Assembly (NCBI RefSeq): GCF_017641085.1
Contig: NZ_JAEPPI010000001.1
Location: 1,488,001 to 1,552,000 of the forward strand
Direction of reading: 5' to 3'
Length of the DNA: 64,000 nucleotides
Origin: Gracilimonas sp.
GTDB lineage: Bacteria > Bacteroidota > Rhodothermia > Balneolales > Balneolaceae
Numbering within the stretch: position 1 is the first letter of the stretch; the number at the start of each line of letters is the position of its first letter. Shown in pieces: positions 1 to 64,000 of the stretch. Position numbers and translations under genes: made by a program. Below the pieces are notes generated by a model. The model saw only the letters and a program-made list of their open reading frames with translations, searched no databases and had not been told where the DNA came from.

Positions 1-1161
1 CTGCCGGTACCGCAATCCATCCAAAGTGTGCAATTGTACCGTAAAGGAAGCGACAACAATCCACCCATTATCGAACTTGGTTCAGCCCAAAAAATGGTCC
101 TCGCCTTTGATGAGTTATCCGACTTATCCGGCCAGTTTCGTATCACATTCACCCATCACGATCAGGATTGGGATAACAGCAATATTCCACAGGATTGGTA
201 CCTGGAGGGAATTAATGAGATTATCGTAGGCGGTGGAGAAAAGAATGAGTTAAGCGACCCTGACTTTTTTCATTATGAAACCGAATTCCCAAACAACCGG
301 CTGAAGTTTAAAATCAGCGGTAACTACATGCTTCATGTTTCGGATTTTGATTCCGGTGTGAAGCTCTTTTCCCTTCCCTTTTTCGTAACTGAAGATGCGG
401 GTGAGATACGTTCATGGGTAGAAACCATCTATAATGCCGGACAGCGATATAATGCCGTCGACCAGCCATTCAGTGAGTTTGTTTACCCGGATTTCATTGA
501 ATTTCCCCAGTTTGATTTAAGTTTCTATTTTGTTCAGAACCGATTTTGGGGTGATCAGAAACGATCCGAAAATTACGATTTCTCCGAACAGGATCGCTCA
601 CAGTTTCATCTGTCAAGAGAAAGAGCTTTCCCGGCTAATTATGATTTCATCGGGTTGAACCTCAACTCCCTGTCGGTGGACGGCAGCCAAATCATAGATG
701 TGCAATTTGGGCAGACCCCACCGTTGGTGATACTTCGGGAAGACATTCTCAACTTCACTTCCGATCCGGTTAGCAGCTGGACGTCCAACTTTGGCAATCC
801 AAAAAGCTCAACTGATTCCCGCTATGCCACCGTCAGGTTTCGTTTTCATGATGGCGGAAGATTCTCTGAAGATAAGGGCGTTTACCTGGTGGGAGATTTT
901 AATCAGTGGCTGCTTTCAGAAAATAATAAACTACGCTACAATGAGGATTCCGGGTATTGGGAAACCACTTCCCTGATAAAACAAGGAACCTACACATATA
1001 AATATGCCACAAAAGAAGGCGAACACGGCATTGATGATCTCATTTTGAGTGATACCATTACCCGCCGGAATCAGGAATATGCAAGTTTTGTGTATTTCCA
1101 GGATCCGGAATATCGTTACCAACGATTACTACAGGTTCAAATATTCCGGAGCTCGGAGTAA
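1..1161 (+). CDS. DUF5103 / type IX secretion plug-family protein, 5' end outside window
   Basis: The frame is open from base 1, so the gene starts upstream and only its last 386 codons are seen; the GTG at 28 is internal. The visible part resembles the DUF5103 family. A central beta-rich region is followed, near the end, by an early-set-like module with the phrase YLVGDFNQW, as in glycogen-binding-type folds, and then a short C-terminal strand region. DUF5103 includes the plug protein that sits against the SprA translocon of the type IX secretion system, so an envelope location is expected. The signal peptide would lie outside the window. The gene ends 8 bases before the convergent gene at 1170. 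The family call is from recognition of the sequence pattern; a T9SS role is inference. Confidence 0.75.
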   Translation: MPVPQSIQSVQLYRKGSDNNPPIIELGSAQKMVLAFDELSDLSGQFRITFTHHDQDWDNSNIPQDWYLEGINEIIVGGGEKNELSDPDFFHYETEFPNNRLKFKISGNYMLHVSDFDSGVKLFSLPFFVTEDAGEIRSWVETIYNAGQRYNAVDQPFSEFVYPDFIEFPQFDLSFYFVQNRFWGDQKRSENYDFSEQDRSQFHLSRERAFPANYDFIGLNLNSLSVDGSQIIDVQFGQTPPLVILREDILNFTSDPVSSWTSNFGNPKSSTDSRYATVRFRFHDGGRFSEDKGVYLVGDFNQWLLSENNKLRYNEDSGYWETTSLIKQGTYTYKYATKEGEHGIDDLILSDTITRRNQEYASFVYFQDPEYRYQRLLQVQIFRSSE

Positions 1162-1169
1162 CACACTCT

Positions 1170-4100
1170 TTAGAAGTCTATACCAATGGAGAAGTAGTGG
1201 ATAGGATCATCTCCAAACCCTTCTCTGCCGTATGGCCACCCAACATCATACCTGAAAGGCAGGCCAAAAACGATAGTTCGCAATCCAAAACCAGCTCCAA
1301 TCAGGATATCACCGTCATAATATGGAGCTTCAAACTGTACGGGTCCTTGTGGAGTCTGGGCCTGGTCACTGAATCGTTCTTCAGCAATTTTGAAGTCCAG
1401 CTTAGCTTTGTTAATTACAGGCTCTCCGTTATCCAATAGTCCGTAGTCAATTCGCTCGCCCCATGCGGTTCCAACATCAAGGAAAGCAGCTCCCGTGATG
1501 TTATAGAACGGGAGAATCGGGAGTGCGCCGGGAACAACGGCAGCAAAAAGAGGAAAACGGAATTCTGCATTAATTAATGAGAAATTGCTTCCGTAGATGC
1601 TGTTATAGGCATATCCACGAACCGGTAAAGCAGGTACGGTAAAGAAACTGTCCGTCAGCTTATCAAAGGAAAGTCCGTTATTACTAAACTGCTGGTTAAT
1701 CCAACCAAGCCGGCCTCCCATAAAATAGGTTTGCTTGTCTGGGCCGATGGAAGTGGCGCCCGATGCCCGCAAGGCAATGGAATACTGCCCGCTTCGTCCC
1801 AAGCCAATGTACTGTCTGAAATCAGCCAATACAGATCCAAATTGTGGAGCATTCTCACCAACACCGGGGCTGCCCGAGATTCCTATTGAATATCTACGTC
1901 CACCTCTTGGGGTTAAAAATCCGGGTAAGGTCCGATCGTTGGTAAATACAACTTCCGGGTATAGAAACAGACTTCGCTGATTATCGGGTTGGTTTGCACT
2001 CGTTGATAAACCCGCATACCGATCGCTCACTGAGCTGTAATCACGGGTAACTCCCATTGCTGAAAAGCCAAAATCGATCCGTTTAAACTTGTTAAATGGA
2101 TATTGAGCGTTTACAGAGCCACCGAATGTCCGGAACCGGATAAGTTCCCCAAAAATAGTCTGATATCTTCTGGACGTGTGAAAGTATGAACCAAACCAAT
2201 TGGTGCGATTTTTCAGGTATCCGTATTGTATGGAATAGTCACTGTTCCGCAGATCTGTTACAAAATTGGTTCCCAGTGCAATTTGGTGATCTCCCAGCAG
2301 ATCACTGATGATAAATTGCGTTTGAGCCGCTGAGCCATAAGTGGAAGCTACAAAAGTGGGGTTATATGCTATATCCGTAGAAAACTTAAGCCGGTAGTTC
2401 TTAGGTTGAAAGCGTCCATCATCCGTAATGTTATTCTCCGGAGTGAAGCTTTTAATGTCTTCCAACTCAAGCGTTGTGTCCTCCATAACTTCTGTACTGA
2501 ACACATAATTTCTGAAGTCGATTTCATCAGACTCTTGCTCTTGCTGCGCTACTTCTTCCGTGCCCTCTTCCCCTCCAGTCTCGGTTTCACCGGCTTGTTC
2601 AACTTCCTCATCAGCATTAGCAACGCGTTCGCCTTCCAGGCTCAGTCCATCGGCAAATAGTTGCTGAGCATACCGGATAGCCGGAACCCGGGTAAGTTTA
2701 CTTTCTGAAGCCCTTCGTTGTGCCCAGTAATTTTTGGAGAGCTCGCCTCCTTTATCCCGGTTGAGTGGAGACCTCAGCAAGAAAATATCGAGGTACCCTT
2801 CATTGATGGAGTTAAAAGCCAACCGTGAACCATCACCACTTATCGAGATTTGAGAGGCTCCGGTTTGTAAATTCGTTAATGGGACTGATGTCCGGGTATC
2901 CAGGTTGTATTCATAAACATTCAGGATTCCGTTCTCATCAGAGATATATACCAAGCGTCCGTCTCTGGTTGTTTGTGGGCCTTTTTCACTCCATGTAGGC
3001 GTATTGGTCAGCCTTGTGGCTGTAGTCCTGGCGTTCAGGTTTACCCGAAAGATGTCGGTTTGGTAGATGCTCTCATCACCTAACAAATCATAACTGAGCG
3101 TATAATTGTGGAGTGCTACTTTCTCTCCCCGGTCAGACACAAAGTAAAGTGTTTCTGAGTCCGTGCCCCAGGCCGGCTGCATGTCTGAGAAGAAGTCGCC
3201 GGTTACATTGATTAATTTACCGGTTTCCAGGTTGTACACAAAAATGTCCTGATAAGGACCGATGTTACCATCAAAGGCTAATTTCTTACCATCCGGTGAC
3301 CAGGCAATGGAAGCAATGGCATCCAGGTTGGGAAACTTAAGCTTATTTATTTTACCGGTGTTGTAGTTTATCAGGGCAATATCATCTCTTCCTTTTGATT
3401 TAGTTGAGATCGCAATCTGATTTCCATCCGGCGACCAGGCAATATTTGGATTCAAAATGTTCAGTTCCTCAAACTCAGGATTGTCTTCTCCCCTGATCAA
3501 CGTCTTCAGTTTTCTTCCATCAATGGCACTGATGGCTACCACATCAAAATACCCTCTCCTATTGGTAATAAAGGCTACTTTATCGCCTTGCGGAGATATG
3601 GCCGGGCTGGTATTATAAGACCCGTACTGCCCTCGTTCAGTCAGCTGATTAGCGATCATATCGGCTCGTTCCCGTTCAGCTACCTCCGGATAGTATCTTT
3701 CCTGAAGAGCATCTTGCCAGGCTTTATCCAATTCTTTAAAGTTTAGTCCCAGTGACTGTTGTAAGCCAACCTCCACACTTCTTGTGGTTTTAATTCTTTG
3801 CAGTATTTCGGCAATTTTCTGACGGCCGTATTCTTCGACCACAAAATTCCAAAACGATTGCCCGCCCCGGTAGGCATAGTACCCGCTCAGGTACTGAAGC
3901 GGAGGCAAGTAGTTATTGATTACTGCATCCCTAACATACATATCTGTATTCGTATCCCAGCCTAAGGCAGTGTACTCAGCAAGGCCCTCTTCAAACCAAA
4001 GTGGAAACTGAAGCTGAATGTTATTGCGGATAATGGAATTGATGGTACCGCCGTAAAACATATCGTTAAAAACCGCGTGAACCAGCTCGTGGTGAAGCGT

Positions 4101-4514
4101 ACGACGGAAATCGGCATAGTCTCCGGTAAAAGGGACCGTCATCCGGTTTTTCATTTTGTCAGTCACCCCGCCAATTCCCTCTGCGCTGGTAGGCAGATTT
4201 ACTACATTCGTTTGGGAGAAATCGTTGTGAGAATCATAAACGATGAGCGTTATACGATTGGATATCTCATGGTTAAAATCTTCGGACAGTTGCTTGTAGG
4301 CCGACTCGATACTTTTCGCCCCAAATTCAGCCAGCTCATAGTTCTTTTCTCCGTAGTAATACACATCGAAATGCTTGGACTGAATGTAGCGCCATTCAAA
4401 ATCCTCATAAACTACCCTGTTCTTACCAAAGGAGTAATATTGAGCCAGAGCCGGTGTACCGGACATAAATACTATTGCAGCGAGTAATACAACTGAACTA
4501 ATTTTAACTTTCAT
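1170..4514 (-). CDS. Secreted MA-type metalloprotease / TolB-like propeller / outer-membrane barrel fusion
   Basis: This 1114-residue protein begins with a signal peptide ending near Ala24. Residues about 40-290 form a gluzincin-type peptidase domain (peptidase MA-like) with HELVH at 142-146 and a downstream EEGLAEY supplying the likely third zinc ligand. Residues about 300-620 contain repeated PD40/WD40-like strands (SPDG and NPNIAWSPDG type), as in TolB. An acidic low-complexity linker near 650-690 leads to a C-terminal region that looks like an Omp85/surface-antigen beta barrel and ends in Phe (GIDF). Such proteins occur in Bacteroidota and are often labelled TolB or biopolymer transporter. 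The protein probably sits in the outer membrane. Substrate and role are unknown. It is last in a six-gene run, 18 bases after rnr. Confidence 0.8.
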   Translation of the reverse strand: MKVKISSVVLLAAIVFMSGTPALAQYYSFGKNRVVYEDFEWRYIQSKHFDVYYYGEKNYELAEFGAKSIESAYKQLSEDFNHEISNRITLIVYDSHNDFSQTNVVNLPTSAEGIGGVTDKMKNRMTVPFTGDYADFRRTLHHELVHAVFNDMFYGGTINSIIRNNIQLQFPLWFEEGLAEYTALGWDTNTDMYVRDAVINNYLPPLQYLSGYYAYRGGQSFWNFVVEEYGRQKIAEILQRIKTTRSVEVGLQQSLGLNFKELDKAWQDALQERYYPEVAERERADMIANQLTERGQYGSYNTSPAISPQGDKVAFITNRRGYFDVVAISAIDGRKLKTLIRGEDNPEFEELNILNPNIAWSPDGNQIAISTKSKGRDDIALINYNTGKINKLKFPNLDAIASIAWSPDGKKLAFDGNIGPYQDIFVYNLETGKLINVTGDFFSDMQPAWGTDSETLYFVSDRGEKVALHNYTLSYDLLGDESIYQTDIFRVNLNARTTATRLTNTPTWSEKGPQTTRDGRLVYISDENGILNVYEYNLDTRTSVPLTNLQTGASQISISGDGSRLAFNSINEGYLDIFLLRSPLNRDKGGELSKNYWAQRRASESKLTRVPAIRYAQQLFADGLSLEGERVANADEEVEQAGETETGGEEGTEEVAQQEQESDEIDFRNYVFSTEVMEDTTLELEDIKSFTPENNITDDGRFQPKNYRLKFSTDIAYNPTFVASTYGSAAQTQFIISDLLGDHQIALGTNFVTDLRNSDYSIQYGYLKNRTNWFGSYFHTSRRYQTIFGELIRFRTFGGSVNAQYPFNKFKRIDFGFSAMGVTRDYSSVSDRYAGLSTSANQPDNQRSLFLYPEVVFTNDRTLPGFLTPRGGRRYSIGISGSPGVGENAPQFGSVLADFRQYIGLGRSGQYSIALRASGATSIGPDKQTYFMGGRLGWINQQFSNNGLSFDKLTDSFFTVPALPVRGYAYNSIYGSNFSLINAEFRFPLFAAVVPGALPILPFYNITGAAFLDVGTAWGERIDYGLLDNGEPVINKAKLDFKIAEERFSDQAQTPQGPVQFEAPYYDGDILIGAGFGLRTIVFGLPFRYDVGWPYGREGFGDDPIHYFSIGIDF

Positions 4515-4532
4515 AATAGAGAGTATTAAAAG

Positions 4533-6704
4533 TTATTTGGCTAATCCGAAGTCGATTTGTCGTTTTTCCAAGTTGGTGCTTTTAACATAAACACGGATTT
4601 CATCGCCAAGCTGAAACTGTTTTCCGCTCTTGCGGCCAACCAGGGCATGGCGCTTTTCATTGAAAACGAAATAATCACTTTTCAGATCGCTCATTCTTAT
4701 CATTCCTTCACAGTAAATGTCTTTTAGGTTCACAAAAATTCCCCGTTCCATCACACCGCTGATAATTCCGTCAAATTTCTCACCGGTTTTACCGCTTAAA
4801 AACTCAACCTGCTTCAGTTTTATGGAGTCACGTTCAGCGTCAACGGCAACACGTTCGCGCTCACTGCAATGTTCTCCATCTTTTTTGAGCTGATCGTGGG
4901 TGTAAACCCTCGCTCCTGAATTGTAACCTTTTAGAAGCCGGTGCACAATAACATCAGGGTAACGGCGAATGGGACTGGTAAAGTGTGCATAGTGCCCAAA
5001 ACCCAATCCAAAGTGACCGAGATTATTCGGTGAATATTCAGCCTTAGCCATTGCCCTGAGCATTAGTCCGTTAACGATATACTCCAGGCTTGTATTTTCC
5101 ACTTTTTTGAGAAGGTCGTTGATCTTTTTAGGAGAGATTTTATCCCCGAGATCAAACTTGATTCCTATGGGTTTAACCTGCTCCGCTATGGAAGCCAGTT
5201 TCTCCTGATCCGGCTTGTCATGTACCCGGTAGAAAAATGGATACAAGTCTTTTGAGCGCTTCTTATCTGACTTTTTACGTAATTCCTCCACATGCATAGC
5301 CACTGTTTTATTGGCCATCAGCATGCATTCCTCAATCAGACGATGGGCAAAAATACGTTCCTTCAAAATTACTTTGAGCGGCTTACCGTCATCATCTAAA
5401 ACAAACTTGGGTTCAGGGGTGTCAAAGTCTATCGCTCCTTCACGGAATCGTTTGTCCAGGAGTATCCGGGCTAACTCTTCCGCCAGCTTCACCTCTTTGG
5501 CATATTTGTGATTCTTACCCTCAATCACTTCTTGAGCCTGTTCGTAAGTAAATCTCTGTTTGGAATGAATCACGGTTTCCTCCACAGAGTAATCAACCAG
5601 CTTGCCATTCGGGGCAATTTCCATAAAGCAGCTGTAGGTCAGCTTGTCTTCATTAGGGCGCAAACTGCACACACCATTACTCAGCACTTCCGGGAGCATA
5701 GGAATCACACGATCCACTAAATAAACGCTTGTTCCCCGGCTGTGTGCTTCTTCATCCAGCACGGTTTTTGGGGTGAGGTAATGCGTTACATCGGCAATAT
5801 GAACCCCCAGGTAATAGTTTCCATTATCCAGCTTTTTGATGCTCAGCGCATCATCAAAATCCTTGGCATCTTCCGGGTCGATGGTAAAAACATTCTCGTC
5901 TCTTAAATCCCGGCGTCTGTGGCATTCCTCTTCGGGAATCTCGGTTGGAATCTGGTTAGCATACTCCTCCACTTGTTTGGGAAATTCAGCAACCATGTCA
6001 TTTTCAGCCAGTATGGATAATACGTTGGCATCATTTGAACCCGATTTTCCTAAAACCGATTTGATACGGGCTTCCGGTAACGCTTTGGGGTGAACCCAGT
6101 TCACAAGCTCAAATATAACCTTGTCGCCATCCTCAGCTCCATTTACGAATTCCGGAAGTACAAAGAAGTTGGTATGAACCGATTTCTTATCCGATTCAAT
6201 CACAAAATTCTCTTTACTGACTTTTGTAAGTGTACCTACATAAAAGTCTTTGCCCCGTTCCAGTATTTCCAGGATTTTACCCCGGGGTTGGCCGGAGCCC
6301 TTTTTCTGCCCGGTTATCTTAACCCGAACTTTATCATCGTTCAGAGCCGTTCCTACATCGCGGGATGAAATCATTATATCCTGATCCAGCTCATCGGTAA
6401 TTACATAACCGGTTCCGCGGACTGAGATATCAATCTTTCCTTCAACAACATGGGACGAACCCGAGGACTTCTTTGCCTTCTTCCTGGTGTTTTTCCCAAG
6501 AAAAACATAATTGTCTTTTCGGCTGATGGTGTTTTGATTAGCCAGCCGGCCCAGTGATTTGTCCAGCCGTTTTATCTCGTTATTACTTTCTAACCGAAGT
6601 ACGCTAATAATTTGCTCTCTTGTTAGCTTACCGTCGGGGCTGTTTTTCAATAAATCAACAACCAGGTCTTCAAATTTACTTAGTCTTTCTTTCTTACTAC
6701 TCAT
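4533..6704 (-). CDS. rnr: Ribonuclease R
   Basis: This 723-residue protein is a processive 3'-to-5' exoribonuclease of the RNase II/R family, which degrades structured RNA in the cytoplasm. An N-terminal winged-helix-like segment (about 1-70) is followed by cold-shock OB folds. The RNB catalytic domain carries the metal-binding aspartates in the stretch DPEDAKDFDD (276-285), and a C-terminal S1 domain starts near 640 (FDGIISGVMERGIFVNL). The length matches the family. A basic, Ser/Lys-rich segment near 72-85 follows the N-terminal module. The gene lies 10 bases after tamB and 18 bases before the protease-barrel gene, so co-transcription is likely. The identification is secure. Confidence 0.95.
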   Translation of the reverse strand: MSSKKERLSKFEDLVVDLLKNSPDGKLTREQIISVLRLESNNEIKRLDKSLGRLANQNTISRKDNYVFLGKNTRKKAKKSSGSSHVVEGKIDISVRGTGYVITDELDQDIMISSRDVGTALNDDKVRVKITGQKKGSGQPRGKILEILERGKDFYVGTLTKVSKENFVIESDKKSVHTNFFVLPEFVNGAEDGDKVIFELVNWVHPKALPEARIKSVLGKSGSNDANVLSILAENDMVAEFPKQVEEYANQIPTEIPEEECHRRRDLRDENVFTIDPEDAKDFDDALSIKKLDNGNYYLGVHIADVTHYLTPKTVLDEEAHSRGTSVYLVDRVIPMLPEVLSNGVCSLRPNEDKLTYSCFMEIAPNGKLVDYSVEETVIHSKQRFTYEQAQEVIEGKNHKYAKEVKLAEELARILLDKRFREGAIDFDTPEPKFVLDDDGKPLKVILKERIFAHRLIEECMLMANKTVAMHVEELRKKSDKKRSKDLYPFFYRVHDKPDQEKLASIAEQVKPIGIKFDLGDKISPKKINDLLKKVENTSLEYIVNGLMLRAMAKAEYSPNNLGHFGLGFGHYAHFTSPIRRYPDVIVHRLLKGYNSGARVYTHDQLKKDGEHCSERERVAVDAERDSIKLKQVEFLSGKTGEKFDGIISGVMERGIFVNLKDIYCEGMIRMSDLKSDYFVFNEKRHALVGRKSGKQFQLGDEIRVYVKSTNLEKRQIDFGLAK

Positions 6705-6714
6705 TCAAATATTC

Positions 6715-9700
6715 TTATGCGGGATCTCGTCCCTCTATGTTTTCTGTTATTTCTTCTTGATTCTGTTCTTTTTCTTTAACGCCAAATAGCTTTCTGAAAG
6801 GCGAAAGCAACCGATTGAAAAATTCATCCCAGGTATTGAAACTTACTTTGGCTTCAAGGCCTACACCATTTATTTCCTGAGATTGTTGTGATTGTTCGGT
6901 GCTGCTAATGGTTCCGAAGGTAAGATCCTGGCGGTGGAAAGCCGTTACTGCAAAGGTGCGGTTTATTCTAAAGGTAGCACCAAGATCTCCAATATTTGAT
7001 TGTCTTCCTGTGATTTGTCCTTCCCGGCGAAGTATTATTTTGTCATTGTAAAGCCGTAGCGCTACTCCAAGGTCAACTTGGTTATATGTATTTAAGTTAA
7101 AATCTACATCTAAACTACTCAAATCACTGTTCAATAACGAATTTACCTGATTTGATAACAATGGGTTAATAACCTGGCTCGAAAGCAATGGATTCAGCAC
7201 CGCTGCACTGCCCGATAAATTTTCTCCAAAGGGATTGGCTTGAGGGTCACCTGCTGAAGAAACCGGTATAAAATCTCCCATAAGCATAAAGTTGGTGGCC
7301 TGAATTAACTTCAGGCTTTCATCCCTGTTAATGGAGGCCAGCTGGGTGGACAGCGTTGAGCTTTGTTGCGACTCAAAGGTATTGGGCAAACGGAAAAAGA
7401 AATTATTTTCAATACTGGTTAGGGTTCCACCGATATTCAGCACTAATTCTACAGGCACCCGTTGGGCATTTTCAGGATCCCTGGAGCCGGTGCTGCTCAG
7501 GGTGTTAATATCAGGCCGGGCACGATAAATGGCATTCAGGTTCAGGCGTGCATTTGCAGGATCTCCCTCCCAGATAATGGTACCGCCTGATTCCAGCTCG
7601 AAACGGCGGGTAAAGATATCGCCACTCACAAACTGGTAGTTCCCGCCCGTTATATCAAAGCGGCCAAACATGGATACCTGTTCGTCTTCCAGCAATATGC
7701 GCAAGCGACCGGTACCATCGGCTGTTACGATATCGCCGGTAACCGGATCGAAAATCAGTTGTACTGTCATCGGGTTGGTAGCCACAAACTGCAGATCTAA
7801 AGTAAAACGCTCAGCAAAGGTAAGCTCCTCTTCCGGCTGGCCCTGTTCGTCATTAATTCGATTTCGGGAATTAGTGGAATTTACACCTGACCGTAAATCG
7901 TCCACGTCAAAAGAGTTCACGAAACGTATAAACCGGTTGTCTTCATTAAATTCCGTTTCCTCCAATAATGGGATGGAAATCTGTGAAAAATCAGATATAA
8001 CAATCGGCTCTTCGGTGCGAAGCACCGGATTCATATTGGTACCGGAAATGGTGACCGTGCTGGAGCCATAGGCCTGTCCAAAAAATGCCACGGTTGGGTC
8101 GAATGAGCTATTCAGGAACTGAAACTCATCCATATCCAGGCTTATCCGAAGGCTGTCGGTTGGACCAAAATTATTTAAATCATAAAAACCGCTCAGAATG
8201 GCACTACCACCTGAAGGATCAATAAAGTAGATATCATTAAAAGTGAAGCCTTCGTACCGGTTAAAGGTTAAACTACCCTGTGCATAGTAGTAGGTATCCA
8301 GAAATTGGGGGCGGATATAAGCGGCATCTTCAGTACCCACAATAAATTCTGATTCAAAATCATAGTTCTCCAGATTTCCCCAGATTTTACCCGTTCCGTT
8401 AGCCAGCCCCGCAGCTTCAGCAAACACCTTTGGACCTATGTACGGTAAAATCCACATGTCAATATTCTCAAACTCTATATCAAATTGATAAAGCGAGTCA
8501 ACAGCCGGGAAATTACCTTCTTTTGGAGCAAGGACGTACCCGTCTATATTAAAGTTCTGCCCTTTACGATCGTTGTTGGCATAATATTGGGGGTATTTGG
8601 CCGAATCCGTACTTACGGAGATATTAGTATCAAAACGGTCTAAGGATTGATTGTATCGGCTGGTGAGCAGGATATCACCGAAAAGTGTGTTGTCCAGGTT
8701 AAAGGCTTCAACATCAATTTCTCCCTGGATGGTCGGTACCGTAGTCAGCGTTCGGGTGGTGAATTTACCGTTTACTATTCCCCCAAACCGGACTCTTCCC
8801 CCTATCAAATCTGAAAGACGGCCAAGGTTCACGTCTCCAATGTTATAGTTAACTGAATCTTCCGTAGAGCTGCTGAAGGTGCCGTTTACCTGTACAAACT
8901 GGGAGTCGCTTTCAAAGACAAAATCGTTCAGCGTTAATTTTTCATCCGATTGATAGCGAAGCATGGGGGTTCCTTCATTGGCCCATCTAAAGGTGCCGGT
9001 ACCCAACGTAAAATCATGGATGAATAAGGAAATTGCCTCTTCCGAAATGTCCCCTCCGGCATGGAAAGAGAATGAAGCATCATCTGCCAACTCCCGAATA
9101 TTACTTCTCAGCTCAACGGAATCCTGGTTGAAATTAGCTGCAAAATCAAAATCCCTGCCTACTATTGAGTTATAATCAATTTGAGCTGCATTGGCCTGAA
9201 ACTGAAGTCCGGAAAAGTCTTTCAGGTCCGCCTCCCTCCTGAAGCCTCCTGTGGTCTGTATCATCAAAGAGTCGGCTTCAAAGTCCCGGATTCTCGTCTT
9301 ACTATCTATCAGGGTAGCATTAAAAAGCAGTCGCTGAGAATTCACATTCACCGTTGAATTGATACGGGCAGAAGTTGAAATATGTGGAAAACTCGGGAAG
9401 TATGAGGTAATCAGCCCAAGGTTTTTCAATCTCCCGGAGATAGTAAGGTTTTGGTTACGGCTGATTTGGGTGGAATCTTTAATGGTCGTCAAACTATCAA
9501 AAGCGATTTCTTCCCTCACCCGGTTGGTAAAATAGCGGCTCCATTGCTCGCTGAGAACCAGCAGGTCAGCCGGTACGAAATCCCCTTGCACGGTGGCATC
9601 AAAGGCGGTGGATGTCATACGCAGAATTCGCTGTTGGGCATCGGGCTCGTTGAAATCAACATATATTTGGTGGCGACCCAGTGTATCATCCCCGGCCACT

Positions 9701-11427
9701 GCACGGGTAATATCAAGACTTACCTGCCCGTACAGTTCGTTCCACTCTTTGCCAATCAAGCTCAGGTCGTATTCCATATCCGCATACACTTCCCGCATGC
9801 GATTGTCTTGCACAATTTCATTCAGAAATATATTACCGGCTTCACCTTTTAAAGAGTAGGACGGAATAGAAGTGGTTAGGTCAATGGTACCGTTTGTGGT
9901 TAAAAGCGCTCCATTCACTTCAGCTCTGATATCCGGTTCAATCAAACCATCATTCCAGTTTACCAATATCACAACCTGGTTAAACCGGCGGTTGTCAAAT
10001 GCTCCCTGATTCGACCGGATTACCAGTCCGCCTTCGCTTTCCCTCAGGTTGAAAGAAGTGCTTTTGATCTCCCCGTTCAGGGTTAAATCGGTAGATTGTA
10101 TTCGGGGATCTATCAAATTTCCTAAATCAAGGGAGTCCGTATTGAAGCTCAGATCAAAACCAATGGAGTTACCCCAGTTCCAAACCCCGTCAACCTGAAA
10201 CTGCCCACGCTCCATATTCTGAGCCATGATATTCGTTGAGGTGGTGTCTGTAGTACCCGAAATTTCCCCTTCAAACCGGGTGGAGGTTAAGGCGTCGATC
10301 TGCGCAGTGGTGAGTGCCGAGTTTATAAGCTCAAGCTCTTTTTGTGCCAAAACAACAGCTTCCAGGCTTACATTATAGGACAGCTGATCAACACTTCTCA
10401 GATTTTCTAAAGTGCCGTTTAAATCTGCAAAACTTTCTCCTATACTCAGTTCAACAGTGCTGAAATACAGGGAGTCGAGCGTACCTTCACCGGTCAGTTT
10501 ACCTTTAATATCACTTTGAAGCTCAGGGACATCAGGGAAAAAACGGGTGATATAGGATGTTTCCAGAGCCAACCGATCCACAGTTAAACTGAGCGTAGCC
10601 TCCTTAAGCTGCTGTTTAACTGCCCCATCCAACATATTTACCCCTTCAGCATCACCGCTGAAGCGACCGCTTGAGTTACCGGACTTAATATTCAGGGCAT
10701 TCAGTTCCAGGAACCGGGAGTCGTTATAAATTTGACCAAACAACTCAACGGTTGGGATATTGAATTCAGGTACATCAAACTGTATTCGGTTAATATCCAC
10801 AAAGCGCTGGTCGTTGGTGAATTCAAAAAACATATCCATCTGAACATTCCTGATGTTCAGGCTATCGGAAGTGGTTACCCGGTTTGGTTTTTCAAAGGCA
10901 TTCCGCACCACAAAATTACCATCCCGAACTATCACTGAAGGAATGATAATCTGAAAACCGGAGCTTGGCTTACTATCTGACCTTACCGATCCTGCTGTTA
11001 GGTTTGATTTCAGTTTAAAAGCCTCATCCAGAGAAAACTCAGATTCCGGATCCACAACTCCTTTCGGCGATTCTACCTGAAGTGCATTTATCACCACCCT
11101 GTTCCGAAGCAGGGACCAAATATCCAGGCTGGCGTTGATGGAGCTCGTCTCAAATACCGGCCTGAATTCCGAAGAATCCGGGTAAATTTTAACGTTATTC
11201 ATTTGCATGCGAAGTGGTAACAAGCCTTCAAGCTGACCAATGCTCAGCACGCCCTCAAAATTCTGACTAAACCGATCCTGAAGCTCCACAGCCACCTGAT
11301 CTTTTACCGGCTGAAGCTGCATCAACCCAAAAGCTGCCCCAAAAACGAGGGCAATAGTCAACACCAGCACCCCGATAAAGGTCCAGAAAATATTCCAGGA
11401 TTTATGTAACCAGCGTATGTATGCCAC
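6715..11427 (-). CDS. tamB: Translocation and assembly module protein TamB-like
   Basis: This very long protein (1570 residues) has one N-terminal membrane anchor at about 13-35 and then continuous beta-strand-rich sequence, as expected for an AsmA/TamB-type periplasmic lipid-transfer groove. The C-terminal third (about 1080-1530) resembles the DUF490/TamB domain. TamB-like proteins bridge the inner and outer membranes and support outer-membrane lipid transport or assembly. The start is GTG, overlapping the aroB stop by one base (TAGTG), which argues for translational coupling. No TamA/Omp85 partner is adjacent, although the gene two positions downstream encodes a barrel-tipped protein. An acidic, Gln-rich tail ends the protein. 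The family call is firm; the exact substrate is unknown. Confidence 0.88.
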   Translation of the reverse strand: MAYIRWLHKSWNIFWTFIGVLVLTIALVFGAAFGLMQLQPVKDQVAVELQDRFSQNFEGVLSIGQLEGLLPLRMQMNNVKIYPDSSEFRPVFETSSINASLDIWSLLRNRVVINALQVESPKGVVDPESEFSLDEAFKLKSNLTAGSVRSDSKPSSGFQIIIPSVIVRDGNFVVRNAFEKPNRVTTSDSLNIRNVQMDMFFEFTNDQRFVDINRIQFDVPEFNIPTVELFGQIYNDSRFLELNALNIKSGNSSGRFSGDAEGVNMLDGAVKQQLKEATLSLTVDRLALETSYITRFFPDVPELQSDIKGKLTGEGTLDSLYFSTVELSIGESFADLNGTLENLRSVDQLSYNVSLEAVVLAQKELELINSALTTAQIDALTSTRFEGEISGTTDTTSTNIMAQNMERGQFQVDGVWNWGNSIGFDLSFNTDSLDLGNLIDPRIQSTDLTLNGEIKSTSFNLRESEGGLVIRSNQGAFDNRRFNQVVILVNWNDGLIEPDIRAEVNGALLTTNGTIDLTTSIPSYSLKGEAGNIFLNEIVQDNRMREVYADMEYDLSLIGKEWNELYGQVSLDITRAVAGDDTLGRHQIYVDFNEPDAQQRILRMTSTAFDATVQGDFVPADLLVLSEQWSRYFTNRVREEIAFDSLTTIKDSTQISRNQNLTISGRLKNLGLITSYFPSFPHISTSARINSTVNVNSQRLLFNATLIDSKTRIRDFEADSLMIQTTGGFRREADLKDFSGLQFQANAAQIDYNSIVGRDFDFAANFNQDSVELRSNIRELADDASFSFHAGGDISEEAISLFIHDFTLGTGTFRWANEGTPMLRYQSDEKLTLNDFVFESDSQFVQVNGTFSSSTEDSVNYNIGDVNLGRLSDLIGGRVRFGGIVNGKFTTRTLTTVPTIQGEIDVEAFNLDNTLFGDILLTSRYNQSLDRFDTNISVSTDSAKYPQYYANNDRKGQNFNIDGYVLAPKEGNFPAVDSLYQFDIEFENIDMWILPYIGPKVFAEAAGLANGTGKIWGNLENYDFESEFIVGTEDAAYIRPQFLDTYYYAQGSLTFNRYEGFTFNDIYFIDPSGGSAILSGFYDLNNFGPTDSLRISLDMDEFQFLNSSFDPTVAFFGQAYGSSTVTISGTNMNPVLRTEEPIVISDFSQISIPLLEETEFNEDNRFIRFVNSFDVDDLRSGVNSTNSRNRINDEQGQPEEELTFAERFTLDLQFVATNPMTVQLIFDPVTGDIVTADGTGRLRILLEDEQVSMFGRFDITGGNYQFVSGDIFTRRFELESGGTIIWEGDPANARLNLNAIYRARPDINTLSSTGSRDPENAQRVPVELVLNIGGTLTSIENNFFFRLPNTFESQQSSTLSTQLASINRDESLKLIQATNFMLMGDFIPVSSAGDPQANPFGENLSGSAAVLNPLLSSQVINPLLSNQVNSLLNSDLSSLDVDFNLNTYNQVDLGVALRLYNDKIILRREGQITGRQSNIGDLGATFRINRTFAVTAFHRQDLTFGTISSTEQSQQSQEINGVGLEAKVSFNTWDEFFNRLLSPFRKLFGVKEKEQNQEEITENIEGRDPA

Positions 11428-12518
11428 TATGTAAAAATGTTTAGCGTGTGTTCCCAGGCCCGTTGCACAAAGCCGGTGTCAGATACTTTATAAACGTAGG
11501 GAGAACTTAATTCCTTCAACAAGATGAGTTGTATTTGCTCGTCTTTCACTTTCTTATCGGTTTTCATCAGGTACACCAATTCTTCCGGGGAGGCCTTTAC
11601 TTCATTCAAATTCAGCTTATACAACGGCTTGAACTGCATTAAATTGGATAAATCAATATTAGCACCTAAAGAATTGGAAGCGTGAACGGCGGCAATCATT
11701 CCGGCATAAACGGCCTCACCGTGAGAATACAACTTATAGTCACCTTGCTTTTCAATAACGTGAGCAAAAGTATGACCGAAATTCAAAAAAGCCCGCTTCC
11801 CGGCTTCAAGTACATCTTCAGCTACAATTTCAACTTTAATCTTTGCACTTTGCTGAATCAAGGGCAACCAGGACTTCCCGTCAACAAAGGTATTCTCCTT
11901 AATCAACGTGTTTACCTGTTCAAGGATTTCAGGGCTGTGAATCATTCCGTACTTAAGTACTTCACTCAGGCCATTTACCCATTCTTTTTCCGGAAGGGTT
12001 TCCAGGTATTTAACATCTGCAAATACCGCTGCAGGCTGATAAAAACTTCCTACCAGGTTTTTCCCGGTATGATGATTGATGCCGGTTTTCCCTCCAATCG
12101 AGCTATCCACCATGGCCAGCAAGGTAGTGGGGATGTGGATAAGCGGAAGTCCGCGTAACACCGTAGCCGCTACAAAGCCGGACAAATCACCGGTTACCCC
12201 GCCCCCAATGGCGATCAGCGGCGTTCCTCTTTCAGCGCCTTCATTCAGAACAAAATCCACAGCCTGCTTATAGATTTCGATGTTCTTCGCCTGCTCTCCC
12301 CGGGGGACTTCAAAAATGTGAAGCTCTTTAAAGTGAGATTTCAACGCCTTCTCAAAATGGGTGCGGTGATGCTTCAGCACAAAAGCATCCACCATCAAAA
12401 AGACTTTTGCGGAGCCGTAATGCTGTACAAACTCCTCCAGTTCTGCACTTAAATCGTAGCCAAAGTGCAATTCATAAATATCTTCCGTGGAAGTTTGGAC
12501 TGAAATAGAATCAGACAT
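11427..12518 (-). CDS. aroB: 3-dehydroquinate synthase
   Basis: This 363-residue enzyme converts DAHP to 3-dehydroquinate, the second step of the shikimate pathway, using NAD and a divalent metal. The NAD-binding GGGVTGDLSGFVAA segment, the PTTLLAMVDSSIGGKTGI segment, and the metal-ligand histidines in NFGHTFAHVIE and SHGEAV are all present. The length is standard. The gene starts inside the last 8 bases of aroK, and its stop overlaps the tamB start, placing it in a tightly coupled run. aroK and aroB are often neighbours in bacteria. Nothing appears missing or altered in the active-site motifs that can be seen. Confidence 0.96.
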   Translation of the reverse strand: MSDSISVQTSTEDIYELHFGYDLSAELEEFVQHYGSAKVFLMVDAFVLKHHRTHFEKALKSHFKELHIFEVPRGEQAKNIEIYKQAVDFVLNEGAERGTPLIAIGGGVTGDLSGFVAATVLRGLPLIHIPTTLLAMVDSSIGGKTGINHHTGKNLVGSFYQPAAVFADVKYLETLPEKEWVNGLSEVLKYGMIHSPEILEQVNTLIKENTFVDGKSWLPLIQQSAKIKVEIVAEDVLEAGKRAFLNFGHTFAHVIEKQGDYKLYSHGEAVYAGMIAAVHASNSLGANIDLSNLMQFKPLYKLNLNEVKASPEELVYLMKTDKKVKDEQIQLILLKELSSPYVYKVSDTGFVQRAWEHTLNIFT

Positions 12519-13074
12519 GCCGGGTAATTTTTTCGATGGCCGCTTCCGTCATTTCCTCAACAGTTGAAAATAACGGTGTTTTAATTGCAACCTGAGCCTG
12601 TTTGTAGAATTTTTCTCGACCTGAATATAAGGCTTTCAGCTCTGTAAAGAGAGTATCCCTGGATTTAATTTTTCCGTCCTTATTAAACACAATCGGGCGC
12701 TCATTGCTTTGCAGCACTCTGTCGGTTATTTGTTCCAAAGGCGTATCCACAAAAAGCAGCAACCCGTTCACCTTCAGGTGATCAACAATGCGCTGATTTT
12801 GCAGGGCTCCCCCGCCCAGCGACACCACTCCTCTGAAATTACGGGTCAGATCAAGCAGGTATTCCCACTCCTTTTCCCGGAAGTAGTGCTCTCCGTGCTC
12901 ATCGAAGATGGCGCGGATGCTTTTGCCCTCCCTTTCAACAATAACCTCATCCAGGTCGCGGTATTCCCGCTCCAGCTTCCCGGCCAGGGCTTTGCCGAGT
13001 GTGCTTTTCCCGGATGCCATGAAGCCACACAGGTACATACTGTCTTTAAATTTTTGCAGTCGGTAAGAATTCAT
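12511..13074 (-). CDS. aroK: Shikimate kinase
   Basis: This 187-residue enzyme phosphorylates shikimate with ATP in the aromatic amino acid pathway. The Walker A loop GFMASGKSTLGKAL lies near residues 17-30. The shikimate-binding DLDEVI segment follows at about 41-46, and SLGGGALQN matches the conserved glycine-rich substrate loop. A LID-type segment with conserved arginine (NERPIV) is present. The ATG overlaps the stop of the upstream NFACT gene by four bases (ATGA), and the 3' end overlaps aroB by 8. The protein is slightly longer than typical AroK because of a C-terminal helix. The identification is secure. Confidence 0.94.
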   Translation of the reverse strand: MNSYRLQKFKDSMYLCGFMASGKSTLGKALAGKLEREYRDLDEVIVEREGKSIRAIFDEHGEHYFREKEWEYLLDLTRNFRGVVSLGGGALQNQRIVDHLKVNGLLLFVDTPLEQITDRVLQSNERPIVFNKDGKIKSRDTLFTELKALYSGREKFYKQAQVAIKTPLFSTVEEMTEAAIEKITRHV

Positions 13075-14654
13075 TTCGTAGGTTTTTTAGGAGTCACCAT
13101 TTCCACCTCTTCCCGATCCACAACTACCGCACCGGGGGATGATCCTTTGGGTTTGCGCACGTATTTCTTTTTGGTGATGATCACCGGAGCCAACTTGGAT
13201 CCTTTTGATTTCGAATTATAAGCAGCGTAGGAAGCAGCCTCCAGCAGCACCTTCTTTTCCGGCATGCCTTTGTCATTCCCCATTCTGATGACCAGGTGAG
13301 AGCCGGGAACACCGCGGGCGTGCATCCAAACATCCTCTTTGTGGGCTTTCTGAACCAGCGTATCGTTGCTTTTGGCATTCTTCCCGATCCACACCGGATA
13401 GCCCTGTACCTCCAGCGTGTGAAAGGGCAGCTGTTCTTCGTCGCCTGAGTTATCCTGATTTCGGTACTCCTTCAGCTCTTCCTCACGATCTTTCTCCCAA
13501 TCCTTAAACTCCCAGAGGTTGGTAATCTCCTCCGCTTCTTCCAACAAACGCTCTGCCTTTTCTTTTTCTTTTTGCATGATGGGGATGCGCTTCATGGCTT
13601 CCTCATACGATTTCTCCGCACCGGCCGACTTCTTGTAATACCGCTGGGCATTCCCGGCTATATCCAGATCAATTTCAAGTGGGATGGTTACCTTTTCGCC
13701 TTCATTATACAGGTCATCCACTTCGATCTCTTCTTTGTTGACATCCCCGAGATGAGCATTGGCCATCAAAATATGTCCCCATTGCTCGTATTTCTCAGCC
13801 CGTTCCAGCCCTTTATCGGCCTGCTCAAGGTTTTGGAGGCCTGATTTGGTCCGTTTAATTTTTCTTTTCAGGCTTTTAAGGAGGGATGATTTACGTTGAC
13901 GGAGCCGCTGATCCCGGGAGTAATTTTTGTACCGATAGAGAATAAGATCGTTTACACTATCGAACTCTTTTTCCGTCTTAACAGGCAGTGTTTCTTCGGA
14001 CAACAGCGTGGTATCTCCATTTTCCAGAAGACGCGGGAAAGGTTTGTTTTCCATTTCATCACAAACTTTACGCACGAACTCCTGAAGCTCCTCTTCCCCC
14101 GCTTCATCAAGATTATAAATATCTATCAGCTCCTGAATATTTTGCCGTGGGAACATCGCGTTTATAGCCACTATTTTATTCTTGGTGCTTTTTCGGCTGA
14201 TGTCCTCCTCAATCTCGTACACATTCAGTTTCTGAGGACTTGGCGGTTCCTCTTCGGTTTCATCGTACTCTTTAAATACCTCGATGATCTCCCCCTCTTT
14301 GGAAAGAAACACATTCGAGCGATTGCTGAACAGCCTGAAATGCAGCTTGTGCCCGTCTTCAAAATGAATAAACAGCCACCGGTCGGTTTCCGGGATGGTT
14401 ATATCGGTGATTTCCATACCATAAATCTTCTCAAAGAAATCGATGGTGTTGCTCTTTTTTGCCCCCCGAAAACTGTCTATATAAAGAGCAATATTTCCGG
14501 GGGCCGAACTGAAGCATAATCGGTGCTTAGCGGCCTCTGTGTGTACAAAAAACTCCAGATAATTTTTATATGGACTGACCGCCTGCTCGATTTTACCGGC
14601 AGTTAACTTGTTTTTAAGCTCTCGCTTTAGATATATTAGCTCGTAATAGTTCAT
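13071..14654 (-). CDS. rqcH: NFACT-family ribosome quality control protein (RqcH/Rqc2-like)
   Basis: This 527-residue protein has an N-terminal NFACT-N domain (about 1-230), a lysine-rich coiled-coil middle (about 235-380) and a C-terminal NFACT-R/DUF814 domain (about 410-515; WIGKNAKSNDTLV and HARGVPGSHLVI). Characterised RqcH proteins bind stalled 50S-peptidyl-tRNA complexes and add alanine tails. Asp91-Arg92 (ETDRW) sits where the functional Asp-Arg pair of RqcH is found. The GRxSN stretch is changed to SNRSN. Older databases call the family fibronectin-binding FbpA. The gene is first in the minus-strand run and overlaps aroK by four bases. Activity is inferred from family membership. Confidence 0.85.
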   Translation of the reverse strand: MNYYELIYLKRELKNKLTAGKIEQAVSPYKNYLEFFVHTEAAKHRLCFSSAPGNIALYIDSFRGAKKSNTIDFFEKIYGMEITDITIPETDRWLFIHFEDGHKLHFRLFSNRSNVFLSKEGEIIEVFKEYDETEEEPPSPQKLNVYEIEEDISRKSTKNKIVAINAMFPRQNIQELIDIYNLDEAGEEELQEFVRKVCDEMENKPFPRLLENGDTTLLSEETLPVKTEKEFDSVNDLILYRYKNYSRDQRLRQRKSSLLKSLKRKIKRTKSGLQNLEQADKGLERAEKYEQWGHILMANAHLGDVNKEEIEVDDLYNEGEKVTIPLEIDLDIAGNAQRYYKKSAGAEKSYEEAMKRIPIMQKEKEKAERLLEEAEEITNLWEFKDWEKDREEELKEYRNQDNSGDEEQLPFHTLEVQGYPVWIGKNAKSNDTLVQKAHKEDVWMHARGVPGSHLVIRMGNDKGMPEKKVLLEAASYAAYNSKSKGSKLAPVIITKKKYVRKPKGSSPGAVVVDREEVEMVTPKKPTK

Positions 14655-14681
14655 TTAATTTGAGGGGAAAATACAGGTTTA

Positions 14682-15335
14682 ATGCATTATCCAATATTTA
14701 ATTCTATCGTAAATACCGTAGAATCACAATTGGGGAAAAGAGGGATTAAAGCCGAGAAATTCAGGACCTGGGAAGATAATAAGATTCATGCCACCGGATT
14801 AGAATTAATCATTAGTCTGGACAAAGTTTCAAACTTCATGAATTCGCTTTCCATTAATTTTGACTGGGACAGCTTTAGAGAAACAACTATGGCCAAAGAG
14901 CTGGAAGGTATGAATAGTCATCCGTTTCTCAAGATTGAAACCCTGACTAAATCAACCGTCACTCCTACCATTGACGTTGAAATGAGCTGGCTGTTTGATA
15001 TCGACCGCTGTCAACCCGAAATACCCGGAGAAGCCGGCAATTACCGTATCGAAAAAGCCAGCCGGTGGATGGAATCCATTAGCAAAAAAGTAAATGAGCT
15101 GCTGGCTAAAGACGATATCATTACCCGCTGGCACATCGAAATTGACGGGGATGAGAACGGCCGCTACCTCTCCGCCATTAACCTTATCTCTTACTTCCAA
15201 TACGAACTGACTTCGCCCAAAAGCCTGGAAGAAGTTCAGCATCTGGTAAGCCGAAAGCTTCAGGATTTACTCCTTAAAGCCAACCGGGTTATTTACCTGG
15301 CTGATGAAATACTCGATGATTCGGTAGCAGCGTAA
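14682..15335 (+). CDS. Hypothetical protein, 217 aa
   Basis: I do not recognise this protein. It is 217 residues, soluble-looking, without a signal peptide or membrane segment. It is rich in charged helices and contains DFxRC-free but Trp-containing stretches such as MSWLFDIDRC and RWHIEIDGDENG. The start is ATG at 14682, only 27 bases from the divergent start of the NFACT gene, so both promoters must be compact or overlap the genes. Codon use and composition look like the neighbours. Downstream there is a long gene-free stretch with repeats. It may be a lineage-specific conserved protein, possibly cytoplasmic; no function can be assigned. Confidence 0.7.
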   Translation: MHYPIFNSIVNTVESQLGKRGIKAEKFRTWEDNKIHATGLELIISLDKVSNFMNSLSINFDWDSFRETTMAKELEGMNSHPFLKIETLTKSTVTPTIDVEMSWLFDIDRCQPEIPGEAGNYRIEKASRWMESISKKVNELLAKDDIITRWHIEIDGDENGRYLSAINLISYFQYELTSPKSLEEVQHLVSRKLQDLLLKANRVIYLADEILDDSVAA

Positions 15336-15514
15336 TTGTATCCGCTCGAATTGGCAACGACGCAGAGCGTCGGTGCAAGTAAAAAAGAGTCATCCTGAGG
15401 GTACTCCTGAAAGATCTTTGCTCTTACTGGCTGGTAAGTATTTCATAACAAAGGTTCATCCTACCTACGGAAGACAGGCACTGTCGCTCTGAATGACAAT
15501 CATGGTAATCCTGA

Positions 15515-15581
15515 AATCAAGCCAATCAAGGTTCCTAAGTTTTTGAACCTTGATTTATGGGATTGAAAGATTGGCTTGATT
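15515..15581. repeat. Nested inverted repeat
   Basis: AATCAAGCCAATC (15515-15527) pairs perfectly with GATTGGCTTGATT (15569-15581). An inner pair, AATCAAGGTTC (15524-15534) with GAACCTTGATT (15545-15555), overlaps the outer arm, so two mutually exclusive hairpins are possible. No clear T-tract follows on either strand, so a simple terminator is not obvious. Confidence 0.6.
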
Positions 15582-15690
15582 AGTATAAGCGTAACATTTT
15601 GAAAAGGAATCTTTTCTTGAGATGTCTTTAAAAAAACATTTCATAACAAAGACCTATTACCTAGCCGGAAGTTCTTTTTTTTTGTCATCG

Positions 15691-15826
15691 CGAGGAGCCT
15701 GGTTTTGCTATAGGATCAAATAGGTATTCGACGCGGCGATCTCCTTGTCAGGACTCTTTGCCGTTACCGGGAAATTGCTTCGTCGTTATGCATACGGTTC
15801 CTGCGTTTGGCTAAGCCGGCTCCTCG
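15691..15826. repeat. 136-bp interspersed repeat with 9-bp terminal inverted repeats
   Basis: CGAGGAGCC (15691-15699) is matched by GGCTCCTCG (15818-15826). The element is preceded by GTCATCG, and internally contains GCGGCGATCTCC and GAAATTGCTTCGTCG. This resembles the widespread bacterial intergenic repeat type beginning GTCATTGCGAGGAGC and containing GAAGCAATCTC. It encodes nothing. Whether it is a non-autonomous mobile element or a REP-like unit cannot be decided from one copy. Confidence 0.6.
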
Positions 15827-15882
15827 AATTACCTAACATCTACAGCAATGACCAACTGGTTTAAAAATCAGGCTTAGCTTAC

Positions 15883-16737
15883 TCAGTCGTAGGTGTAAAA
15901 CCCTTCGCCGGTTTTGTTGCCGAGTTTGCCGGCATCTACCATTTTGACCAGCAGCGGTGCGGGACGGTATTTAGGATCTTTGAAGCCTTCATACAGCACG
16001 TTCAGGATATCTAGACATACATCCAGACCGATAAAATCTGCCAGTCTTAGCGGACCCATCGGATGCGCCATTCCCAGCTTCATTACTTCGTCCACATGTT
16101 CGGCTGTGGCTACTCCCTCTCCTACGCAAAAGATGGCCTCATTAATCATGGGCATCAGCACGCGGTTGCTTACAAAACCGGGAGCATCGTTCACGGGAAC
16201 CGGAACTTTATTTAATTTCTCTGATGTCTCTTTAACTATCTCATAGGTTTCATCATCGGTTTGGAGTCCGCGTACAATCTCAACCAGCTTCATTACCGGA
16301 ACGGGATTAAAGAAGTGCATCCCGATAAACTTCTCCGGGCGGGATGTTAAAGCCGCCAGCTTGGTGATGGAAATAGAGGACGTATTTGATCCCAGAATAG
16401 CATGATCGGGAGCAGCTTTATCGACTTTTTCCCAAACTGTTTTCTTGATCTCAAAATTCTCGGGAACAGCCTCAACAACCAGGTCAACATCTTTCACCCC
16501 TTCTTCAACATCCAGAAAGATGCTGATTCCATCCATTGTTGCTGATTTCTTAGCCTCATCGATCTTTTCTTTCTTCACCATGCGATCCAGGTTTTTCTCT
16601 ATGGTCGCTACGGCTTTATCCGCAAATTCCTGTTTGGTTTCGATGAGATTCACGGAAATGTCATTCATTGCAAATACATGCGCAATTCCATTTCCCATTG
16701 TTCCGCCGCCTATCACAGCTACTTTCTTTACGTCCAT
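15883..16737 (-). CDS. hbd: 3-hydroxybutyryl-CoA / 3-hydroxyacyl-CoA dehydrogenase
   Basis: This 284-residue NAD-dependent enzyme oxidises or forms (S)-3-hydroxyacyl-CoA. The N-terminal Rossmann fold carries GGGTMGNGIAHVFA near 10-23. The catalytic His-Glu dyad region is recognisable in MHFFNPVPVMKLVEIVRG, and the C-terminal dimerisation domain has NDAPGFVSNRVLMPMINEA and GPLRLADFIGLD. The length matches stand-alone Hbd/PaaH rather than the FadB fusion. It is a lone gene here, so it could serve fatty-acid oxidation, branched-chain catabolism or butyrate/PHB metabolism. A gap of about 150 bases separates it from the upstream DUF5683 gene. Confidence 0.92.
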   Translation of the reverse strand: MDVKKVAVIGGGTMGNGIAHVFAMNDISVNLIETKQEFADKAVATIEKNLDRMVKKEKIDEAKKSATMDGISIFLDVEEGVKDVDLVVEAVPENFEIKKTVWEKVDKAAPDHAILGSNTSSISITKLAALTSRPEKFIGMHFFNPVPVMKLVEIVRGLQTDDETYEIVKETSEKLNKVPVPVNDAPGFVSNRVLMPMINEAIFCVGEGVATAEHVDEVMKLGMAHPMGPLRLADFIGLDVCLDILNVLYEGFKDPKYRPAPLLVKMVDAGKLGNKTGEGFYTYD

Positions 16738-16890
16738 TTTGTCCGGTTATTTTCAGTTTTAATTTTCATCAGATTAGGGCTTTTGGAAGCGTTTTTCAAG
16801 GAACCAGAGTTCATTTTTTGCAAAAACTTCCTGCCCTGAATTAGTTCGTTTAAGGATGTTACTAAATTTGGTAACGAACCGTAGAAAAGC

Positions 16891-17598
16891 TTAGAAGTTG
16901 AATCGAAGATTGGCTGTTATCCCTGGTTCACCAAAAGTATTCACATAGCTGAAGTTGGCTTCCGGGGTGTTATCGACAAGATCTCTGGCATGGATGAAGG
17001 CACTGATTCCACTTACCAAGCGATTAGCCACCATCAGGGCAACCAACGTTGGCAGCTGACTGCGGTTACGCTCTACCCGTTCCCGTGCATCCTGATACTG
17101 AAAGCGATGTTGAGTGCTTTCCCAGTTCCATTGGTATTCGGATGACTCAGGAAAAACCTGATCCCAGTTTCGGGTCCGGAGTTGGGCATCGTTATAGGCA
17201 GCAAGGTTGTCATAATTTCCTACTGCAATGATAAAATCTCTCGACTTGCCTGATAAATCGGTATTAGCGCGGGCTTCAGCAAAGGTGAAATAATCTTGTT
17301 CCAGGTAATTGGCACGAGCATCTAATCCAAAATATGAGAGCACCAGCACTACTTCTCCCGCCAAATGATATTTACCCCGGTTCCAGTTATCGTTTTCAGC
17401 GTAATAATGTCCCCATCCCGGAACTACCAAAGACCGAAAGAATGCCCCTTTAGGTGATGGAAAATCTTCTTTTTGCTGAACCTGCGCTTGAACTTCAACC
17501 GAAAATACTACCGTAAAAATCAGCAGGAACACCCAACATCCAACAACGAACGCTGAAGTATTTTTTTGCCTGAAATACTTACTAATACATGCTCTCAT
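16891..17598 (-). CDS. DUF5683-like envelope protein
   Basis: This 235-residue protein has a hydrophobic signal region at about 18-38. The motif SPKGAFFRSLVVPGWGHYY matches the start of DUF5683-type proteins of Bacteroidota, where a proline-glycine-tryptophan turn precedes membrane-associated helices. A second hydrophobic stretch follows (AGEVVLVLSYFGLDA), and a C-terminal segment ending LRFNF suggests an outer-envelope strand. The function of the family is not known to me. The gene starts 41 bases after the end of ccmF, across a 7-base-period repeat array, and is probably the last gene of the cytochrome c maturation run. A role in cytochrome maturation is not implied by the sequence. Confidence 0.65.
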   Translation of the reverse strand: MRACISKYFRQKNTSAFVVGCWVFLLIFTVVFSVEVQAQVQQKEDFPSPKGAFFRSLVVPGWGHYYAENDNWNRGKYHLAGEVVLVLSYFGLDARANYLEQDYFTFAEARANTDLSGKSRDFIIAVGNYDNLAAYNDAQLRTRNWDQVFPESSEYQWNWESTQHRFQYQDARERVERNRSQLPTLVALMVANRLVSGISAFIHARDLVDNTPEANFSYVNTFGEPGITANLRFNF

Positions 17599-17610
17599 AC
17601 TCTGGTTTTA

Positions 17611-17638
17611 AACGTTCGGTGTTCCATGTTCGATGTTC
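17611..17638. repeat. Heptad array after ccmF
   Basis: There are four consecutive heptads of the form NNNGTTC on the plus strand (GAACNNN in the sense of ccmF). The array begins 1-2 bases after the ccmF stop. Order and phase match the arrays at 24564, 27315, 28746 and 31033. Confidence 0.75.
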
Positions 17639-17639
17639 T

Positions 17640-20138
17640 TTACTCAGCGTTCTTCTTCCTTTCTCTGCCCCAATGTCGGAAAATAGAAATGCTAAATCCA
17701 GCCATTAGAATAAAGGTGCCGGCCCAAACTACCGATATAAAGGGTTTCTCATCGGCTACAATTAGTACCCATTCCGGCTCATATTCTTCTTCGAGGCCGG
17801 TTATGGTTAACTCAATGTTGTTTTCCTGGGGATTGATTTCCGTGAACTGAAACTCCAGGTTAAAATCAGGAATTCGTGCCGGTGGAGAGTAAATGTAGCT
17901 TTGTCCATCCTGACTATAAACGGCAAATAATGGTTCAAGAGTTATAATCCTGCTGCTTGCCGGATGTATCAACTCGACCTGAGCCCGTACGCCAATAGAG
18001 GTATTTGGAGGTAATTCCGAAGTATCGGTTCGGGCGTAGTCCACAAACCTGATTTTGAATTTACCCACATCAACGGTTTGACCCGGGTTGAATTTAATCT
18101 TCTGAACTTCGGGAGAATCCTCGGCGGTGGTATCCTGAGCGGCTGCATTCTGCATCATGCTTCGGTTTTCAGCAGCACGGTCGTTTTGCTCCTGTACATA
18201 CGAACTACCACCCACATATAGATAGATATCACTAAGCAATCCTGTTCTCACATCGGGATCTACCGACCACTGTATGTTTTCGGCGGTGGAAGTGGTAAGC
18301 ATCGGATAGACTTCCGGGTTCATATAAAAAGGCTTGCCGCCGTCAACCGGTTCAAACTTGATTCGGTAGGTTTGCTGACCGCGACGCACCGAATTATCCA
18401 GCTCATACCCTTCGTAAGTCAGCATATATCGGTTATCAACGAGCACGGGCTCATTCAGGTTCAGTAATAGCATTTCCTCTTTTTGGGTGACTTTGAAGCC
18501 TTGCTCGTCAGTTACCTCTCCCTGTTCAACTGCAGCATTGTAATTGGCTGTTTTTTGATCCACGAGATAGGAGTTGTACGCTGATGATGCCAAAATTCCC
18601 ACCAACAATAATCCAAAGCCCACGTGAGTAAGTGATCCACCAACAAGTTTGGGATTTTGAAAAGCAAGGCGAACCATCACCCAGGCATTCCCTACCACAG
18701 CGAAATATCCGCAGAACAGGTACACCATGTAATAGATATTCCGTACGTCTCCAAGAATAATGGAGAGAATGGTTACGGCACTGGTTACCAACAGCGGGTT
18801 AATTAAAGCTGAAGCCAGTGATTCAGCGTCATATTTCTTCCAAAACAGATACTGCCCCAACACGGTGAAAATCGCCATAACCATGGCAATGGGCATACTC
18901 CAGTCGTTATAAAAACTGATTTCCGGTGGGGTTGGATTCTCAACAAACAGCTTTCCAATGATCGGGGAGCTGGTTCCAAGAATAATTACCAAACCAAGGA
19001 TAAGTAAAAGCATAGCCCCGGTTACCGTCATAAACTCCCGGCTGAGGAATTTAGATTCTTTTTCGGGAGACGGAAGTTCTTTATATCTCCAGAAAAACAG
19101 CCCCAGTCCCAATAGTGTTACAACGAGCATAAATGCCAGGAGCTGATTATACAATCCAAGATCCACAAAGCTGTGTACGGATGAGCTTCCCAGAATTCCG
19201 GATCGGGTCAGGAAGGTTTCATAGACAACCGCTACGTAAGCCAGAATAGCAAAAAGAATGGATGACTTCTGAGCTATGGAGCTTTTCCGCTGAATAATCA
19301 TGGTGTGAATGCCCGCCGTCCCGATTAACCAGGGGACCAGGGATGCGTTCTCAACCGGATCCCAGGCCCAGTATCCACCAAAGGAGAGCGTGACGTACGC
19401 CCAATATCCTCCGAGAAAAATGGCCGTCAGTAAAGCTACATTTGCGCTTAGGGTCCATGGAAGTGCCGGGCCAATCCACTCATTATACTTTTGCTTCCAC
19501 AGCGCGGCCATGGCAAAGCAGTACGGAATGGTCATCATCGCAAAGCCGACAAATAATATGGGTGGATGAATCATCATCCAGGGGCTTTTAAGCAAGTCAT
19601 TTAATCCGCTCCCATCCTGTGGAACAAAGTCAGGATTAGCTTGCAGAAACGGAGCGTTGGGCATCTCTTCAGCGATGGTTCGGAATGGAGATGCTCCCAG
19701 TTTCAACCCAAAAACATCCCAGCCTAATAACATTGACAGCAGGAATACCTGCGTAAGCGTGAGGAAGAACAGCACCGGTGCTTTATAGGGGGCTCGCGTC
19801 CATTTCATCAACCCAAAACCAAAGAAGGCGGAAATCAGAATCCAAAGCATAAAGCTGCCTTCCTGTCCGCCATAAAAAGCAGACCAAAGATATCGTGGCG
19901 CTAAATCAAGGCTGGTGTAATTGAACACATAATAGTACTGAAACTGGTGCTGGAAGATCAGGTACACCAAAATGCCTGAAGCAACGACGAGAAAAGTAGT
20001 TTTTGCAGCAAACAGCCAGTTACCCGCACGAAGAGTACGATTTTCGTCCCGGTTAGCTGAAATGAAATAGAAGATCATGGCCGCCAAAGAAGTAACGAAA
20101 GAGGCGGAGATCAGGATTTTACCAATGGTTCCTAACAT
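17640..20138 (-). CDS. ccmF: Cytochrome c maturation heme lyase subunit CcmF
   Basis: This 832-residue integral membrane protein carries the tryptophan-rich signature GGYWAWDPVENASL, which presents heme on the periplasmic side. Conserved His-containing flanks (MMIHPPILFVGFAMM and IGTAGIHTMI) are also seen. It has about fifteen membrane segments and a large periplasmic insertion near 520-790 before a final membrane helix. CcmF, with CcmH, transfers heme from CcmE to apocytochrome c. It starts 9 bases after ccmE. The periplasmic region holds an Asp/Ala-rich stretch near 665-690. The length is on the long side for CcmF, but this is usual for Bacteroidota-type members. CcmH is not in this window. 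Confidence 0.93.
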   Translation of the reverse strand: MLGTIGKILISASFVTSLAAMIFYFISANRDENRTLRAGNWLFAAKTTFLVVASGILVYLIFQHQFQYYYVFNYTSLDLAPRYLWSAFYGGQEGSFMLWILISAFFGFGLMKWTRAPYKAPVLFFLTLTQVFLLSMLLGWDVFGLKLGASPFRTIAEEMPNAPFLQANPDFVPQDGSGLNDLLKSPWMMIHPPILFVGFAMMTIPYCFAMAALWKQKYNEWIGPALPWTLSANVALLTAIFLGGYWAYVTLSFGGYWAWDPVENASLVPWLIGTAGIHTMIIQRKSSIAQKSSILFAILAYVAVVYETFLTRSGILGSSSVHSFVDLGLYNQLLAFMLVVTLLGLGLFFWRYKELPSPEKESKFLSREFMTVTGAMLLLILGLVIILGTSSPIIGKLFVENPTPPEISFYNDWSMPIAMVMAIFTVLGQYLFWKKYDAESLASALINPLLVTSAVTILSIILGDVRNIYYMVYLFCGYFAVVGNAWVMVRLAFQNPKLVGGSLTHVGFGLLLVGILASSAYNSYLVDQKTANYNAAVEQGEVTDEQGFKVTQKEEMLLLNLNEPVLVDNRYMLTYEGYELDNSVRRGQQTYRIKFEPVDGGKPFYMNPEVYPMLTTSTAENIQWSVDPDVRTGLLSDIYLYVGGSSYVQEQNDRAAENRSMMQNAAAQDTTAEDSPEVQKIKFNPGQTVDVGKFKIRFVDYARTDTSELPPNTSIGVRAQVELIHPASSRIITLEPLFAVYSQDGQSYIYSPPARIPDFNLEFQFTEINPQENNIELTITGLEEEYEPEWVLIVADEKPFISVVWAGTFILMAGFSISIFRHWGRERKKNAE

Positions 20139-20147
20139 AGATTTGCG

Positions 20148-20543
20148 TTATCCCTGAGAAGCTTCACTGAATTGACTTGGGTCGGCATCGTTGTACTTAG
20201 ACGGACACTTCATCAGCATCTCGTTTGCGTAGAAAGTATCGCCTCTCATTTCACCGATGACAACCAGCTGGTCAGCCTGTTCAAAATTATTGGGCTTGGG
20301 CTTGGAGTACACCACTTTTTTAGAAACGCCGTCTTCGTCTTTCATGTAGAAAACGAATTTTCTGGTTTCCAGAGAAAATTCAGCTCCTTTTTCTTCATCC
20401 CAGGTTCCGGGGATATGGGCACTGCTCATTTCAGTTGCGCCTTCAAAGGTTGTGTAGGTACTAATGCTTTCACCAAAGTTGTACATCAACAGAGAGGTAA
20501 ACCCAACAATGGCTACAATTCCTATAATCAGTTTTGGTTTCAT
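20148..20543 (-). CDS. ccmE: Heme chaperone CcmE, CxxxY type
   Basis: This 131-residue protein has one N-terminal membrane anchor (about 5-22) and a periplasmic OB-fold. CcmE carries heme covalently between CcmC and CcmF. In the common form the heme attaches to a histidine in HxxxY. Here the corresponding motif is Cys113-Pro-Ser-Lys-Tyr117 (MLMKCPSKYN), the CxxxY variant known from some Desulfovibrio and archaea, which suggests attachment through cysteine. The gene overlaps the ccmD-like gene by four bases (ATGA). A short, Ser/Gln-rich tail follows the motif. The family call is firm; the heme chemistry is inference. Confidence 0.92.
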   Translation of the reverse strand: MKPKLIIGIVAIVGFTSLLMYNFGESISTYTTFEGATEMSSAHIPGTWDEEKGAEFSLETRKFVFYMKDEDGVSKKVVYSKPKPNNFEQADQLVVIGEMRGDTFYANEMLMKCPSKYNDADPSQFSEASQG

Positions 20544-20782
20544 GCGTCTTTTGATGATTGAATTTGTTCTTCCAGTTTGCTCACTTTCTTATCTACCCGG
20601 AATAGAAAAAACAGGAGTACCAGCCAGATAATCAGGCTCACTCCCAACACTACATATATTAATTCGTTTGAAGACATAAATTGAATAAATGCGCCGGCCT
20701 CTTCCGCCCCGGGTGCTCCGCTCCAGTTATCAGAGTAAGCTTGGGTGAGGGTGTCAACGGCAGTGAGTGAATCTTCTTGCAT
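20540..20782 (-). CDS. ccmD: CcmD-like small membrane protein
   Basis: This is an 80-residue protein when started at the ATG at 20782; a TTG one codon upstream is less likely. It has a single strong membrane helix (ELIYVVLGVSLIIWLVLLFFLF, about 41-62) followed by a charged, helix-forming C-terminus. That is the arrangement of CcmD, which stabilises the CcmC-CcmE-heme complex. The N-terminal 40 residues are acidic and unusually long for CcmD. Its position between ccmC and ccmE, with a four-base overlap into ccmE, supports the call. Sequence similarity alone would not be decisive for so short a protein. Confidence 0.75.
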   Translation of the reverse strand: MQEDSLTAVDTLTQAYSDNWSGAPGAEEAGAFIQFMSSNELIYVVLGVSLIIWLVLLFFLFRVDKKVSKLEEQIQSSKDA

Positions 20783-20812
20783 CAATTTTTGAATTTATTT
20801 TAGACTGTAAAC

Positions 20813-21469
20813 TTACGAATTATCGATCTCGAATTGAACCTTTTTATACCTGTGAACCACATCGTAGATCCAGTATCCAAGAGCTATAAATCCGATAAAT
20901 GCCGGGTATAAAATATAGCGAAGTTCATCGGCTGTTATCTCACTGAAAGCAGGATTTCCATCTGCTCCCGGGTGCAGGCTTGTTAATTGTCGCGGAACCA
21001 CATACAACAAAAAAGGAATGGTGGTAACTGCAAAAATATTGTAAACGGCGGCTAATTTTGCGCGTTTCTGTTCGTCATCAAAAGCCGACCGGAGCATGAA
21101 ATAAGCCACATATATCATCAATGCCAGTGCAGCCAGGTTCATCTTTGGTTCGGCGAACGTCCACCACGATCCCCAGGTAAAACGTGCCCAGAGCGAGCCG
21201 GTCAACAATCCGCATACGCCAAAAGCCACACCCACCGTCGCCGCCGATGAGGCTTTCATATCAAACTCGATTTCCGGCTCATTTAAATATTTAATGCTGT
21301 ACCAAAAGCTGATCAAAAAGAGAACGAACATCGTCATCCACATGGGTACGTGAAAAAAGATGTTGCGTGCCGTCTGTTCGAGAATGGGGATGTCAGGAAT
21401 TTCTATCAAAAAACCGCCTGCGATAACGAGGGTCATCCAGCCGGCTACTACGTATTTCCAGGGTTTCAA
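20813..21469 (-). CDS. ccmC: Heme exporter/handling protein CcmC
   Basis: This 218-residue protein has six predicted membrane helices and the tryptophan-rich heme-handling loop RFTWGSWWTFAEPKMN. Flanking histidines are present in IFFHVPMWM and TSLHPGADGN. CcmC loads heme onto CcmE. No ATG or GTG is in frame between the upstream stop (TAA near 21524) and the start of similarity, so TTG at 21469 is the most likely start. This is the first gene of the ccm run. ccmA and ccmB are not adjacent and would have to be elsewhere. In the loop, WDARLT of classical CcmC is replaced by FAEPKMN. Confidence 0.88.
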   Translation of the reverse strand: MKPWKYVVAGWMTLVIAGGFLIEIPDIPILEQTARNIFFHVPMWMTMFVLFLISFWYSIKYLNEPEIEFDMKASSAATVGVAFGVCGLLTGSLWARFTWGSWWTFAEPKMNLAALALMIYVAYFMLRSAFDDEQKRAKLAAVYNIFAVTTIPFLLYVVPRQLTSLHPGADGNPAFSEITADELRYILYPAFIGFIALGYWIYDVVHRYKKVQFEIDNS

Positions 21470-21505
21470 TAGTATGCGAATTTTATTAACTATGGCTACG
21501 TTGTT

Positions 21506-21530
21506 TGGGTAAAATATACGAATTTACCCA
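21506..21530. promoter_or_regulatory. Palindrome in the ccmC / PH-SHOCT divergent region
   Basis: TGGGTAAA (21506-21513) and TTTACCCA (21523-21530) form an 8-base inverted repeat with a 9-base AT-rich spacer. It lies between the divergent starts at 21469 and 21565. This could be an operator for either gene or chance; there is no second copy in the region. Confidence 0.35.
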
Positions 21531-21564
21531 TCATTTTTTGAGTATATAATCTGTAAAACCTGTT

Positions 21565-22071
21565 ATGAGTAACAACCAAAAATCCATCACCCTCACTCCC
21601 TCCTGGAAAGCTTTTTTCTGGCAATATTTTTTTGGGGTGATTCTGATCCCGGCCTTAGTGGGAATGTACCTGATCTGGAAAACCCGGAAGACGCATAAAT
21701 CCATTTCCTATACCATCACTGACCGGAAGATAACCGTGGTTGACGGACATATATCCCAAAATATTGATCTGTCCGATATCCGTCAGGCGGTAGCCGGTGA
21801 GAAGCACTTTGGGGTGGGCTCCGTTATCATCAAAACCAGTGGCCGTGAAGTTGAGCTTATCGGACTTAGAAACCCGGAAGCCATCAGCCAATCTATAGAA
21901 AAAGCCGTTGAAGCCGAGCTTAAACGACTTGCAGCTGAGAAAGAAGCCAAACCCCGGGAACCGGAATACGAACCCGGCTCTATGGACCAGCTGGAATACC
22001 TCACCGGTCTTTGGCAGCAGGGACTTATGACTGACGAAGATTTCAAAGCTGAAAAGAAAAAGTTGCAATAG
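21565..22071 (+). CDS. Bacterial PH-like domain protein with C-terminal SHOCT-like module
   Basis: This 168-residue protein has a hydrophobic N-terminal segment (about 14-34). A region that looks like a bacterial PH domain follows (about 40-115; SYTITDRKITVVDGHISQNIDL and GVGSVIIKTSGREVELIGL), as in the DUF304/bPH2 group. After a charged linker, the last 30 residues match the short C-terminal SHOCT pattern (a leucine-rich helix, GLMTDEDFKAEKKKL). Such proteins are membrane-attached. Their function is generally unknown, and SHOCT modules probably mediate oligomerisation. The gene is divergent from ccmC, so a shared regulatory region is possible, but no functional link to heme is visible. Confidence 0.75.
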   Translation: MSNNQKSITLTPSWKAFFWQYFFGVILIPALVGMYLIWKTRKTHKSISYTITDRKITVVDGHISQNIDLSDIRQAVAGEKHFGVGSVIIKTSGREVELIGLRNPEAISQSIEKAVEAELKRLAAEKEAKPREPEYEPGSMDQLEYLTGLWQQGLMTDEDFKAEKKKLQ

Positions 22072-22209
22072 TTAAACTTCCGTTTCCACTTATAGGTATT
22101 CTCCCTTTTCGTTTCTACAGAAAAATTATACCTGCCCCTCAATTATGACAGTGTTTTACAAAATTAAGTCGTTTATTGGACGCCTAATCTAAACATCCAG
22201 GTAACATTT

Positions 22210-24561
22210 ATGCATACAACACTACTGAAATCAGCTTTTTTAGCCGTATTTATATCCGCTTTATCTTCTACTGCAACCTTCTCTCAACAAGCCAACTTTG
22301 AGGCCGCTGAACGCTTCACCGGTGATAAAATGGAGAAACTTATTGGTAATACTTCGGTGTGGCCCCGGTGGATTGAGGACACCAATAATTTCTGGTACAC
22401 CTACGAAAACGATGAAGGTAAAAACTGGTATTTCGTAAATGCCGAGCGTCCCTCCCAGCGATTGCTTTTTGACCAAGAGGAAATGGCTTCACAGCTGGCT
22501 GAAACTTTTGAACGTCCTTTTAATGCCAAAGACCTGGACCTGAAAGATTTTGAGTACGACACCGACAAAGAACGCTTTACTTTTCATGTTGACAGCATTC
22601 AGTTCACCTATAATTTGAATGGAAATGATCTAATTAAAGGGGATTCTCTCGAAAAAGAAGAACGGGAACCGTGGGCTACCTACTCCCCCGACAGCACCTG
22701 GGTTGCCTTTGCCAAAAACCACAATCTTTACCTGATGCGCTCGGATGATGAGGACAGCACCGAAATTCAACTTACCGATGACGGTGAGCGCTGGTTCAGC
22801 TATCAGGCTGATGAAGGCGATACCACAAGCAACAAGCGCCTGCGAACCAATGCCAACTTTTTTGATGATGAAAGCAAACTATACATCACACGTACCGATG
22901 ACCGTAAAGTAAATGAGCTTTGGGTGATAAACAGTCTGGGAAAACGACCTGAACTGGAAACCTATAAGTATTCCATGCCCGGTGAGGAAGAAATTGGCAT
23001 TCCTCAGATTGAAGTTTTTGATATAGCGAGCCGTGAGCGAGTGATCATGGATACGGATAAATGGGAAGACCAGGAGCTGCGAGCCAACTACGGGGATCAT
23101 CAGACCGGTGATTACAAATCCACCCCCTCCGACAAATTATATATCTACCGTGAAAACCGAACTTCCGATAAAGTGGACATCCTGATCGGCGATACCGAAA
23201 CCGGGGAAACCGAAGTTCTGCTTAGTGAAACCAGCAAGCCTTATTTCAACTGGAGTTTCCAGGATCTGGCCATTATCAATGATGGTGAAGAATACATTTG
23301 GTGGAGCGAGCGTACCGGATGGGGTCAGCTTTATCGGTACAACTCTGAAGGCAACCTGAAGAACCGGATTACCTCCGGTAATTTTGTAGTGGGCGATATT
23401 GTGAAAATAGACACAACCGCCAAAACCATTTACTTTGAAGGCTATGGCCGTGATGGTGATCACCCCTACTACGAGCATCTGTACAGTGTTCGTTTTGATG
23501 GTTCGAATTTCAAACACCTGACCCCGGAAAATGCTGATCACAGCATTTCTGAGTCGGATAAAGACAACTATTTCGTAGATAACTACTCCCGCGTCAACAT
23601 GCCTACCAAATCGGTTCTTCGTGACCGCAATGGAAAAGTGACATTGACCCTTCAGGAAGTGGATATGAGTAAAGCTGAAGTCATTGGCTGGAAAGCCCCG
23701 GAAGAATTCAGGATTAAAGCCGCTGACGGAGCCACCGATCTTTACGGTGTAATGTGGAAACCGTTCGACTTCGACTCTACCCGGTCTTACCCCATTATCT
23801 CGTATGTATATCCCGGTCCACAGACCGAACCCTTCCCAACCAGCTTTTCGCTGCAGGGTTATACCGGCCGTAATCAGGCGCTGGCTCAGCTTGGCTTTGT
23901 GGTAGTGGCGTTTGGAAATCGTGGTGGCAGCCCGGTTCGCTCCCGCTATTATCACACCTACGGATATGGTGATTTAAGAGATTACCCGCTGGCTGATAAT
24001 AAATACGGTATCGAACAACTGGCTTCGCGCCATTCTTTTATTGACCAAAGCCGGGTTGGAATTTACGGACACTCCGGTGGTGGCTTTATGAGTACGGCCG
24101 CGCTGCTCACCTTTCCTGATTTTTATGATGTGGCGGTTTCTTCTGCCGGTAATCACGACAATAACGTGTATAACCACTGGTGGAGCGAAACTCACAACGG
24201 TGTGAAAGAAACCCGCAAGACTGTCAAAGAAATGAACGAAGACAGTGTGGAAGTGGAGAAAGAAGAAATCACTTTTGACGGGCCGATTGAATCGAATGCA
24301 GATTTGGCGGGCAACCTGAAAGGACACCTGTTGTTAGTTCATGGTAACATTGATAACAACGTTCATCCGGCGAATACGCTACGCCTGGCTGATGCCCTCA
24401 TCAAAGCCGGTAAGCGTTTTGATATGATGATACTGCCCGGCCGCCGCCATGGCTTCGGACCTTATCAACCATACTTTGAGCGTCAGAAGTGGTATTACTT
24501 CTCTCAGCACCTTTTGGGTGATTACCGAAGTAATGTGGATATGAATCTGCCGGAAGATTGA
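22210..24561 (+). CDS. S9 family dipeptidyl-peptidase IV-like protease, copy A
   Basis: This 783-residue secreted or periplasmic serine peptidase has a signal peptide ending near Gln26. An N-terminal beta-propeller of the DPP IV N type (about 60-480) precedes an alpha/beta hydrolase domain (about 490-770). The catalytic triad is seen as Ser622 in GHSGGG, Asp715 in HGNIDNNVHP and His747 in GRRHGFG. Family members usually cleave dipeptides after proline, or short peptides. Copy B lies 414 bases downstream in the same direction and is similar along the full length, so the pair is a tandem duplication. The stop is followed two bases later by a heptad array. Confidence 0.93.
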   Translation: MHTTLLKSAFLAVFISALSSTATFSQQANFEAAERFTGDKMEKLIGNTSVWPRWIEDTNNFWYTYENDEGKNWYFVNAERPSQRLLFDQEEMASQLAETFERPFNAKDLDLKDFEYDTDKERFTFHVDSIQFTYNLNGNDLIKGDSLEKEEREPWATYSPDSTWVAFAKNHNLYLMRSDDEDSTEIQLTDDGERWFSYQADEGDTTSNKRLRTNANFFDDESKLYITRTDDRKVNELWVINSLGKRPELETYKYSMPGEEEIGIPQIEVFDIASRERVIMDTDKWEDQELRANYGDHQTGDYKSTPSDKLYIYRENRTSDKVDILIGDTETGETEVLLSETSKPYFNWSFQDLAIINDGEEYIWWSERTGWGQLYRYNSEGNLKNRITSGNFVVGDIVKIDTTAKTIYFEGYGRDGDHPYYEHLYSVRFDGSNFKHLTPENADHSISESDKDNYFVDNYSRVNMPTKSVLRDRNGKVTLTLQEVDMSKAEVIGWKAPEEFRIKAADGATDLYGVMWKPFDFDSTRSYPIISYVYPGPQTEPFPTSFSLQGYTGRNQALAQLGFVVVAFGNRGGSPVRSRYYHTYGYGDLRDYPLADNKYGIEQLASRHSFIDQSRVGIYGHSGGGFMSTAALLTFPDFYDVAVSSAGNHDNNVYNHWWSETHNGVKETRKTVKEMNEDSVEVEKEEITFDGPIESNADLAGNLKGHLLLVHGNIDNNVHPANTLRLADALIKAGKRFDMMILPGRRHGFGPYQPYFERQKWYYFSQHLLGDYRSNVDMNLPED

Positions 24562-24563
24562 TT

Positions 24564-24605
24564 GAACATCCAACAAGGAACATCCAAGGCTGAACGTTGA
24601 AGGTA
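24564..24605 (+). repeat. Six-heptad array after S9 peptidase copy A
   Basis: Six consecutive heptads start with GAAC, CAAC, GAAC, CAAG, GAAC and GAAG, beginning two bases after the TGA at 24559-24561. Heptad order matches the arrays at 31033 (plus) and 28746 (minus, sense to dut). Confidence 0.8.
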
Positions 24606-24975
24606 ACTTGGAGCGTCTGTAAGTCCTCCAGGCGTTGCCCGGTTCTTGGTTCTTCTACCATAGAACGCGCCAATGTTCTGTGAACGCGTGGACCTTCTCA
24701 GAGCTTTTTCTTAGGGCTGATCGACATCGCGGAAATACTTTATCCGCGATCTGCCTGTTTAGGCCTGATGAGTGTATTAGGGAGATCTCTGGTCAGGCCA
24801 GAGATGACATATCTTTTAATTACTTCAATTTATTAATAGAAGCCGGTTTCCAGTGGAGGCCGGCTTTTTCTGTGCAATTCCTTTTTAAAAAATTCGCTGA
24901 ACTATTATGAATTTTTTACAAAAATATCTCTTTAATTAAGCGTGCAAATATCCACGGTAATTTTATTCAGATTCT
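24606..24975. other. Gene-free stretch between the two S9 genes
   Basis: No coding sequence is supported here. It contains two short hairpins without T-tracts (ATCGCGGA 24726-24733 with TCCGCGAT 24743-24750; ATCTCTGG 24785-24792 with CCAGAGAT 24798-24805). A terminator-like hairpin follows at 24840-24869. The last 70 bases (from about 24903) resemble the segment upstream of copy A. Confidence 0.6.
24840..24869 (+). terminator. Rho-independent terminator
   Basis: AAGCCGG (24840-24846) pairs with CCGGCTT (24860-24866), and a run of T ends at 24869. It stands between the two S9 genes, 279 bases after the first, so it may end copy A's transcript or that of an intervening non-coding transcript. 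Confidence 0.65.
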
Positions 24976-27312
24976 ATGAAACATCTCTTTTCCCTGTTTA
25001 TACTTTTGATCATTGGAACCTCCTACGCCTTTGCCCAGGCCAATTTTGAAGCCGCTGAACGCTTTACCGGAGAGAAAATGGAAAAACTCATCGGTGATAC
25101 CTTCGTTTGGCCCCGATGGATTGAAGACACGGATACTTTCTGGTATCCCTTTGAAAATACCGAAGGCACAAACTGGTATTTTGTGGATGCCGCCCGTGGT
25201 TCACAAAGAGAACTGTTTGACCGTGATGAGCTTGCAGCACAGCTATCTGAGACATTCAACCGCCCTTTCAACTCCAAAGATCTTGCCCTGAATGATTTCG
25301 ATTACGACACCGACAAAGAACGATTCACCTTTCATGTAGACAGCATCAATTTCACCTTTAACCTGAATGGAAACCGTTTGGTGAAGGGCGACTCTTTAAG
25401 TGAGGAAAAAGAAGAAGACTGGGCTACCTATTCCCCGGACAGCACCTGGATTGCTTTTGCTAAAAATCACGACCTGTATGTAATGCGGGCTGATGATGAA
25501 GACAGTACCGAGATTCAGCTTACCGATGATGGTGAGCTGTGGTTCAGCTATCAGGCTGATGATAGTGACACCACCTCAAACGAAAGGTTGCGTTCTCGTG
25601 CCAACTGGTTTGAAGACTCGGAGAAACTATGGGTGAAGCGTCAGGATAAAAGAAAAGTGGATGAGCTTTGGGTGATTAACTCGCTTGGTAAACGACCGGA
25701 GCTCGAGACCTATAAGTACCCGATGCCGGGTGAAGAGGATATTTATGTGGATGAAATCAAAGTATTTGATCCTGCTGGTGAGACTTCCGTAACCCTGGAT
25801 ACTGACAAATGGGAAGATCAGTCGCTGGGTGGTGTTTATTTTAATGATGGCGGAATTTGGGAAACCCAAAAGTCGGATTACCTCTACATTCTGCGCCGCG
25901 ACCGAACCTGGAGCAAGATTGATGTGCTGAAAGCCAATACCACAACCGGTGATGTTGAAGTGCTGTGGTCGGAAGAAAGTAAGCCCTATTTCAATACGCG
26001 TTATGCGCAGTTGGGAATCATTAACGAAGGAGAAGAATTTATCTGGTGGAGTGAACGAACCGGATGGGGACAGCTTTACCGCTACGATTCGGAAGGAAAC
26101 CTGAAAAATGCGGTTACCTCCGGATACTATACCGTAGGGGATATTGCTAAAATTGACACATCTGCCAAAACCATTTACTTCACAGCCTATGGGCGAGAAG
26201 AAGGACAAAACCCCTATTTCGAAAATCTATACTCCGTTCGTTTTGACGGCTCAAGACTCCGCCACCTGACACCGGAAGATGCCAATCATAATATCAATGC
26301 CTCTGAAGATGGAAACTACTTCGTGGATAACTACTCACGGGTAGATATGCCTACCAAAACGGTTGTCAGAAATGGAAACGGCGAAGCTATTCTGGAGCTA
26401 CAACAAGTGGATATGTCGGCTGCCGAGAATATTGGCTGGAGCGCGCCGGAAGAGTTTACCGTAAAAGCTGCCGATGGTGCTACCGACTTGTATGGTGTAA
26501 TGTGGAAACCCTTCGACTTTGATCCTGAAAAGGACTATCCGATTATCAGTTATGTATATCCCGGTCCACAGACCGAACCCTTCCCTACCAGTTTTTCCGT
26601 AACCGGTTCCACCGGGAGAAATCAATCGCTGGCGCAACTGGGATTTGTGGTTGTAGCTTTTGGTCAGCGCGGGGGAAGCCCGATTCGCTCCAAATATTAT
26701 CACAACTTTGGTTATGGAGATATGCGTGATTATCCCCTTGCAGATAATAAATATGGCATAGAACAACTGGCTTCCCGCCATTCTTTTATTGATCAGGACA
26801 AAGTGGGCATATTCGGGCATTCCGGTGGTGGCTTTATGAGTACCGCTGCGCTCCTCACCTATCCAGATTTTTATGACGTGGCTGTATCCTCAGCTGGGAA
26901 TCACGACAACAACATCTATAATATTTGGTGGAGTGAAGTTCATAACGGTGTGAAAGAGAAGCGCAAGACCGTGAAGGAAATGAACGAAGACAGTGTGGAA
27001 GTGGAGAAGGAAGAAATTACCTTCGACGCGCCCATTGAATCGAATGCCGAACTGGCCGGAAACCTTAAGGGGCACCTGCTTCTGGTTCATGGCGATATGG
27101 ATAACAACGTTCACCCTGCTAATACCATCCGCCTGGCTGACGCCCTCATCAAAGCCGGTAAGCGTTTTGACATGATGATTTTACCCGGCCGCCGGCATGG
27201 ATTTGGACCCTACAATCCCTACTTCCAGCGCATGATGTGGCATTACTTTGCTGAGCACCTGTTAGGTGATTACCGCCCGGATGTGATCGACTTTAATCTT
27301 CCGGAAGACTGA
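24976..27312 (+). CDS. S9 family dipeptidyl-peptidase IV-like protease, copy B
   Basis: This 778-residue protein is a close paralogue of the gene at 22210. It has a signal peptide to about residue 20, a DPP IV-type propeller, then the hydrolase domain with Ser616 (GHSGGG), Asp709 (HGDMDNNVHP) and His741 (GRRHGFG). Long identical stretches are seen in the hydrolase half, such as the region around FDMMILPGRRHGFGPY. The propeller differs more, mainly in insert regions near 260-310, so substrate range may have diverged. An internal terminator lies between the genes, and each has its own upstream region, so they are probably separate transcripts. A heptad array begins two bases after the stop. Confidence 0.93.
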   Translation: MKHLFSLFILLIIGTSYAFAQANFEAAERFTGEKMEKLIGDTFVWPRWIEDTDTFWYPFENTEGTNWYFVDAARGSQRELFDRDELAAQLSETFNRPFNSKDLALNDFDYDTDKERFTFHVDSINFTFNLNGNRLVKGDSLSEEKEEDWATYSPDSTWIAFAKNHDLYVMRADDEDSTEIQLTDDGELWFSYQADDSDTTSNERLRSRANWFEDSEKLWVKRQDKRKVDELWVINSLGKRPELETYKYPMPGEEDIYVDEIKVFDPAGETSVTLDTDKWEDQSLGGVYFNDGGIWETQKSDYLYILRRDRTWSKIDVLKANTTTGDVEVLWSEESKPYFNTRYAQLGIINEGEEFIWWSERTGWGQLYRYDSEGNLKNAVTSGYYTVGDIAKIDTSAKTIYFTAYGREEGQNPYFENLYSVRFDGSRLRHLTPEDANHNINASEDGNYFVDNYSRVDMPTKTVVRNGNGEAILELQQVDMSAAENIGWSAPEEFTVKAADGATDLYGVMWKPFDFDPEKDYPIISYVYPGPQTEPFPTSFSVTGSTGRNQSLAQLGFVVVAFGQRGGSPIRSKYYHNFGYGDMRDYPLADNKYGIEQLASRHSFIDQDKVGIFGHSGGGFMSTAALLTYPDFYDVAVSSAGNHDNNIYNIWWSEVHNGVKEKRKTVKEMNEDSVEVEKEEITFDAPIESNAELAGNLKGHLLLVHGDMDNNVHPANTIRLADALIKAGKRFDMMILPGRRHGFGPYNPYFQRMMWHYFAEHLLGDYRPDVIDFNLPED

Positions 27313-27314
27313 TA

Positions 27315-27349
27315 GAACATTGAACAAGGAACACCCAACATTGAACTCA
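27315..27349. repeat. Five-heptad array after S9 copy B, overlapping the MFS stop
   Basis: Five heptads are present (GAACATT, GAACAAG, GAACACC, CAACATT, GAACTCA). The last includes TCA at 27347-27349, the complement of the MFS gene's stop codon. Together with the opposite array at 27365-27392 it forms an imperfect inverted repeat between convergent genes. Confidence 0.8.
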
Positions 27350-28633
27350 GAAGTTTTTACTTTTTGCGTTCGATGTTCCTTGCTGGGTGTTCAGCCGCCA
27401 AGCTTTTTCGTTGGGTGTGATGGTGAAGCTCCATAAGATGCCGGCGAGCGCCATCACTCCTCCATATACCATGATGAGCGGTTTAACGGTCATCAGACCG
27501 CTTTCCAGGATCAGGGAGGCAATGACCACCGAAAAGGAATTCCCAATGGTAAAAAGCAGCCATTCTGTGCTGAATATTCGTCCGCGAAAGGTATCCTGTG
27601 TTCGTTTTTGAAGGAGTACGGTGCTGGAAACCCAGTTGGCTCCGGAAGCTGCATGGGCAAAAAGCACGAATAAAAGCATTAGCCCAATACTGTTTACCAC
27701 CCCTACCACCAAGTACATCACCCCGCAAAACGTAATAGCGAGCCCCATCAACAGCACCCAGTCTTTTTCTTCTCGAAAGATCCTGCGGCCTATAATGGGG
27801 CCGATTCCTGTTCCAAATCCCCGGGCGGCATACAACAATCCCAAGCCAATACTTCCCATCATCAGCACTTCTTCACTGACAATGATCAAAAGATATACAA
27901 GGCCTCCCAGAAACACCGTGGATGTGCCTTTTGCCAACGAGGGGCGAAGAATGTGGCGGTTTTTCACCAGGTAACTGAGTCCTTCTTTAATGCCCTTAAA
28001 CGGGTTACGGGTACGGTACATTTCTTCCTTCGAAAGCCTCTTCTGAGGGATGACAGCCCTATACACAAACCACGCCGATATCACATAACTGAAGCCATCC
28101 AGAATCAGTACATTGGTCGTTCCCAGCCATTCGGTAGCAAAACCACCAATGGCCATCCCCGTGGTAAAAATAATACTCCAGCTGGCCGTTGAAATAATAT
28201 TGGCGTTGGTGAGGTTACCCTCGGAGGTAACATTGGGGATGGAGGAGGTCTTGGCCGGTTCAAAGACGGCGGAAAGCATCATCTGTACAGCGGTTAGAAC
28301 ATAAGCCAGCCAGAGTGTGGCGGCAGAATCTACAAATATAATTCCGACAACAGCTACCCCACGCAGTAAATCACACCAGATCATCAGCTTCCTGCGGTTG
28401 AAGCGATCGGCTAAATAGCCGGCGAAGGGTGAGAACAAAGCCAGGCTCAACATTTTAACAACGATTATCAGCCCAAGCAGAAATTCGGAATCGGAATAAC
28501 GACCGATGATGGCATACAGGGCAAGCAGTCCAAACCAATCCCCGAAATTCGATATCGACTGAGCAATCCAAAGCCGACGAAAATCTTTGTTTTCTTTTAT
28601 GAGGTTAAGGTACGGGCGGAGGTTTTTGGTCAT
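27347..28633 (-). CDS. MFS transporter
   Basis: This 428-residue protein has twelve hydrophobic segments. The MFS signature between helices 2 and 3 is clear (GYLADRFNRRKLM). The overall pattern resembles the MFS_3/EntS-like exporter group, with a central charged loop near 195-215. Substrate is unknown. The last roughly fifteen codons are encoded by the heptad array at 27347-27392, giving a hydrophilic tail (LNTQQGTSNAKSKNF) that does not look like transporter sequence. The original stop was probably upstream and was replaced when the repeat arose. The start lies ten bases after another heptad array. dut, DUF3108 and the ArsC-like gene are upstream on the same strand. Confidence 0.88.
   Translation of the reverse strand: MTKNLRPYLNLIKENKDFRRLWIAQSISNFGDWFGLLALYAIIGRYSDSEFLLGLIIVVKMLSLALFSPFAGYLADRFNRRKLMIWCDLLRGVAVVGIIFVDSAATLWLAYVLTAVQMMLSAVFEPAKTSSIPNVTSEGNLTNANIISTASWSIIFTTGMAIGGFATEWLGTTNVLILDGFSYVISAWFVYRAVIPQKRLSKEEMYRTRNPFKGIKEGLSYLVKNRHILRPSLAKGTSTVFLGGLVYLLIIVSEEVLMMGSIGLGLLYAARGFGTGIGPIIGRRIFREEKDWVLLMGLAITFCGVMYLVVGVVNSIGLMLLFVLFAHAASGANWVSSTVLLQKRTQDTFRGRIFSTEWLLFTIGNSFSVVIASLILESGLMTVKPLIMVYGGVMALAGILWSFTITPNEKAWRLNTQQGTSNAKSKNF
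27365..27392 (-). repeat. Heptad array encoding the MFS C-terminal tail
   Basis: Four heptads are seen on the plus strand (TGCGTTC, GATGTTC, CTTGCTG, GGTGTTC). In the sense of the MFS gene they read as GAAC-type heptads and are translated as part of its tail. Confidence 0.75.
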
Positions 28634-28643
28634 AAATATAGCC

Positions 28644-28671
28644 GTCAGCTTTCAGACTTCAGCTGTCAGCA
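28644..28671. repeat. Heptad array directly upstream of the MFS start
   Basis: Four heptads (GTCAGCT, TTCAGAC, TTCAGCT, GTCAGCA) end ten bases from the MFS ATG at 28631-28633. The sequence family differs from the GAAC arrays but has the same 7-base period. A change in copy number would move the promoter relative to the start. Confidence 0.65.
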
Positions 28672-28745
28672 ACAAATTTGAACATTATGAACATTAAGGT
28701 TTGTATTGATGACTTCTTTCAACAAGCTTGAAGGTTCTGTAGATA

Positions 28746-28787
28746 ATCCTTCAACGTTCAGTGTTGGTTGTTCCTTGTTGGGTGTTC
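28746..28787 (-). repeat. Six-heptad array after dut
   Basis: Read in the sense of dut, six heptads begin with GAAC, CAAC, GAAC, CAAC, GAAC and GAAG, starting three bases after the dut stop (28791-28793). Nearly the same order occurs at 24564 and 31033. Confidence 0.8.
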
Positions 28788-28790
28788 AAT

Positions 28791-29237
28791 TCATTCAACG
28801 CCGGTGCTGCCAAACCCGCCTTCTCCTCGGTCCGTTTCATCCAGCTCATCTACTTCCAGCAGCGGGAGCTGTGTAACCGGAGCAATCACCATCTGGGCAA
28901 TTCGATCTCCATGATTAACCACAAACTCCTCCTCTCCGTGGTTAATGGCTATCACTTTCACTTCTCCCCTGTAATCCGCATCGATGGTTCCCGGAGCGTT
29001 CAGCATGGTAATACCATTTCGGATGGCCAACCCGCTTCGTGGCCTGATTTGAGCTTCATACCCTTCAGGCAGGGCCATCTGCAATCCGGTCGGGATTAAG
29101 GTCCGTTCTCCAGGTTTAATCACGATGGGTGTTTCCACCGCAGCGCGCACGTCCATTCCGGCAGCGGCCACCGATTCGTAGTTTGGAAGCGGCAAGTCTT
29201 TGGCGTGATCCAGTTTTTTAATTAATACCTGTTTCAT
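28791..29237 (-). CDS. dut: dUTP diphosphatase (dUTPase)
   Basis: This 148-residue trimeric dUTPase hydrolyses dUTP to dUMP, keeping uracil out of DNA. All five family motifs are present in order: [27 protein letters not shown] (with the catalytic Asp), GDRIAQMV, and the C-terminal arm [10 protein letters not shown]. The length is standard. The start overlaps the stop of the upstream DUF3108 gene by four bases (ATGA), indicating coupling. The stop is followed by a heptad array. The identification is secure. Confidence 0.96.
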
Positions 29238-30031
29238 AATTCTTCGCGTGTGTATTCAATCATTCGTACGATTACATTTCCCCATAATACCTTCACCCTT
29301 GCTTCCAGCGGCACCCGGAGATCATCATCCAGAAACCAGGCTCTGAAATCGCCGGAGAAGCCAAACGGGCCTTCAATATTCTCCGTGGTTCCGTTCATCA
29401 GGTAAGCCTGTATCGGGCCGTCAAAGGAGGCATAATTTCGCTTTTCTTTTTTGAGAGAGTTATCAGCGTAAATGTATCCCTTTTTCTTGGTCACATACAC
29501 CGGCAGGGTGTAATCTTCCTCGCTCCCGGCAAAGAGGCGTGAAAAATAAAAGATGAGGTGACCTGAGGTAGCGGGATCTTCCAGATCAAGCGTATCCCGG
29601 GAATCGTCTTCTTCGATGTAGTACACCTTGCCGATATCCCGATCGAACCAGTATTGAATTTCATCATACTCCCCTTCATCAATATTATCTTTCCAGTACT
29701 TCACTTCTACCGGCAGGCCTTTTTCATTCACATAAAACAAACTGTGAAACCGGTCCAGCTCATCTCCTACAAAAGGAATGGATGGATTCGACTCAATTTC
29801 TGTAAGGATGTGATTCAGTTCCCGCCCTTCATAAGTGGTGTCGCTCAACAGTTCAACATTCACCCAACCCAGCTTCAAAAACCCATACTTCACTTCGTAC
29901 CGGAAGGTTTCCTTCACCGAAAAAAGCTCATCCATAGTTGGGGGTGTGGAGCTGGTATCCGGAAAGGTGTGCTGTCCGAAAGCGGGAGCCGTCAACACAA
30001 ATAGTAATATGGGGAGAATGATTCTGGTCAT
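29234..30031 (-). CDS. DUF3108 domain-containing secreted protein
   Basis: This 265-residue protein starts with a signal peptide ending near Gly18-Gln19. The remainder is beta-rich and resembles DUF3108 ([21 protein letters not shown] near 41-60; a Tyr/Asp-rich middle; [18 protein letters not shown] near the end). DUF3108 proteins are periplasmic or outer-envelope proteins of unknown function in Bacteroidota and Proteobacteria. The fold is thought to be a lipocalin/LolA-like barrel, so ligand or lipid binding is possible but not shown. It sits between the ArsC-like gene (34 bases upstream) and dut (four-base overlap). Confidence 0.75.
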
Positions 30032-30065
30032 AAAGTCAGTTTGCCAAAAGGCAGGATTCGGACAA

Positions 30066-30428
30066 TTATTTCTCCTCCGGTTCCTCTTCGGCTATAAAAG
30101 CCTCAAACGATTCTTCGTCATAGCCCACCAGCACCGATTCATCTTTCATAAGCACCGGCCGCTTGATCATCACCTGGTTTTCCAGCAGCTGCTCAAACAA
30201 TTCCTCTTCTGACAGATCTTTATCGGCCAGGCCTAAATCTCTCCACTTGCGGCCTCGTTTGTTCACCAATACCTCTAGTCCCACCTTAAACTCCAGTTCC
30301 TTCAGCTCATCTCGCGTCAACGGGTCTTTTTTTACATCAATGAACTCATACTCAACGTCGTGTTCGTCCATCCATTTTTTGGTATCTCTGATCTTGTTGC
30401 AGTTTTTTATTCCGGCAATATGAAGCAT
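30066..30428 (-). CDS. ArsC/Spx/YffB-type thioredoxin-fold reductase
   Basis: This 120-residue protein has the ArsC-family thioredoxin fold. GIKNCNKIRDTKKWMDEHDV at 6-25 holds the single catalytic-type cysteine (Cys10), and the phrase is closest to YffB-like members (GIKNCDT). KRPVLMKDESVLVGY matches the family's cis-proline segment with the conserved Arg-Pro. There is no CxxC as in Spx, and nothing shows arsenate specificity. It could act as a glutathione- or thioredoxin-dependent reductase. The tail is strongly acidic (EEEPEEK). The gene is first in the run leading to DUF3108 and dut. Confidence 0.85.
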   Translation of the reverse strand: MLHIAGIKNCNKIRDTKKWMDEHDVEYEFIDVKKDPLTRDELKELEFKVGLEVLVNKRGRKWRDLGLADKDLSEEELFEQLLENQVMIKRPVLMKDESVLVGYDEESFEAFIAEEEPEEK

Positions 30429-30526
30429 CGTAGTATTATGGTGAATGTTTTGTATTTTCAGTGAGGGAAAGATACGGTTTGTTTCCTGAAATTCGAACGT
30501 AATGAACGCCGAGTTCGTGCCATTTT

Positions 30527-31027
30527 ATGCTGAAGTTTTTTACCTCTCCGTTTTTACTGATCTCGCTGCTCCTGCTGATGAGCTGTACCCGTAATGATGC
30601 CCAGCGCGACTTCGAAAAGGAAGCCTATGCCCAGCCCCGGAATTATACCGAAACCACCAATCAGGGTGCGGTACAGAACCTGGATGAGGACGACTGGCGC
30701 ACTTCCCCGCTTTTCCAGGGACTCATTGAGATCGTACCTCCCTACCCCAACCCGGTTACCACCGATCAGGCCATCCAGTTTGAGGTGGAAGTGACGGGAG
30801 TACAATCCGTAAACGGTTTGGAAGTGTTGGTGAGGCTGCAAGACAACACTTTCCGCACGCTCTACACCGATTTTGAAACACTTCAGCCCGGACTCACTAC
30901 TTTTCAGATCAACCCCATCGAATTCTCGGAGTTTGGAAATCCTGAGGGAGCCCGCGGGCTGAACCGGGTGTACATCTTTAGTGCCAATCAGCAGATGATA
31001 TCCTACGGGGATATTATGGTGGAATAG
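30527..31027 (+). CDS. Putative lipoprotein, 166 aa
   Basis: The N-terminus is a lipoprotein signal with the lipobox LLMSC (Cys20), so the mature protein starts at Cys20 and is membrane-anchored. After about 45 polar residues, a compact beta-rich domain follows (IVPPYPNPVTTDQAIQFEVEV and later RVYIFSANQQMISYGDIMVE). The PPYPNP phrase resembles the start of Bacteroidota secretion or sandwich domains, in which an Ig-like module follows YPNP. I do not recognise a family with certainty. The gene is alone, divergent from the ArsC-like gene, and is followed six bases later by a heptad array. Confidence 0.72.
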   Translation: MLKFFTSPFLLISLLLLMSCTRNDAQRDFEKEAYAQPRNYTETTNQGAVQNLDEDDWRTSPLFQGLIEIVPPYPNPVTTDQAIQFEVEVTGVQSVNGLEVLVRLQDNTFRTLYTDFETLQPGLTTFQINPIEFSEFGNPEGARGLNRVYIFSANQQMISYGDIMVE

Positions 31028-31032
31028 GTTAA

Positions 31033-31074
31033 GAACATCCAACACGGAACATCCAATGTTGAACGTAGAACGGT
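31033..31074 (+). repeat. Six-heptad array after the lipoprotein gene
   Basis: Six heptads (starting GAAC, CAAC, GAAC, CAAT, GAAC, GAAC) begin six bases after the stop at 31027. The first four are nearly identical to those at 24564. Confidence 0.8.
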
Positions 31075-31197
31075 TTGCAGGAGGTTCGTGTGTCATAGCT
31101 TACTCTTACTTCATTCTTACAAATGTTGGATGTTTACCGAATTCTCATAAGATAGGCCCTGTTGCATACTATTATGTTATACCTTTATCAGAATCTG

Positions 31198-31842
31198 ATG
31201 CTGAAGATAATTTCTAAATCAATATTTCTATTGCTTTTCTTGTATTCGAATACTTTGTTCGCCCGGCAACAAGTGACAATTACAGCAGGTGATACAACAG
31301 TTGTCAATTCAAGACTTATCTCATTTAATGCTTTTGCAGAGGCTGTTGGAGTTGACATCTTGAGTGAAACTGAGTACTCAGGTACAACTCATTTAAGATT
31401 GTGGGGACCCCTTTCCCATAGTTTTGCAGCACGATTTTTAAATATAAGTATCGAATCAGATCAGATATCAGGTAAATGGTATGCCACATGGATCAATAAT
31501 TCCAGGCAAAAAAGTAGAAAAGAACTCTATAAGAAGTGGAATTGTACTTCTGACATACGCACAGTTTCAAATGACTTTGGATCACGATCCGGATGCTTAA
31601 TTAAAGAAGCGTACAGTGAAGCAATCCGAAGTATTCGAAACCTTGTGTTTGAATCAGGTTTTATTGAATTACTTAATCAACCGATTGATAGACGAATTCA
31701 GTTAGACGGTAAAAGTCTGCATGTGGAAATACTTGATGAAGAGGGGTATCGATTTGTAAGTTTTATGAATTATCATTTCCAACATCATCCCAAAAAACAG
31801 TTGATCGATAAAGCTCGAACTGTTTTAGGGTTATGGAAATAA
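31198..31842 (+). CDS. AT-rich orphan secreted protein
   Basis: I do not recognise this protein. Started at ATG 31198 it has 214 residues, with a good signal peptide (a LLLFLYSNTLFARQQ-type cleavage near residue 22); an upstream TTG at 31162 would add an unlikely extension before the signal. The mature part has two cysteines (in KWNCTSD and SGCLIKE) that could form a disulfide, and a SEAIRSIRNLVFESGF helix. Base composition is visibly more AT-rich than the neighbours. It stands alone between a heptad array and a VOC gene, so recent acquisition is possible. The spacing upstream shows no clear ribosome binding site. Confidence 0.6.
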   Translation: MLKIISKSIFLLLFLYSNTLFARQQVTITAGDTTVVNSRLISFNAFAEAVGVDILSETEYSGTTHLRLWGPLSHSFAARFLNISIESDQISGKWYATWINNSRQKSRKELYKKWNCTSDIRTVSNDFGSRSGCLIKEAYSEAIRSIRNLVFESGFIELLNQPIDRRIQLDGKSLHVEILDEEGYRFVSFMNYHFQHHPKKQLIDKARTVLGLWK

Positions 31843-32012
31843 AACCCAGCAAAAGTGTCTAAAAGTGTTTCATTAAGACGCCCCGAATAATCGAAACAGG
31901 CTGGATAGAGTGAAACAGAAACTTGACTGCTTGATATTAATTTCGCTACTTCTTTAAAACACTCCCATTTCTGTTTTACCTGATAAACCCAACAGCCTGA
32001 CAAGGATTACCA

Positions 32013-32399
32013 ATGGATAATGCAAGAATAACAGGTAGTGCCCCCATATTGTTGGTTAAAGATGTTGAGAAATCAGCCAATTATTATCGTGATAAAGTTG
32101 GCTTCAGCTACGACCGGTTTTGGGGTGAACCTCCCGGATTTTGCATTCTTCATCGTAATGGATTCAACCTGATGCTCAGCCGGGTCGAGGATGAACGCCA
32201 TATCGTTCCCCACTACAAAGTGGTACAAAACATGTGGAATGTTTACTTCTGGATAGATGACGCCAAAAAATTCTATGATGAGCTGGTGGCATCGGGTGCT
32301 GAAATTGACTACCACCTGGAGGAAAAAGACTATGGCTGCCTGGAGTTTGGGATTCAGGACCCGGATGGGTATGACATTGCTTTTGGACAGGTACTTTGA
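32013..32399 (+). CDS. VOC (glyoxalase/bleomycin-resistance) family protein
   Basis: This 128-residue protein has the typical paired beta-alpha-beta-beta-beta modules of the vicinal oxygen chelate fold. The first runs from APILLVKDVEKSANYYRDKVGF, the second from NVYFWIDDAKKFYDELVASG. The end reads DPDGYDIAFGQ. In metal-dependent members this position is DPDGNxIEFxQ with a metal-binding Glu, and here it is Ala. The protein may therefore be a metal-free ligand-binding member of the bleomycin-resistance type rather than an enzyme. AAGGA lies before the ATG. It is a single gene, convergent with the FG-GAP gene. Confidence 0.85.
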   Translation: MDNARITGSAPILLVKDVEKSANYYRDKVGFSYDRFWGEPPGFCILHRNGFNLMLSRVEDERHIVPHYKVVQNMWNVYFWIDDAKKFYDELVASGAEIDYHLEEKDYGCLEFGIQDPDGYDIAFGQVL

Positions 32400-32554
32400 T
32401 GAAATCGGCTACCATGTTTTCATTGAGCCGACAAAAAGCTAAGGTCTGATCTCCTTTCCGCTCTCAAAAAACAAGATCCCAAGTATTAACCAAGGGATGA
32501 CTTGAGCTATGCTATAATTCCCTTCCCATCCGGTCAGTATTGGATCGGCTTTGA

Positions 32555-34393
32555 TTACTTCTTATAAAAAAGTAACCCGCCGCCTCGGGTTCCTACAATG
32601 AATTCAGCGATGCCGTCGCCATCTAAATCAGTAAAATGAGGAGCTGTGAGCTGGGCTGTGGCTACCTCAAAGGGCATCGGCTTTTTAGTGAACTGAGGCA
32701 GCTCTGGTGTCCCGGTGTTTTCAAAAAACACAATACCTTCGATTTTACTCCCTGAAAATAAATCAAGATCCCCATCTCCATCTATGTCATAAAAAGCAGG
32801 GGCACTCCGGTGCTGAACTTCCACATTCGGGAAAGCTTCTTTCTCCAAACTAAACTCCGGGCTGCCTTCCGATCCAATGTTACGAAAGAGCTGTAACCCA
32901 CCGCCTGACTCCCCCACTATCAGGTCAAGGTCTCCGTCGGCATCAATGTCGGCTAGAGTCGGTACAGCATTACTGCCTCTTTCCAGTTCCGCTATGGTTT
33001 GAGTTTCAAGCTTAAATCCAGTTCCGGTATTCGTAAACAAGGCAATGTTTCCCTTCCAGTTGCCAAGCAGAAGATCGTCGAGACCGTCGCCATTCAAATC
33101 AGTAAGCACAGGCGCATAATGGTAAGCAGTGGGCAGATCAAGGGTTCCGGTCAGGTGAAATTCCGGAGCTGAGGTTGTGCCCCGGTTTTCAAATCGGTAA
33201 ATAACGGATGTGTTTTGGTTGGAGGGGTCGATTTTATTGGCCAGCAGTAAATCCAAATCTCCATCACCATCCAGATCGCCGGTAGCAGGGATGCTCTCAT
33301 CTCCTACATCGATCATATCAATAAACTGTGTGGTTTGGAGGCTGAAATCCCCTTCCTCTTGTTCAAAGAAATACAGGTTGTCACTAAGGGTAAGGTTGGC
33401 ATTGTAGGCCCCGCCCAAAACGCCCAGAAACAGGTCCACATCGCCATCCCCTTCCCAGTCGGCTAAAGTTGGAGCATTATACCCGCTGGTTTGAACCGGA
33501 TTGGAGGGCGGAAACGGCTTGGGTTCGCCCCTGAAATCCGGATTTTCACAAGTGCCTGTGTTTTCGATGAGCAGAATACTCGGCTCGAAAAAATCACCCC
33601 AGAATAAATCCTGATCACCGTCCGAATCGATATCCATAAAAGCCATGGTGTTGGCCCCGTGCATAGTACCAAACTGCTTTACGATCTCTATATCCTCAAA
33701 CCGCTTGGTTACCAGTTTGAAGCGCGGAATTTGGTTTTCATCTCTGCCCACTGATTCGTATCGCGCCAATGTACCATCCAGACTTCCTATAAACAGATCC
33801 AGGCGACCGTCGCAATCTATGTCGGTGACATTGGGGATATTCTGCCGGTCAGAGAAGATAGGCTCGCCGTTTACATCCTTCAGGGAATCAGCGGCCAGTA
33901 CAAAATTTGGATTTTCCGCATCACCTTCATTCCGGTAATAGCGGATGTAACTGTAGGGCTGTTCGGCCAATAAATCAAAATCCCCATCCTGATCCATATC
34001 CACAAAACGGAACCACTCTCCGATATCCAGGTTCTGAAATTTATTGGATCTCCACTTCAACGGACTTTTAGTATTGTTACCAAGATGCTCAAAGAACATC
34101 AGCTCATCGGTCTGCTCCTGCACAAAAAAGTCAGGATCGCCATCACCGTCTATATCGGCAAATTGAGGCCTTGGTGCATTAAAACCGCCAATAAAGGGAT
34201 GGTCGATAGCTGTTCCGTCTTCTGCATATACCACAAACGGGCTGATGTGTTGTCGATATCTCTCTGATTCTGAATTGCTTGTTCCGGCGTTTTGCAACGA
34301 CGCACAGCCGGTTATCAGAAACAAAACGACAAACGGTAACAGAGCCAAAGAAAAATGAGGTATTTTCAATCGGAGCTTTTGAATTATATTCAT
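32555..34393 (-). CDS. FG-GAP/VCBS repeat lipoprotein
   Basis: Started at ATG 34393 the protein has 612 residues; TTG and GTG codons just upstream are less likely. A lipoprotein signal with LITGC places it on a membrane surface. The rest is a run of FG-GAP/VCBS repeats, with about ten calcium-binding loops of the DxDxDG type (for example DIDGDGDPDF, DMDQDGDFDLL, DLDGDGDLDLL). They form a beta-propeller or two. Binding partners are unknown. The ATG shares one base with the stop of the upstream propeller gene (TGATG), so the two are coupled. No type IX C-terminal sorting domain is visible. Confidence 0.85.
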   Translation of the reverse strand: MNIIQKLRLKIPHFSLALLPFVVLFLITGCASLQNAGTSNSESERYRQHISPFVVYAEDGTAIDHPFIGGFNAPRPQFADIDGDGDPDFFVQEQTDELMFFEHLGNNTKSPLKWRSNKFQNLDIGEWFRFVDMDQDGDFDLLAEQPYSYIRYYRNEGDAENPNFVLAADSLKDVNGEPIFSDRQNIPNVTDIDCDGRLDLFIGSLDGTLARYESVGRDENQIPRFKLVTKRFEDIEIVKQFGTMHGANTMAFMDIDSDGDQDLFWGDFFEPSILLIENTGTCENPDFRGEPKPFPPSNPVQTSGYNAPTLADWEGDGDVDLFLGVLGGAYNANLTLSDNLYFFEQEEGDFSLQTTQFIDMIDVGDESIPATGDLDGDGDLDLLLANKIDPSNQNTSVIYRFENRGTTSAPEFHLTGTLDLPTAYHYAPVLTDLNGDGLDDLLLGNWKGNIALFTNTGTGFKLETQTIAELERGSNAVPTLADIDADGDLDLIVGESGGGLQLFRNIGSEGSPEFSLEKEAFPNVEVQHRSAPAFYDIDGDGDLDLFSGSKIEGIVFFENTGTPELPQFTKKPMPFEVATAQLTAPHFTDLDGDGIAEFIVGTRGGGLLFYKK

Positions 34394-35484
34394 CACCAAA
34401 TGCGGGTTCCTATTCCGGTTGAATTCATGCCGGTTTCGATGACTTTTTCAATCGTCAGCGTTTCTGTATTGATGATGACCACTGTTCCGGTATATCCATC
34501 TTCATCAGAGCTACCTTCGGGCATATAAGTGCCGTCCATATTGTTATTCGTCACATATAAATACTTGTCATCCGCTGAAAGCACGGCTCCGTGAGGTTGT
34601 GCCAAGCCGTTACCTTCAATCACTTTTTCAACTTTCTTGTTTTCCATATCCACAACGGTGACGGTATGGGCGCCTTTGTTTCCAAAATAGACCCGTTTGC
34701 CATCGGAAGAATACACCGGGTGCCACGGCTGTGCATTGACGGAAATGGCATCCGTCAATTGGGGCTTCAACGGGTTTGACAGGTCAAAGACCAATAGTTT
34801 CCCCGAAACCTGACCGGTTGCCACCATGGTTTGTCCGTCCGGTGAAATAGCAAAATTCACCAATACATGGTTGTTTCCCTCCAGCATGGTGAGTTCGGTT
34901 TCCCCTGTATCGTTATTTCTTGCCAGAATTTGATTAGCAGATAAACTCGCTATATAAGTGAATTTACCATCCGGCGAAGTTGCAAGAGCGTGCGGCCTGG
35001 AGAAGAATAAATCCACTTCTTCCTCAACATTCATATTTGCCCGACCTATCAATCCAAAACTCTGAGGCGGGTTCACGGCACTCATCGACCGGCCTACAAA
35101 AAGGAAATCTTTGGTTGGGTGCATGGCCATCAGTCCCGGAACTTCCAGTTCGGCTTCATCCACCAACTCATTATCACGATTGAATTTCAGTACTTTATTT
35201 TCACCAATCAGGGTAACAAACCAGTGTGAGCCATCGGAATCGGCTATAGCATGATGCGGTTTGGCGTTTTTAGAAAAACCGAGTTTCTGCAGGTCGATGG
35301 TTTCTATCAAAGAATTTGTTGCTACATCAATAACCGAAAGCGTTGCCTCCCCCTGGTTACAGACGTAAATCCGCTGCCCTTCCGTACTTTGTTGGGCGTG
35401 TAAAGCTGTTCCCAAAAAAGCTGAAATGGCAAATATGCCTATCACCGATAGTAACCTGTACACTGACTGCATTCGAACTCTCAT
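34393..35484 (-). CDS. YncE-like seven-bladed beta-propeller, secreted
   Basis: This 363-residue protein has a signal peptide ending near Ala29-Gln31. The mature protein is made of repeated YVxN/xxSVIDxxTN-type blades (YVCNQGEATLSVIDVATNSL; VYFGNKGAHTVTVVDMENKK; YLYVTNNNMDGTY; VVIINTETLTIEKVI). This is the pattern of the YVTN/YncE beta-propeller family (cytochrome D1-like or lactonase-type). No heme or metal motif is seen, so a binding or scaffold role is more likely than catalysis. It is translationally coupled to the FG-GAP lipoprotein. The two probably act together on the cell surface or in the periplasm. Confidence 0.82.
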   Translation of the reverse strand: MRVRMQSVYRLLSVIGIFAISAFLGTALHAQQSTEGQRIYVCNQGEATLSVIDVATNSLIETIDLQKLGFSKNAKPHHAIADSDGSHWFVTLIGENKVLKFNRDNELVDEAELEVPGLMAMHPTKDFLFVGRSMSAVNPPQSFGLIGRANMNVEEEVDLFFSRPHALATSPDGKFTYIASLSANQILARNNDTGETELTMLEGNNHVLVNFAISPDGQTMVATGQVSGKLLVFDLSNPLKPQLTDAISVNAQPWHPVYSSDGKRVYFGNKGAHTVTVVDMENKKVEKVIEGNGLAQPHGAVLSADDKYLYVTNNNMDGTYMPEGSSDEDGYTGTVVIINTETLTIEKVIETGMNSTGIGTRIW

Positions 35485-35511
35485 TTAATTTTAGATTGGT
35501 TATAAAAGAAA

Positions 35512-35556
35512 AGGCAACTTCATGTTGATCTCAGATGAGAATACATAAAGTTGCCT
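35512..35556 (-). terminator. Rho-independent terminator of the choice-of-anchor B gene
   Basis: On the minus strand AGGCAACTT (35556-35548) pairs with AAGTTGCCT (35520-35512) and is followed by a T-rich tract toward 35500. It lies 19 bases after the stop of the gene at 35575, separating it from the downstream YncE-like gene. Confidence 0.75.
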
Positions 35557-35574
35557 GATCAAATTTATTGTCTT

Positions 35575-37962
35575 TTACTGGTTGATCGCCTGCTGGTTTG
35601 TTTCCAAAATAAACAATCCTTCACGTCCACTGGTCATCACTACTACACCACTCTTGAAGTACGGGTAGTTACTCCACGTTCCGGAGAAACCGGGGGCGTC
35701 TTTGGTGAACGGATGCGTATCAAAGTGACCAACTCTCTGTGGATTGGCAGGATCGGTAACATCAATAACCTGTAATCCACTTACATAGTTAGACTGGTAC
35801 ATCATATTGTCTTTGATATAAAGGTTGTGGTCAGAAGATGCGTTTTCAATTAAATACTCACGCACAAACTGTGGATCATCAAGGTCAGTTACATCCCAAA
35901 CTATGGTTCGGGTTTGATCTACTTTACCCATCAATTCATCCAGCTCATCATTCTGGAAGAAATAGCGGTGATCTTCTGTCAACCAGCCCTGGTGTACATA
36001 ACCGTAATCAGGATAAGAAGCAGTAGAAAGTGCAACCGGATTTTCTTTGTCGGTTACATCCGCAATACTGATAGCTGTTTCGTTTGCACCGATGCAGATT
36101 TCGCTGCCTTTGTGTTCTTCATCCGGTCCGTCATAGATTACGCACTGAGCATCGTGAGAATACCCGGTTCCGCTACGGCCTGTTGAAGGATCAGAAAAAC
36201 ATCCTGCAAAAGTAGGGTTAGCCGGATCCTGAATATTCACCATATGCAGTCCGCCGCCACAGGTTTGTCCACCGCCGCTGCTTCCTACAATAAAGGCATA
36301 TCCGGATTCTTCATTTATGACTACGTTGTGCGCACTGTGAATTTTATCGTAGTGATTGGTTTCTTCAAGCTGTAATGGCTCTCCGGCAAATTCACGCAAT
36401 TGGGTCATGTCAAGCACCTGCATTCCATGTTCTCCAGCACCGTCTGCCACTACATAAGCGTGGTTTTTATACACTTTGATGTCTCTCCACACATTGGCAC
36501 GAGCGCCTTCGGTCATAGGCAGGTTTCCAACATAAATAGGATTAGCCGGGTCACTGATATCTACAAAAGAAGTCCCTTCATTCCGGCCTACAATTGCATA
36601 TTCTTTTTCGGTGAGCGGATCAGTCCAGCCCCACATATCGTTAAGACGAACTCCTCGCTCTCCACCAATAGCACTTATTGGCATGAAGGAAATCAGATCT
36701 ACATTGCTACATCCGAATTGATCGGCTTTACCGTCGCTGCAATCAATACGTCCGTTGGTAATTGGTTTCAGGACATTTCCGCCTTTGCCAATTACGAGGT
36801 TTTGAGTGGTCCACATTCCTTCTGCGTTTCTTTCGAGGATGGCTGCAGATCCGGCTCCGTAATCAGCTCCCACCAATCCGGCTACTGCAACATTTCCTTC
36901 CACATCCAGTGTACCTGAGAAATAATCTCCTTTTTCCTGATCAGCCATTGCCATCTTGGAAGCTCCGATCCACATGCCATTGTCGTCCATATTAAACTGA
37001 TATATGGTTCCTCTGCCTTCATTGGCATTCGGAGCTCCTATCCATACACCTGATTCCACAAATGTGATAGACCCGCCAAACAGATAGCCTGCCTGACCGT
37101 CAAAGGCTACCAGGCGTCCGCTTTCATTCCACATTCCATCTTCGTTACGATAAACAAATACGGTTCCGGATGCGCCAGCATTTCTCGGAGCGCCTACCAG
37201 AATTTGATCTCCATGAATGGCCAGTGCATTGCCAAACTGACTTCTCTGTGTGGTTTGGTCGCTTGTCAGAGTTGCGGTGTGGTTCCAGCTTCCGGAGCCA
37301 TCATTATTAAATACGTGAACCGTGCCTCCCTCCCGCTGTGGAGCACCAACTACTAAATTCATTCCATCTACTGCCAGACTTGAACCGAAGTTTGAACCGG
37401 CTGTATCGGGATTCATAACGCTGGCAACTTCCATCCATTGACCGTTGTTGGCTAGGCGATATACAAATACCGCTCCCTTGCCATTTCCGTGATCAGGAGC
37501 TCCAACATAAGCGTGATCTCCCTTGAGGACTACACTTGAACCCAGCGAACTTTCAACGGTGTCAGCCGGTAAAGTAAACTGCCCGGTCTGTGTCCAGCTT
37601 CCTGAATTCGATTGTTCAAACACAAAAGCCGCTCCATGGCCATCATTCATATCCGGAGCGCCAATCAGTACATATTTTCCATCGGCTGAAACCGAAGAAC
37701 CGAAACCGTCACCAATCATCCCATTGTCGGCCATTAGCATGGTTTCTTGTGCCCACTCTTCGCCGGACTTCGCAAAAATATAAACCGCTCCGGGCTGGTG
37801 ATTATTAGACGGTTCACCGATAAATACAAAACCATTTGAAATAGAAACTGCCTGGGCAAAGCCAAACATAGCTTCAGATTCTCCATCGGGAGTAGTCTGA
37901 GCCTGTGCCGTAAACAAGGCAGTGGTTAGAAATAGCAAAAATAAACTCGAAAGTCGTTTCAT
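35575..37962 (-). CDS. Choice-of-anchor B protein with N-terminal FG-GAP propeller
   Basis: This 795-residue secreted protein has a signal peptide to about residue 21. The first half (about 25-400) consists of integrin-like FG-GAP blades with recurring VxIGAP or VGAPxxxxGxGAVFVY. The second half (about 405-790) matches the choice-of-anchor B/LVIVD-type propeller (FVDISDPANPIYVGNLPM; MQVLDMTQLREF; VIDVTDPANPQRVGHFDT). Choice-of-anchor proteins often end in a sorting signal, but this one stops at ETNQQAINQ right after the last blade, so no anchor is visible. It has its own terminator. Function is unknown; similar double-propeller proteins are common in marine Bacteroidota. Confidence 0.85.
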   Translation of the reverse strand: MKRLSSLFLLFLTTALFTAQAQTTPDGESEAMFGFAQAVSISNGFVFIGEPSNNHQPGAVYIFAKSGEEWAQETMLMADNGMIGDGFGSSVSADGKYVLIGAPDMNDGHGAAFVFEQSNSGSWTQTGQFTLPADTVESSLGSSVVLKGDHAYVGAPDHGNGKGAVFVYRLANNGQWMEVASVMNPDTAGSNFGSSLAVDGMNLVVGAPQREGGTVHVFNNDGSGSWNHTATLTSDQTTQRSQFGNALAIHGDQILVGAPRNAGASGTVFVYRNEDGMWNESGRLVAFDGQAGYLFGGSITFVESGVWIGAPNANEGRGTIYQFNMDDNGMWIGASKMAMADQEKGDYFSGTLDVEGNVAVAGLVGADYGAGSAAILERNAEGMWTTQNLVIGKGGNVLKPITNGRIDCSDGKADQFGCSNVDLISFMPISAIGGERGVRLNDMWGWTDPLTEKEYAIVGRNEGTSFVDISDPANPIYVGNLPMTEGARANVWRDIKVYKNHAYVVADGAGEHGMQVLDMTQLREFAGEPLQLEETNHYDKIHSAHNVVINEESGYAFIVGSSGGGQTCGGGLHMVNIQDPANPTFAGCFSDPSTGRSGTGYSHDAQCVIYDGPDEEHKGSEICIGANETAISIADVTDKENPVALSTASYPDYGYVHQGWLTEDHRYFFQNDELDELMGKVDQTRTIVWDVTDLDDPQFVREYLIENASSDHNLYIKDNMMYQSNYVSGLQVIDVTDPANPQRVGHFDTHPFTKDAPGFSGTWSNYPYFKSGVVVMTSGREGLFILETNQQAINQ

Positions 37963-38096
37963 GGAATCTTTGATTTGTTAATACTCAGGTAAAAAACTTA
38001 GCAGGGTGAATATAGTGCCTGCTTGTGAAAAATCCAGAAAATAGAGAAAGGGGAAACATTTTTTAAAGAATGCCTCCCCATCCGATAACGTATGGT

Positions 38097-38303
38097 TTAT
38101 TCTTCAGTGCTTTTCAGCAGTGCCCAGGCGGTGGCTCCGATAAGCGCTGCCGTTCCGCCTAAGATCAGCGCCAGGTTTACATCCCGCTGAATGCGCTCAG
38201 CCTTAGATAAATAGTCGGACCCAATCCCCTTCTTTGCAATAATACCTTCCAGTTCTTTCACTCTGTTCTGCAATTCTTTCTTCGTTTTATTCTTCAAGCT
38301 CAT
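38097..38303 (-). CDS. Small single-span membrane protein, 68 aa
   Basis: The N-terminal half is a charged coiled-coil helix (LKNKTKKELQNRVKELEGIIAKK cut short here). The C-terminal half has one membrane helix (LALILGGTAALIGATAWALL). It is followed by a short acidic tail. No family is recognised. It is divergent from another small membrane protein at 38414, and the pair could be functionally linked, but there is no direct evidence. Codon use looks normal, and the ATG is the only sensible start. Confidence 0.6.
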   Translation of the reverse strand: MSLKNKTKKELQNRVKELEGIIAKKGIGSDYLSKAERIQRDVNLALILGGTAALIGATAWALLKSTEE

Positions 38304-38377
38304 TTGTTTGATATTTTATGATTAAACTTTTCTGTTTCTTTAACTCTTTTAAATTGACCAACATAGAATCAATAAAT

Positions 38378-38406
38378 TTTGTTTCATGTACACACCATTA
38401 AATTTG
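38378..38406 (+). promoter_or_regulatory. Candidate Bacteroidota-type promoter
   Basis: TTTG (38378-38381) and TAAATTTG (38399-38406) match the -33 TTTG and -7 TAnnTTTG pattern, with 17 bases between. The ATG of the next gene is at 38414, only 7 bases further, so the transcript would be nearly leaderless. Confidence 0.5.
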
Positions 38407-38413
38407 TCTTGTT

Positions 38414-38671
38414 ATGAGTGATATTAACATTGACGAGAACAGCCTGCGAAAAGCACCTTCTTTTATTGAACGAATCAAGCATACCATTATCTCTGCTTTA
38501 CTTGGCGCTTTAATCGCACAAATGATTGCATGGCTTATTGGTTTTGGTTCTATTGTAAGGTGGTATGATGAAATACCCTTCCTGATTTTTGCCGGTATCT
38601 TCGGTATTCTTGGTTTTATTTTTGGTGAACGTTTTATTACAACTCTGACTATAACAATCAATGAATGGTAG
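38414..38671 (+). CDS. Small membrane protein, 85 aa
   Basis: Two membrane helices are clear (about 26-48 and 57-75), separated by a short loop. GALIAQMIAWLIGFG and FLIFAGIFGILGFIFG have small-residue packing motifs. The N-terminal 20 residues are soluble and charged. No family is recognised. The start follows a TAAATTTG box by only 7 bases, with no ribosome binding site, suggesting a leaderless or very short-leader mRNA. sucD lies 125 bases downstream, and there is no sign of functional linkage. Confidence 0.6.
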   Translation: MSDINIDENSLRKAPSFIERIKHTIISALLGALIAQMIAWLIGFGSIVRWYDEIPFLIFAGIFGILGFIFGERFITTLTITINEW

Positions 38672-38796
38672 CGCTTTATTCCCTTCCTAATATGGCGATC
38701 ACCAAACCTGAAACTTTCCTTAACAAATAAGCATTTCAATTCGCAGGCAGAGATGCTATATTCCCAACCCCAAATTTGAACCTCAAAAAAGACAAA

Positions 38797-39672
38797 ATGA
38801 GCGTATTAGTTGGAAATGATACCCGCCTGATTGTACAGGGATTTACCGGAAGCGAGGGTAGCTTCCATGCCGGACAAATGATGGAATACGGTACCAACGT
38901 TGTTGGTGGTGTAACTCCCGGAAAAGGCGGACAGACCCATTTAGACCGACCTGTTTTTAATACTGTGGCTGAAGCCGTAGATGAAGTTGATGCCAACACT
39001 TCCGTAATATTTGTACCCCCTGCCTTTGCAGGCGATGCCATCACGGAAGCTGCCTTTGCTGGTATAAAAGTAATTATCTGTATTACTGAAGGCATCCCGG
39101 TTAAAGATATGATCGTGGCCAAACAAATTGTAAACAGTCATGGCGCCACTTTAATAGGCCCTAACTGTCCGGGTGTTATTACTCCGGGTGAAGCTAAAGT
39201 CGGAATTATGCCCGGCAGCATTTTTACTCCCGGTAAAGTTGGGTTGATTTCCCGCTCCGGTACGCTCACATATGAAGCCGTAGATCAGCTGACCAAAGAA
39301 GGACTCGGCCAAAGTACCGCTATCGGAATTGGTGGTGACCCGGTTATCGGAACCACGCACCTCGATGCCGTTAAAATGCTGAACGATGATCCGGATACCG
39401 ATTCCATTGTACTGATCGGTGAAATTGGCGGAACGGCTGAAGAAGAAGCTGCGGAATGGATCAAAGATAATTGTGATAAGCCGGTTGTGGCATTTATTGC
39501 AGGTTCAACAGCGCCTCCCGGACGACGAATGGGTCATGCCGGTGCCATTATTTCCGGTGGAAAAGGAACTGCCCAGGAGAAAAAGAAAGCTCTGGCTGAA
39601 GCGGGTATCACAGTTGTTGAAAGCCCGGCTGAAATCGGCATCACGCTGAAGAAAATGCTGGAAACAGCCTAA
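38797..39672 (+). CDS. sucD: Succinate-CoA ligase, alpha subunit
   Basis: This 291-residue subunit, when started at ATG 38797 ([10 protein letters not shown]), matches the family's usual N-terminus; an upstream TTG at 38776 is rejected. It binds CoA and carries the phosphorylated histidine in MGHAGAI. Glycine-rich Rossmann motifs ([14 protein letters not shown] and [12 protein letters not shown]) and GRSGTLTYE-like text ([14 protein letters not shown]) are present. With SucB/SucC it interconverts succinyl-CoA and succinate in the TCA cycle, making ATP or GTP. The beta subunit is not in the window. A terminator follows at 39696. Confidence 0.96.
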
Positions 39673-39695
39673 GCCATATTTTTCCTTTAAAATTT

Positions 39696-39729
39696 AAGCC
39701 TCTTCCCTTTTTGGGTTGAGGCTTTTTTA
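39696..39729 (+). terminator. Rho-independent terminator of sucD
   Basis: AAGCCTC (39696-39702) pairs with GAGGCTT (39718-39724), followed by six or seven T. It starts 23 bases after the sucD stop. Confidence 0.85.
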
Positions 39730-39805
39730 TGTGCCGGAAAATCTCTTTCGATTCATCGGGATTGGCAATACTTTATCCGAAAGAACATAAACCTGATCTG
39801 CAATT

Positions 39806-40396
39806 ATGAAATTTCTCTCTTTGACCTCAGCCATCTCAATTTTCATCGCCCTATTAACTTTACAAACAATGCAGGTAGAAAAACCTGAAATAATTACCAA
39901 AGATCAATGGGGTGGTAAAGCCCCCGTCGGCGAGAAAGAAACTCATGAAATTAAGTATGTCACCATTCATCATGGCGGGGTAGAGTTTGGTAAGGACAAA
40001 GATCCGATGGAATACATGCGTAACCTGCAAAAGTTCAGCCAGGATGATAAAAACTGGATGGATATCCCCTATCACTTCTGCATCGACCTGGATGGTAATA
40101 TCTACGAAGCCCGCCCTTTGCAATACCCGGGTGATACAAATACAGAGTATGATCCAACCGGACATGCCCTGATTAATGTAATGGGCAATTATGAAGTGCA
40201 GAAAATCAAGCCCGAGCAGATTGAGGCCATTGCTCATTTAAGTGCCTGGTTAGCACAAGAATATGAAGTACCCACCGATTCCATCGCTACCCACAAAGAT
40301 CATTCTGACCAAACCGTGTGCCCCGGCGAAGATCTTTATAAGTATTTTGAAGACGGCACCATTATAAACCGTATTCAAAAGTTGTTGAAAGAATAA
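39806..40396 (+). CDS. N-acetylmuramoyl-L-alanine amidase (amidase_2/PGRP type)
   Basis: This 196-residue exported protein has an N-terminal hydrophobic signal (about 5-22). The amidase_2 domain begins at QWGGKAPVGEKE. Zinc ligands are visible as His in TIHHGG, His in ATHKDHS, and Cys in QTVCPG, with YHFCIDLDGNIYEARPL between them. Such enzymes cut the bond between muramic acid and the stem peptide. A single catalytic domain without cell-wall-binding repeats suggests a periplasmic recycling or remodelling enzyme. It ends 9 bases from the convergent glgC. The fold call is firm; the exact substrate is unknown. Confidence 0.9.
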   Translation: MKFLSLTSAISIFIALLTLQTMQVEKPEIITKDQWGGKAPVGEKETHEIKYVTIHHGGVEFGKDKDPMEYMRNLQKFSQDDKNWMDIPYHFCIDLDGNIYEARPLQYPGDTNTEYDPTGHALINVMGNYEVQKIKPEQIEAIAHLSAWLAQEYEVPTDSIATHKDHSDQTVCPGEDLYKYFEDGTIINRIQKLLKE

Positions 40397-40405
40397 AGTT
40401 CAGGT

Positions 40406-41680
40406 TTATATAATAGTCCCGTCCGGGATTACCGTGTTCTTTTTCACAATCACAATGCCATCGCGTACGTAGTGGTATTTGTGATCGCCATCTTCGAGAT
40501 GGTTTCCTCCTACAATGCGTACATCATTACCGATACACACATTTTTGTCGATAATACAATTGCTGATGTAGCACCTTCGGCCGATTCCCATGGCCGGCTT
40601 TTCGGGTCCTGCATTTTCAATTACATCCCGATCCTGAAAATAGTCGTTACCCATAATTATGGAGTACTCTACAGTACTTCCTTTCCCGATACGTGAGCGA
40701 ATTCCAACCACCGACCGAACAATGCGGCTGGCTTCTATGATACACCCTTCCGCCATCAGCGCATGCTCAAGCGTTGTTCCCATAAGTTTTGAGGCCGGAA
40801 GCAAACGGGCGCGAGTGTAGATAAAGTTGTCATTATCATAGAGATTAAAATCGGGCACGGTATCAGCGAGGGCTAAATTTGCCTCAAAGAAAGACTGAAT
40901 GGTACCGATATCCGTCCAGTAACCGCCATATTCATAACTAACGACTTTCTTACCGCCTTCAACGCATTTTGGAATCAGCTCTTTACCGAAATCAGTGGCA
41001 TCCGGATTGTCATCAAACAGCTTCTTCAGCATTTCCCGATTGAAAATATAAATACCCATGGAAGCCAGATAATCCTTGCCTTGCTCTTTGTACGGCTCCG
41101 GCACTTGCGATTTCCACTTGTCAAGCTCATCAGTAGAGGGTTTTTCTACAAAATCTTCGATCACACCGTCCGCATTGGTCTTCATAATCCCGAAACCGGT
41201 GGCATCGCTGGCATTTACAGGGATGGTAGCCACAGTCAGGTCAGCGTCTTTCTCCTTATGCCGCTGCAGCATCTTACTGTAATCCATTTGGTACAGCTGG
41301 TCACCCGAAAGAATCAAAACGTGATCATGCTCATGATTTTCCATGTGGTGAACCGATTGGCGTACCGCATCTGCGGTTCCCTGAAACCAGTCGGTGCTAT
41401 CCGGCGTTTGTTCGGCGGCCAGGATATCCACAAAACCACTGCTGAAAGCATCAAAGTTATAGGTGTTTTTAATGTGGCGATTCAGCGATGCAGAATTGAA
41501 TTGGGTCAGCACATAAATTCTGCGGATATCCGAATTCAGGCAGTTTGAAATGGGAATATCAACCAACCGGTATTTCCCGCCCACAGGTACAGCGGGTTTG
41601 GATCGGTGATCGGTTAAAGGGAATAACCGGGTTCCCCGGCCTCCGCCTAAAATAACTGCTATAACTGATGACCTTTTCAT
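40406..41680 (-). CDS. glgC: Glucose-1-phosphate adenylyltransferase
   Basis: This 424-residue enzyme makes ADP-glucose, the donor for glycogen. The nucleotide-binding start GGGRGTRLFPLT and the adjacent SKPAVPVGGKYRLVDIPISN are textbook, as are GTADAVRQ and VLILSGDQLYQMDY. The C-terminal third is a left-handed beta-helix with hexapeptide-like repeats. It follows glgA by 7 bases on the same strand, giving a two-gene glycogen operon in the order glgA-glgC. A branching enzyme and phosphorylase are not adjacent. The identification is secure. Confidence 0.96.
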   Translation of the reverse strand: MKRSSVIAVILGGGRGTRLFPLTDHRSKPAVPVGGKYRLVDIPISNCLNSDIRRIYVLTQFNSASLNRHIKNTYNFDAFSSGFVDILAAEQTPDSTDWFQGTADAVRQSVHHMENHEHDHVLILSGDQLYQMDYSKMLQRHKEKDADLTVATIPVNASDATGFGIMKTNADGVIEDFVEKPSTDELDKWKSQVPEPYKEQGKDYLASMGIYIFNREMLKKLFDDNPDATDFGKELIPKCVEGGKKVVSYEYGGYWTDIGTIQSFFEANLALADTVPDFNLYDNDNFIYTRARLLPASKLMGTTLEHALMAEGCIIEASRIVRSVVGIRSRIGKGSTVEYSIIMGNDYFQDRDVIENAGPEKPAMGIGRRCYISNCIIDKNVCIGNDVRIVGGNHLEDGDHKYHYVRDGIVIVKKNTVIPDGTII

Positions 41681-41687
41681 ATTGAAC

Positions 41688-43127
41688 CTATTTAGAAATT
41701 AACGCTTTGTACATTTTTATGTATTCCTGGGCCGATCGCTTCCACGAAAAATCCAGCTTCATAATCCGGCTCAACACTTCCGAATGTTGGGAAGAATCGA
41801 CATATAAGTTTACGGCTCTGTCGATGGCTTCCGAAGCCGCTTCCAGGCTAAACTCGTCGAATGTGATGCCGTAGCCCTCGTCCTCCGAAATATCCACAAC
41901 CGTATCTTTCAATCCCCCAACCGCACGAACAATGGGAACCGTTCCATAACGCATAGCAAACATTTGATTTAACCCGCACGGTTCTACTCGTGAAGGCATT
42001 AAAATGAAATCAGAGCCGGCATACATCTGATGCGCCAGTTTCTCGTTGTATTCGAGGGTGGCATCAAAATAGCCAACATGATCGCCTTCCATGCTTGCAA
42101 AAATCTGATGAAGCTGCGGATCGCCGGTTCCCAACAACACAAAATTCACTTCCACATCCGAATACATCACACGCTTGAATAAATCAGGTAATAAATCAGC
42201 CCCTTTTTCACGAACCAACCGGCCAATAAATGAAATAGTGGGTAACTCCGGATTCAGCCCAAATTCCCGGCATAAGTATTTCTTATTCTCAGCCTTTCTT
42301 TTCTTCCTGTTTCGGTAGCCAAAGTTGTACTCGATCAACTCATCGGTATTCGGGTCCCAAACTTCGGTATCAATCCCATTCACAATTCCGGTCGATTTCT
42401 TCCGCTCCTGCTGAAACAACAATTCCAGTCCGCTGCTTTCTTCCGACAGCTCACTCATATAATTTTTGGAAACCGTGGTAATCTGCCAGGCACATTTCAA
42501 ACCGGATGCCAGTGAGTTGAGCCTTCCATCCCAATCTAGCAAGCCAAGATTATCAATATTGAAAGCGGGTAATAACTTAAAGTTATCCAGCTCGTGTTCG
42601 CCGTGATATTCGGCGTTATGAACCGTAAGTACAGTTGGGATATCCGACATATCCCGGTAGCGATTGCACTGCGAAAGCATAAATGGAACCAAGCCTGTAT
42701 GATGATCATGGCAATGCACCACTTCCGGCTTTTCATCCCGCACTCTCATCCATTCCAGCGCAGCAATCTGAAAACTCACAAATCGCTCAAGCTCGTCCCA
42801 GTATCCGTGCCCCGACCACGGGTCAATGTAAATACCCGGCCGGTCAAACCTTCCCGGAATATCAATCACGTAAAACGGGAAACCGAGTTTATTGTCCGTC
42901 ATTTTCTGCACGGTGAATTTCACCTGATCGGCCGCCATGGAAAAGGCCCCTTCGAAAACCGTTTCGTATTCCTGAGATCCAATCCATTGATTGTCGTACT
43001 TCGGAATCACCACTTCACAATGATGGCCAAGCTGGTTCAGATATTTGGGAAGGGAACCAACTACATCAGCGAGTCCGCCGGCCTTGGCAGCGGGATAACA
43101 TTCTGCACTCAAATGAATTATGCGCAT
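41688..43127 (-). CDS. glgA: Glycogen synthase (ADP-glucose type)
   Basis: This 479-residue GT5-family glycosyltransferase transfers glucose from ADP-glucose to the growing alpha-1,4-glucan. The N-terminal KxGGL motif is present in AAKAGGLADVVGSLP (about 15-29). The C-terminal domain shows IGRLVREKGADLLPD and the catalytic-region PSRVEPCGLNQMFAMRYGTVPIVR cut here for length. The length is standard. It is first in the glgA-glgC pair, with about 160 bases to the divergent ABC transporter genes. Confidence 0.96.
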   Translation of the reverse strand: MRIIHLSAECYPAAKAGGLADVVGSLPKYLNQLGHHCEVVIPKYDNQWIGSQEYETVFEGAFSMAADQVKFTVQKMTDNKLGFPFYVIDIPGRFDRPGIYIDPWSGHGYWDELERFVSFQIAALEWMRVRDEKPEVVHCHDHHTGLVPFMLSQCNRYRDMSDIPTVLTVHNAEYHGEHELDNFKLLPAFNIDNLGLLDWDGRLNSLASGLKCAWQITTVSKNYMSELSEESSGLELLFQQERKKSTGIVNGIDTEVWDPNTDELIEYNFGYRNRKKRKAENKKYLCREFGLNPELPTISFIGRLVREKGADLLPDLFKRVMYSDVEVNFVLLGTGDPQLHQIFASMEGDHVGYFDATLEYNEKLAHQMYAGSDFILMPSRVEPCGLNQMFAMRYGTVPIVRAVGGLKDTVVDISEDEGYGITFDEFSLEAASEAIDRAVNLYVDSSQHSEVLSRIMKLDFSWKRSAQEYIKMYKALISK

Positions 43128-43289
43128 TTGATTTGAAACCTGTGTCCTTACAATTCGTTACCGTTTATTATATGGGAAATAAGAAATCTTTGGGCATCTT
43201 CCAAAACAAACAGGGGCTTTCTTTCAAGTTACCTTTGCTTTTCTTATGCTCTCCCGTCACATCAATCAATTTGAAATTAAAATACGATT

Positions 43290-44210
43290 ATGGCAGTAAT
43301 TGAAGTTAACAACGTCTTTAAATCGTTTGGTAAAACCAAGGCGGTAAACGACGTTAGTTTTGAGGTACATAAAGGGCGCATTTTCGGGCTGCTGGGACCT
43401 AACGGAGCCGGCAAAACCACTACCATCCGGATGATTAATTACATCCTCTCTCCCGACAGTGGCAGCGTAACCATCAACGGGAATATCGCAAGCCCGGAAA
43501 CCCAGAAGGTAATAGGATACATGCCGGAAGAACGCGGGCTTTACAAAAAAATGAAGGTGCTGGATCAGCTGATGTACCTTACCCAGCTTAAAGGCATGAA
43601 CTCAACCGATGCCAAAAAAGCTATTGATTACTGGCTGGATCGATTTGAAGCTTCCGACTGGAAAAAGAAGGAGATCAATGAACTCTCCAAAGGGATGTCC
43701 CAGAAGATACAGTTCATCGCTACCATTGCTCATGATCCTGATATCTATATTTTTGACGAGCCGTTTAGCGGACTTGATCCCATCAACAGCGAAACGCTGA
43801 AAGAGATTATCATTGAGCTACGCGAGAAAGGAAAAACCATTTTATTCTCCACTCACCGCATGGAACAGGTCGAGCAGATGTGTGACGATATTTGCCTGTT
43901 CAACCAGGGTGAAGCCGTACTGACCGGTAACCTGCGGGAAATCAAATCATCCTTCGGAGAAAATACCATTAACCTGGAGTTTGAAGGCGATAGTTCGTTC
44001 CTGGATACGCTGGATAATGTCCGCATCAACAACCGATCCACCAACTTTGCGGAAATTCGGGTGCTGGACGGACAGAACATGCAGGACATCCTGAAAGTAG
44101 CTATGGAGCATGCTGAAATTCACAAATTCGAACGCATTGAGCCATCATTAACAGAAATTTTTATCTCCACCGTTGGGGAAGACAACATCAAAAAAGGGGA
44201 GCTGGTATAA
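43290..44210 (+). CDS. ABC transporter ATP-binding protein (NatA-like)
   Basis: This 306-residue ATPase has Walker A GPNGAGKTT (about 35-43), the ABC signature region NELSKGMSQKIQF, Walker B IYIFDEPFSGLD, and an H-loop (FSTHRMEQVE). The C-terminal ~80 residues form an extension of the DUF4162 type. Members of this group pair with ABC-2 permeases such as NatB, and the gene for one follows after two bases. Substrate is unknown; Na+ extrusion, peptides or lipids have been proposed for relatives. The order ATPase then permease, nearly touching, supports one transporter. Confidence 0.93.
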   Translation: MAVIEVNNVFKSFGKTKAVNDVSFEVHKGRIFGLLGPNGAGKTTTIRMINYILSPDSGSVTINGNIASPETQKVIGYMPEERGLYKKMKVLDQLMYLTQLKGMNSTDAKKAIDYWLDRFEASDWKKKEINELSKGMSQKIQFIATIAHDPDIYIFDEPFSGLDPINSETLKEIIIELREKGKTILFSTHRMEQVEQMCDDICLFNQGEAVLTGNLREIKSSFGENTINLEFEGDSSFLDTLDNVRINNRSTNFAEIRVLDGQNMQDILKVAMEHAEIHKFERIEPSLTEIFISTVGEDNIKKGELV

Positions 44211-44212
44211 TT

Positions 44213-45511
44213 ATGAGTCTGCACAAAATTTGGTTAGTACTGAAAAGGGAATATCTCACGCGCGTTAAAAGTAAATCGTTCATCATAGCCACTGCCTTAA
44301 CTCCGCTCGCTTTGGTAGCCTTTATCGGCATTGTGGTGTACATCAGCATTTCAGAATCGGAGGTAGAAAAAAGAATCGGGATACTGGACAATACCAATGT
44401 ATTGGTAGAGCGACTGGTTGACATTAATGAGACCCGCTATTTTGATGTAAGTGATATCCCCGAAGACAGCCTCCGCGCCGACGTACTCGACGGCGATCTG
44501 GATGGGTTTATTATTCTGAATGATCAGGTGATCTCGGAATCTCAAAGTCCCACTCTGATTTATGGAGGTAGCGGCGGTTTAAGTTTTATATCCGCGGTTC
44601 GGTCCGATTTACGGGAAGCCGTGCGGGAAGAGAAACTCTCTCGTGAGAATGTGTCGGATAACATCCGGGAAATTTTTGAGACCCGAACCGGACTGGAAGC
44701 CGTCAAGCTGACCGAAGAAGGGGAATCCGAAGATAACACCCTGTTTGCCTCTGCTCTGGGCTTCATACTCGGGCTGATGATCTTTATGGGCATTTTCATA
44801 TACGGATCCCTGCTGATGCGCAGCGTGATTGAGGAAAAAACCAACCGGGTACTGGAAGTAATCGCTTCGTCGGTGAAACCGATTGAGCTGATGTTCGGGA
44901 AATTGTTTGGGGTATTGGCTATGGCCCTCACTCAGTTCAGTATCTGGATTGTATTCTATATCGGTCTTTCTATTGCCGCTGCGCCGGTTGCGGGCATGAT
45001 TATGGAAGCACAGATGAGTAACATCCCGGATGAAGCTGCACAAGCAGCAGCCTCCTCATTCGATCCCTCCTCCCTGGAGCAGATGGTGGTTGACCCAATG
45101 ATTTTTGTGAACTTCCTGATCTTCTTTTTCCTCGGTTTTATGATATACAGTGCCGTGTTTGCCGCTATCGGTGCTGCGGTAGAAACCGAGCAGGATTCCC
45201 AGCAGTTTATGCTGCCGGTCGGACTTCCGATTTTCGTCGGTTACTTCCTGAACACCAAAGTAATGGAAGCGCCCGACTCCGGACTCTCCCTGTTTGTTTC
45301 CCTGTTTCCGCTCACCGCCCCCATTAACATGATTACGCGGATTGCCGCATCCCAGGTTCCCTTATGGCAAATCATCGTTTCTATTTTGTTGATGATTCTG
45401 ACCTTCCTGGGCATCATGTGGCTGGCGGCTAAAATCTACCGTGTGGGTATTTTGATGTATGGCAAAAAACCCTCCTTCAAAGAGCTCGGCAAGTGGATTA
45501 AGCAAAGTTAA
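44213..45511 (+). CDS. ABC-2 type permease (NatB-like)
   Basis: This 432-residue protein has one membrane helix near 25-45, a periplasmic domain (about 50-180), then six more hydrophobic segments from about 185 on. The ABC2_membrane_3 pattern is seen in SVIEEKTNRVLEVIASSVKPIELMFGK, shortened here: EEKTNRVLEVIASSV is the conserved cytoplasmic loop. It starts two bases after the ATPase gene. A terminator follows at 45541. The substrate cannot be read from the sequence. Confidence 0.92.
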   Translation: MSLHKIWLVLKREYLTRVKSKSFIIATALTPLALVAFIGIVVYISISESEVEKRIGILDNTNVLVERLVDINETRYFDVSDIPEDSLRADVLDGDLDGFIILNDQVISESQSPTLIYGGSGGLSFISAVRSDLREAVREEKLSRENVSDNIREIFETRTGLEAVKLTEEGESEDNTLFASALGFILGLMIFMGIFIYGSLLMRSVIEEKTNRVLEVIASSVKPIELMFGKLFGVLAMALTQFSIWIVFYIGLSIAAAPVAGMIMEAQMSNIPDEAAQAAASSFDPSSLEQMVVDPMIFVNFLIFFFLGFMIYSAVFAAIGAAVETEQDSQQFMLPVGLPIFVGYFLNTKVMEAPDSGLSLFVSLFPLTAPINMITRIAASQVPLWQIIVSILLMILTFLGIMWLAAKIYRVGILMYGKKPSFKELGKWIKQS

Positions 45512-45540
45512 ACAGAGGGAATCCTATTACTTCATTTTAT

Positions 45541-45569
45541 AAGGGACGGGCTTGCTCGTCCCTTTTTTT
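45541..45569 (+). terminator. Rho-independent terminator of the ABC pair
   Basis: AAGGGACG (45541-45548) pairs with CGTCCCTT (45557-45564), followed by T to 45569. It lies 30 bases after the permease stop. Confidence 0.88.
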
Positions 45570-45686
45570 GGTTCAGCTTGTGTGGTTGCAGACAATTTCG
45601 CTATTTCTAAGAAATATCCCCACATGGTTAAACGCTGGGTCGTTATATGATTTATGATAAACGCCGGCTACAAGATTGGAGGTAAT

Positions 45687-46064
45687 ATGACACAATATAT
45701 CGATGGATTTGTACTTCCCGTTCCACGAGTTCACCTGAATGAATACAAGAATGTGGCGGAAAAAGTAGCTGAAATTTGGAAGGAATATGGAGCACTCGCT
45801 TATTTCGAGTATGTCGGAGAAGATTTAAAGATAGAAAGCACGCGTTCGTTTATAGAACTTGTGGATTTAAAGGAAGACGAAGTAATTGTATTTGGATGGG
45901 TTTTATTTCCTTCGAAAGAAACTCGTGATTCAGCAAATAAAAAAGTCCCCAACGACCCAAGGATGGCGGAATTAGTAGCCCCGCTAACCAACCCTGAACG
46001 ATTGATTTTTGATGCTGAACGAATGGTGTATGGAGGTTTTCAGTCGTTGGTTCAATCGTCATAA
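45687..46064 (+). CDS. DUF1428 family protein
   Basis: This 125-residue protein starts at ATG 45687, preceded by TTGGAGGT, a strong ribosome binding site 4-5 bases away; the longer reading from 45654 is rejected. YIDGFVLPVPRVHLNEY is the family's usual start, and VFGWVLFPSKETRDSAN and RMVYGGFQSLV follow the DUF1428 (YbaA-like) pattern. The fold is a dimeric alpha-beta barrel related to stress-response or monooxygenase domains. Function is unknown. The gene is convergent with the membrane protein at 46086. Confidence 0.88.
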   Translation: MTQYIDGFVLPVPRVHLNEYKNVAEKVAEIWKEYGALAYFEYVGEDLKIESTRSFIELVDLKEDEVIVFGWVLFPSKETRDSANKKVPNDPRMAELVAPLTNPERLIFDAERMVYGGFQSLVQSS

Positions 46065-46085
46065 TAATTTCAGGCTTCGGTCCTG

Positions 46086-46700
46086 CTACTTCCTCTTATA
46101 CCCCGGTGTTTGTATAAAATACTTTGGCTCAAACAAGGCTTTGTCCTCCTCTGCATCCTCTTCCCGAAAAATAGAGAAAGCCCCGTTGTCCAGGTTAAAG
46201 CCGAGCATACGTCCCGATTTGGACTTAATCATTACCGTAGATGAATTCCGTTCAAAATCATACACATCTATCTCAAAACGGTGTTTTTGAATATCGGAAT
46301 TCAACAGATGCTTGATTAAATCGTCTTTCTCATTGGTGTAGAGCGTGAAGTCTTTGCTCTTTGTGTATAGGTGAAAACAATGATAGTAATCGGATTTGTA
46401 TTCATCCAAAAGCAGGTCCGATAACTGATATCGGTGCTCTCCTTTCACAATGATGGATGAGTCCGTTACCGCCAATTTTGATTTCAATTCAGCCCCTCCG
46501 TTTATCTTCGTAATAAAGGAAATGATCATCACCGCCCCAATCACAATAATGAATAGGGTCTCAATGGCGTGAGTTTCCAGGAAATCATTCAGATTAAAAA
46601 CGATGTAGGTGAATGCAATCATAAAAATGAGGGCAAAAAAACCGGAAGCACATCCCAGAAATAACTGTCGATTGGTGTATTTAAATTCTGCAGCCGCCAT
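46086..46700 (-). CDS. Two-span membrane protein with cytoplasmic domain, 204 aa
   Basis: Residues about 14-36 and 44-64 are membrane helices. The remaining 130 residues form a soluble domain with repeated short strands (AVTDSSIIVKGEHRYQLSDLLLDEY), reminiscent of a PH-like or DUF-type beta domain but not clearly assignable. The C-terminus is charged and basic (TPGYKRK). No family is recognised. The gene is single, with about 240 bases upstream before the P450 operon, with which it is divergent. Confidence 0.65.
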   Translation of the reverse strand: MAAAEFKYTNRQLFLGCASGFFALIFMIAFTYIVFNLNDFLETHAIETLFIIVIGAVMIISFITKINGGAELKSKLAVTDSSIIVKGEHRYQLSDLLLDEYKSDYYHCFHLYTKSKDFTLYTNEKDDLIKHLLNSDIQKHRFEIDVYDFERNSSTVMIKSKSGRMLGFNLDNGAFSIFREEDAEEDKALFEPKYFIQTPGYKRK

Positions 46701-46799
46701 ACATACTTTTAATTTAGAGCAACGGGAATCTAAGTGAAATAATCTGTTCTTAGAAATAAGGTTTCGGTTAAGCGGAAAATTTCTGATTTCAGTCGCTTA

Positions 46800-46828
46800 T
46801 TTCGATAGTTCCTCAAAATCTGTATAAT
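46800..46828 (+). promoter_or_regulatory. Candidate promoter of the P450 operon
   Basis: A TATAAT hexamer (46823-46828) is preceded, 17 bases earlier, by a poor -35 match, TTTCGA (46800-46805). It would give a leader of roughly 100 bases before the ATG at 46939. The -35 is weak, and the phylum often uses a different consensus, so this is tentative. Confidence 0.3.
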
Positions 46829-46938
46829 ATTCCTTGTCAAGCACATAGAAGGTTTTCGGAAGTACTTTTTTGGCCGGTAGATACGAAGTTGCACCCGGCT
46901 GTGCATTTCTTGAATATTTTTTTGATAGGTACGGTGCT

Positions 46939-48303
46939 ATGGAACATTCTACACAAGCCTTAAAACCCCCTCCCGTTGCCGATGGACAGGCTCTTTTCTT
47001 TAATCACCTGTTTAAGTTTAAGTCGGATACGCATGGATTTCTGCAGGAGCAAAGCACGAATATGGGACCTTTGTTTACGGTAAAGCTTCTTTCCAGGGAT
47101 ATTTATGTATTGAATCATCCGGATGCTATTCAGCACGTTCTAGCCGGTAATGCAAATAACTACAGCCGGATGAAGCCCTATTCCATCATGGTTGAGTTAC
47201 TGGGGCGTGGACTGATTACTACCGAGGGTGATGAATGGAAACGCAGAAGGCGTATTGCTCAACCTTCTTTCCACAAAAGAAAGATGGGTGAGCTCTTTGA
47301 TGAGATGCAGCAGACGATCACCCAATTTATTGAACAGAGAGAATTTACCGGGGGCCAATCAACCGATCTTGACAGGGAAATGAGCCAAATTACTATTGAA
47401 GTGCTGAGTAATACCATCCTTAAGAACGACATTGAGTTTGAAACCGAGCAGCTGAAAACCAACTTTGCGCTTGCATGGGATTACCTGTCCCAGAAACGGT
47501 TCCGGTGGACCAAGCTGCTAAATAAACTACCCAGTAAAACAAAATCGAAAGGGCAGCGTGCAATAGCTGATTTAAAGAAATCCATCCTTGAACTCATCGA
47601 AAAACGCAGGACTTCATCAGGAGAATTTAACGACCTGATGGATATGCTGATGAACGCTACCGATGAAGAAACCGGAGATAATCTTTCAAACGAAGAGTTA
47701 CTGGATGAGGTAATCACGCTGTTCACTGCCGGTCATGATACTACAGCCGTGGCTCTTACCTGGAGCCTTTACTGCCTGGCTCATCACCCCAAAGTGGAAG
47801 AAAAAGTCCTCGCAGAAATTGACCGGAACTGGAAAGAAGACGGCTTTCTCTTTGAAGATCTGCGTCATTTCCCGTACCTGAACATGTTTATACGAGAAGT
47901 GATGCGTTTATTCCCTCCGGTCTGGACCTTTGGTCGCCGTTCGCTGGAAGAGGATGAAATTATGGGTTTCAAGATACCGGCCGATGCCTCTGTTACCCTC
48001 CCCTCCATACTCGTGCACCGTAACCCTGAATTCTGGGAAAAGCCCGATGATTTCTATCCTGAGCATTTTACAGAAGAGCGGGTTGCCGGAAGGCATAAAT
48101 ACGCTTACTTCCCTTTTGGGGGTGGACAAAGGCTCTGTATAGGCCAGCATTTTGCACTAATGGAAATACAGCTCGTGCTCATGTTCCTATTGCGAAAATA
48201 CACAGTAACCCTTGCATCCAACAAACCCGCTGAACTCAATCTGTTGATTTCAACAAAGCCCAAAAATCCGATATGGGCAGTATTCACTCCAAGAAATATT
48301 TAG
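46939..48303 (+). CDS. Cytochrome P450
   Basis: Started at ATG 46939 the enzyme has 454 residues, typical for a soluble P450; a TTG at 46870 would add an odd 23-residue extension. All hallmark motifs are present: the I-helix oxygen-binding AGHDTT, the ExxR in REVMRLFPP, the PERF-like FYPEHFTEER, and the heme loop FPFGGGQRLCIG with Cys400. The sequence is closest in style to the CYP4/CYP110-like group, which often hydroxylates fatty acids or terpenoids. No reductase or ferredoxin gene is adjacent. It is first in a four-gene operon, with one base before the next start. Substrate is inferred only from context. Confidence 0.93.
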   Translation: MEHSTQALKPPPVADGQALFFNHLFKFKSDTHGFLQEQSTNMGPLFTVKLLSRDIYVLNHPDAIQHVLAGNANNYSRMKPYSIMVELLGRGLITTEGDEWKRRRRIAQPSFHKRKMGELFDEMQQTITQFIEQREFTGGQSTDLDREMSQITIEVLSNTILKNDIEFETEQLKTNFALAWDYLSQKRFRWTKLLNKLPSKTKSKGQRAIADLKKSILELIEKRRTSSGEFNDLMDMLMNATDEETGDNLSNEELLDEVITLFTAGHDTTAVALTWSLYCLAHHPKVEEKVLAEIDRNWKEDGFLFEDLRHFPYLNMFIREVMRLFPPVWTFGRRSLEEDEIMGFKIPADASVTLPSILVHRNPEFWEKPDDFYPEHFTEERVAGRHKYAYFPFGGGQRLCIGQHFALMEIQLVLMFLLRKYTVTLASNKPAELNLLISTKPKNPIWAVFTPRNI

Positions 48304-48304
48304 T

Positions 48305-49090
48305 ATGAAGAACGCTGCACATACCACCCTTCCCTGGCCTGCATTCAGAGATGATGTTAAAGATTTCCTGGACTTGGCTAAAGACCGCAACTATGCCTAT
48401 GGTTTTTCAGAAGCAGACATCACCCGCATTCATGCTCAACTTCAGCAGAGAAAAGTATCCGGAGAAGAACCACACTCCCTGAGTGCTTACCTGATTTGGT
48501 GTTTGGGCAAAGCGGTAAGTGCACACCCTCAGGTTCAGGCCGTTAAGCATAAAAAGAAACTGGTGGTGTTTGAGGATGTAGATGTGGCCTTGATGATCGA
48601 GAAGAAACTCCCCGATGGTAAAACTTTTCCCTTCCCCTACATCTTTAAAGCAGTTCAGACCAAATCTTTTGAAGAAATTAATACCGAGCTTCGTGAGGCA
48701 AAAGCACTGAGTTTTGAGTCCATCCGGAAAAGGAAAAAATCAGTTATTCCCCGATTTCTTCCCAAGTTCCTCAGGTTATTTATCCTGAAGAAATTGCTCA
48801 GCAACCCGTTTCGGGCAAAAGAAGTAAAAGGAACCATCGCGTTGACAAGTCTTGGCAACGTTCTGAGTAAGCGCAAATTTTGGCCGGTCCCAACCGGACC
48901 ATACCCAATAATTGTAGCCACAGGTGGCGTTTACGATTCCAAAGGCGTGCATTCATCCGGAGTAAAGAAGATGTTATGTTTTTCCTTTTCTCTTGATCAT
49001 GATATTCTAGATGGGGCTCCGGTAGCCCGTTTTGGGAATACCTTTATTGAACTTTTGGAAAGTGCCTCCGGAATAGGGGAAAAAGTATAG
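48305..49090 (+). CDS. Stand-alone 2-oxoacid dehydrogenase E2-type acyltransferase
   Basis: This 261-residue protein resembles the catalytic (CAT) domain of dihydrolipoamide acyltransferases. The signature HxxxDG is intact (DHDILDGAPVARF, His232, Asp236), and the core strand GTIALTSLGNVLSK aligns with the usual GTFTISNLG region. It lacks the lipoyl and E1/E3-binding domains, so it cannot work as a normal E2. A basic insert (SIRKRKKSVIPRFLPKF) near 140-156 looks membrane- or partner-binding. In this operon it may move an acyl group from CoA or a carrier. It is 1 base after the P450 gene and 5 bases before the fusion gene. Confidence 0.8.
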   Translation: MKNAAHTTLPWPAFRDDVKDFLDLAKDRNYAYGFSEADITRIHAQLQQRKVSGEEPHSLSAYLIWCLGKAVSAHPQVQAVKHKKKLVVFEDVDVALMIEKKLPDGKTFPFPYIFKAVQTKSFEEINTELREAKALSFESIRKRKKSVIPRFLPKFLRLFILKKLLSNPFRAKEVKGTIALTSLGNVLSKRKFWPVPTGPYPIIVATGGVYDSKGVHSSGVKKMLCFSFSLDHDILDGAPVARFGNTFIELLESASGIGEKV

Positions 49091-49095
49091 GCATC

Positions 49096-51669
49096 ATGGA
49101 TAAAGTGGAAATCAAATACGGCTTTTGGCCTTATGTAGTTTACCCCGGCACAATGATCATCAGTCTGGGGATGTTTTTTGTACTAATGGCCAATGGCTTT
49201 GAGTTGCTTGCCAGTACCTATATTCCACTTACCTTTGGGGCCTTATCCATTATCTTTTTTGAGCTATACACTCCCCATCAAAAAGAATGGATTTTTGATA
49301 AGCATGATGTCATTAACGACTCACTGTTCATGCTCACCGTCCAAACTATCCTGCCTAAAATCCTCAGCTTCCTCGTTGCCATTTTCATATTACGGATGCT
49401 GGACTATTATGAACTCCAAATTACCGGACTGTGGCCCCATCACTGGTCTATGGCATTCCAGGTGATTTTAATGGTGTTTATTGCCGATTTCTTCCGTTAC
49501 TGGCTGCATAAGTTTTCCCATGAGATTCCATTTCTCTGGAAGTTTCACGCCGTTCACCATTCACCCAAAAAACTATACTGGCTAAATGTGGGGCGATTCC
49601 ATCCTGTTGAAAAAGCACTGCAGTTTCTGGGCGATGCCATGCCGTTCATTATTGTAGGAGTTTCGGAAGAGGTGCTGGCGCTTTACTTTGTTTTTTATGC
49701 GGTTAATGGCTTTTTCCAACATTGCAATATCGAACTGGAAATGGGGCCGCTTAACTATGTAATCAGCGGCCCGCAACTACATCGTTGGCATCATTCCCGA
49801 AAGATTGAAGAATCCAACACCAACTACGGAAACAACATTATTATATGGGATATTCTTTTTGGCACCTACTTTTTCCCAAAACACCGGCTTGTAGATGAAC
49901 TTGGCCTGCTCAACAAAGAGTATCCATTAGATTACCTGTCCCAATTAAAAACTCCCTTCTCCGGTGAAATAGACAAAAAAGCCCTCCCCCTCCAAGGTAT
50001 TTCCGGAATGATTTTGAATACGCTTCTGAAATTTAAAATGAAGTGGATCGAGATTACCCTTTATAACCCTTTGAAAGAACTTGCCCGATCACCTGAGAAA
50101 GTTCAGAAAGAAACATTGTCCTCTATTCTTTTGGAGAATATGAATACTCTTTATGGGAAAGAGTATAATTTTGATAAAATCACCGGTTACGAAAGTTATC
50201 GAGAGAAAGTACCGGTTAGTGAATATGAAGACATCCGGGGCTTAATCGAAAAGCAGGATCTTGAGAAAACAACTTCTTTAACTGCAGAATCTCCCCTTTT
50301 TTATAACCAAACGAGTGGAACAACTGGTCAACCTAAATACCTGCCTGTTTTAAAGAGAACACTGGCATCGTTAAGGAAGACTCAACAGATATTTTCCCTG
50401 GTTCAATACACAGCTTGTCCGGAAGCGTTTTACGGGAAGATCATAGGTTTGGTGAGTCCGGCTATAGAAGGTTATATGCCTTCCGGTAATCCTTTTGGAA
50501 GTGCCTCCGGTCATATTTATAACACCATGCCCTGGCTTGCCCGTAAGAAATACGTTATTCCTAAAGAGGTATTTCAGATTAAAGACTATGAGATAAAATA
50601 TTACATAGTGTGCCGGCTGATGATTGAGGAAAAAGATGTGACGTACCTGGGTAGTGCCAACCCTTCAAGTTTTCACAAACTTCTGGATGTTATCAATCAA
50701 AATTTTAGCCACATTTATAGCGACATCGCTTCAGGAACGTGCAAATACCTCGGAGATTTAGATCCTCGAATTATCGCTGCGGTAAACAGGAGACTAAAAC
50801 CGAATTCAAAAAGAGCTGAAGAATTGGCTCACTTGTTTAGCACCGGCGATCAAATTAGCTACAAAGAAATCTGGCCTTATCTGAAACTCCTGATTACCTG
50901 GACCGGGGGAAGCTGTGGAATCTCTCTGAAAAGTGTACTCCCCAAATTCCGAAATGATATCCGTGTTATTGATCTTGGATATTTATCCAGCGAACTAAGA
51001 GCAACGGTTACGATAAACCCGGCTACGAATGAAGGCGTACCTACGATCGGAGAAAACTTTTTTGAGTTTGTACACAGAGATGACTGGGAGAATGACCGCC
51101 CTGACTTTAAAATGATAGGAAGTTTAGAACAAGGAGAGCAATACTATATTTTTGTAACCACTCCCACCGGTTTATACCGGTACAATATGAACGATATCAT
51201 TGAAATCTCAGGTAAGTTTGAGAATACTCCCACTTTTCGCTTTATACAAAAAGGGAAAGGAGTTACAAATATAACGGGGGAGAAATTATATGTAAGCCAG
51301 GTTATTAATGCCGTAAAAAAAGCAGAACAAGAACTGAACCTTGATTTTCGTTTTTACCAAATGTTAGCTGATGAGAAATCGTCTTTATATGAATTATATA
51401 TTGAACCCGGCGAGAGAATAATTCCTTCTATCTCAGAACTCAGCCGGGTTATTGATACCGCACTGCAAGAACAGAATATAGAATACAAAACAAAAAGGGA
51501 GAGCGATCGGCTGCAGGAGTTGAAACTACATATTCTTGTGCATGGCTGTTATGAAACCTACAAAGATTTTTATTTGAAGCAAGGACAAAGAGAGGGGCAA
51601 TTTAAACCTCAAATTTTACAGTACAAGAGTAACTTTGATTTTAAAATTCAGGAGTTCGTTGCTGAATGA
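49096..51669 (+). CDS. Fatty acid hydroxylase :: GH3 acyl-amide synthetase fusion
   Basis: This 857-residue protein has two enzymes in one chain. Residues about 1-275 are a membrane-bound fatty acid hydroxylase/sterol desaturase domain with di-iron histidine boxes: H138xxxH142, H151xxHH155, H209 and H229xxHH233, among about five hydrophobic helices. Residues about 325-857 match the GH3 superfamily. NQTSGTTGQPKYLPV is the nucleotide loop, YLSSELRATV the second ATP motif, and GLYRYNMNDIIEISG and NITGEKLY mark the domain hinge. GH3 enzymes adenylate carboxylic acids and join them to amino acids or amines. The linker near 280-325 has an amphipathic segment. Stop and next start overlap (ATGA). An oxidised acyl-amide product is inference. 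Confidence 0.88.
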   Translation: MDKVEIKYGFWPYVVYPGTMIISLGMFFVLMANGFELLASTYIPLTFGALSIIFFELYTPHQKEWIFDKHDVINDSLFMLTVQTILPKILSFLVAIFILRMLDYYELQITGLWPHHWSMAFQVILMVFIADFFRYWLHKFSHEIPFLWKFHAVHHSPKKLYWLNVGRFHPVEKALQFLGDAMPFIIVGVSEEVLALYFVFYAVNGFFQHCNIELEMGPLNYVISGPQLHRWHHSRKIEESNTNYGNNIIIWDILFGTYFFPKHRLVDELGLLNKEYPLDYLSQLKTPFSGEIDKKALPLQGISGMILNTLLKFKMKWIEITLYNPLKELARSPEKVQKETLSSILLENMNTLYGKEYNFDKITGYESYREKVPVSEYEDIRGLIEKQDLEKTTSLTAESPLFYNQTSGTTGQPKYLPVLKRTLASLRKTQQIFSLVQYTACPEAFYGKIIGLVSPAIEGYMPSGNPFGSASGHIYNTMPWLARKKYVIPKEVFQIKDYEIKYYIVCRLMIEEKDVTYLGSANPSSFHKLLDVINQNFSHIYSDIASGTCKYLGDLDPRIIAAVNRRLKPNSKRAEELAHLFSTGDQISYKEIWPYLKLLITWTGGSCGISLKSVLPKFRNDIRVIDLGYLSSELRATVTINPATNEGVPTIGENFFEFVHRDDWENDRPDFKMIGSLEQGEQYYIFVTTPTGLYRYNMNDIIEISGKFENTPTFRFIQKGKGVTNITGEKLYVSQVINAVKKAEQELNLDFRFYQMLADEKSSLYELYIEPGERIIPSISELSRVIDTALQEQNIEYKTKRESDRLQELKLHILVHGCYETYKDFYLKQGQREGQFKPQILQYKSNFDFKIQEFVAE

Positions 51670-52781
51670 ACATAGATAAGCTCATAATCAAACCCCTTGA
51701 GATCCCTTTCAATTCAAGCTTTGAACATAGTTCGGCCAAACGTAAAAAAACGCAGGCTGTTTTAGTCGCTGCCAGGACTGAAAAAGGAAACACGGGGCTT
51801 GGGGAAGGTTGCCCCCGGGTATATGTAACAGGGGAAACAGTATTTACATGCATCGATTTCTTTAATAAACATGCTCCTGAAATTAAACGCCATATCCATT
51901 CTATATCTGACCTGAAACATTGGGTTTTCCAAAATAAAACCCTCATCGATAAAAACCCTTCGGCGTGGTGTGCCATTGAACTTTCCATCCTTGATGCGTT
52001 ATCAAAAGACCAGAAAACATCGGTAGAAGCCACGGTTGAAGTACCTGAATTACAACCTGCTTTTCAGTACAGTGCTGTGATTGGGATGAGCAATGAAGCG
52101 GTAGCAAGGAAAAGGATTGAAAAGTTTAATGCACTTGGCTTTAAAGATTTTAAAGTAAAGATATCCGGAAATCTGACTAAGGATAATTCCATACTACAAA
52201 CTGTCAAAGAAATTATCCCAACGGCAACCATCCGATTAGATGCCAATAACCTGTGGAATATCCCGGAACAAGCAGTGAAGTACCTTAACGGACTTACCGT
52301 GACTCCCTCAGCTATAGAAGAGCCTCTTGAAGCAGAGGACTTTGAAGGTCACAGAAAGTTTATTGAACAATCCGGAATTCCCGTAATCCTGGATGAATCT
52401 ATTTACCTGGAAGAGCATTTAGAATCCATTCTGAGTTTTTCAGAAAACTTCATCATTAACCTGAGGGTATCAAAAATGGGAAGTATTCTAAGATCTTTGA
52501 AAATGGCTGAAATGGCTGCCAGTGCCGATATCCCTTTAGTCATTGGCTCACAAGTTGGTGAGACCAGTATCTTAACCCGAGCCGCCCTAACCATTTCAAG
52601 TACATACTCTGACCGGGTCAGAGCTATGGAAGGAGCTTATGGGACTTTACTTTTAGACAGAGATGTAACGGACAAGTCCCTCATGTTTGGCAAAAATGGA
52701 GTAATAAATACCCTTGAGAGCCTTGATTATAAAAAGTTTGGTTTCGGCCTTGTTTATAGAAAAGAGTTCACGGATATATAA
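51666..52781 (+). CDS. Enolase-superfamily enzyme (muconate-lactonizing/epimerase subgroup)
   Basis: This 371-residue protein has a capping domain (1-125) and a TIM-barrel. Catalytic residues of the MLE subgroup are all visible: K163 and K165 (FKVKIS), metal ligands D192 (RLDANN), E218 (IEEP) and D243 (LDES), and K270 (RVSKMGS). Known members include muconate cycloisomerases, dipeptide epimerases and N-acylamino acid racemases. The DxD motif that dipeptide epimerases use to hold the substrate amine is not seen after the last strand; AMEGAYG occupies that area. Racemisation of an N-acyl amino acid made by the GH3 domain would fit, but this is inference. It starts inside the stop of the fusion gene. 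Confidence 0.85.
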   Translation: MNIDKLIIKPLEIPFNSSFEHSSAKRKKTQAVLVAARTEKGNTGLGEGCPRVYVTGETVFTCIDFFNKHAPEIKRHIHSISDLKHWVFQNKTLIDKNPSAWCAIELSILDALSKDQKTSVEATVEVPELQPAFQYSAVIGMSNEAVARKRIEKFNALGFKDFKVKISGNLTKDNSILQTVKEIIPTATIRLDANNLWNIPEQAVKYLNGLTVTPSAIEEPLEAEDFEGHRKFIEQSGIPVILDESIYLEEHLESILSFSENFIINLRVSKMGSILRSLKMAEMAASADIPLVIGSQVGETSILTRAALTISSTYSDRVRAMEGAYGTLLLDRDVTDKSLMFGKNGVINTLESLDYKKFGFGLVYRKEFTDI

Positions 52782-52799
52782 TCGCTTATTGCGGCTGGT

Positions 52800-55070
52800 T
52801 TAATTCCCCATTACTCTACGGATCTTAACCTGTACCCTCGGGTCCATCTCCTCTTTTCTTCGGTCTTTAAGTACGTCAACCGTTTTCTTGGCAGACAGAT
52901 ACTGCACGGCATCCAGTGCCTGGTAACGAATTCTGGGGTCCCGGTCCGCCATGAGCATTTCTATGGTTTGATTCCAGTATTCCTGGTTTTTCTCATAGGT
53001 TAGCAGAATATTGAGTGCCTGTTTTTTGATGGAATACGGATAATCTCCCAGTGCCATCCGGTCAGCAATGGATATAGATTCTCGTGTGGTATCTGTTTGA
53101 ACAGCAACCTTCAGAACGTTAATGGCTTTGTCGGCATCACCACTTCTCTCCAATCGCTCTGTTAATGATATCAGGTTATCGGCTTCGGCCAATTTTCCAT
53201 AAGTATTCAACGCCGTGGCAAATACAGTGTCTATTTCAGCCCTGATAAGTGTGTTTCTGACAGCGTATCTGACCTGTTCGTTTTCGGGATAATCAGCAAG
53301 CGCCCTTATGGCCGACAGCCTTATCGCCAAATTATCAGAATTCAATTGCTCCAGGAAGTTTTGCTCGGTCCCGGATGCGCCCTGTGTTATTTCCCCTAAG
53401 GTGGCCAGCATGGCCGCACGAACTTCCGGTTCTCCCTCAGCTTCCAGAACATCCTGCAGGGCCAGCTGTAAATCCGGGTTATCGGTATAATTTCTGAGCT
53501 GGCGAGCCGCTTCTATCTTTTCATCGGGATTGGAACTTCGAAGCTGACGAATCAAAAACATAAAGGGCTTTTGCTCCTTCAGAGTAAGGTCAAAATCGGT
53601 TTTAGGTTTCAGAGTCACATATTCGACACCCGAGATCAGCTCTACTGAAACAGAATCGGACGCACCTGTAAAGGTGATTTCTGACCGTGTGGTATCCATA
53701 AAACCATACTGAACCAGTTCCAGTCCGGCAAGGGTACCCACCGGCTCCGATTCTGCCTGAAAATGTAAAGTGAGCGAAGGCTCTAGTTCATCGTACCGAT
53801 AGTCCACTTGATAGGTATATCCTTTCTGAGCTTCCTCATCTTTATTCATAAGCGGTTCTGGCAATGCTTTCCAGTAAATCCCGGTTTGGTCGTACCAGAA
53901 GTCGGCGTATTCACTCCAACCGCTTACCTCCTGCATTTGCTGAATCAGTTCCGGCAATGATTCCCTGATGGTTTGTTTGAGAAATTCATCCTGCATATTT
54001 CCAATTCCCTGTACCCATTCATTCCAGCCTTGGATCGACTGCAGGTTATCCGGGTTCAACAGAGGTACGCTTTCATCGCTTTCAGTGACCAGAGCTTTCA
54101 AAAACTCATAGCGTGAATCGGGTGCATCAAGGTAGCGGTGGAAATTTCCCAGCCACTGTTCTGCGATCCCTCTCTTCAATTGGGAGGACAGACTTCCAAG
54201 GTTCTGGTATAAATAAATGACTCCGGCTCCTGACTGAATTTCTTCCCAGTGATTATCAGGCAGCACAACAATGTGAAGAGCCGAATACGGAAACTCGTAG
54301 GAGAACGTGTTCTCATATTTCTTCAGGCTTTCAACAGCAATAGATAACAATCCCGACCGAACTCCTTCAAGTAATGCATTTTCGGAGGCATGTATAGAGA
54401 CTTCTTTCACCCCTGAACGAGCACTTTCTGTTTGGAAACTTCCAACCGAAAAGGTAATTCCAGATACCGGAACCGCAGTTTCTGAACTCCATTCAACCCG
54501 CTTCTCTTCGGTAGAAACAACTTCATCACCTACTTTATTTCCATTAAATACAACCTGAAGATCTGCCGGAATCGTGAAACTTGCATTGACCACTGACTCC
54601 ACCTCGGGGTGATCCGGGATCGGAATCCAATGGTGGCGGGAACGTGGATTTAAAGAGGTCCACAGGTTCCCATAAACATCGGTATTAATTCCATAAGGAG
54701 AAGAACTCTCCCAGGTTACCAAAAAAGAGGTGCGTTGGTCTGCATTCAGGGTATCCTGCAACTGAATGATCAGCGAATCTGAACTCACCCTAAAATCAAG
54801 TGACTGACCGTTGTTCGAAACTTCCTTAACATCAAGATTGGATGTATTGAAAACAACTCGTGTAAGATCGGGCTGCCTGGAACTGATACGGTAGGTGCCT
54901 GTTGCTTTAATAAGTGCAGATGACGGTTCCACTGTTACTTCCAAATCGATGCTGTTCAGCAAAAAAGGCAATTCGGGGTAAGCCTTATAGTCCCAGTTTA
55001 CCGACGACTGACCGAAAAGTGTGGCTACAAAAAGAAATGTAAAAAGCGTTGTAAATAGACCTTTTTTCAT
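52800..55070 (-). CDS. M1 aminopeptidase-like pseudoenzyme with C-terminal HEAT repeats
   Basis: This 756-residue protein has a signal peptide to about residue 21. An N-terminal beta-sandwich (about 35-215) and a following helical region match the layout of M1 aminopeptidases. The zinc motif HELAHQWWGN is degenerate here, reading RGIAEQWLGN (300-309), so both zinc-binding His and the catalytic Glu are lost. The GAMEN exopeptidase loop is also replaced (EEIQSGAGVIYLY). About residues 490-756 are HEAT-type helical repeats. It is therefore probably a non-catalytic binding protein in the periplasm. The ATG shares one base with the hisN stop (TAATG), so the two genes are coupled. Confidence 0.78.
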   Translation of the reverse strand: MKKGLFTTLFTFLFVATLFGQSSVNWDYKAYPELPFLLNSIDLEVTVEPSSALIKATGTYRISSRQPDLTRVVFNTSNLDVKEVSNNGQSLDFRVSSDSLIIQLQDTLNADQRTSFLVTWESSSPYGINTDVYGNLWTSLNPRSRHHWIPIPDHPEVESVVNASFTIPADLQVVFNGNKVGDEVVSTEEKRVEWSSETAVPVSGITFSVGSFQTESARSGVKEVSIHASENALLEGVRSGLLSIAVESLKKYENTFSYEFPYSALHIVVLPDNHWEEIQSGAGVIYLYQNLGSLSSQLKRGIAEQWLGNFHRYLDAPDSRYEFLKALVTESDESVPLLNPDNLQSIQGWNEWVQGIGNMQDEFLKQTIRESLPELIQQMQEVSGWSEYADFWYDQTGIYWKALPEPLMNKDEEAQKGYTYQVDYRYDELEPSLTLHFQAESEPVGTLAGLELVQYGFMDTTRSEITFTGASDSVSVELISGVEYVTLKPKTDFDLTLKEQKPFMFLIRQLRSSNPDEKIEAARQLRNYTDNPDLQLALQDVLEAEGEPEVRAAMLATLGEITQGASGTEQNFLEQLNSDNLAIRLSAIRALADYPENEQVRYAVRNTLIRAEIDTVFATALNTYGKLAEADNLISLTERLERSGDADKAINVLKVAVQTDTTRESISIADRMALGDYPYSIKKQALNILLTYEKNQEYWNQTIEMLMADRDPRIRYQALDAVQYLSAKKTVDVLKDRRKEEMDPRVQVKIRRVMGN

Positions 55071-55840
55071 TAGTTGGTGTGTGCTTCAAATATTTTCATT
55101 ACTTCAGGGAAGAGGGCCTTGTTGGTGGAGAATCCGTTTCCTGAAAATATGGTTTCATTGCCTTCAATATCACTAAAAATGCCACCGGCCTCTTGCATCA
55201 CCGGAAGTAACGCAGCGGCATCCCAAATATTAAGTTCAGGGTCGTACATCAGGTCGGCCCGGCCGGTAGCCACCATCATGTGGCCGTAAGCATCTCCCCA
55301 TGTTCTGTGTAGTTTGGTTTTGGTCATGAGTTCCTCAAAAATTTCCTGCTGCCCCATTTCCTTAAACCTGAAAATTTCGGTTACCAACAAGGTCGCATCT
55401 TCCAGTCTGTCGGTTTTGCGTACCTGACAAGGTTCTCCATTCAGAGTGGCTCCCTCTCCAATAGCTGCGGCACAAAGTTCCTCCAAAGCCGGAGCGTAAA
55501 TGATGCCCACCTGTGGTTCATCATCCACTAAAACCCCAATCAGTGTAGTGTAAAATGGAATGCCATGAATAAAGGACTTTGTTCCATCTATTGGATCCAG
55601 TACCCACTTAATGTTACTATCTTCGTTGGTTTTGCCGTATTCTTCACCAATGATGCCATGGTCAGGAAATCGTTTCAGGATTTCCTCCCGCATTATCTGT
55701 TCTGTTTCACGATCAGCTATGGTAACGGGAGAGTCATCATCTTTGCTAATGACTTCCACATTCTTTTTAAAATATTTTAAGGTATGATGTCCGCCAATTT
55801 TAGCAATTTCGGTTGCTGCTTGTAATAAATCTTGTATCAT
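55070..55840 (-). CDS. hisN: Histidinol-phosphatase / inositol monophosphatase family enzyme
   Basis: This 256-residue member of the IMPase superfamily has metal-binding motifs GEEYG (near 71), VLDPIDGTKSFIHG (about 86-99) and IWDAAALLPVMQEAGG (about 204-219). HisN-type enzymes remove phosphate from histidinol-phosphate, and relatives act on inositol-phosphate or PAP. The preference cannot be proven by eye, but LDPIDGTKSFIHGIPFY is typical of HisN. It lacks a signal peptide, so it is cytoplasmic, although coupled to a gene for a secreted protein. It has about 55 bases upstream to the divergent YceI gene. Confidence 0.85.
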   Translation of the reverse strand: MIQDLLQAATEIAKIGGHHTLKYFKKNVEVISKDDDSPVTIADRETEQIMREEILKRFPDHGIIGEEYGKTNEDSNIKWVLDPIDGTKSFIHGIPFYTTLIGVLVDDEPQVGIIYAPALEELCAAAIGEGATLNGEPCQVRKTDRLEDATLLVTEIFRFKEMGQQEIFEELMTKTKLHRTWGDAYGHMMVATGRADLMYDPELNIWDAAALLPVMQEAGGIFSDIEGNETIFSGNGFSTNKALFPEVMKIFEAHTN

Positions 55841-55894
55841 TGAATCCGTTAATTCTTCAAACTTTTAACTAATCATCTGCTTGCTGCCAAAATT

Positions 55895-56494
55895 ATGAGT
55901 ATGAGAAAGGTTCTTCAAACAATTTTGATTCCGGCTTTGTGTTTGCTTCCCGCCTTGTCGTTTGCACAAAACGGTAAAGTACGGCTCAGCAATGAGAGTA
56001 AGTTAAGCATTAATGGAAAATCAAATGTGAATGATTTCAGATGTGAATCGGAGCACGAACTGCAGCAGGATTCCCTGGATTTTGATTATCACTTTTCAGC
56101 AGACACCATTACTGTGGATGGGGTTTCCCTGTTTCTGGAAATCAGCGAGTTTGATTGCGGGAAAAAAGCCATTAACCGAGATTTTCGAAGTACTTTAAAG
56201 TACAAGGAACATCCCTTCATACAAATTACGCTGAATGAATTGATTCTTGAGAATGAAGAGAATCCGATTCCAAAAACAGCCCATGTAACCATAACCATTG
56301 CCGGGGTTGAACGAAATTACGAAGTGCCCCTAAATGCTTTCTCCAGTACCGAAGAAGGAGCGTTGGTTGGAGGGAATAAAACGCTTTACATGACCGATTT
56401 CGGCCTCACCCCTCCCTCTCCTCTCTTTGGACTCGTTCAGGTAAGCGATGAACTGGATATTGTGTTTGATTTGGTAGTTCGGTTTGAGCCCTGA
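55895..56494 (+). CDS. YceI-like family protein, copy 1
   Basis: This 199-residue secreted protein has a signal peptide ending around Ala24-Gln25; a second ATG two codons in could also be the start. The mature part has the YceI lipocalin-like pattern: an opening strand (SKLSINGKSNVNDFRC), a central RDFRSTLKYKEHPFIQITLNEL-type stretch, and the closing TDFGLTPPSPLFGLVQVSDEL. YceI proteins bind isoprenoid or other hydrophobic ligands in the periplasm. Two cysteines (Cys50 and Cys87 by approximate count) may pair. It is divergent from hisN and convergent with the porin gene. Confidence 0.82.
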   Translation: MSMRKVLQTILIPALCLLPALSFAQNGKVRLSNESKLSINGKSNVNDFRCESEHELQQDSLDFDYHFSADTITVDGVSLFLEISEFDCGKKAINRDFRSTLKYKEHPFIQITLNELILENEENPIPKTAHVTITIAGVERNYEVPLNAFSSTEEGALVGGNKTLYMTDFGLTPPSPLFGLVQVSDELDIVFDLVVRFEP

Positions 56495-56530
56495 TATTTA
56501 CACTGTCTCTGAGCTTTAGAAATTCTCTTC

Positions 56531-56568
56531 AAAAAAAACCGCCGGCTGAATTGTTCCAACCTGCGGTT
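56531..56568 (-). terminator. Second minus-strand terminator
   Basis: On the minus strand AACCGC pairs with GCGGTT (56568-56563 with 56542-56537), with a GG/CC extension and an eight-T run (56538-56531). It stands after the terminator at 56592-56623, giving a tandem pair between convergent genes. Confidence 0.6.
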
Positions 56569-56591
56569 AATTTCAAGAATCTTTGTGATAT

Positions 56592-56623
56592 AAAAAAAGG
56601 GCGAGCCTTTCACAGCCCGCCCC
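56592..56623 (-). terminator. Rho-independent terminator of the porin gene
   Basis: On the minus strand GGGCGGGC and GCTCGCCC form the stem (56623-56599), followed by a T run (56598-56592). It starts about 20 bases after the stop of the gene at 56644. Confidence 0.8.
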
Positions 56624-56643
56624 TTTCCTATGAGGTCGGTATA

Positions 56644-57933
56644 TCAGAAGCTTACCACAGCTTCTAACATGATTCCGCTAAATTCTGCACCGGCATAGTC
56701 GCCAGAGAAACCGTCATAAGTTTGTGTTACATACTCAAGTTTGGTAAGTACGTTTTCAGTCATGAACCAGCCACCACCAATGTTGATTCGAGAGATGTCA
56801 ATTTCATCGCCGTTTGGTTCTTCACCGGATACAGTGTTGTATCGGCCACCTACGTAGAAGTTTTCATCCATTCCGAATCTGTACAGAAGTTCTGCACCAA
56901 TTTGTGTGTATGAACGAGTGTCTTCGCCGTTATCGATTGCACCGGATGTATTTTCAAATACACCGTAGAACTCAACACCCTGGAACTTCACAAATGGGTT
57001 GATCATAATAGCTGTCATTTCGCCGGCAATTGGACCACCAGGTGCACGGCTAGAAACCGCAAATGAAGGTGCGAAACGGCCTGATCGGAAGTTGCCCGGC
57101 TCAATTACGTTGTAGTAACGGCTACCGGCACGGTCACCAGAATACAGGTAGATAGAAGCATTCTGAGAGACTCGGAACATGGAACCGGTTAAACGAACTC
57201 TCAAGTCGTCGTTAACCTGGCTGTCATATCCTAATTTTGCCAAGAAAGAAGGCTTAGTTTTAACAGCACCTTCTACAGTACTTTGGTTCAGTTTACCATT
57301 GGTTAAACCAATCATTCCAAAGAGGTTACCGGTGTAGTAGTAAACTTCAGCACCAACTTCAGTGGTGAAAGAATCCATAATGTAGTTTCCTACAAATGGG
57401 TTGAGGATTGCAGAACCGTTATCACTGCGACGGAAGTGGTTGTCACCATAGTTGTTTTCCATGTGACCTACTTTGATTCGGATATTGTCGCTAAGACTTG
57501 AAAGGAATCCTTCCTCGATGAAGTCAAAACTATCAATCTGCAGATATCCACCTTTCACATATGTTTCAGTGTGGTTTTGAGATGATAGGTAAGTACGAAG
57601 GTGCATTCTCATACCGGGAGCAAGAGCAACATCCAGATCCAGGTTAGAAGTAGCAAGGTTGAAGTTATTCTCTAAGTCTGCAAGACTACCTGCATCGTTA
57701 TCATGGCTTATGCCTTGAAACTGAAGTGCGTTAGAGCCACCGATTCGTACATAAACACCGTCGAAGGATTTATCTGTTGTGAATGGTGCTTCAAATACAT
57801 TCAGGCCTGCTTTTGTAGCCGGTACAAAGTATTGAATGTTGTTGCGTTCCTGAGCTGATAAGTTCGTTGCCGAAAAGAAGGCGAGAACAAAAGCTGTAAG
57901 TACGGTTGTGAAATATTTTACGTTAGATTTCAT
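56644..57933 (-). CDS. Outer-membrane porin-like beta-barrel protein
   Basis: This 429-residue protein has a signal peptide ending near Ala27. The mature sequence is a series of amphipathic strands with Gly/Asn-rich turns, and the last strand ends in Phe (ISMLEAVVSF-type end, EAVVSF). This is the pattern of a trimeric or phosphate-selective porin. Recognisable parts are YVKGGYLQIDSF, IRIKVGHMENNYGDNHFRRSD, as in OprO/OprP-like porins, and YFVGGRYN-like YVGGRYN. Substrate is unknown. A YceI gene lies 53 bases upstream on the same strand, and an unusual GTTA tetranucleotide run (57957-57971) is in the gap. Its own terminator follows. Confidence 0.78.
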   Translation of the reverse strand: MKSNVKYFTTVLTAFVLAFFSATNLSAQERNNIQYFVPATKAGLNVFEAPFTTDKSFDGVYVRIGGSNALQFQGISHDNDAGSLADLENNFNLATSNLDLDVALAPGMRMHLRTYLSSQNHTETYVKGGYLQIDSFDFIEEGFLSSLSDNIRIKVGHMENNYGDNHFRRSDNGSAILNPFVGNYIMDSFTTEVGAEVYYYTGNLFGMIGLTNGKLNQSTVEGAVKTKPSFLAKLGYDSQVNDDLRVRLTGSMFRVSQNASIYLYSGDRAGSRYYNVIEPGNFRSGRFAPSFAVSSRAPGGPIAGEMTAIMINPFVKFQGVEFYGVFENTSGAIDNGEDTRSYTQIGAELLYRFGMDENFYVGGRYNTVSGEEPNGDEIDISRINIGGGWFMTENVLTKLEYVTQTYDGFSGDYAGAEFSGIMLEAVVSF

Positions 57934-57986
57934 GACCTTAGGATTTAGTGTTGTTGGTTAGTTAGTTAGTTGTTGTTTATTGAAAT

Positions 57987-58550
57987 TTATTGTTGAGCGA
58001 ATTTTGCATTGAATTCCACATCTACCTTTTCTCCGGCTTTTATAGTGCCGAACATGGCAGTGGGCGGATCAACATTAAATTCAGTCATGTCAATATTCTG
58101 TTTCCCGTTAAATAGGATGCTGCCGTCTGCCTGGAGTTGATATTCAACTTCCATCTGTACGTTTTTGGTTACGCCCGCGATAGTGAGTTCACCCTTCGCG
58201 GTCAGTGAAGCCGGGCCTACACGTTCAATTTCAGTTAATGAAAACGTGATATTCGGATGCTTCTTCACTTTCAGTGCATCATCAATTCGTTTATCCATAC
58301 CGCCTTTTCCACTGTTTATTTCTTCGGCTACAACATCGAATTGCAGGCCTGAAATTGAGACCAGGGAATCACCGGATACTTCTATGGTAGCCGAACCGGA
58401 GAACTCTTCAGCAGGAGCTTCCCAATCGTGTACATTTGAAGTTCCCCAAACGATGATTTCGCTTTCGTCCGGTACTATCTGGTAGGTTTGTGCGAAAAGT
58501 GCTGTACTTAGCAGCAGTGTTACTATGAATGAAAATGTAGTCTTTAACAT
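57987..58550 (-). CDS. YceI family protein, copy 2
   Basis: Started at ATG 58550, which is preceded by AAAGAGGTCG, a good ribosome binding site, the protein has 187 residues. The longer reading to 58616 is rejected. A signal peptide ends near Ala19-Gln20. The mature protein is canonical YceI: SEIIVWGTSNVHDWEAPAEE, then GGMDKRIDDALKVKKHPNITF and NVDPPTAMFGTIKAGEKV. YceI binds hydrophobic ligands such as isoprenoid quinones. It is upstream of the porin gene. In many Bacteroidota, YceI and porin genes are neighbours and may be co-regulated. Confidence 0.88.
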   Translation of the reverse strand: MLKTTFSFIVTLLLSTALFAQTYQIVPDESEIIVWGTSNVHDWEAPAEEFSGSATIEVSGDSLVSISGLQFDVVAEEINSGKGGMDKRIDDALKVKKHPNITFSLTEIERVGPASLTAKGELTIAGVTKNVQMEVEYQLQADGSILFNGKQNIDMTEFNVDPPTAMFGTIKAGEKVDVEFNAKFAQQ

Positions 58551-58734
58551 ATCGACCTCTTTAGGTTTAAATCTGAGTTCGTTAATTAACTCACCACAAA
58601 GAAACCACACTTTCATGAAGGGAATGTGAAGAAAAAAGTAAATTATCTATTCATCAAGTTATTTATCTACAATGATTTACAGGATGAATGCGAATAGCTT
58701 TTGTGAAGATTATATGAATCTGAATAAGTAATTT

Positions 58735-60564
58735 TTATTTAACAGGAAGACCTTCCATCTTCATAATCTTGAGGGCATTTGTAGTGGGGCAAGGTCCCTC
58801 TTTTATTTTATACTCAAAGCTCATTCTCCCGTCTTCAATGGTTTCAGCGAAATGCCAGTTACTTAGTTCCGGAATTTCTTTTTCCAGAGATGCTAATTCC
58901 AGATCGTGAGTAGAAACCATCCCGATTCCATGTTTGCCGGCAATTTCTTTAAGAAAAGCTGTACTCCCCTGAAATCGCTCTCTGTTGTTTGTACCCTTAA
59001 AAATTTCATCTACAAAATAGAACAGCGGAAGCTCTTCCTCATCCCCGAGCTTATCAAGCAGCGTTCGAAGACGTCTTACCTCAGCATAGAAATGAGATAA
59101 CCCCCCTTCCAGTGAATCCTTAACATTAATACTGGTGAATACACGAAACAGATTAGTCTTCAGTTCAACTGCATTAACAGGGGCTCCGGCAAAAGCGAGG
59201 CATAAATTAATGCCAACCGTTCTGAGGAAAGTACTTTTACCCGCCATGTTGGAGCCGGTAATCAAAAACAAATCCTTCCCCTCTTCCACTTTAAAATTAT
59301 TAGTCACTTTTTGGTTGGCCGGAATCAGCGGATGCCCTAACTCTTTAGCCTCAAACAGTATCTCAGAATCGTTTGTCAGCTCGGGAAAGCTGTACTCCCG
59401 GTGTAAAGCCCCAAAGTTAGCCATTGAGTTGAGCGCTTCCAGTTCATAAAAAGTATTCAGCCACTCTGTAAGACGAGGTTCAAACTCCTTTTTCAGTTTT
59501 TCCATTTTCATGGAATAGTACATATCCCAGGGAAGGATCAAATTCACCAGCGGCCACACCACCTGATTGGCCTGAAGAGAGGCCGCTCCGGTTAGCTTTT
59601 CTACTTTTCTCAGGTAAACCGAGGGCTTGGTTTCTGCAGATTGAAAAACCTTCAAAAGTTGAGCCAAACTTTCTTTATTTGAAACCTTGAACTCCTCCAC
59701 ATGCAACAACAACTCCCGGAAACGACCCAGCATTTTTTCCATTTGGTAAGCAGCATCAAACAGTCCGGCTATCTTATCACTCTTGAGTTTGTAGTAACTC
59801 AGATATAGCACCAATGAAGCCAGTGGTGCGATCACCGGGAGCACTCCTATCCATGCTAAAACCGCCATCGTAAGCGTGGAAACCGATAATCCCGAAAGTA
59901 TCAGCAAAGGCAGTTTGTATCCGGTTCGCTCCGGCTGCCTGAGCCAGGCAAGCATTTGTTCTTCCGTCCAGTCTTTCTGTGACGTGTGACTTTGCGTATA
60001 TCGGCCAATCACAGAAAGTTTATCCCTGAAGGCTTGCAACGGAATGAGGTCCTGAACCAATTCTTGCCGCTGCATGATCTCTTCTTCAACAGGAAATTCA
60101 TTCATCAACCAGCTTAGTAGTTTCTGTGAACCTCCCTCATATAAAGATGTATCTACCAAATGATGCAGGGAGTAATTCCCCACTATATCAAGGTCGTTGG
60201 CAAAAGGATGATCTTTCAGATCCTTATCATATCTTCTTTTGGGGATTTCGTTCCAGGCCAGCTGCAACCGGGCAATATGTTGTTGCTTGACTTCTTTGAG
60301 ATATCCCAACTTCTCTATGGCTTTATGCACTTTCTGATGTCGGTCGGCCAGATACAAAAACCCAACAATTCCCACCAAAAGACCCAATACATATAAATAA
60401 TCATTTATGGCTCCGGATGTGAAATAACCAAAAGCCAAAATCGCAAAAAATGCGACTCCCCTAACCCACGAGTAACGGTGACTGTATTCTTCCAACCGTT
60501 CTGTTTTTTGGGCAATATGCTCACAGAATCGCTGTAGTCTTTGTATTTGTTTTTTTCTGCTCAT
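58735..60564 (-). CDS. Membrane-associated MutS-like ATPase
   Basis: This 609-residue protein ends in a MutS-type ATPase domain: Walker A GSNMAGKSTFLRTVG near 435-449, and Walker B with DEIFKGTN (FVDEIFKGTNNRER). The N-terminal mismatch-recognition domains of MutS are missing. Instead there are two pairs of hydrophobic segments (about 31-70 and 218-252), so it is probably in the inner membrane. A helical lever-like middle section is kept. Such membrane MutS homologues are common in Bacteroidota but uncharacterised as far as I know. A role in mismatch repair is doubtful. It has its own upstream region of about 100 bases. Confidence 0.82.
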   Translation of the reverse strand: MSRKKQIQRLQRFCEHIAQKTERLEEYSHRYSWVRGVAFFAILAFGYFTSGAINDYLYVLGLLVGIVGFLYLADRHQKVHKAIEKLGYLKEVKQQHIARLQLAWNEIPKRRYDKDLKDHPFANDLDIVGNYSLHHLVDTSLYEGGSQKLLSWLMNEFPVEEEIMQRQELVQDLIPLQAFRDKLSVIGRYTQSHTSQKDWTEEQMLAWLRQPERTGYKLPLLILSGLSVSTLTMAVLAWIGVLPVIAPLASLVLYLSYYKLKSDKIAGLFDAAYQMEKMLGRFRELLLHVEEFKVSNKESLAQLLKVFQSAETKPSVYLRKVEKLTGAASLQANQVVWPLVNLILPWDMYYSMKMEKLKKEFEPRLTEWLNTFYELEALNSMANFGALHREYSFPELTNDSEILFEAKELGHPLIPANQKVTNNFKVEEGKDLFLITGSNMAGKSTFLRTVGINLCLAFAGAPVNAVELKTNLFRVFTSINVKDSLEGGLSHFYAEVRRLRTLLDKLGDEEELPLFYFVDEIFKGTNNRERFQGSTAFLKEIAGKHGIGMVSTHDLELASLEKEIPELSNWHFAETIEDGRMSFEYKIKEGPCPTTNALKIMKMEGLPVK

Positions 60565-60666
60565 AATGAATTACATGGGTTTGACTGTTCTACAGTCATC
60601 AAAGTGGAGTGAGGATAAAAAAAGAATCGCCCAAAAACTTCCTTCACTTTCAGTACAGCTAAACAA

Positions 60667-60694
60667 TTGGTAATATCCAACCGAATTAAATTTA
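60667..60694 (+). promoter_or_regulatory. Candidate promoter of the acetyltransferase gene
   Basis: TTGG (60667-60670) and TAAATTTA (60687-60694) resemble the TTTG/TAnnTTTG pattern, with 16 bases between. The ATG at 60700 follows after 5 bases, so a leaderless transcript would result. One mismatch in the -7 box. Confidence 0.35.
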
Positions 60695-60699
60695 CAGAT

Positions 60700-61275
60700 A
60701 TGAATTATTTCGCACACGAAACAGCTGTTATTGATGATGGTGCTGTCATCGGAAAGGGAACCAAAATATGGCACTTTACCCACGTAATGCCAGATGCCGA
60801 ACTTGGAGAAAATTGCAACCTGGGACAAAATGTGGTCGTTTCACCAAAAGTAAAACTTGGCCGTAATGTAAAGGTTCAGAACAATGTATCCATTTACACC
60901 GGTGTGATCTGCGAAGATGATGTCTTCCTTGGCCCCTCCATGGTGTTCACGAATATCGTTAATCCCAGAAGTGCTGTCGTCCGTCGAGATGAGTATGTGG
61001 AAACGCAGGTGAGAAAAGGTGCTTCCATCGGGGCCAATGCTACCGTTATCTGCGGAAATGAACTGGGCAAGTATTGCCTAATTGGAGCCGGGGCTGTAAT
61101 CACCAAACCAGTTCCTCCCTATGCGTTAATGGTTGGAAATCCCGCCAAACAAATTGGATGGGTCAGCGAATACGGGCACCGTCTGCACTTTGGAGATGAT
61201 GGCAGAGCCACCTGTCCGGAGTCGGGAGATCAGTACCGGATGCATGGCGGGGAAGTAACAAAAGGCGAAGATTAG
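60700..61275 (+). CDS. Hexapeptide-repeat N-acetyltransferase (WbpD/WlbB-like)
   Basis: Started at ATG 60700 it has 191 residues. The left-handed beta-helix is built of hexapeptide repeats (IGKGTKIWHFTHVMPDAELGENC, cut here at repeats; LGRNVKVQNNVSIYTG; GASIGANATVICG). The order KIWHFTHV, VQNNVSIYTGV and VVRRDEYVETQVRKGASIGANAT is typical of UDP-2-acetamido-3-amino-glucuronate N-acetyltransferases such as WbpD, which use acetyl-CoA to finish nucleotide sugars for surface polysaccharide. No other sugar genes are adjacent. Its TAG stop overlaps the stop of the convergent Smr gene (TTAG, 61272-61275). Confidence 0.85.
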   Translation: MNYFAHETAVIDDGAVIGKGTKIWHFTHVMPDAELGENCNLGQNVVVSPKVKLGRNVKVQNNVSIYTGVICEDDVFLGPSMVFTNIVNPRSAVVRRDEYVETQVRKGASIGANATVICGNELGKYCLIGAGAVITKPVPPYALMVGNPAKQIGWVSEYGHRLHFGDDGRATCPESGDQYRMHGGEVTKGED

Positions 61276-61547
61276 TCTTTAGCCAATTCAGCAACCGTTG
61301 CTCCCCACCCACTCCGGTCGCTGGCCAGACTATATGATTCCACATGTGGATTTCGATCCAATAAATTGTGCACGGTTCTTCTCAACACGCCTTTTCCCTT
61401 CCCATGGATAATCCGGATTGAATAAATCTCTTTTTCCCGGCAGGCTTCTATATAATCAGGGATCAGATCTCCCAGTTCTTTGGGATTGAAGAGATGTAAA
61501 TCAAGGACTCCGTTTATTGGTACTTCGATAGGGTCAGGTTCGTTCAT
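61272..61547 (-). CDS. Small Smr-domain protein
   Basis: This 91-residue protein is almost entirely an Smr domain: LDLHLFNPKEL near 15-25 and IRIIHGKGKGVLRRTVHNLL near 44-63, with the family's HGxGxGxLR. Smr domains of MutS2 and stand-alone proteins act as endonucleases on DNA or on ribosome-bound RNA. The DLHLF in place of DLHG-type text may alter activity. The ATG at 61545-61547 lies inside a 7-base-period repeat array, so array changes would alter its leader. The 3' end overlaps the acetyltransferase stop. Confidence 0.85.
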   Translation of the reverse strand: MNEPDPIEVPINGVLDLHLFNPKELGDLIPDYIEACREKEIYSIRIIHGKGKGVLRRTVHNLLDRNPHVESYSLASDRSGWGATVAELAKD

Positions 61548-61622
61548 TCGTTATTCGTTCTAGGTCATTGGTCATTGGTCATTGGTCATTGGTCACTGGT
61601 CACTGGTCACTGGTCACTGGTC
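61542..61622 (-). repeat. Heptad array 1, between Dabb and Smr
   Basis: Eleven and a half heptads lie in unbroken phase: GTTCATT, CGTTATT, CGTTCTA, four GGTCATT, four GGTCACT and a partial GGTC. It contains the Dabb stop codon (61600-61602) and the Smr start codon (61545-61547). A 7-base unit with TGA on the minus strand gives a stop in all three frames within 21 bases. Confidence 0.9.
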
Positions 61623-61932
61623 GTCCGTCGTCAAAATCCACCACCCTTCGTTCCTTCACTACTTTTTTGATGAAATCCACAACTTTCTGATGATCGGGGT
61701 GTGCCGCGTAGGCTTTAAGATCTTCTTCAGATGCACATTCCGTTGTCAAAACCACATCGCAAATTGCCGCACCTGTTCCTTTCAATATATTAATGCCCAC
61801 TTCCGCACTGACTAATTCCTCAATTTTATTGGGCAGATCTTCCAGCAGTTTCTTCATCACTTCTGCATTTTCAATTTTGGTTTTACCTTCAGCTACTTCT
61901 TTAAGCTTCCACATTACTACATGTTTGATCAT
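61600..61932 (-). CDS. Dabb (stress-responsive A/B barrel) family protein
   Basis: This 110-residue protein has the dimeric alpha-beta barrel (Dabb) pattern: MIKHVVMWKLKEVAEG at the start, a helix with KIENAEVMKKLLEDLP, and CDVVLTTECASEEDLKAYAAHPDHQKVVDFI. Such proteins are small, cytoplasmic and of unclear function; some are stress-induced and some are cyclases. The last residues (PVTSDQ) and the stop are encoded inside a heptad repeat array, so the original C-terminus may have been different. A second array starts about 10 bases before the ATG. Being flanked by direct repeats of the same type is unusual. Confidence 0.85.
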   Translation of the reverse strand: MIKHVVMWKLKEVAEGKTKIENAEVMKKLLEDLPNKIEELVSAEVGINILKGTGAAICDVVLTTECASEEDLKAYAAHPDHQKVVDFIKKVVKERRVVDFDDGRPVTSDQ

Positions 61933-61940
61933 ATCGGGTT

Positions 61941-62000
61941 TTCGTTATTCGTTATTCGTTAGTCACTGGTCACTGGTCACTGGTCACTGGTCACTGGTCA
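61941..62000 (-). repeat. Heptad array 2, upstream of Dabb
   Basis: Two to three copies of CGTTATT/TTCGTTA type (from 61941) are followed, after a 4-base phase shift, by AGTCACT and four GGTCACT plus a partial copy. Orientation and order match array 1 on the other side of the Dabb gene. The array ends about 9 bases from the Dabb ATG. Confidence 0.85.
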
Positions 62001-62052
62001 TGAATATCTATTTAAACCATCGTAATTCCCAAAATACTGCCTTTCAAAATGC

Positions 62053-62080
62053 GATGTTCCTTGTTCAAGGTTCGAAGTTC
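62053..62080. repeat. Heptad array upstream of folE
   Basis: Four heptads of the form NNNGTTC (GATGTTC, CTTGTTC, AAGGTTC, GAAGTTC) lie in the divergent region between Dabb and folE. This is the only GAAC/GTTC-type array in the window that is not next to a stop codon. Confidence 0.7.
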
Positions 62081-62176
62081 TTCCGCTGTCAATTAATAGC
62101 AGGAACCCTTAACTTTGGGGTTCTGTTTAAATGGCACAGGCTCGTCCTGTTCTCCAAGATTTATAAATCAGAAATA

Positions 62177-62863
62177 TTGAAAACATTGGATTTAGATAAA
62201 ATCACTGCCGAAGAGATCGGCGAAGACCACATCAGCAACGGAGTTAACACTCCCCTGCGTGATGATGCTTTTGAAAAAACCGACGAAGAGAAAATTGAAA
62301 TTATTCAGGAGCATTTCGCAGAAATAATGCATGCTTTGGGGCTCGACTTAACCGACGACAGCCTGAAAGGCACCCCATACCGTGTGGCAAAGATGTATGT
62401 GAAAGAAATTTTTGAGGGATTGAATCCCAAGAATAAGCCGGTAGCCCGTCAGTTTAATAACAACTACGACTATCAGGGCATGCTTGTGGAAAAAAATATT
62501 CAGGTGACTTCTTTTTGTGAGCACCACTTTCTTCCCTTCATCGGGAAAGCCCATGTTGGATATATTTCTTCCGGCAAAAAAGTGATCGGACTTTCAAAAA
62601 TCAACCGAATTGTAGATTACTACTCCCGCCGACCTCAGGTTCAGGAGCGACTCACCCTACAAATTGCCGATGAGCTGCAGGAAGCGTTAGAAACTGACGA
62701 TGTAGCTGTTTTTATAGACAGCAAGCACCTGTGCGTTTCAACCCGAGGCATTAAAGACCAGAGCAGCAGTACCATTACGGCTGAATATCGCGGAGCCTTC
62801 CAAAACGAAGACACCCAACAGAAATTCATCGATTACATTACAACCACCACCGAGATCCAATAA
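62177..62863 (+). CDS. folE: GTP cyclohydrolase I
   Basis: This enzyme converts GTP to dihydroneopterin triphosphate, the first step of folate or pterin synthesis. SFCEHHFLPFIGKAHVGYI and the later KHLCVSTRGI supply the zinc ligands (Cys, His, Cys), and LSKINRIVDYYSRRPQVQERL is the conserved substrate region. No ATG or GTG is in frame near the expected start, and TTG at 62177 gives 228 residues, the usual length. The longer open frame upstream runs through heptad repeats and opposite to the Dabb gene, and is rejected. cysS follows after 5 bases, so the pair is probably one transcript. Confidence 0.9.
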   Translation: MKTLDLDKITAEEIGEDHISNGVNTPLRDDAFEKTDEEKIEIIQEHFAEIMHALGLDLTDDSLKGTPYRVAKMYVKEIFEGLNPKNKPVARQFNNNYDYQGMLVEKNIQVTSFCEHHFLPFIGKAHVGYISSGKKVIGLSKINRIVDYYSRRPQVQERLTLQIADELQEALETDDVAVFIDSKHLCVSTRGIKDQSSSTITAEYRGAFQNEDTQQKFIDYITTTTEIQ

Positions 62864-62868
62864 TTGCT

Positions 62869-64000
62869 GTGGCTGAAAAAGGCACCCTACAACTTCACGT
62901 TTACAACACCCTCTCCCGAAAGAAAGAACCGTTTGAACCACTGAACCCGCCTCATGTGGGTATGTATGTTTGTGGTCCCACTGTGTATGGAGATGCTCAC
63001 CTGGGTCATGCCAAAAGCTATGTCTCTTTTGATGTGGTGCTTCGCTATCTCCGGTATTTGGGGTATAACGTGCGCTATGTTCAGAACATCACGGATGTTG
63101 GTCATTTAGTGGATGACGCTGAAGAAGGTGAAGACAAACTTAGCAAGCAGGCGCGCATTGAGAAAGTACAGCCCATGGAAATTGCTGAGAAGTACACCTA
63201 TACCTACTTCCGGGATATGGATGCTCTGAATGTACTCCGGCCTGATATTGCACCTCGAGCAACGGGACATATCCCCGAGCAGATAGCCATGGTGAAAAAG
63301 CTGATCGAGAACGGCCATGCATACGAAGTTAATGGAAACGTTTATTTTGATGTGTCTTCGGATAAAGAATATGGCAAGCTGAGCGGACGTAAAACAGAAG
63401 ATGCAGAATCAGGAACCCGTGTTGAAACGGCTTCCGATAAAAAGAGTCCGGAAGATTTTGCTCTCTGGAAGAAAGCGGAAGATAAGCACATCATGAAGTG
63501 GGACTCACCATGGGGTGTTGGCTACCCAGGCTGGCATATTGAATGTTCGGCTATGAGTACAAAATATCTTGGGGAGAGTTTTGATATCCATGGCGGCGGA
63601 CTCGAAAATCAGTTTCCACACCATGAATGTGAAATTGCCCAGGCCGAATGTGCACACGACAAAGATTTTGTGAAGTACTGGTTGCATAATAACATGGTAA
63701 CGCTGGAAGGCCAGAAGATGGGGAAATCGCTTGGAAATGCGATTAACCTGCACGAGTTTTTTACGGGTGATCATAAACTGCTGACCCGAGCCTGGCCACC
63801 GGAAGTCATTCGATTCTTCCTGCTTCAAAGTCATTACCGAAGCACTACTGATTTCTCTGAAGAGGCTTTATCCGGAGCTGAATCCGGCTTGAAGAACCTT
63901 CACTCCATGATTCAGACTATCGAACAAACAGAGCCCGGTGATGGAAAAGAATTTGATCTGAAGAGCTTTAAAGAAGCATTTGAGTCATCGATGAATGATG
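62869..64000 (+). CDS. cysS: Cysteinyl-tRNA synthetase, 3' end outside window
   Basis: The frame opens with GTG at 62869, five bases after the folE stop, and stays open for 377 codons to the edge of the window. GPTVYGDAHLGHAKSYVSFD contains the HIGH motif as HLGH, and QKMGKSLGN carries the KMSKS loop as KMGKS. Zinc ligands are in YVCGPTVY, WHIECSAM and QFPHHECEIAQ. The family is about 460-500 residues, so roughly 100-120 residues are missing. CysRS charges tRNA-Cys. The altered HIGH and KMSKS residues are usual in Bacteroidota members as I recall them, so activity is expected. Confidence 0.93.
   Translation, partial: MAEKGTLQLHVYNTLSRKKEPFEPLNPPHVGMYVCGPTVYGDAHLGHAKSYVSFDVVLRYLRYLGYNVRYVQNITDVGHLVDDAEEGEDKLSKQARIEKVQPMEIAEKYTYTYFRDMDALNVLRPDIAPRATGHIPEQIAMVKKLIENGHAYEVNGNVYFDVSSDKEYGKLSGRKTEDAESGTRVETASDKKSPEDFALWKKAEDKHIMKWDSPWGVGYPGWHIECSAMSTKYLGESFDIHGGGLENQFPHHECEIAQAECAHDKDFVKYWLHNNMVTLEGQKMGKSLGNAINLHEFFTGDHKLLTRAWPPEVIRFFLLQSHYRSTTDFSEEALSGAESGLKNLHSMIQTIEQTEPGDGKEFDLKSFKEAFESSMND

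Follow-up and report, generated by a model that had tools for sequence, protein, structure and literature searches.

A four-gene operon encoding an FAH::GH3 fusion protein in Gracilimonas and its possible role in aminolipid synthesis

Bacterial GH3 enzymes and the Gracilimonas operon

GH3-like genes are widespread in bacteria, being most common in Bacteroidota, and the closest known chemistry to that of the operon described here is bacterial ornithine-lipid synthesis. The bacterial GH3 enzyme OlsH, reported in 2025, couples fatty acids to ornithine with ATP, forming N-acyl-ornithine; the serine of its motif 1 (S115) is essential, the ornithine lipid is lost upon deletion of olsH, and the authors expect other amino acids to be the substrates of other bacterial GH3s (PMC12493201). 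In the literature found, no other bacterial GH3 enzyme of aminolipid synthesis has been characterised with a proven product. When expressed in E. coli, OlsH was active in extracts but not within the cells. The rhizobial OlsE is the hydroxylase of the ornithine headgroup in ornithine lipids (PMC3972451).

The operon is located in a window of 64,000 nucleotides (the whole stretch of DNA analysed) from Gracilimonas sp. (assembly GCF_017641085.1, contig NZ_JAEPPI010000001.1, positions 1,488,001–1,552,000, forward strand). It consists of four open reading frames, all on the same strand, as follows:

46701..46938, plus strand: leader, part of the insertion and presumed carrier of the promoter (missing from the empty sites L133 and L134)
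46939..48303, plus strand: cytochrome P450, 454 aa, class-E/CYP102-CYP170-like (Pfam p450 1.1e-92; motifs; solved chains)
48305..49090, plus strand: stand-alone E2-type (CAT-fold) acyltransferase, 261 aa (Pfam 2-oxoacid_dh 9.9e-15; model; motif)
49096..51669, plus strand: FAH::GH3 fusion, one chain of 857 aa (FA_hydroxylase and three GH3 domains in Pfam)
49096..50055, plus strand: FAH half of the fusion, aa 1–320, OlsE-like membrane di-iron hydroxylase (Pfam FA_hydroxylase, PF04116, 1.5e-30; OlsE-model bits; tree)
50056..51669, plus strand: GH3 half of the fusion, aa 321–857, acyl-acid amido synthetase (Pfam GH3, GH3_M and GH3_C; motifs)
51666..52781, plus strand: enolase-superfamily enzyme of the MLE subgroup, 371 aa (Pfam MR_MLE_C 8.8e-27; alignments; model)

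The P450 and acyltransferase genes are separated by 1 base (TAG-T-ATG), the acyltransferase gene and the fusion by 5 bases (TAG-GCATC-ATG), and the fusion overlaps the enolase-superfamily gene by 4 bases (ATGA; a gap of -4). The original prediction of a four-gene unit with these gaps is borne out by the open reading frames, the Pfam domains and the arrangement conserved in the sister species. Judging from sequence comparisons, the operon may represent a horizontally acquired GH3-dependent pathway to an aminolipid with a hydroxylated headgroup, in which an OlsE-like hydroxylase would be fused to the amide-forming enzyme; the probability of this reading is estimated at about 0.5.

A discrete insertion in two sister species

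The gene set forms a discrete insertion of 6.1 kb, carried by two of the ten genomes of the genus, i.e. by those of the window's species and its sister species. The latter has the whole set at this place too, in an identical order and with proteins 95–99% identical; in two congeners with the empty site (L133 and L134) the flanking genes are adjacent, lying ~70 bases apart. On casual inspection, neither a mobile element nor a repeat at the boundaries was noticed at this place. Purifying selection acts on each of the four genes (omega about 0.055–0.23), the individual values against the sister species being 0.055, 0.061, 0.094 and 0.226. Based on the same arrangement in a congener and the low omega, the operon is a real and maintained unit and not a chance reading: it is real, acquired and under selection. 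The dS between the two carrier species is 0.10–0.14 for the operon and 0.07–0.21 for the flanking genes; since the former lies within the range of the flanks and omega is this low, the set was already present in the common ancestor of the carriers and has been kept by selection.

Concerning the start of the P450 gene, the stretch 46870–46938 differs from that of the sister species at two positions, each of them an amino-acid change, in contrast to an omega of 0.055 inside the gene; the ATG at 46939 is therefore favoured, and the longer frame starting with the TTG at 46870 was rejected. A consensus scan for a promoter and a terminator of the operon gave matches not above chance, and none was singled out.

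Outside the two sister species, the FAH::GH3 fusion was not found in genomes of the family (92), the class (245) or a sample of the phylum (394), nor among plasmids (72,556 records) and viral contigs; the scan across all species of GTDB relied on short peptide patterns matched exactly, which detect close relatives only. A 922-aa frame in the genome G499, considered as a second fusion, was rejected as an open frame of high GC content that bears no similarity to FAH. The co-occurrence of these genes in relatives, the lack of which was to refute the original prediction, fails for most of the phylum, the set being common to only one sister species; this sparseness is read as that of a rare unit gained recently, not of a chance assembly. 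No description of this four-gene combination was found in the literature searched, in agreement with the earlier statement that no described cluster has such a composition.

Affinities of the GH3 and FAH halves

The GH3 half contains the N, middle and C domains of the family (GH3 PF03321 4.7e-58, PF23571 2.3e-16 and PF23572 9e-17, respectively) and matches plant GH3 chains at 8e-30. Its three nucleotide motifs are all intact—TSGTTGQPK (406–414), YLSSE (629–633) and GLYRYNMND (692–700)—motif 1, which harbours the essential serine in OlsH, being thus present. These features support its predicted role as the amide-forming step, as had been proposed from the outset. With 73 bits against the OlsH model NF052613, the equivalog cutoff of which is 620 bits, the GH3 half was rejected as an OlsH orthologue; ordinary GH3s of the same taxonomic family, with 252–265 bits, score above it.

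The closest relatives of the GH3 half come from rumen and gut Bacteroidales (33% identity over the full length, clade support 0.999) and sit in PlsC-HAD-GH3 cassettes at six of the seven loci, the seventh ending at a contig edge. An aminolipid is therefore suggested again, PlsC-type enzymes being the O-acyltransferases (OlsA) of the classical ornithine-lipid pathway. The cassette, conserved in the Bacteroidales loci L062–L068 (e.g. L067:6424–9674), is itself likely to be a second route to aminolipids that depends on GH3; no description of its product was found. It shares with the operon the closely related GH3, located there beside a lyso-lipid acyltransferase, but this GH3 is unfused and accompanied by no P450, E2-CAT or enolase gene. 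The gene contexts of ordinary GH3s from Balneolaceae and Bacteroidota revealed no common partner gene.

The OlsH/OlsI/OlsG system of Singulisphaera acidiphila (PMC12493201) has in common with the Gracilimonas operon a GH3 with a presumed ATP-dependent N-acylation, encoded in an operon together with an acyltransferase and a headgroup modifier. However, the acyltransferase is an α/β-hydrolase there and of the E2/CAT type here, no OlsI-type α/β-hydrolase being present among the four genes, and the headgroup modifier is a methyltransferase there and an OlsE-like hydroxylase fused to the GH3 here. The Gracilimonas operon further includes genes for a P450 and an enolase-superfamily enzyme, and its GH3 is, as the scores above indicate, far from OlsH.

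The strongest competitor of the aminolipid reading, although on balance unlikely, is a secondary-metabolite route close to the view of the original prediction, in which the acid joined to an amine by the GH3 would be non-fatty or modified by the P450, and tailoring by the remaining enzymes would give a product for secretion or signalling instead of a membrane lipid. Plant GH3s conjugate hormones, GH3 genes do occur in natural-product clusters—a Streptomyces plasmid cluster (L099:1–11290) combines a type I PKS, a P450, an aminotransferase and a GH3—and the rare and patchy distribution of the operon suits secondary metabolism. The GH3 half is, however, only family-level kin of the Streptomyces GH3, its nearest relatives being found beside lipid acyltransferases, and the insertion is without an exporter, carrier protein or regulator.

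With regard to the FAH half, it contains the His boxes HKFSH, HAVHH and HRWHH, as OlsE does, and its best curated match is the OlsE model NF052566, aligned over the full length with 199.9–204 bits. Since any FAH obtains some score with this model, control FAHs were scored too: rhizobial OlsE reached 476–548 bits, five sterol-desaturase-type proteins from other phyla 151–168 bits and the query's closest counterparts among Bacteroidota FAHs 105–121 bits. In the tree, the FAH half clusters with OlsE and the proteins from other phyla (support 1.0), apart from the Bacteroidota FAHs, and branches outside the group of OlsE and the metal-island FAHs. Being nearer to OlsE than the controls and yet positioned outside the OlsE subgroup, it is considered OlsE-like and not OlsE; as an OlsE orthologue it was rejected (204 bits versus the equivalog cutoff of 475 bits). 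Of the FAHs tested it has the highest affinity to OlsE, from which it differs in sequence, with an identity of about 30%, and in the fusion to GH3. OlsE-related genes of the sterol-desaturase family also recur in heavy-metal resistance regions of Actinomycetota and Pseudomonas plasmids (L143, L144, L145 and L147).

The FAH had been expected to oxidise an alkyl chain; the oxidation stands, and its target is sharpened, the FAH half being most similar to an enzyme that hydroxylates an amino-acid headgroup instead of an alkyl chain. Likewise, the proposal of a hydroxylated N-acyl amino acid or amide keeps its direction and is sharpened: a membrane aminolipid is likelier than a diffusible amide, because the FAH half is OlsE-like and a bacterial GH3, OlsH, makes N-acyl-ornithine (PMC12493201).

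As for the host background, neither operon-bearing genome has the domain PF13444 (OlsB/OlsF N-acyltransferase), whereas six of the other eight congeners possess it; the OlsB-like gene adjoins an OlsA-like PlsC at each congener locus inspected (L199, L200 and L201). Both operon species retain the syntenic PlsC acyltransferase gene without the N-acyltransferase. The absence of OlsB from 2/2 genomes with the operon and from 2/8 without it is not significant among these ten genomes (p = 0.13, one-sided). The pattern fits a replacement of OlsB by GH3 in the operon lineage, the same loss being seen in one operon-free congener. The OlsBA pair of N- and O-acyltransferases would yield the same lipid class as the operon, but its enzymes are unrelated to those of the operon and its N-acyltransferase is missing in the two operon-bearing species. 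At the loci L214, L215 and L216 (from the window's species, the sister species and one operon-free congener), the PlsC gene and the flanks are kept and the OlsB-like gene is gone.

The other enzymes and the proposed pathway

The P450 has intact motifs for the heme cysteine (FGGGQRLCIG, 393–402), the I-helix (AGHDTT, 264–269) and ExxR (EVMR, 320–323), its nearest solved chains being 7wzl, 3dbg and the BM3 group. The acyltransferase is a catalytic domain alone, the lipoyl and E3-binding domains of the E2 of 2-oxoacid dehydrogenase complexes being absent. Its motif HDILDG (232–237) corresponds to HxxxDG, with His, Asp and Gly invariant across 14 homologues, and its model (pLDDT 81) superposes on the catalytic cores of E2 enzymes (Z about 21, rmsd 2.5–3.2 over about 196 residues). 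The intact motifs of the acyltransferase, P450 and FAH support the acyl-transfer and oxidation steps predicted originally.

In three genomes of one genus from another family of the same class, a lone E2-CAT gene adjoins, convergently, a P450 gene, the product of which is 27–30% identical to the operon P450. At these loci (L176:4787–7240, L181:7524–9860 and L182:5468–7865) neither a GH3 nor an enolase gene adjoins the pair. The recurrent pairing, which counts as one evolutionary instance, supports a putative joint function of the P450 and the E2-CAT enzyme, plausibly the formation of a hydroxyl that would then be acylated. The neighbourhoods of haloarchaeal lone E2-CAT genes held nothing informative.

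The enolase-superfamily enzyme shares with the dipeptide epimerases and N-acylamino acid racemases of the MLE subgroup the fold, the metal ligands (D192, E218 and D243) and the first catalytic lysine, the KxK lysines being K163 and K165. It differs, however, in the second catalytic lysine, which is Arg267 in both operon species and a lysine in 18/18 non-sister homologues and five aligned solved chains, as well as in the eighth-strand Asp motif (LDG-type in dipeptide epimerases), which is replaced by RAMEGAYG. Because of Arg267, epimerisation with two lysines is unlikely, which weakens the epimerase role proposed earlier, and a one-base elimination or cyclisation would be a better guess. The MLE-subgroup enzymes require a carboxylate with an abstractable alpha-proton, so that an N-acyl amino acid whose carboxylate is free would be the right kind of substrate. 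The model (pLDDT 89.5) has its best fold match, tied with muconate cycloisomerases, in the N-succinyl-Arg/Lys racemase 2p88 (Z 42.7), the substrates of which are N-acylated basic amino acids. This match, together with the retained metal ligands and KxK lysine, would also suit a true racemase of N-acyl amino acids in which Arg267 serves as the second base and which yields a D-amino acid headgroup; this is compatible with an aminolipid and alters just its last step. Such a racemase is nevertheless improbable, in view of both the lysine in all the non-sister homologues and the replaced Asp region, and since YkfB, in which the second-base lysine of epimerases is K268, is impaired by mutating either lysine (PMC5808125).

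Equally improbable is a unit for the oxidation and esterification of fatty acids or sterols/carotenoids, in which the GH3 would only activate an acid (as acyl-AMP or thioester) for the E2-CAT enzyme, with no amino acid involved: hydroxylases of sterols and carotenoids do belong to the FAH superfamily, the class of the P450 is a general one and E2/CAT enzymes work on acyl thioesters, but the other FAHs tested are more distant from OlsE than is the FAH half, and the alpha-proton beside a carboxylate required by the MLE-subgroup enzyme is what an N-acyl amino acid offers.

In the preferred aminolipid pathway, the GH3 half would activate a fatty acid with ATP and form its amide with the alpha-amine of an amino acid, the likeliest candidates being ornithine and other basic amino acids; the resulting N-acyl amino acid would be a lyso-lipid (step 1), the amino-acid headgroup of which would be hydroxylated by the OlsE-like half of the same membrane-anchored chain (step 2). 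The P450 would hydroxylate the acyl chain, providing the OH for esterifying a second chain (step 3), and the second acyl group would be added by the lone E2/CAT-type acyltransferase or by the retained chromosomal PlsC (step 4). Finally, the enolase-superfamily enzyme would attack the N-acyl amino acid at the alpha-carbon that neighbours its free carboxylate, probably with a single lysine as the base, e.g. in the loss of water after hydroxylation or in ring closure, rather than in two-lysine racemisation (step 5). All the substrates and the order of the steps are inferred, steps 3 and 5 being the least certain.

A bolder and rather doubtful version of the aminolipid reading assumes an undescribed class of aminolipids: the fused OlsE-like half would hydroxylate the headgroup of an N-acyl amino acid made by the GH3, the enolase-superfamily enzyme, with Lys165/Arg267 as a novel catalytic pair, would then remodel its alpha-carbon (by dehydration, cyclisation or inversion), and the E2-type acyltransferase, turned to a new use, would esterify the hydroxyl introduced by the P450. 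If the aminolipid reading is true, the P450, the E2-type acyltransferase and the enolase superfamily would be enzyme types new to aminolipid synthesis, and the operon would be a case of one lineage swapping OlsB for GH3. The single FAH::GH3 chain links, by gene fusion, the GH3 enzymes to aminolipids outside the planctomycetes and offers a compact, testable pathway.

Follow-up and report, generated by a model that had tools for sequence, protein, structure and literature searches.

A hydroxylase-GH3 gene fusion with a conserved enolase-superfamily partner may belong to an amino-lipid pathway

The window analyzed here, a stretch of 64,000 nucleotides from a Gracilimonas genome (G000), contains a compact group of four genes on the forward strand. 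At its center is a gene whose predicted product joins a hydroxylase related to the ornithine-lipid enzyme OlsE to an amide synthetase of the GH3 family. The genes, and the parts of the fused protein, have the following positions:

46701-52800, no strand assigned: insertion of four genes, about 6.1 kb, between orf204 and a HEAT-repeat gene, defined by comparison with sister genomes
46870-48303, + strand: cytochrome P450, 477 aa from a TTG start, with an ATG at 46939 (PF00067, 1.3e-92)
48305-49090, + strand: stand-alone E2/CAT-type CoA-dependent acyltransferase-like protein, 261 aa (PF00198, 9.9e-15; HxxxDG in the translation)
49096-51669, + strand: predicted fusion of an OlsE-like hydroxylase and a GH3 amide synthetase, 857 aa
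49096-49980, + strand: hydroxylase half, approximately residues 1-295 (PF04116; OlsE model over residues 13-291; transmembrane helices in the structural model; di-iron histidine boxes)
49507-49521, + strand: histidine box 1, H138 to H142, kept in 23/23 relatives
49546-49560, + strand: histidine box 2, H151 to H155, kept in 23/23 relatives
49780-49794, + strand: histidine box, H229 to H233, kept in 23/23 relatives
49966-49998, + strand: junction or linker, residues 291-301, corresponding in the alignment to the end of split hydroxylases and the start of split GH3s
49999-51666, + strand: GH3 half, residues 302-857 (Pfam, model pLDDT, and structural alignment to 4epl/JAR1)
50311-50337, + strand: GH3 nucleotide motif I, TSGTTGQPK, residues 406-414 (TSGTT and K in 19/19)
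50977-50994, + strand: GH3 nucleotide motif II, GYLSSE, residues 628-633 (G, Y, and E in 19/19; S632 in 18/19)
51169-51195, + strand: GH3 nucleotide motif III, GLYRYNMND, residues 692-700 (L, R, Y, and D in 19/19)
51666-52781, + strand: enzyme of the enolase superfamily (MR/MLE subgroup), 371 aa (PF13378, 8.8e-27), overlapping the fusion gene by 4 bp

The first-pass annotation had placed a hydroxylase and a GH3 enzyme in one frame of 857 residues, and this was borne out by the open reading frame, which has no internal stops, and by its Pfam domains. FA_hydroxylase (PF04116) matched residues 123-257 (E = 1.5e-30; 106.8 bits against a gathering score of 31), and the GH3 N-terminal domain (PF03321) matched residues 326-607 (E = 4.7e-58; 197.2 bits against 23.6). 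GH3_M and GH3_C (PF23571 and PF23572) matched residues 654-719 and 735-842 with 60.1 and 62.3 bits, again against 23.6. The protein thus belongs to the GH3 family by three Pfam domains above their gathering scores, three nucleotide-binding motifs, and the fold of its structural model, and to the FA_hydroxylase superfamily by its PF04116 score and histidine boxes. Ten histidines (138, 142, 151, 154, 155, 169, 209, 229, 232, and 233) were invariant in all 23 relatives. In the GH3 nucleotide motifs, the core residues (TSGTT-K, GY--SE, and LYRY--ND at 693-700) were conserved in 18 or 19 of 19 GH3 sequences, a set that excludes the truncated L037 to L039 and the broken L046. Both halves therefore have intact signature residues, as had been claimed. 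We confirmed that the fusion of an FA_hydroxylase domain with a three-part GH3 enzyme is real and that both are complete.

A chimera arising from a sequencing error had been judged unlikely, and it is ruled out by recurrence of the joined frame. Another species of this genus, G023, has a fused copy that is 97% identical to the window protein, and seven further records have the fusion, comprising the metagenome-assembled genomes (MAGs) L032, L034, and L035 at full length and L033, L037, L038, and L039 through the junction. The gene is evolving under purifying selection between the window and G023, with dN/dS values of 0.094 for the whole gene, 0.104 for the hydroxylase half, 0.089 for the GH3 half, and, on three substitutions only, 0.126 for the linker (residues 291-330). 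The proposal that the GH3 enzyme is tethered to the membrane was also upheld, as the hydroxylase half has transmembrane helices in the model; the catalytic part of that half was modeled at a pLDDT of about 46-65 and was excluded from geometry. We do not claim that the GH3 half begins with an amphipathic membrane-anchor helix, because equally high scores were reached by 20 of 80 segments elsewhere in the protein.

To find relatives, we scanned 84,980 species genomes and recovered 24 loci, of which 17 encode both halves (L032 to L047 and L052) and seven encode GH3 only (L048 to L051 and L053 to L055). All 17 of the two-half loci are MAGs. Together with the window, G023, and four loci (L105 to L108) obtained by searching the phylum of the Nitrospina record, they make up a set of 23 carriers. 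The record titles of the carriers name Bacteroidetes, Flavobacteriales, Gemmatimonadetes, Gammaproteobacteria, KSB1, Caldithrix, Latescibacterota, SAR324, Nitrospina/Nitrospinaceae, Nitrosomonas, Proteobacteria, Verrucomicrobia, and Poribacteria. Two near-identical pairs span different phyla (L040/L045 and L035/L039), and because such pairs may be binning errors of the MAGs, the phylum counts are soft.

It had been considered that related genomes might always encode two proteins here, with a stop near residue 290. The position was right for 14 of the 23 carriers (L036, L040 to L047, L052, and L105 to L108), in which two adjacent genes are cut at the same place (stop equivalent to about residues 290-297), so that a fusion general to the relatives is ruled out. 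Yet nine carriers are fused across the junction: the window, G023, L032, L034, and L035 at full length; L037, L038, and L039 to the contig end; and L033, which is fused through the junction and then has a frame break within the GH3 half. Intergenic gaps ranged from -29 to +7 bp at 10 of the split junctions. In L046, the GH3 frame is broken and the enolase gene is damaged too. The split state of L036 may reflect fission or an indel, because its two frames share 4 bp, its junction has the same collinear length as those of the fused proteins, and it falls among fused proteins on the GH3 tree. In phylogenies built without L105 to L108, a single change accounts for the fused state on the hydroxylase tree (support 85/92), and the GH3 tree requires two. 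Given the shared cut site of the split carriers, the alignment of the linker with the split ends, the numbers of split and fused carriers, and the small number of changes, the most plausible interpretation is that the fusion derives from an older pair of closely packed genes; by themselves, the trees leave the direction of change undecided. Divergence was correlated among the hydroxylase, the GH3 enzyme, and the enolase-like enzyme (Mantel r = 0.70-0.82; 0 of 2,000 shuffles as high).

Within the host phylum the fusion is rare, with a single occurrence among 394 sampled genomes (E <= 1e-40), which is the window's own, and its presence in 2 of 92 family genomes rules it out as a trait of the host family. 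In plasmid searches, no full-length fusion was found, as none of the 245 matching records spans 80% of the query, and neither the enolase-like nor the acyltransferase-like gene had a close relative. The inserted genes have the order P450, acyltransferase-like, fusion, enolase-like in both the window and G023. In two sister genomes, G029 and G024, a distance of about 70-77 bp separates orf204 from the HEAT-repeat gene. GC content in the window is 0.45 for the P450/acyltransferase-like pair and 0.40-0.41 for the fusion/enolase-like pair, two levels that hint at two origins of the cassette parts. The P450 and acyltransferase-like neighbors were found only in the window and G023 and were not seen in the other 21 loci. 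In nine loci (L037, L038, L041, L047, L052, and L105 to L108), a membrane-protein-like gene of about 149 residues, with no Pfam match, lies 5' of the hydroxylase gene. In L032, L036, and, in partial form, L033, a stretch homologous to this gene is fused with an S15/CocE-type alpha/beta hydrolase, and the S15 gene is separate in L052; in total, the membrane part occurs in 12 of 23 loci and the S15 part in 4. A scan of positions 46000-53000 gave no promoter or terminator signal (14 promoter-like and 6 terminator-like matches versus 14.5 and 6.6 expected), and no tRNA was found in the window.

Plant GH3 enzymes are soluble, unfused proteins that act on hormones. The window's GH3 half, modeled at a pLDDT mostly above 90, aligned with 4epl/JAR1 (VIA-align) over 522 residues with a Z score of 40.8 and an rmsd of 2.8, and a fold search with the whole fusion returned GH3/ANL-type matches alone, barely covering the hydroxylase half. 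It therefore shares the whole GH3 fold with the plant acyl acid amido synthetases JAR1, GH3.12, and GH3.5 (Z of about 40 over about 520 residues), but with only about 20% sequence identity.

A bacterial precedent is OlsH from Singulisphaera acidiphila, a GH3 enzyme that activates free fatty acid by adenylation and couples it to ornithine, yielding N-acyl-ornithine (PMC12493201, available text). The same text reports that activity requires ATP and Mg2+, that serine 115 is essential (the S115A variant is inactive), and that non-hydroxylated fatty acids are favored, with a very weak signal for hydroxypalmitate. It also reports that OlsI, an alpha/beta-hydrolase from the same operon as OlsH in planctomycetes, O-acylates the OlsH product (PMC12493201). 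Thousands of bacterial GH3 homologues were found in that 2025 paper, the available text of which leaves most of their products open (PMC12493201), and our search of the open-licence PMC literature found no bacterial GH3 function other than that of OlsH. The window enzyme, which we propose to N-acylate an amino acid, shares with OlsH the same kind of nucleotide motifs, and the serine equivalent to S115 is invariant in the GH3 halves (motif I). The two nevertheless differ substantially in score: the OlsH model (NF052613) gave 73.1 bits for the fusion and 77-100 bits for its relatives, against a curated cut-off of 620. A stand-alone GH3 from a sister genus in the host family reached 267 bits, and the GH3 half was not closer to OlsH than other GH3s were. 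They also differ in their partners, as OlsH is accompanied by OlsI and the window enzyme by an enolase-superfamily protein. No OlsI-type alpha/beta-hydrolase was found in the window operon with Pfam; the S15 hydrolase, which is missing from that operon, belongs to another family than OlsI.

The only NCBIfam matches of the fusion were OlsH and, over residues 13-291, OlsE (NF052566). A 2018 study by Holzl reportedly places the action of OlsE at the C4 position of ornithine. The OlsE model scored 199.9 bits for the fusion and 191-201 bits for five relatives of the hydroxylase half, short of the curated cut-off of 475. For comparison, it gave 151 bits for a Rhodococcus plasmid protein and 495 and 548 for rhizobial proteins above the cut-off. 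Other FA_hydroxylases from this and related genomes scored 91 (a second copy in the window's genome), 87, and 77. On the hydroxylase tree, in which some end branches are long, the family grouped with OlsE and apart from the other hydroxylases tested (branch 100/99). The alignment with rhizobial OlsE is full length and includes the histidines and the GRFH, HCN, LHRWHHS, and NYG patterns, whereas identity is about 31-33%, the score is less than half the cut-off, and the window family is fused to or adjoins a GH3 gene. Judged by these sequence comparisons, the hydroxylase half is nearest to OlsE, more than to a lipid-chain oxidase. In the available text of PMC4484230, OlsE hydroxylates the ornithine head group of ornithine lipid. 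Ornithine is not implied as the substrate here, because the OlsE and OlsH cut-offs were both missed and the GH3 half is as distant from OlsH as other GH3s are, or more so.

The gene that follows GH3 encoded the enolase-superfamily enzyme in all 19 carriers whose contig goes on, a count that leaves out L037, L038, L039, and L043, where the contig ends earlier. At the seven GH3-only loci, a relative of this gene was absent from the searched flanks (E <= 1e-4). The first-pass annotation mentioned neither this gene, which is the most conserved context of the fusion (19/19), nor the OlsH precedent. Assignment to the MR/MLE subgroup follows from PF13378 together with the KxK, K, and metal-ligand residues. 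Residues K163, K165, D192, E218, D243, and K270 were invariant in 15 of 15 sequences, and E219 varied once; the near-duplicates L033, L045, and G023 and the damaged L046 are outside this set. Across these 15 of the 19, the partner has an intact racemase/epimerase-type catalytic set. Its model (pLDDT 88.8) was nearest to 2p88, an N-succinyl-Arg/Lys racemase, and to the dipeptide epimerases 1jpm, 3q45, and 3jva, which matched nearly equally (TM 0.79-0.86). The partner shares their fold and their lysine/metal-ligand set, but identity is about 20%. Dipeptide epimerases carry a DxD motif near the last barrel strand, whereas the partner has E322 and A324 at those positions in the alignment to 1jpm. 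It further differs from all four in having conserved H21, R26, Q296, and E299. The window genome has two further MR_MLE genes above the family cut-off. A protein search of seven other genus members gave two weak relatives each (23-31% identity), the close one occurring only in G000 and G023.

The N-acyltransferase domain of OlsB and OlsF (PF13444) had no matches in the window genome and was absent from 15 of 19 carrier genomes searched, several of which are incomplete MAGs. These absences are consistent with a substitute route to amino lipids. The other four carrier genomes encode an OlsF-type protein of 540-620 aa with this domain, which argues for a different product in those four.

We propose, with a probability of roughly 0.55, that the fusion is a membrane-tethered N-acyl-amino-acid (amino-lipid) synthetase joined to an OlsE-like head-group hydroxylase, and that it is a single-chain derivative of a conserved operon of hydroxylase, GH3, and enolase-superfamily genes. 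By family, the GH3 half would adenylate a fatty acid at the expense of ATP and transfer it onto an amino acid at the amino group, giving a product that would keep a free carboxylate and an alpha hydrogen. At the membrane, the di-iron half would hydroxylate the amino-acid head group of this amphiphile, as OlsE does with ornithine lipid. Enolase-superfamily chemistry requires a carboxylate beside an alpha hydrogen, so the partner could act on the alpha carbon of the conjugate. It would remove the alpha proton, with epimerization as its most likely reaction and loss of water following beta-hydroxylation as an alternative. More speculatively, the P450 and the acyltransferase-like protein in the window might hydroxylate the acyl chain and then O-acylate it, so that a membrane lipid with two chains would result. 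For the head group, our first guess, weakly held, is a basic amino acid, for example ornithine or lysine. We infer every catalytic step, including which amino acid is used, where it is hydroxylated, and what reaction the partner carries out. A broader version is tentative: the pathway may have spread among phyla as a cassette of GH3 synthetase, head-group hydroxylase (often in one chain with it), and enolase-superfamily enzyme, producing a hydroxylated lipid whose amino acid has the D configuration after inversion or is alpha/beta-dehydrated. We know of no earlier case of a racemase-type enolase-superfamily enzyme in membrane-lipid synthesis.

A special case of the amino-lipid explanation is a plain ornithine-lipid system, in which OlsE fused to OlsH would yield a 4-hydroxy-ornithine lipid. 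OlsE and OlsH are indeed the nearest named models, OlsB/OlsF is missing from the genome, and the nearest folds of the partner include a racemase of basic N-acyl amino acids. We consider this case doubtful, however, as both equivalog cut-offs were missed, at 73-100 bits to OlsH for the GH3 half, and no role of an enolase-superfamily enzyme in ornithine-lipid synthesis is known to us. In addition, the planctomycete OlsH operon described in the available text of PMC12493201 has OlsI, whereas the S15 hydrolase of the present family is found in 4 of 23 loci and not in the window operon. The first-pass annotation had suggested that oxidation of a lipid is coupled to its conjugation, an order in which the hydroxylase half would oxidize a lipid chain (fatty acid, carotenoid, or sterol-like) before the GH3 half conjugates the oxidized lipid to an amino acid. 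The FA_hydroxylase superfamily is broad enough for this, and GH3 enzymes use carboxylic acids, which in plants, whose GH3 folds were matched, can be oxygenated. The idea of coupling survives, but the order is unlikely because the hydroxylase half resembles a head-group hydroxylase throughout its length (199.9 bits to OlsE versus 77-91 for other FA_hydroxylases). In the available texts, OlsE targets the head group (PMC4484230) and the OlsH signal with hydroxypalmitate is very weak (PMC12493201).

The operon might instead make or inactivate a secreted N-acyl-amino-acid signal or a secondary metabolite. Its patchy distribution and cassette insertion would fit such a role, as would the P450 and acyltransferase-like partners in the window and the location of one distant GH3 in a Streptomyces polyketide cluster. 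Yet the OlsE-like half is an integral membrane protein, a membrane-protein-like neighbor accompanies it in 12 of 23 loci, and the genes are conserved over many phyla without the P450, which makes a secreted product improbable. Nor is the fusion likely to be a neutral accident, in which a stop was lost between neighbors and coupling is limited to co-expression. The 14 relatives that keep separate genes with the same cut, and the short, collinear junction, are what such an accident would leave behind. Against it, the fused state is clustered on both trees, near-identical pairs included, and the linker is not relaxed between the window and G023, on three substitutions only; we regard an accident as quite unlikely.

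For a membrane-tethered amino-lipid synthetase with its own head-group hydroxylase, part of the biochemistry is already known, namely GH3-dependent amino-lipid synthesis and OlsE-type hydroxylation. The fusion of an OlsE-type hydroxylase with GH3 and the conserved enolase-superfamily partner are new with respect to the open-licence PMC literature, in which we found no description of a hydroxylase-GH3 fusion, its operon, or stereo-inverted ornithine lipids. That relatives in very different bacteria keep a hydroxylase, a GH3 enzyme, and a racemase-like enzyme together suggests an undescribed amino-acid-lipid route. The operon gives one GH3 clade a conserved and testable context, in which the synthetase has its own dedicated hydroxylase (a single chain with it in one lineage) and its own enzyme for the alpha carbon. 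The prediction that follows is a specific class of lipid to be expected in several marine lineages and in Nitrospina and Nitrosomonas, and the fusion offers a natural example of two steps, probably consecutive, in one membrane-bound protein.

A conserved family of membrane-protein-like sequences of about 149 aa, without any Pfam match, lies immediately 5' of the hydroxylase in L105-L108, L037, L038, L041, L047, and L052, loci from other genomes that carry both the hydroxylase and GH3 halves. In L032 and L036, this family is joined to an S15/CocE hydrolase. At the split junction of L036 (8849-8852), hydroxylase and GH3 are in different frames with a 4-bp overlap, although the junction is collinear in length with that of the fused proteins; the two genes may have separated by fission recently, or the record may contain an indel. 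In a Caldithrix MAG (L038:5911-10514), the fused gene is immediately preceded by a tandem set in which another GH3 gene, of 565 aa, and an FA_hydroxylase of its own, of 271 aa, stand with the small membrane protein described above.

Upstream of the cassette, the stretch from the ABC permease gene to orf204 varies between the genus members compared (window 45511-46870; L057:1495-4991; L082; L083) and looks like a variable insertion site. Between the same two genes, the second species of the genus, G023, has a gene pair that by eye resembles a PIN-domain toxin-antitoxin pair. The window P450 frame (46870-48303) is listed from a TTG start, but translation may actually begin at the in-frame ATG at 46939.

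Elsewhere, a GH3 gene (L096:4938-6608) sits within a polyketide cluster on a Streptomyces plasmid, where it possibly provides a natural-product amide step; genes for a P450 and for a threonyl-tRNA synthetase lie nearby.
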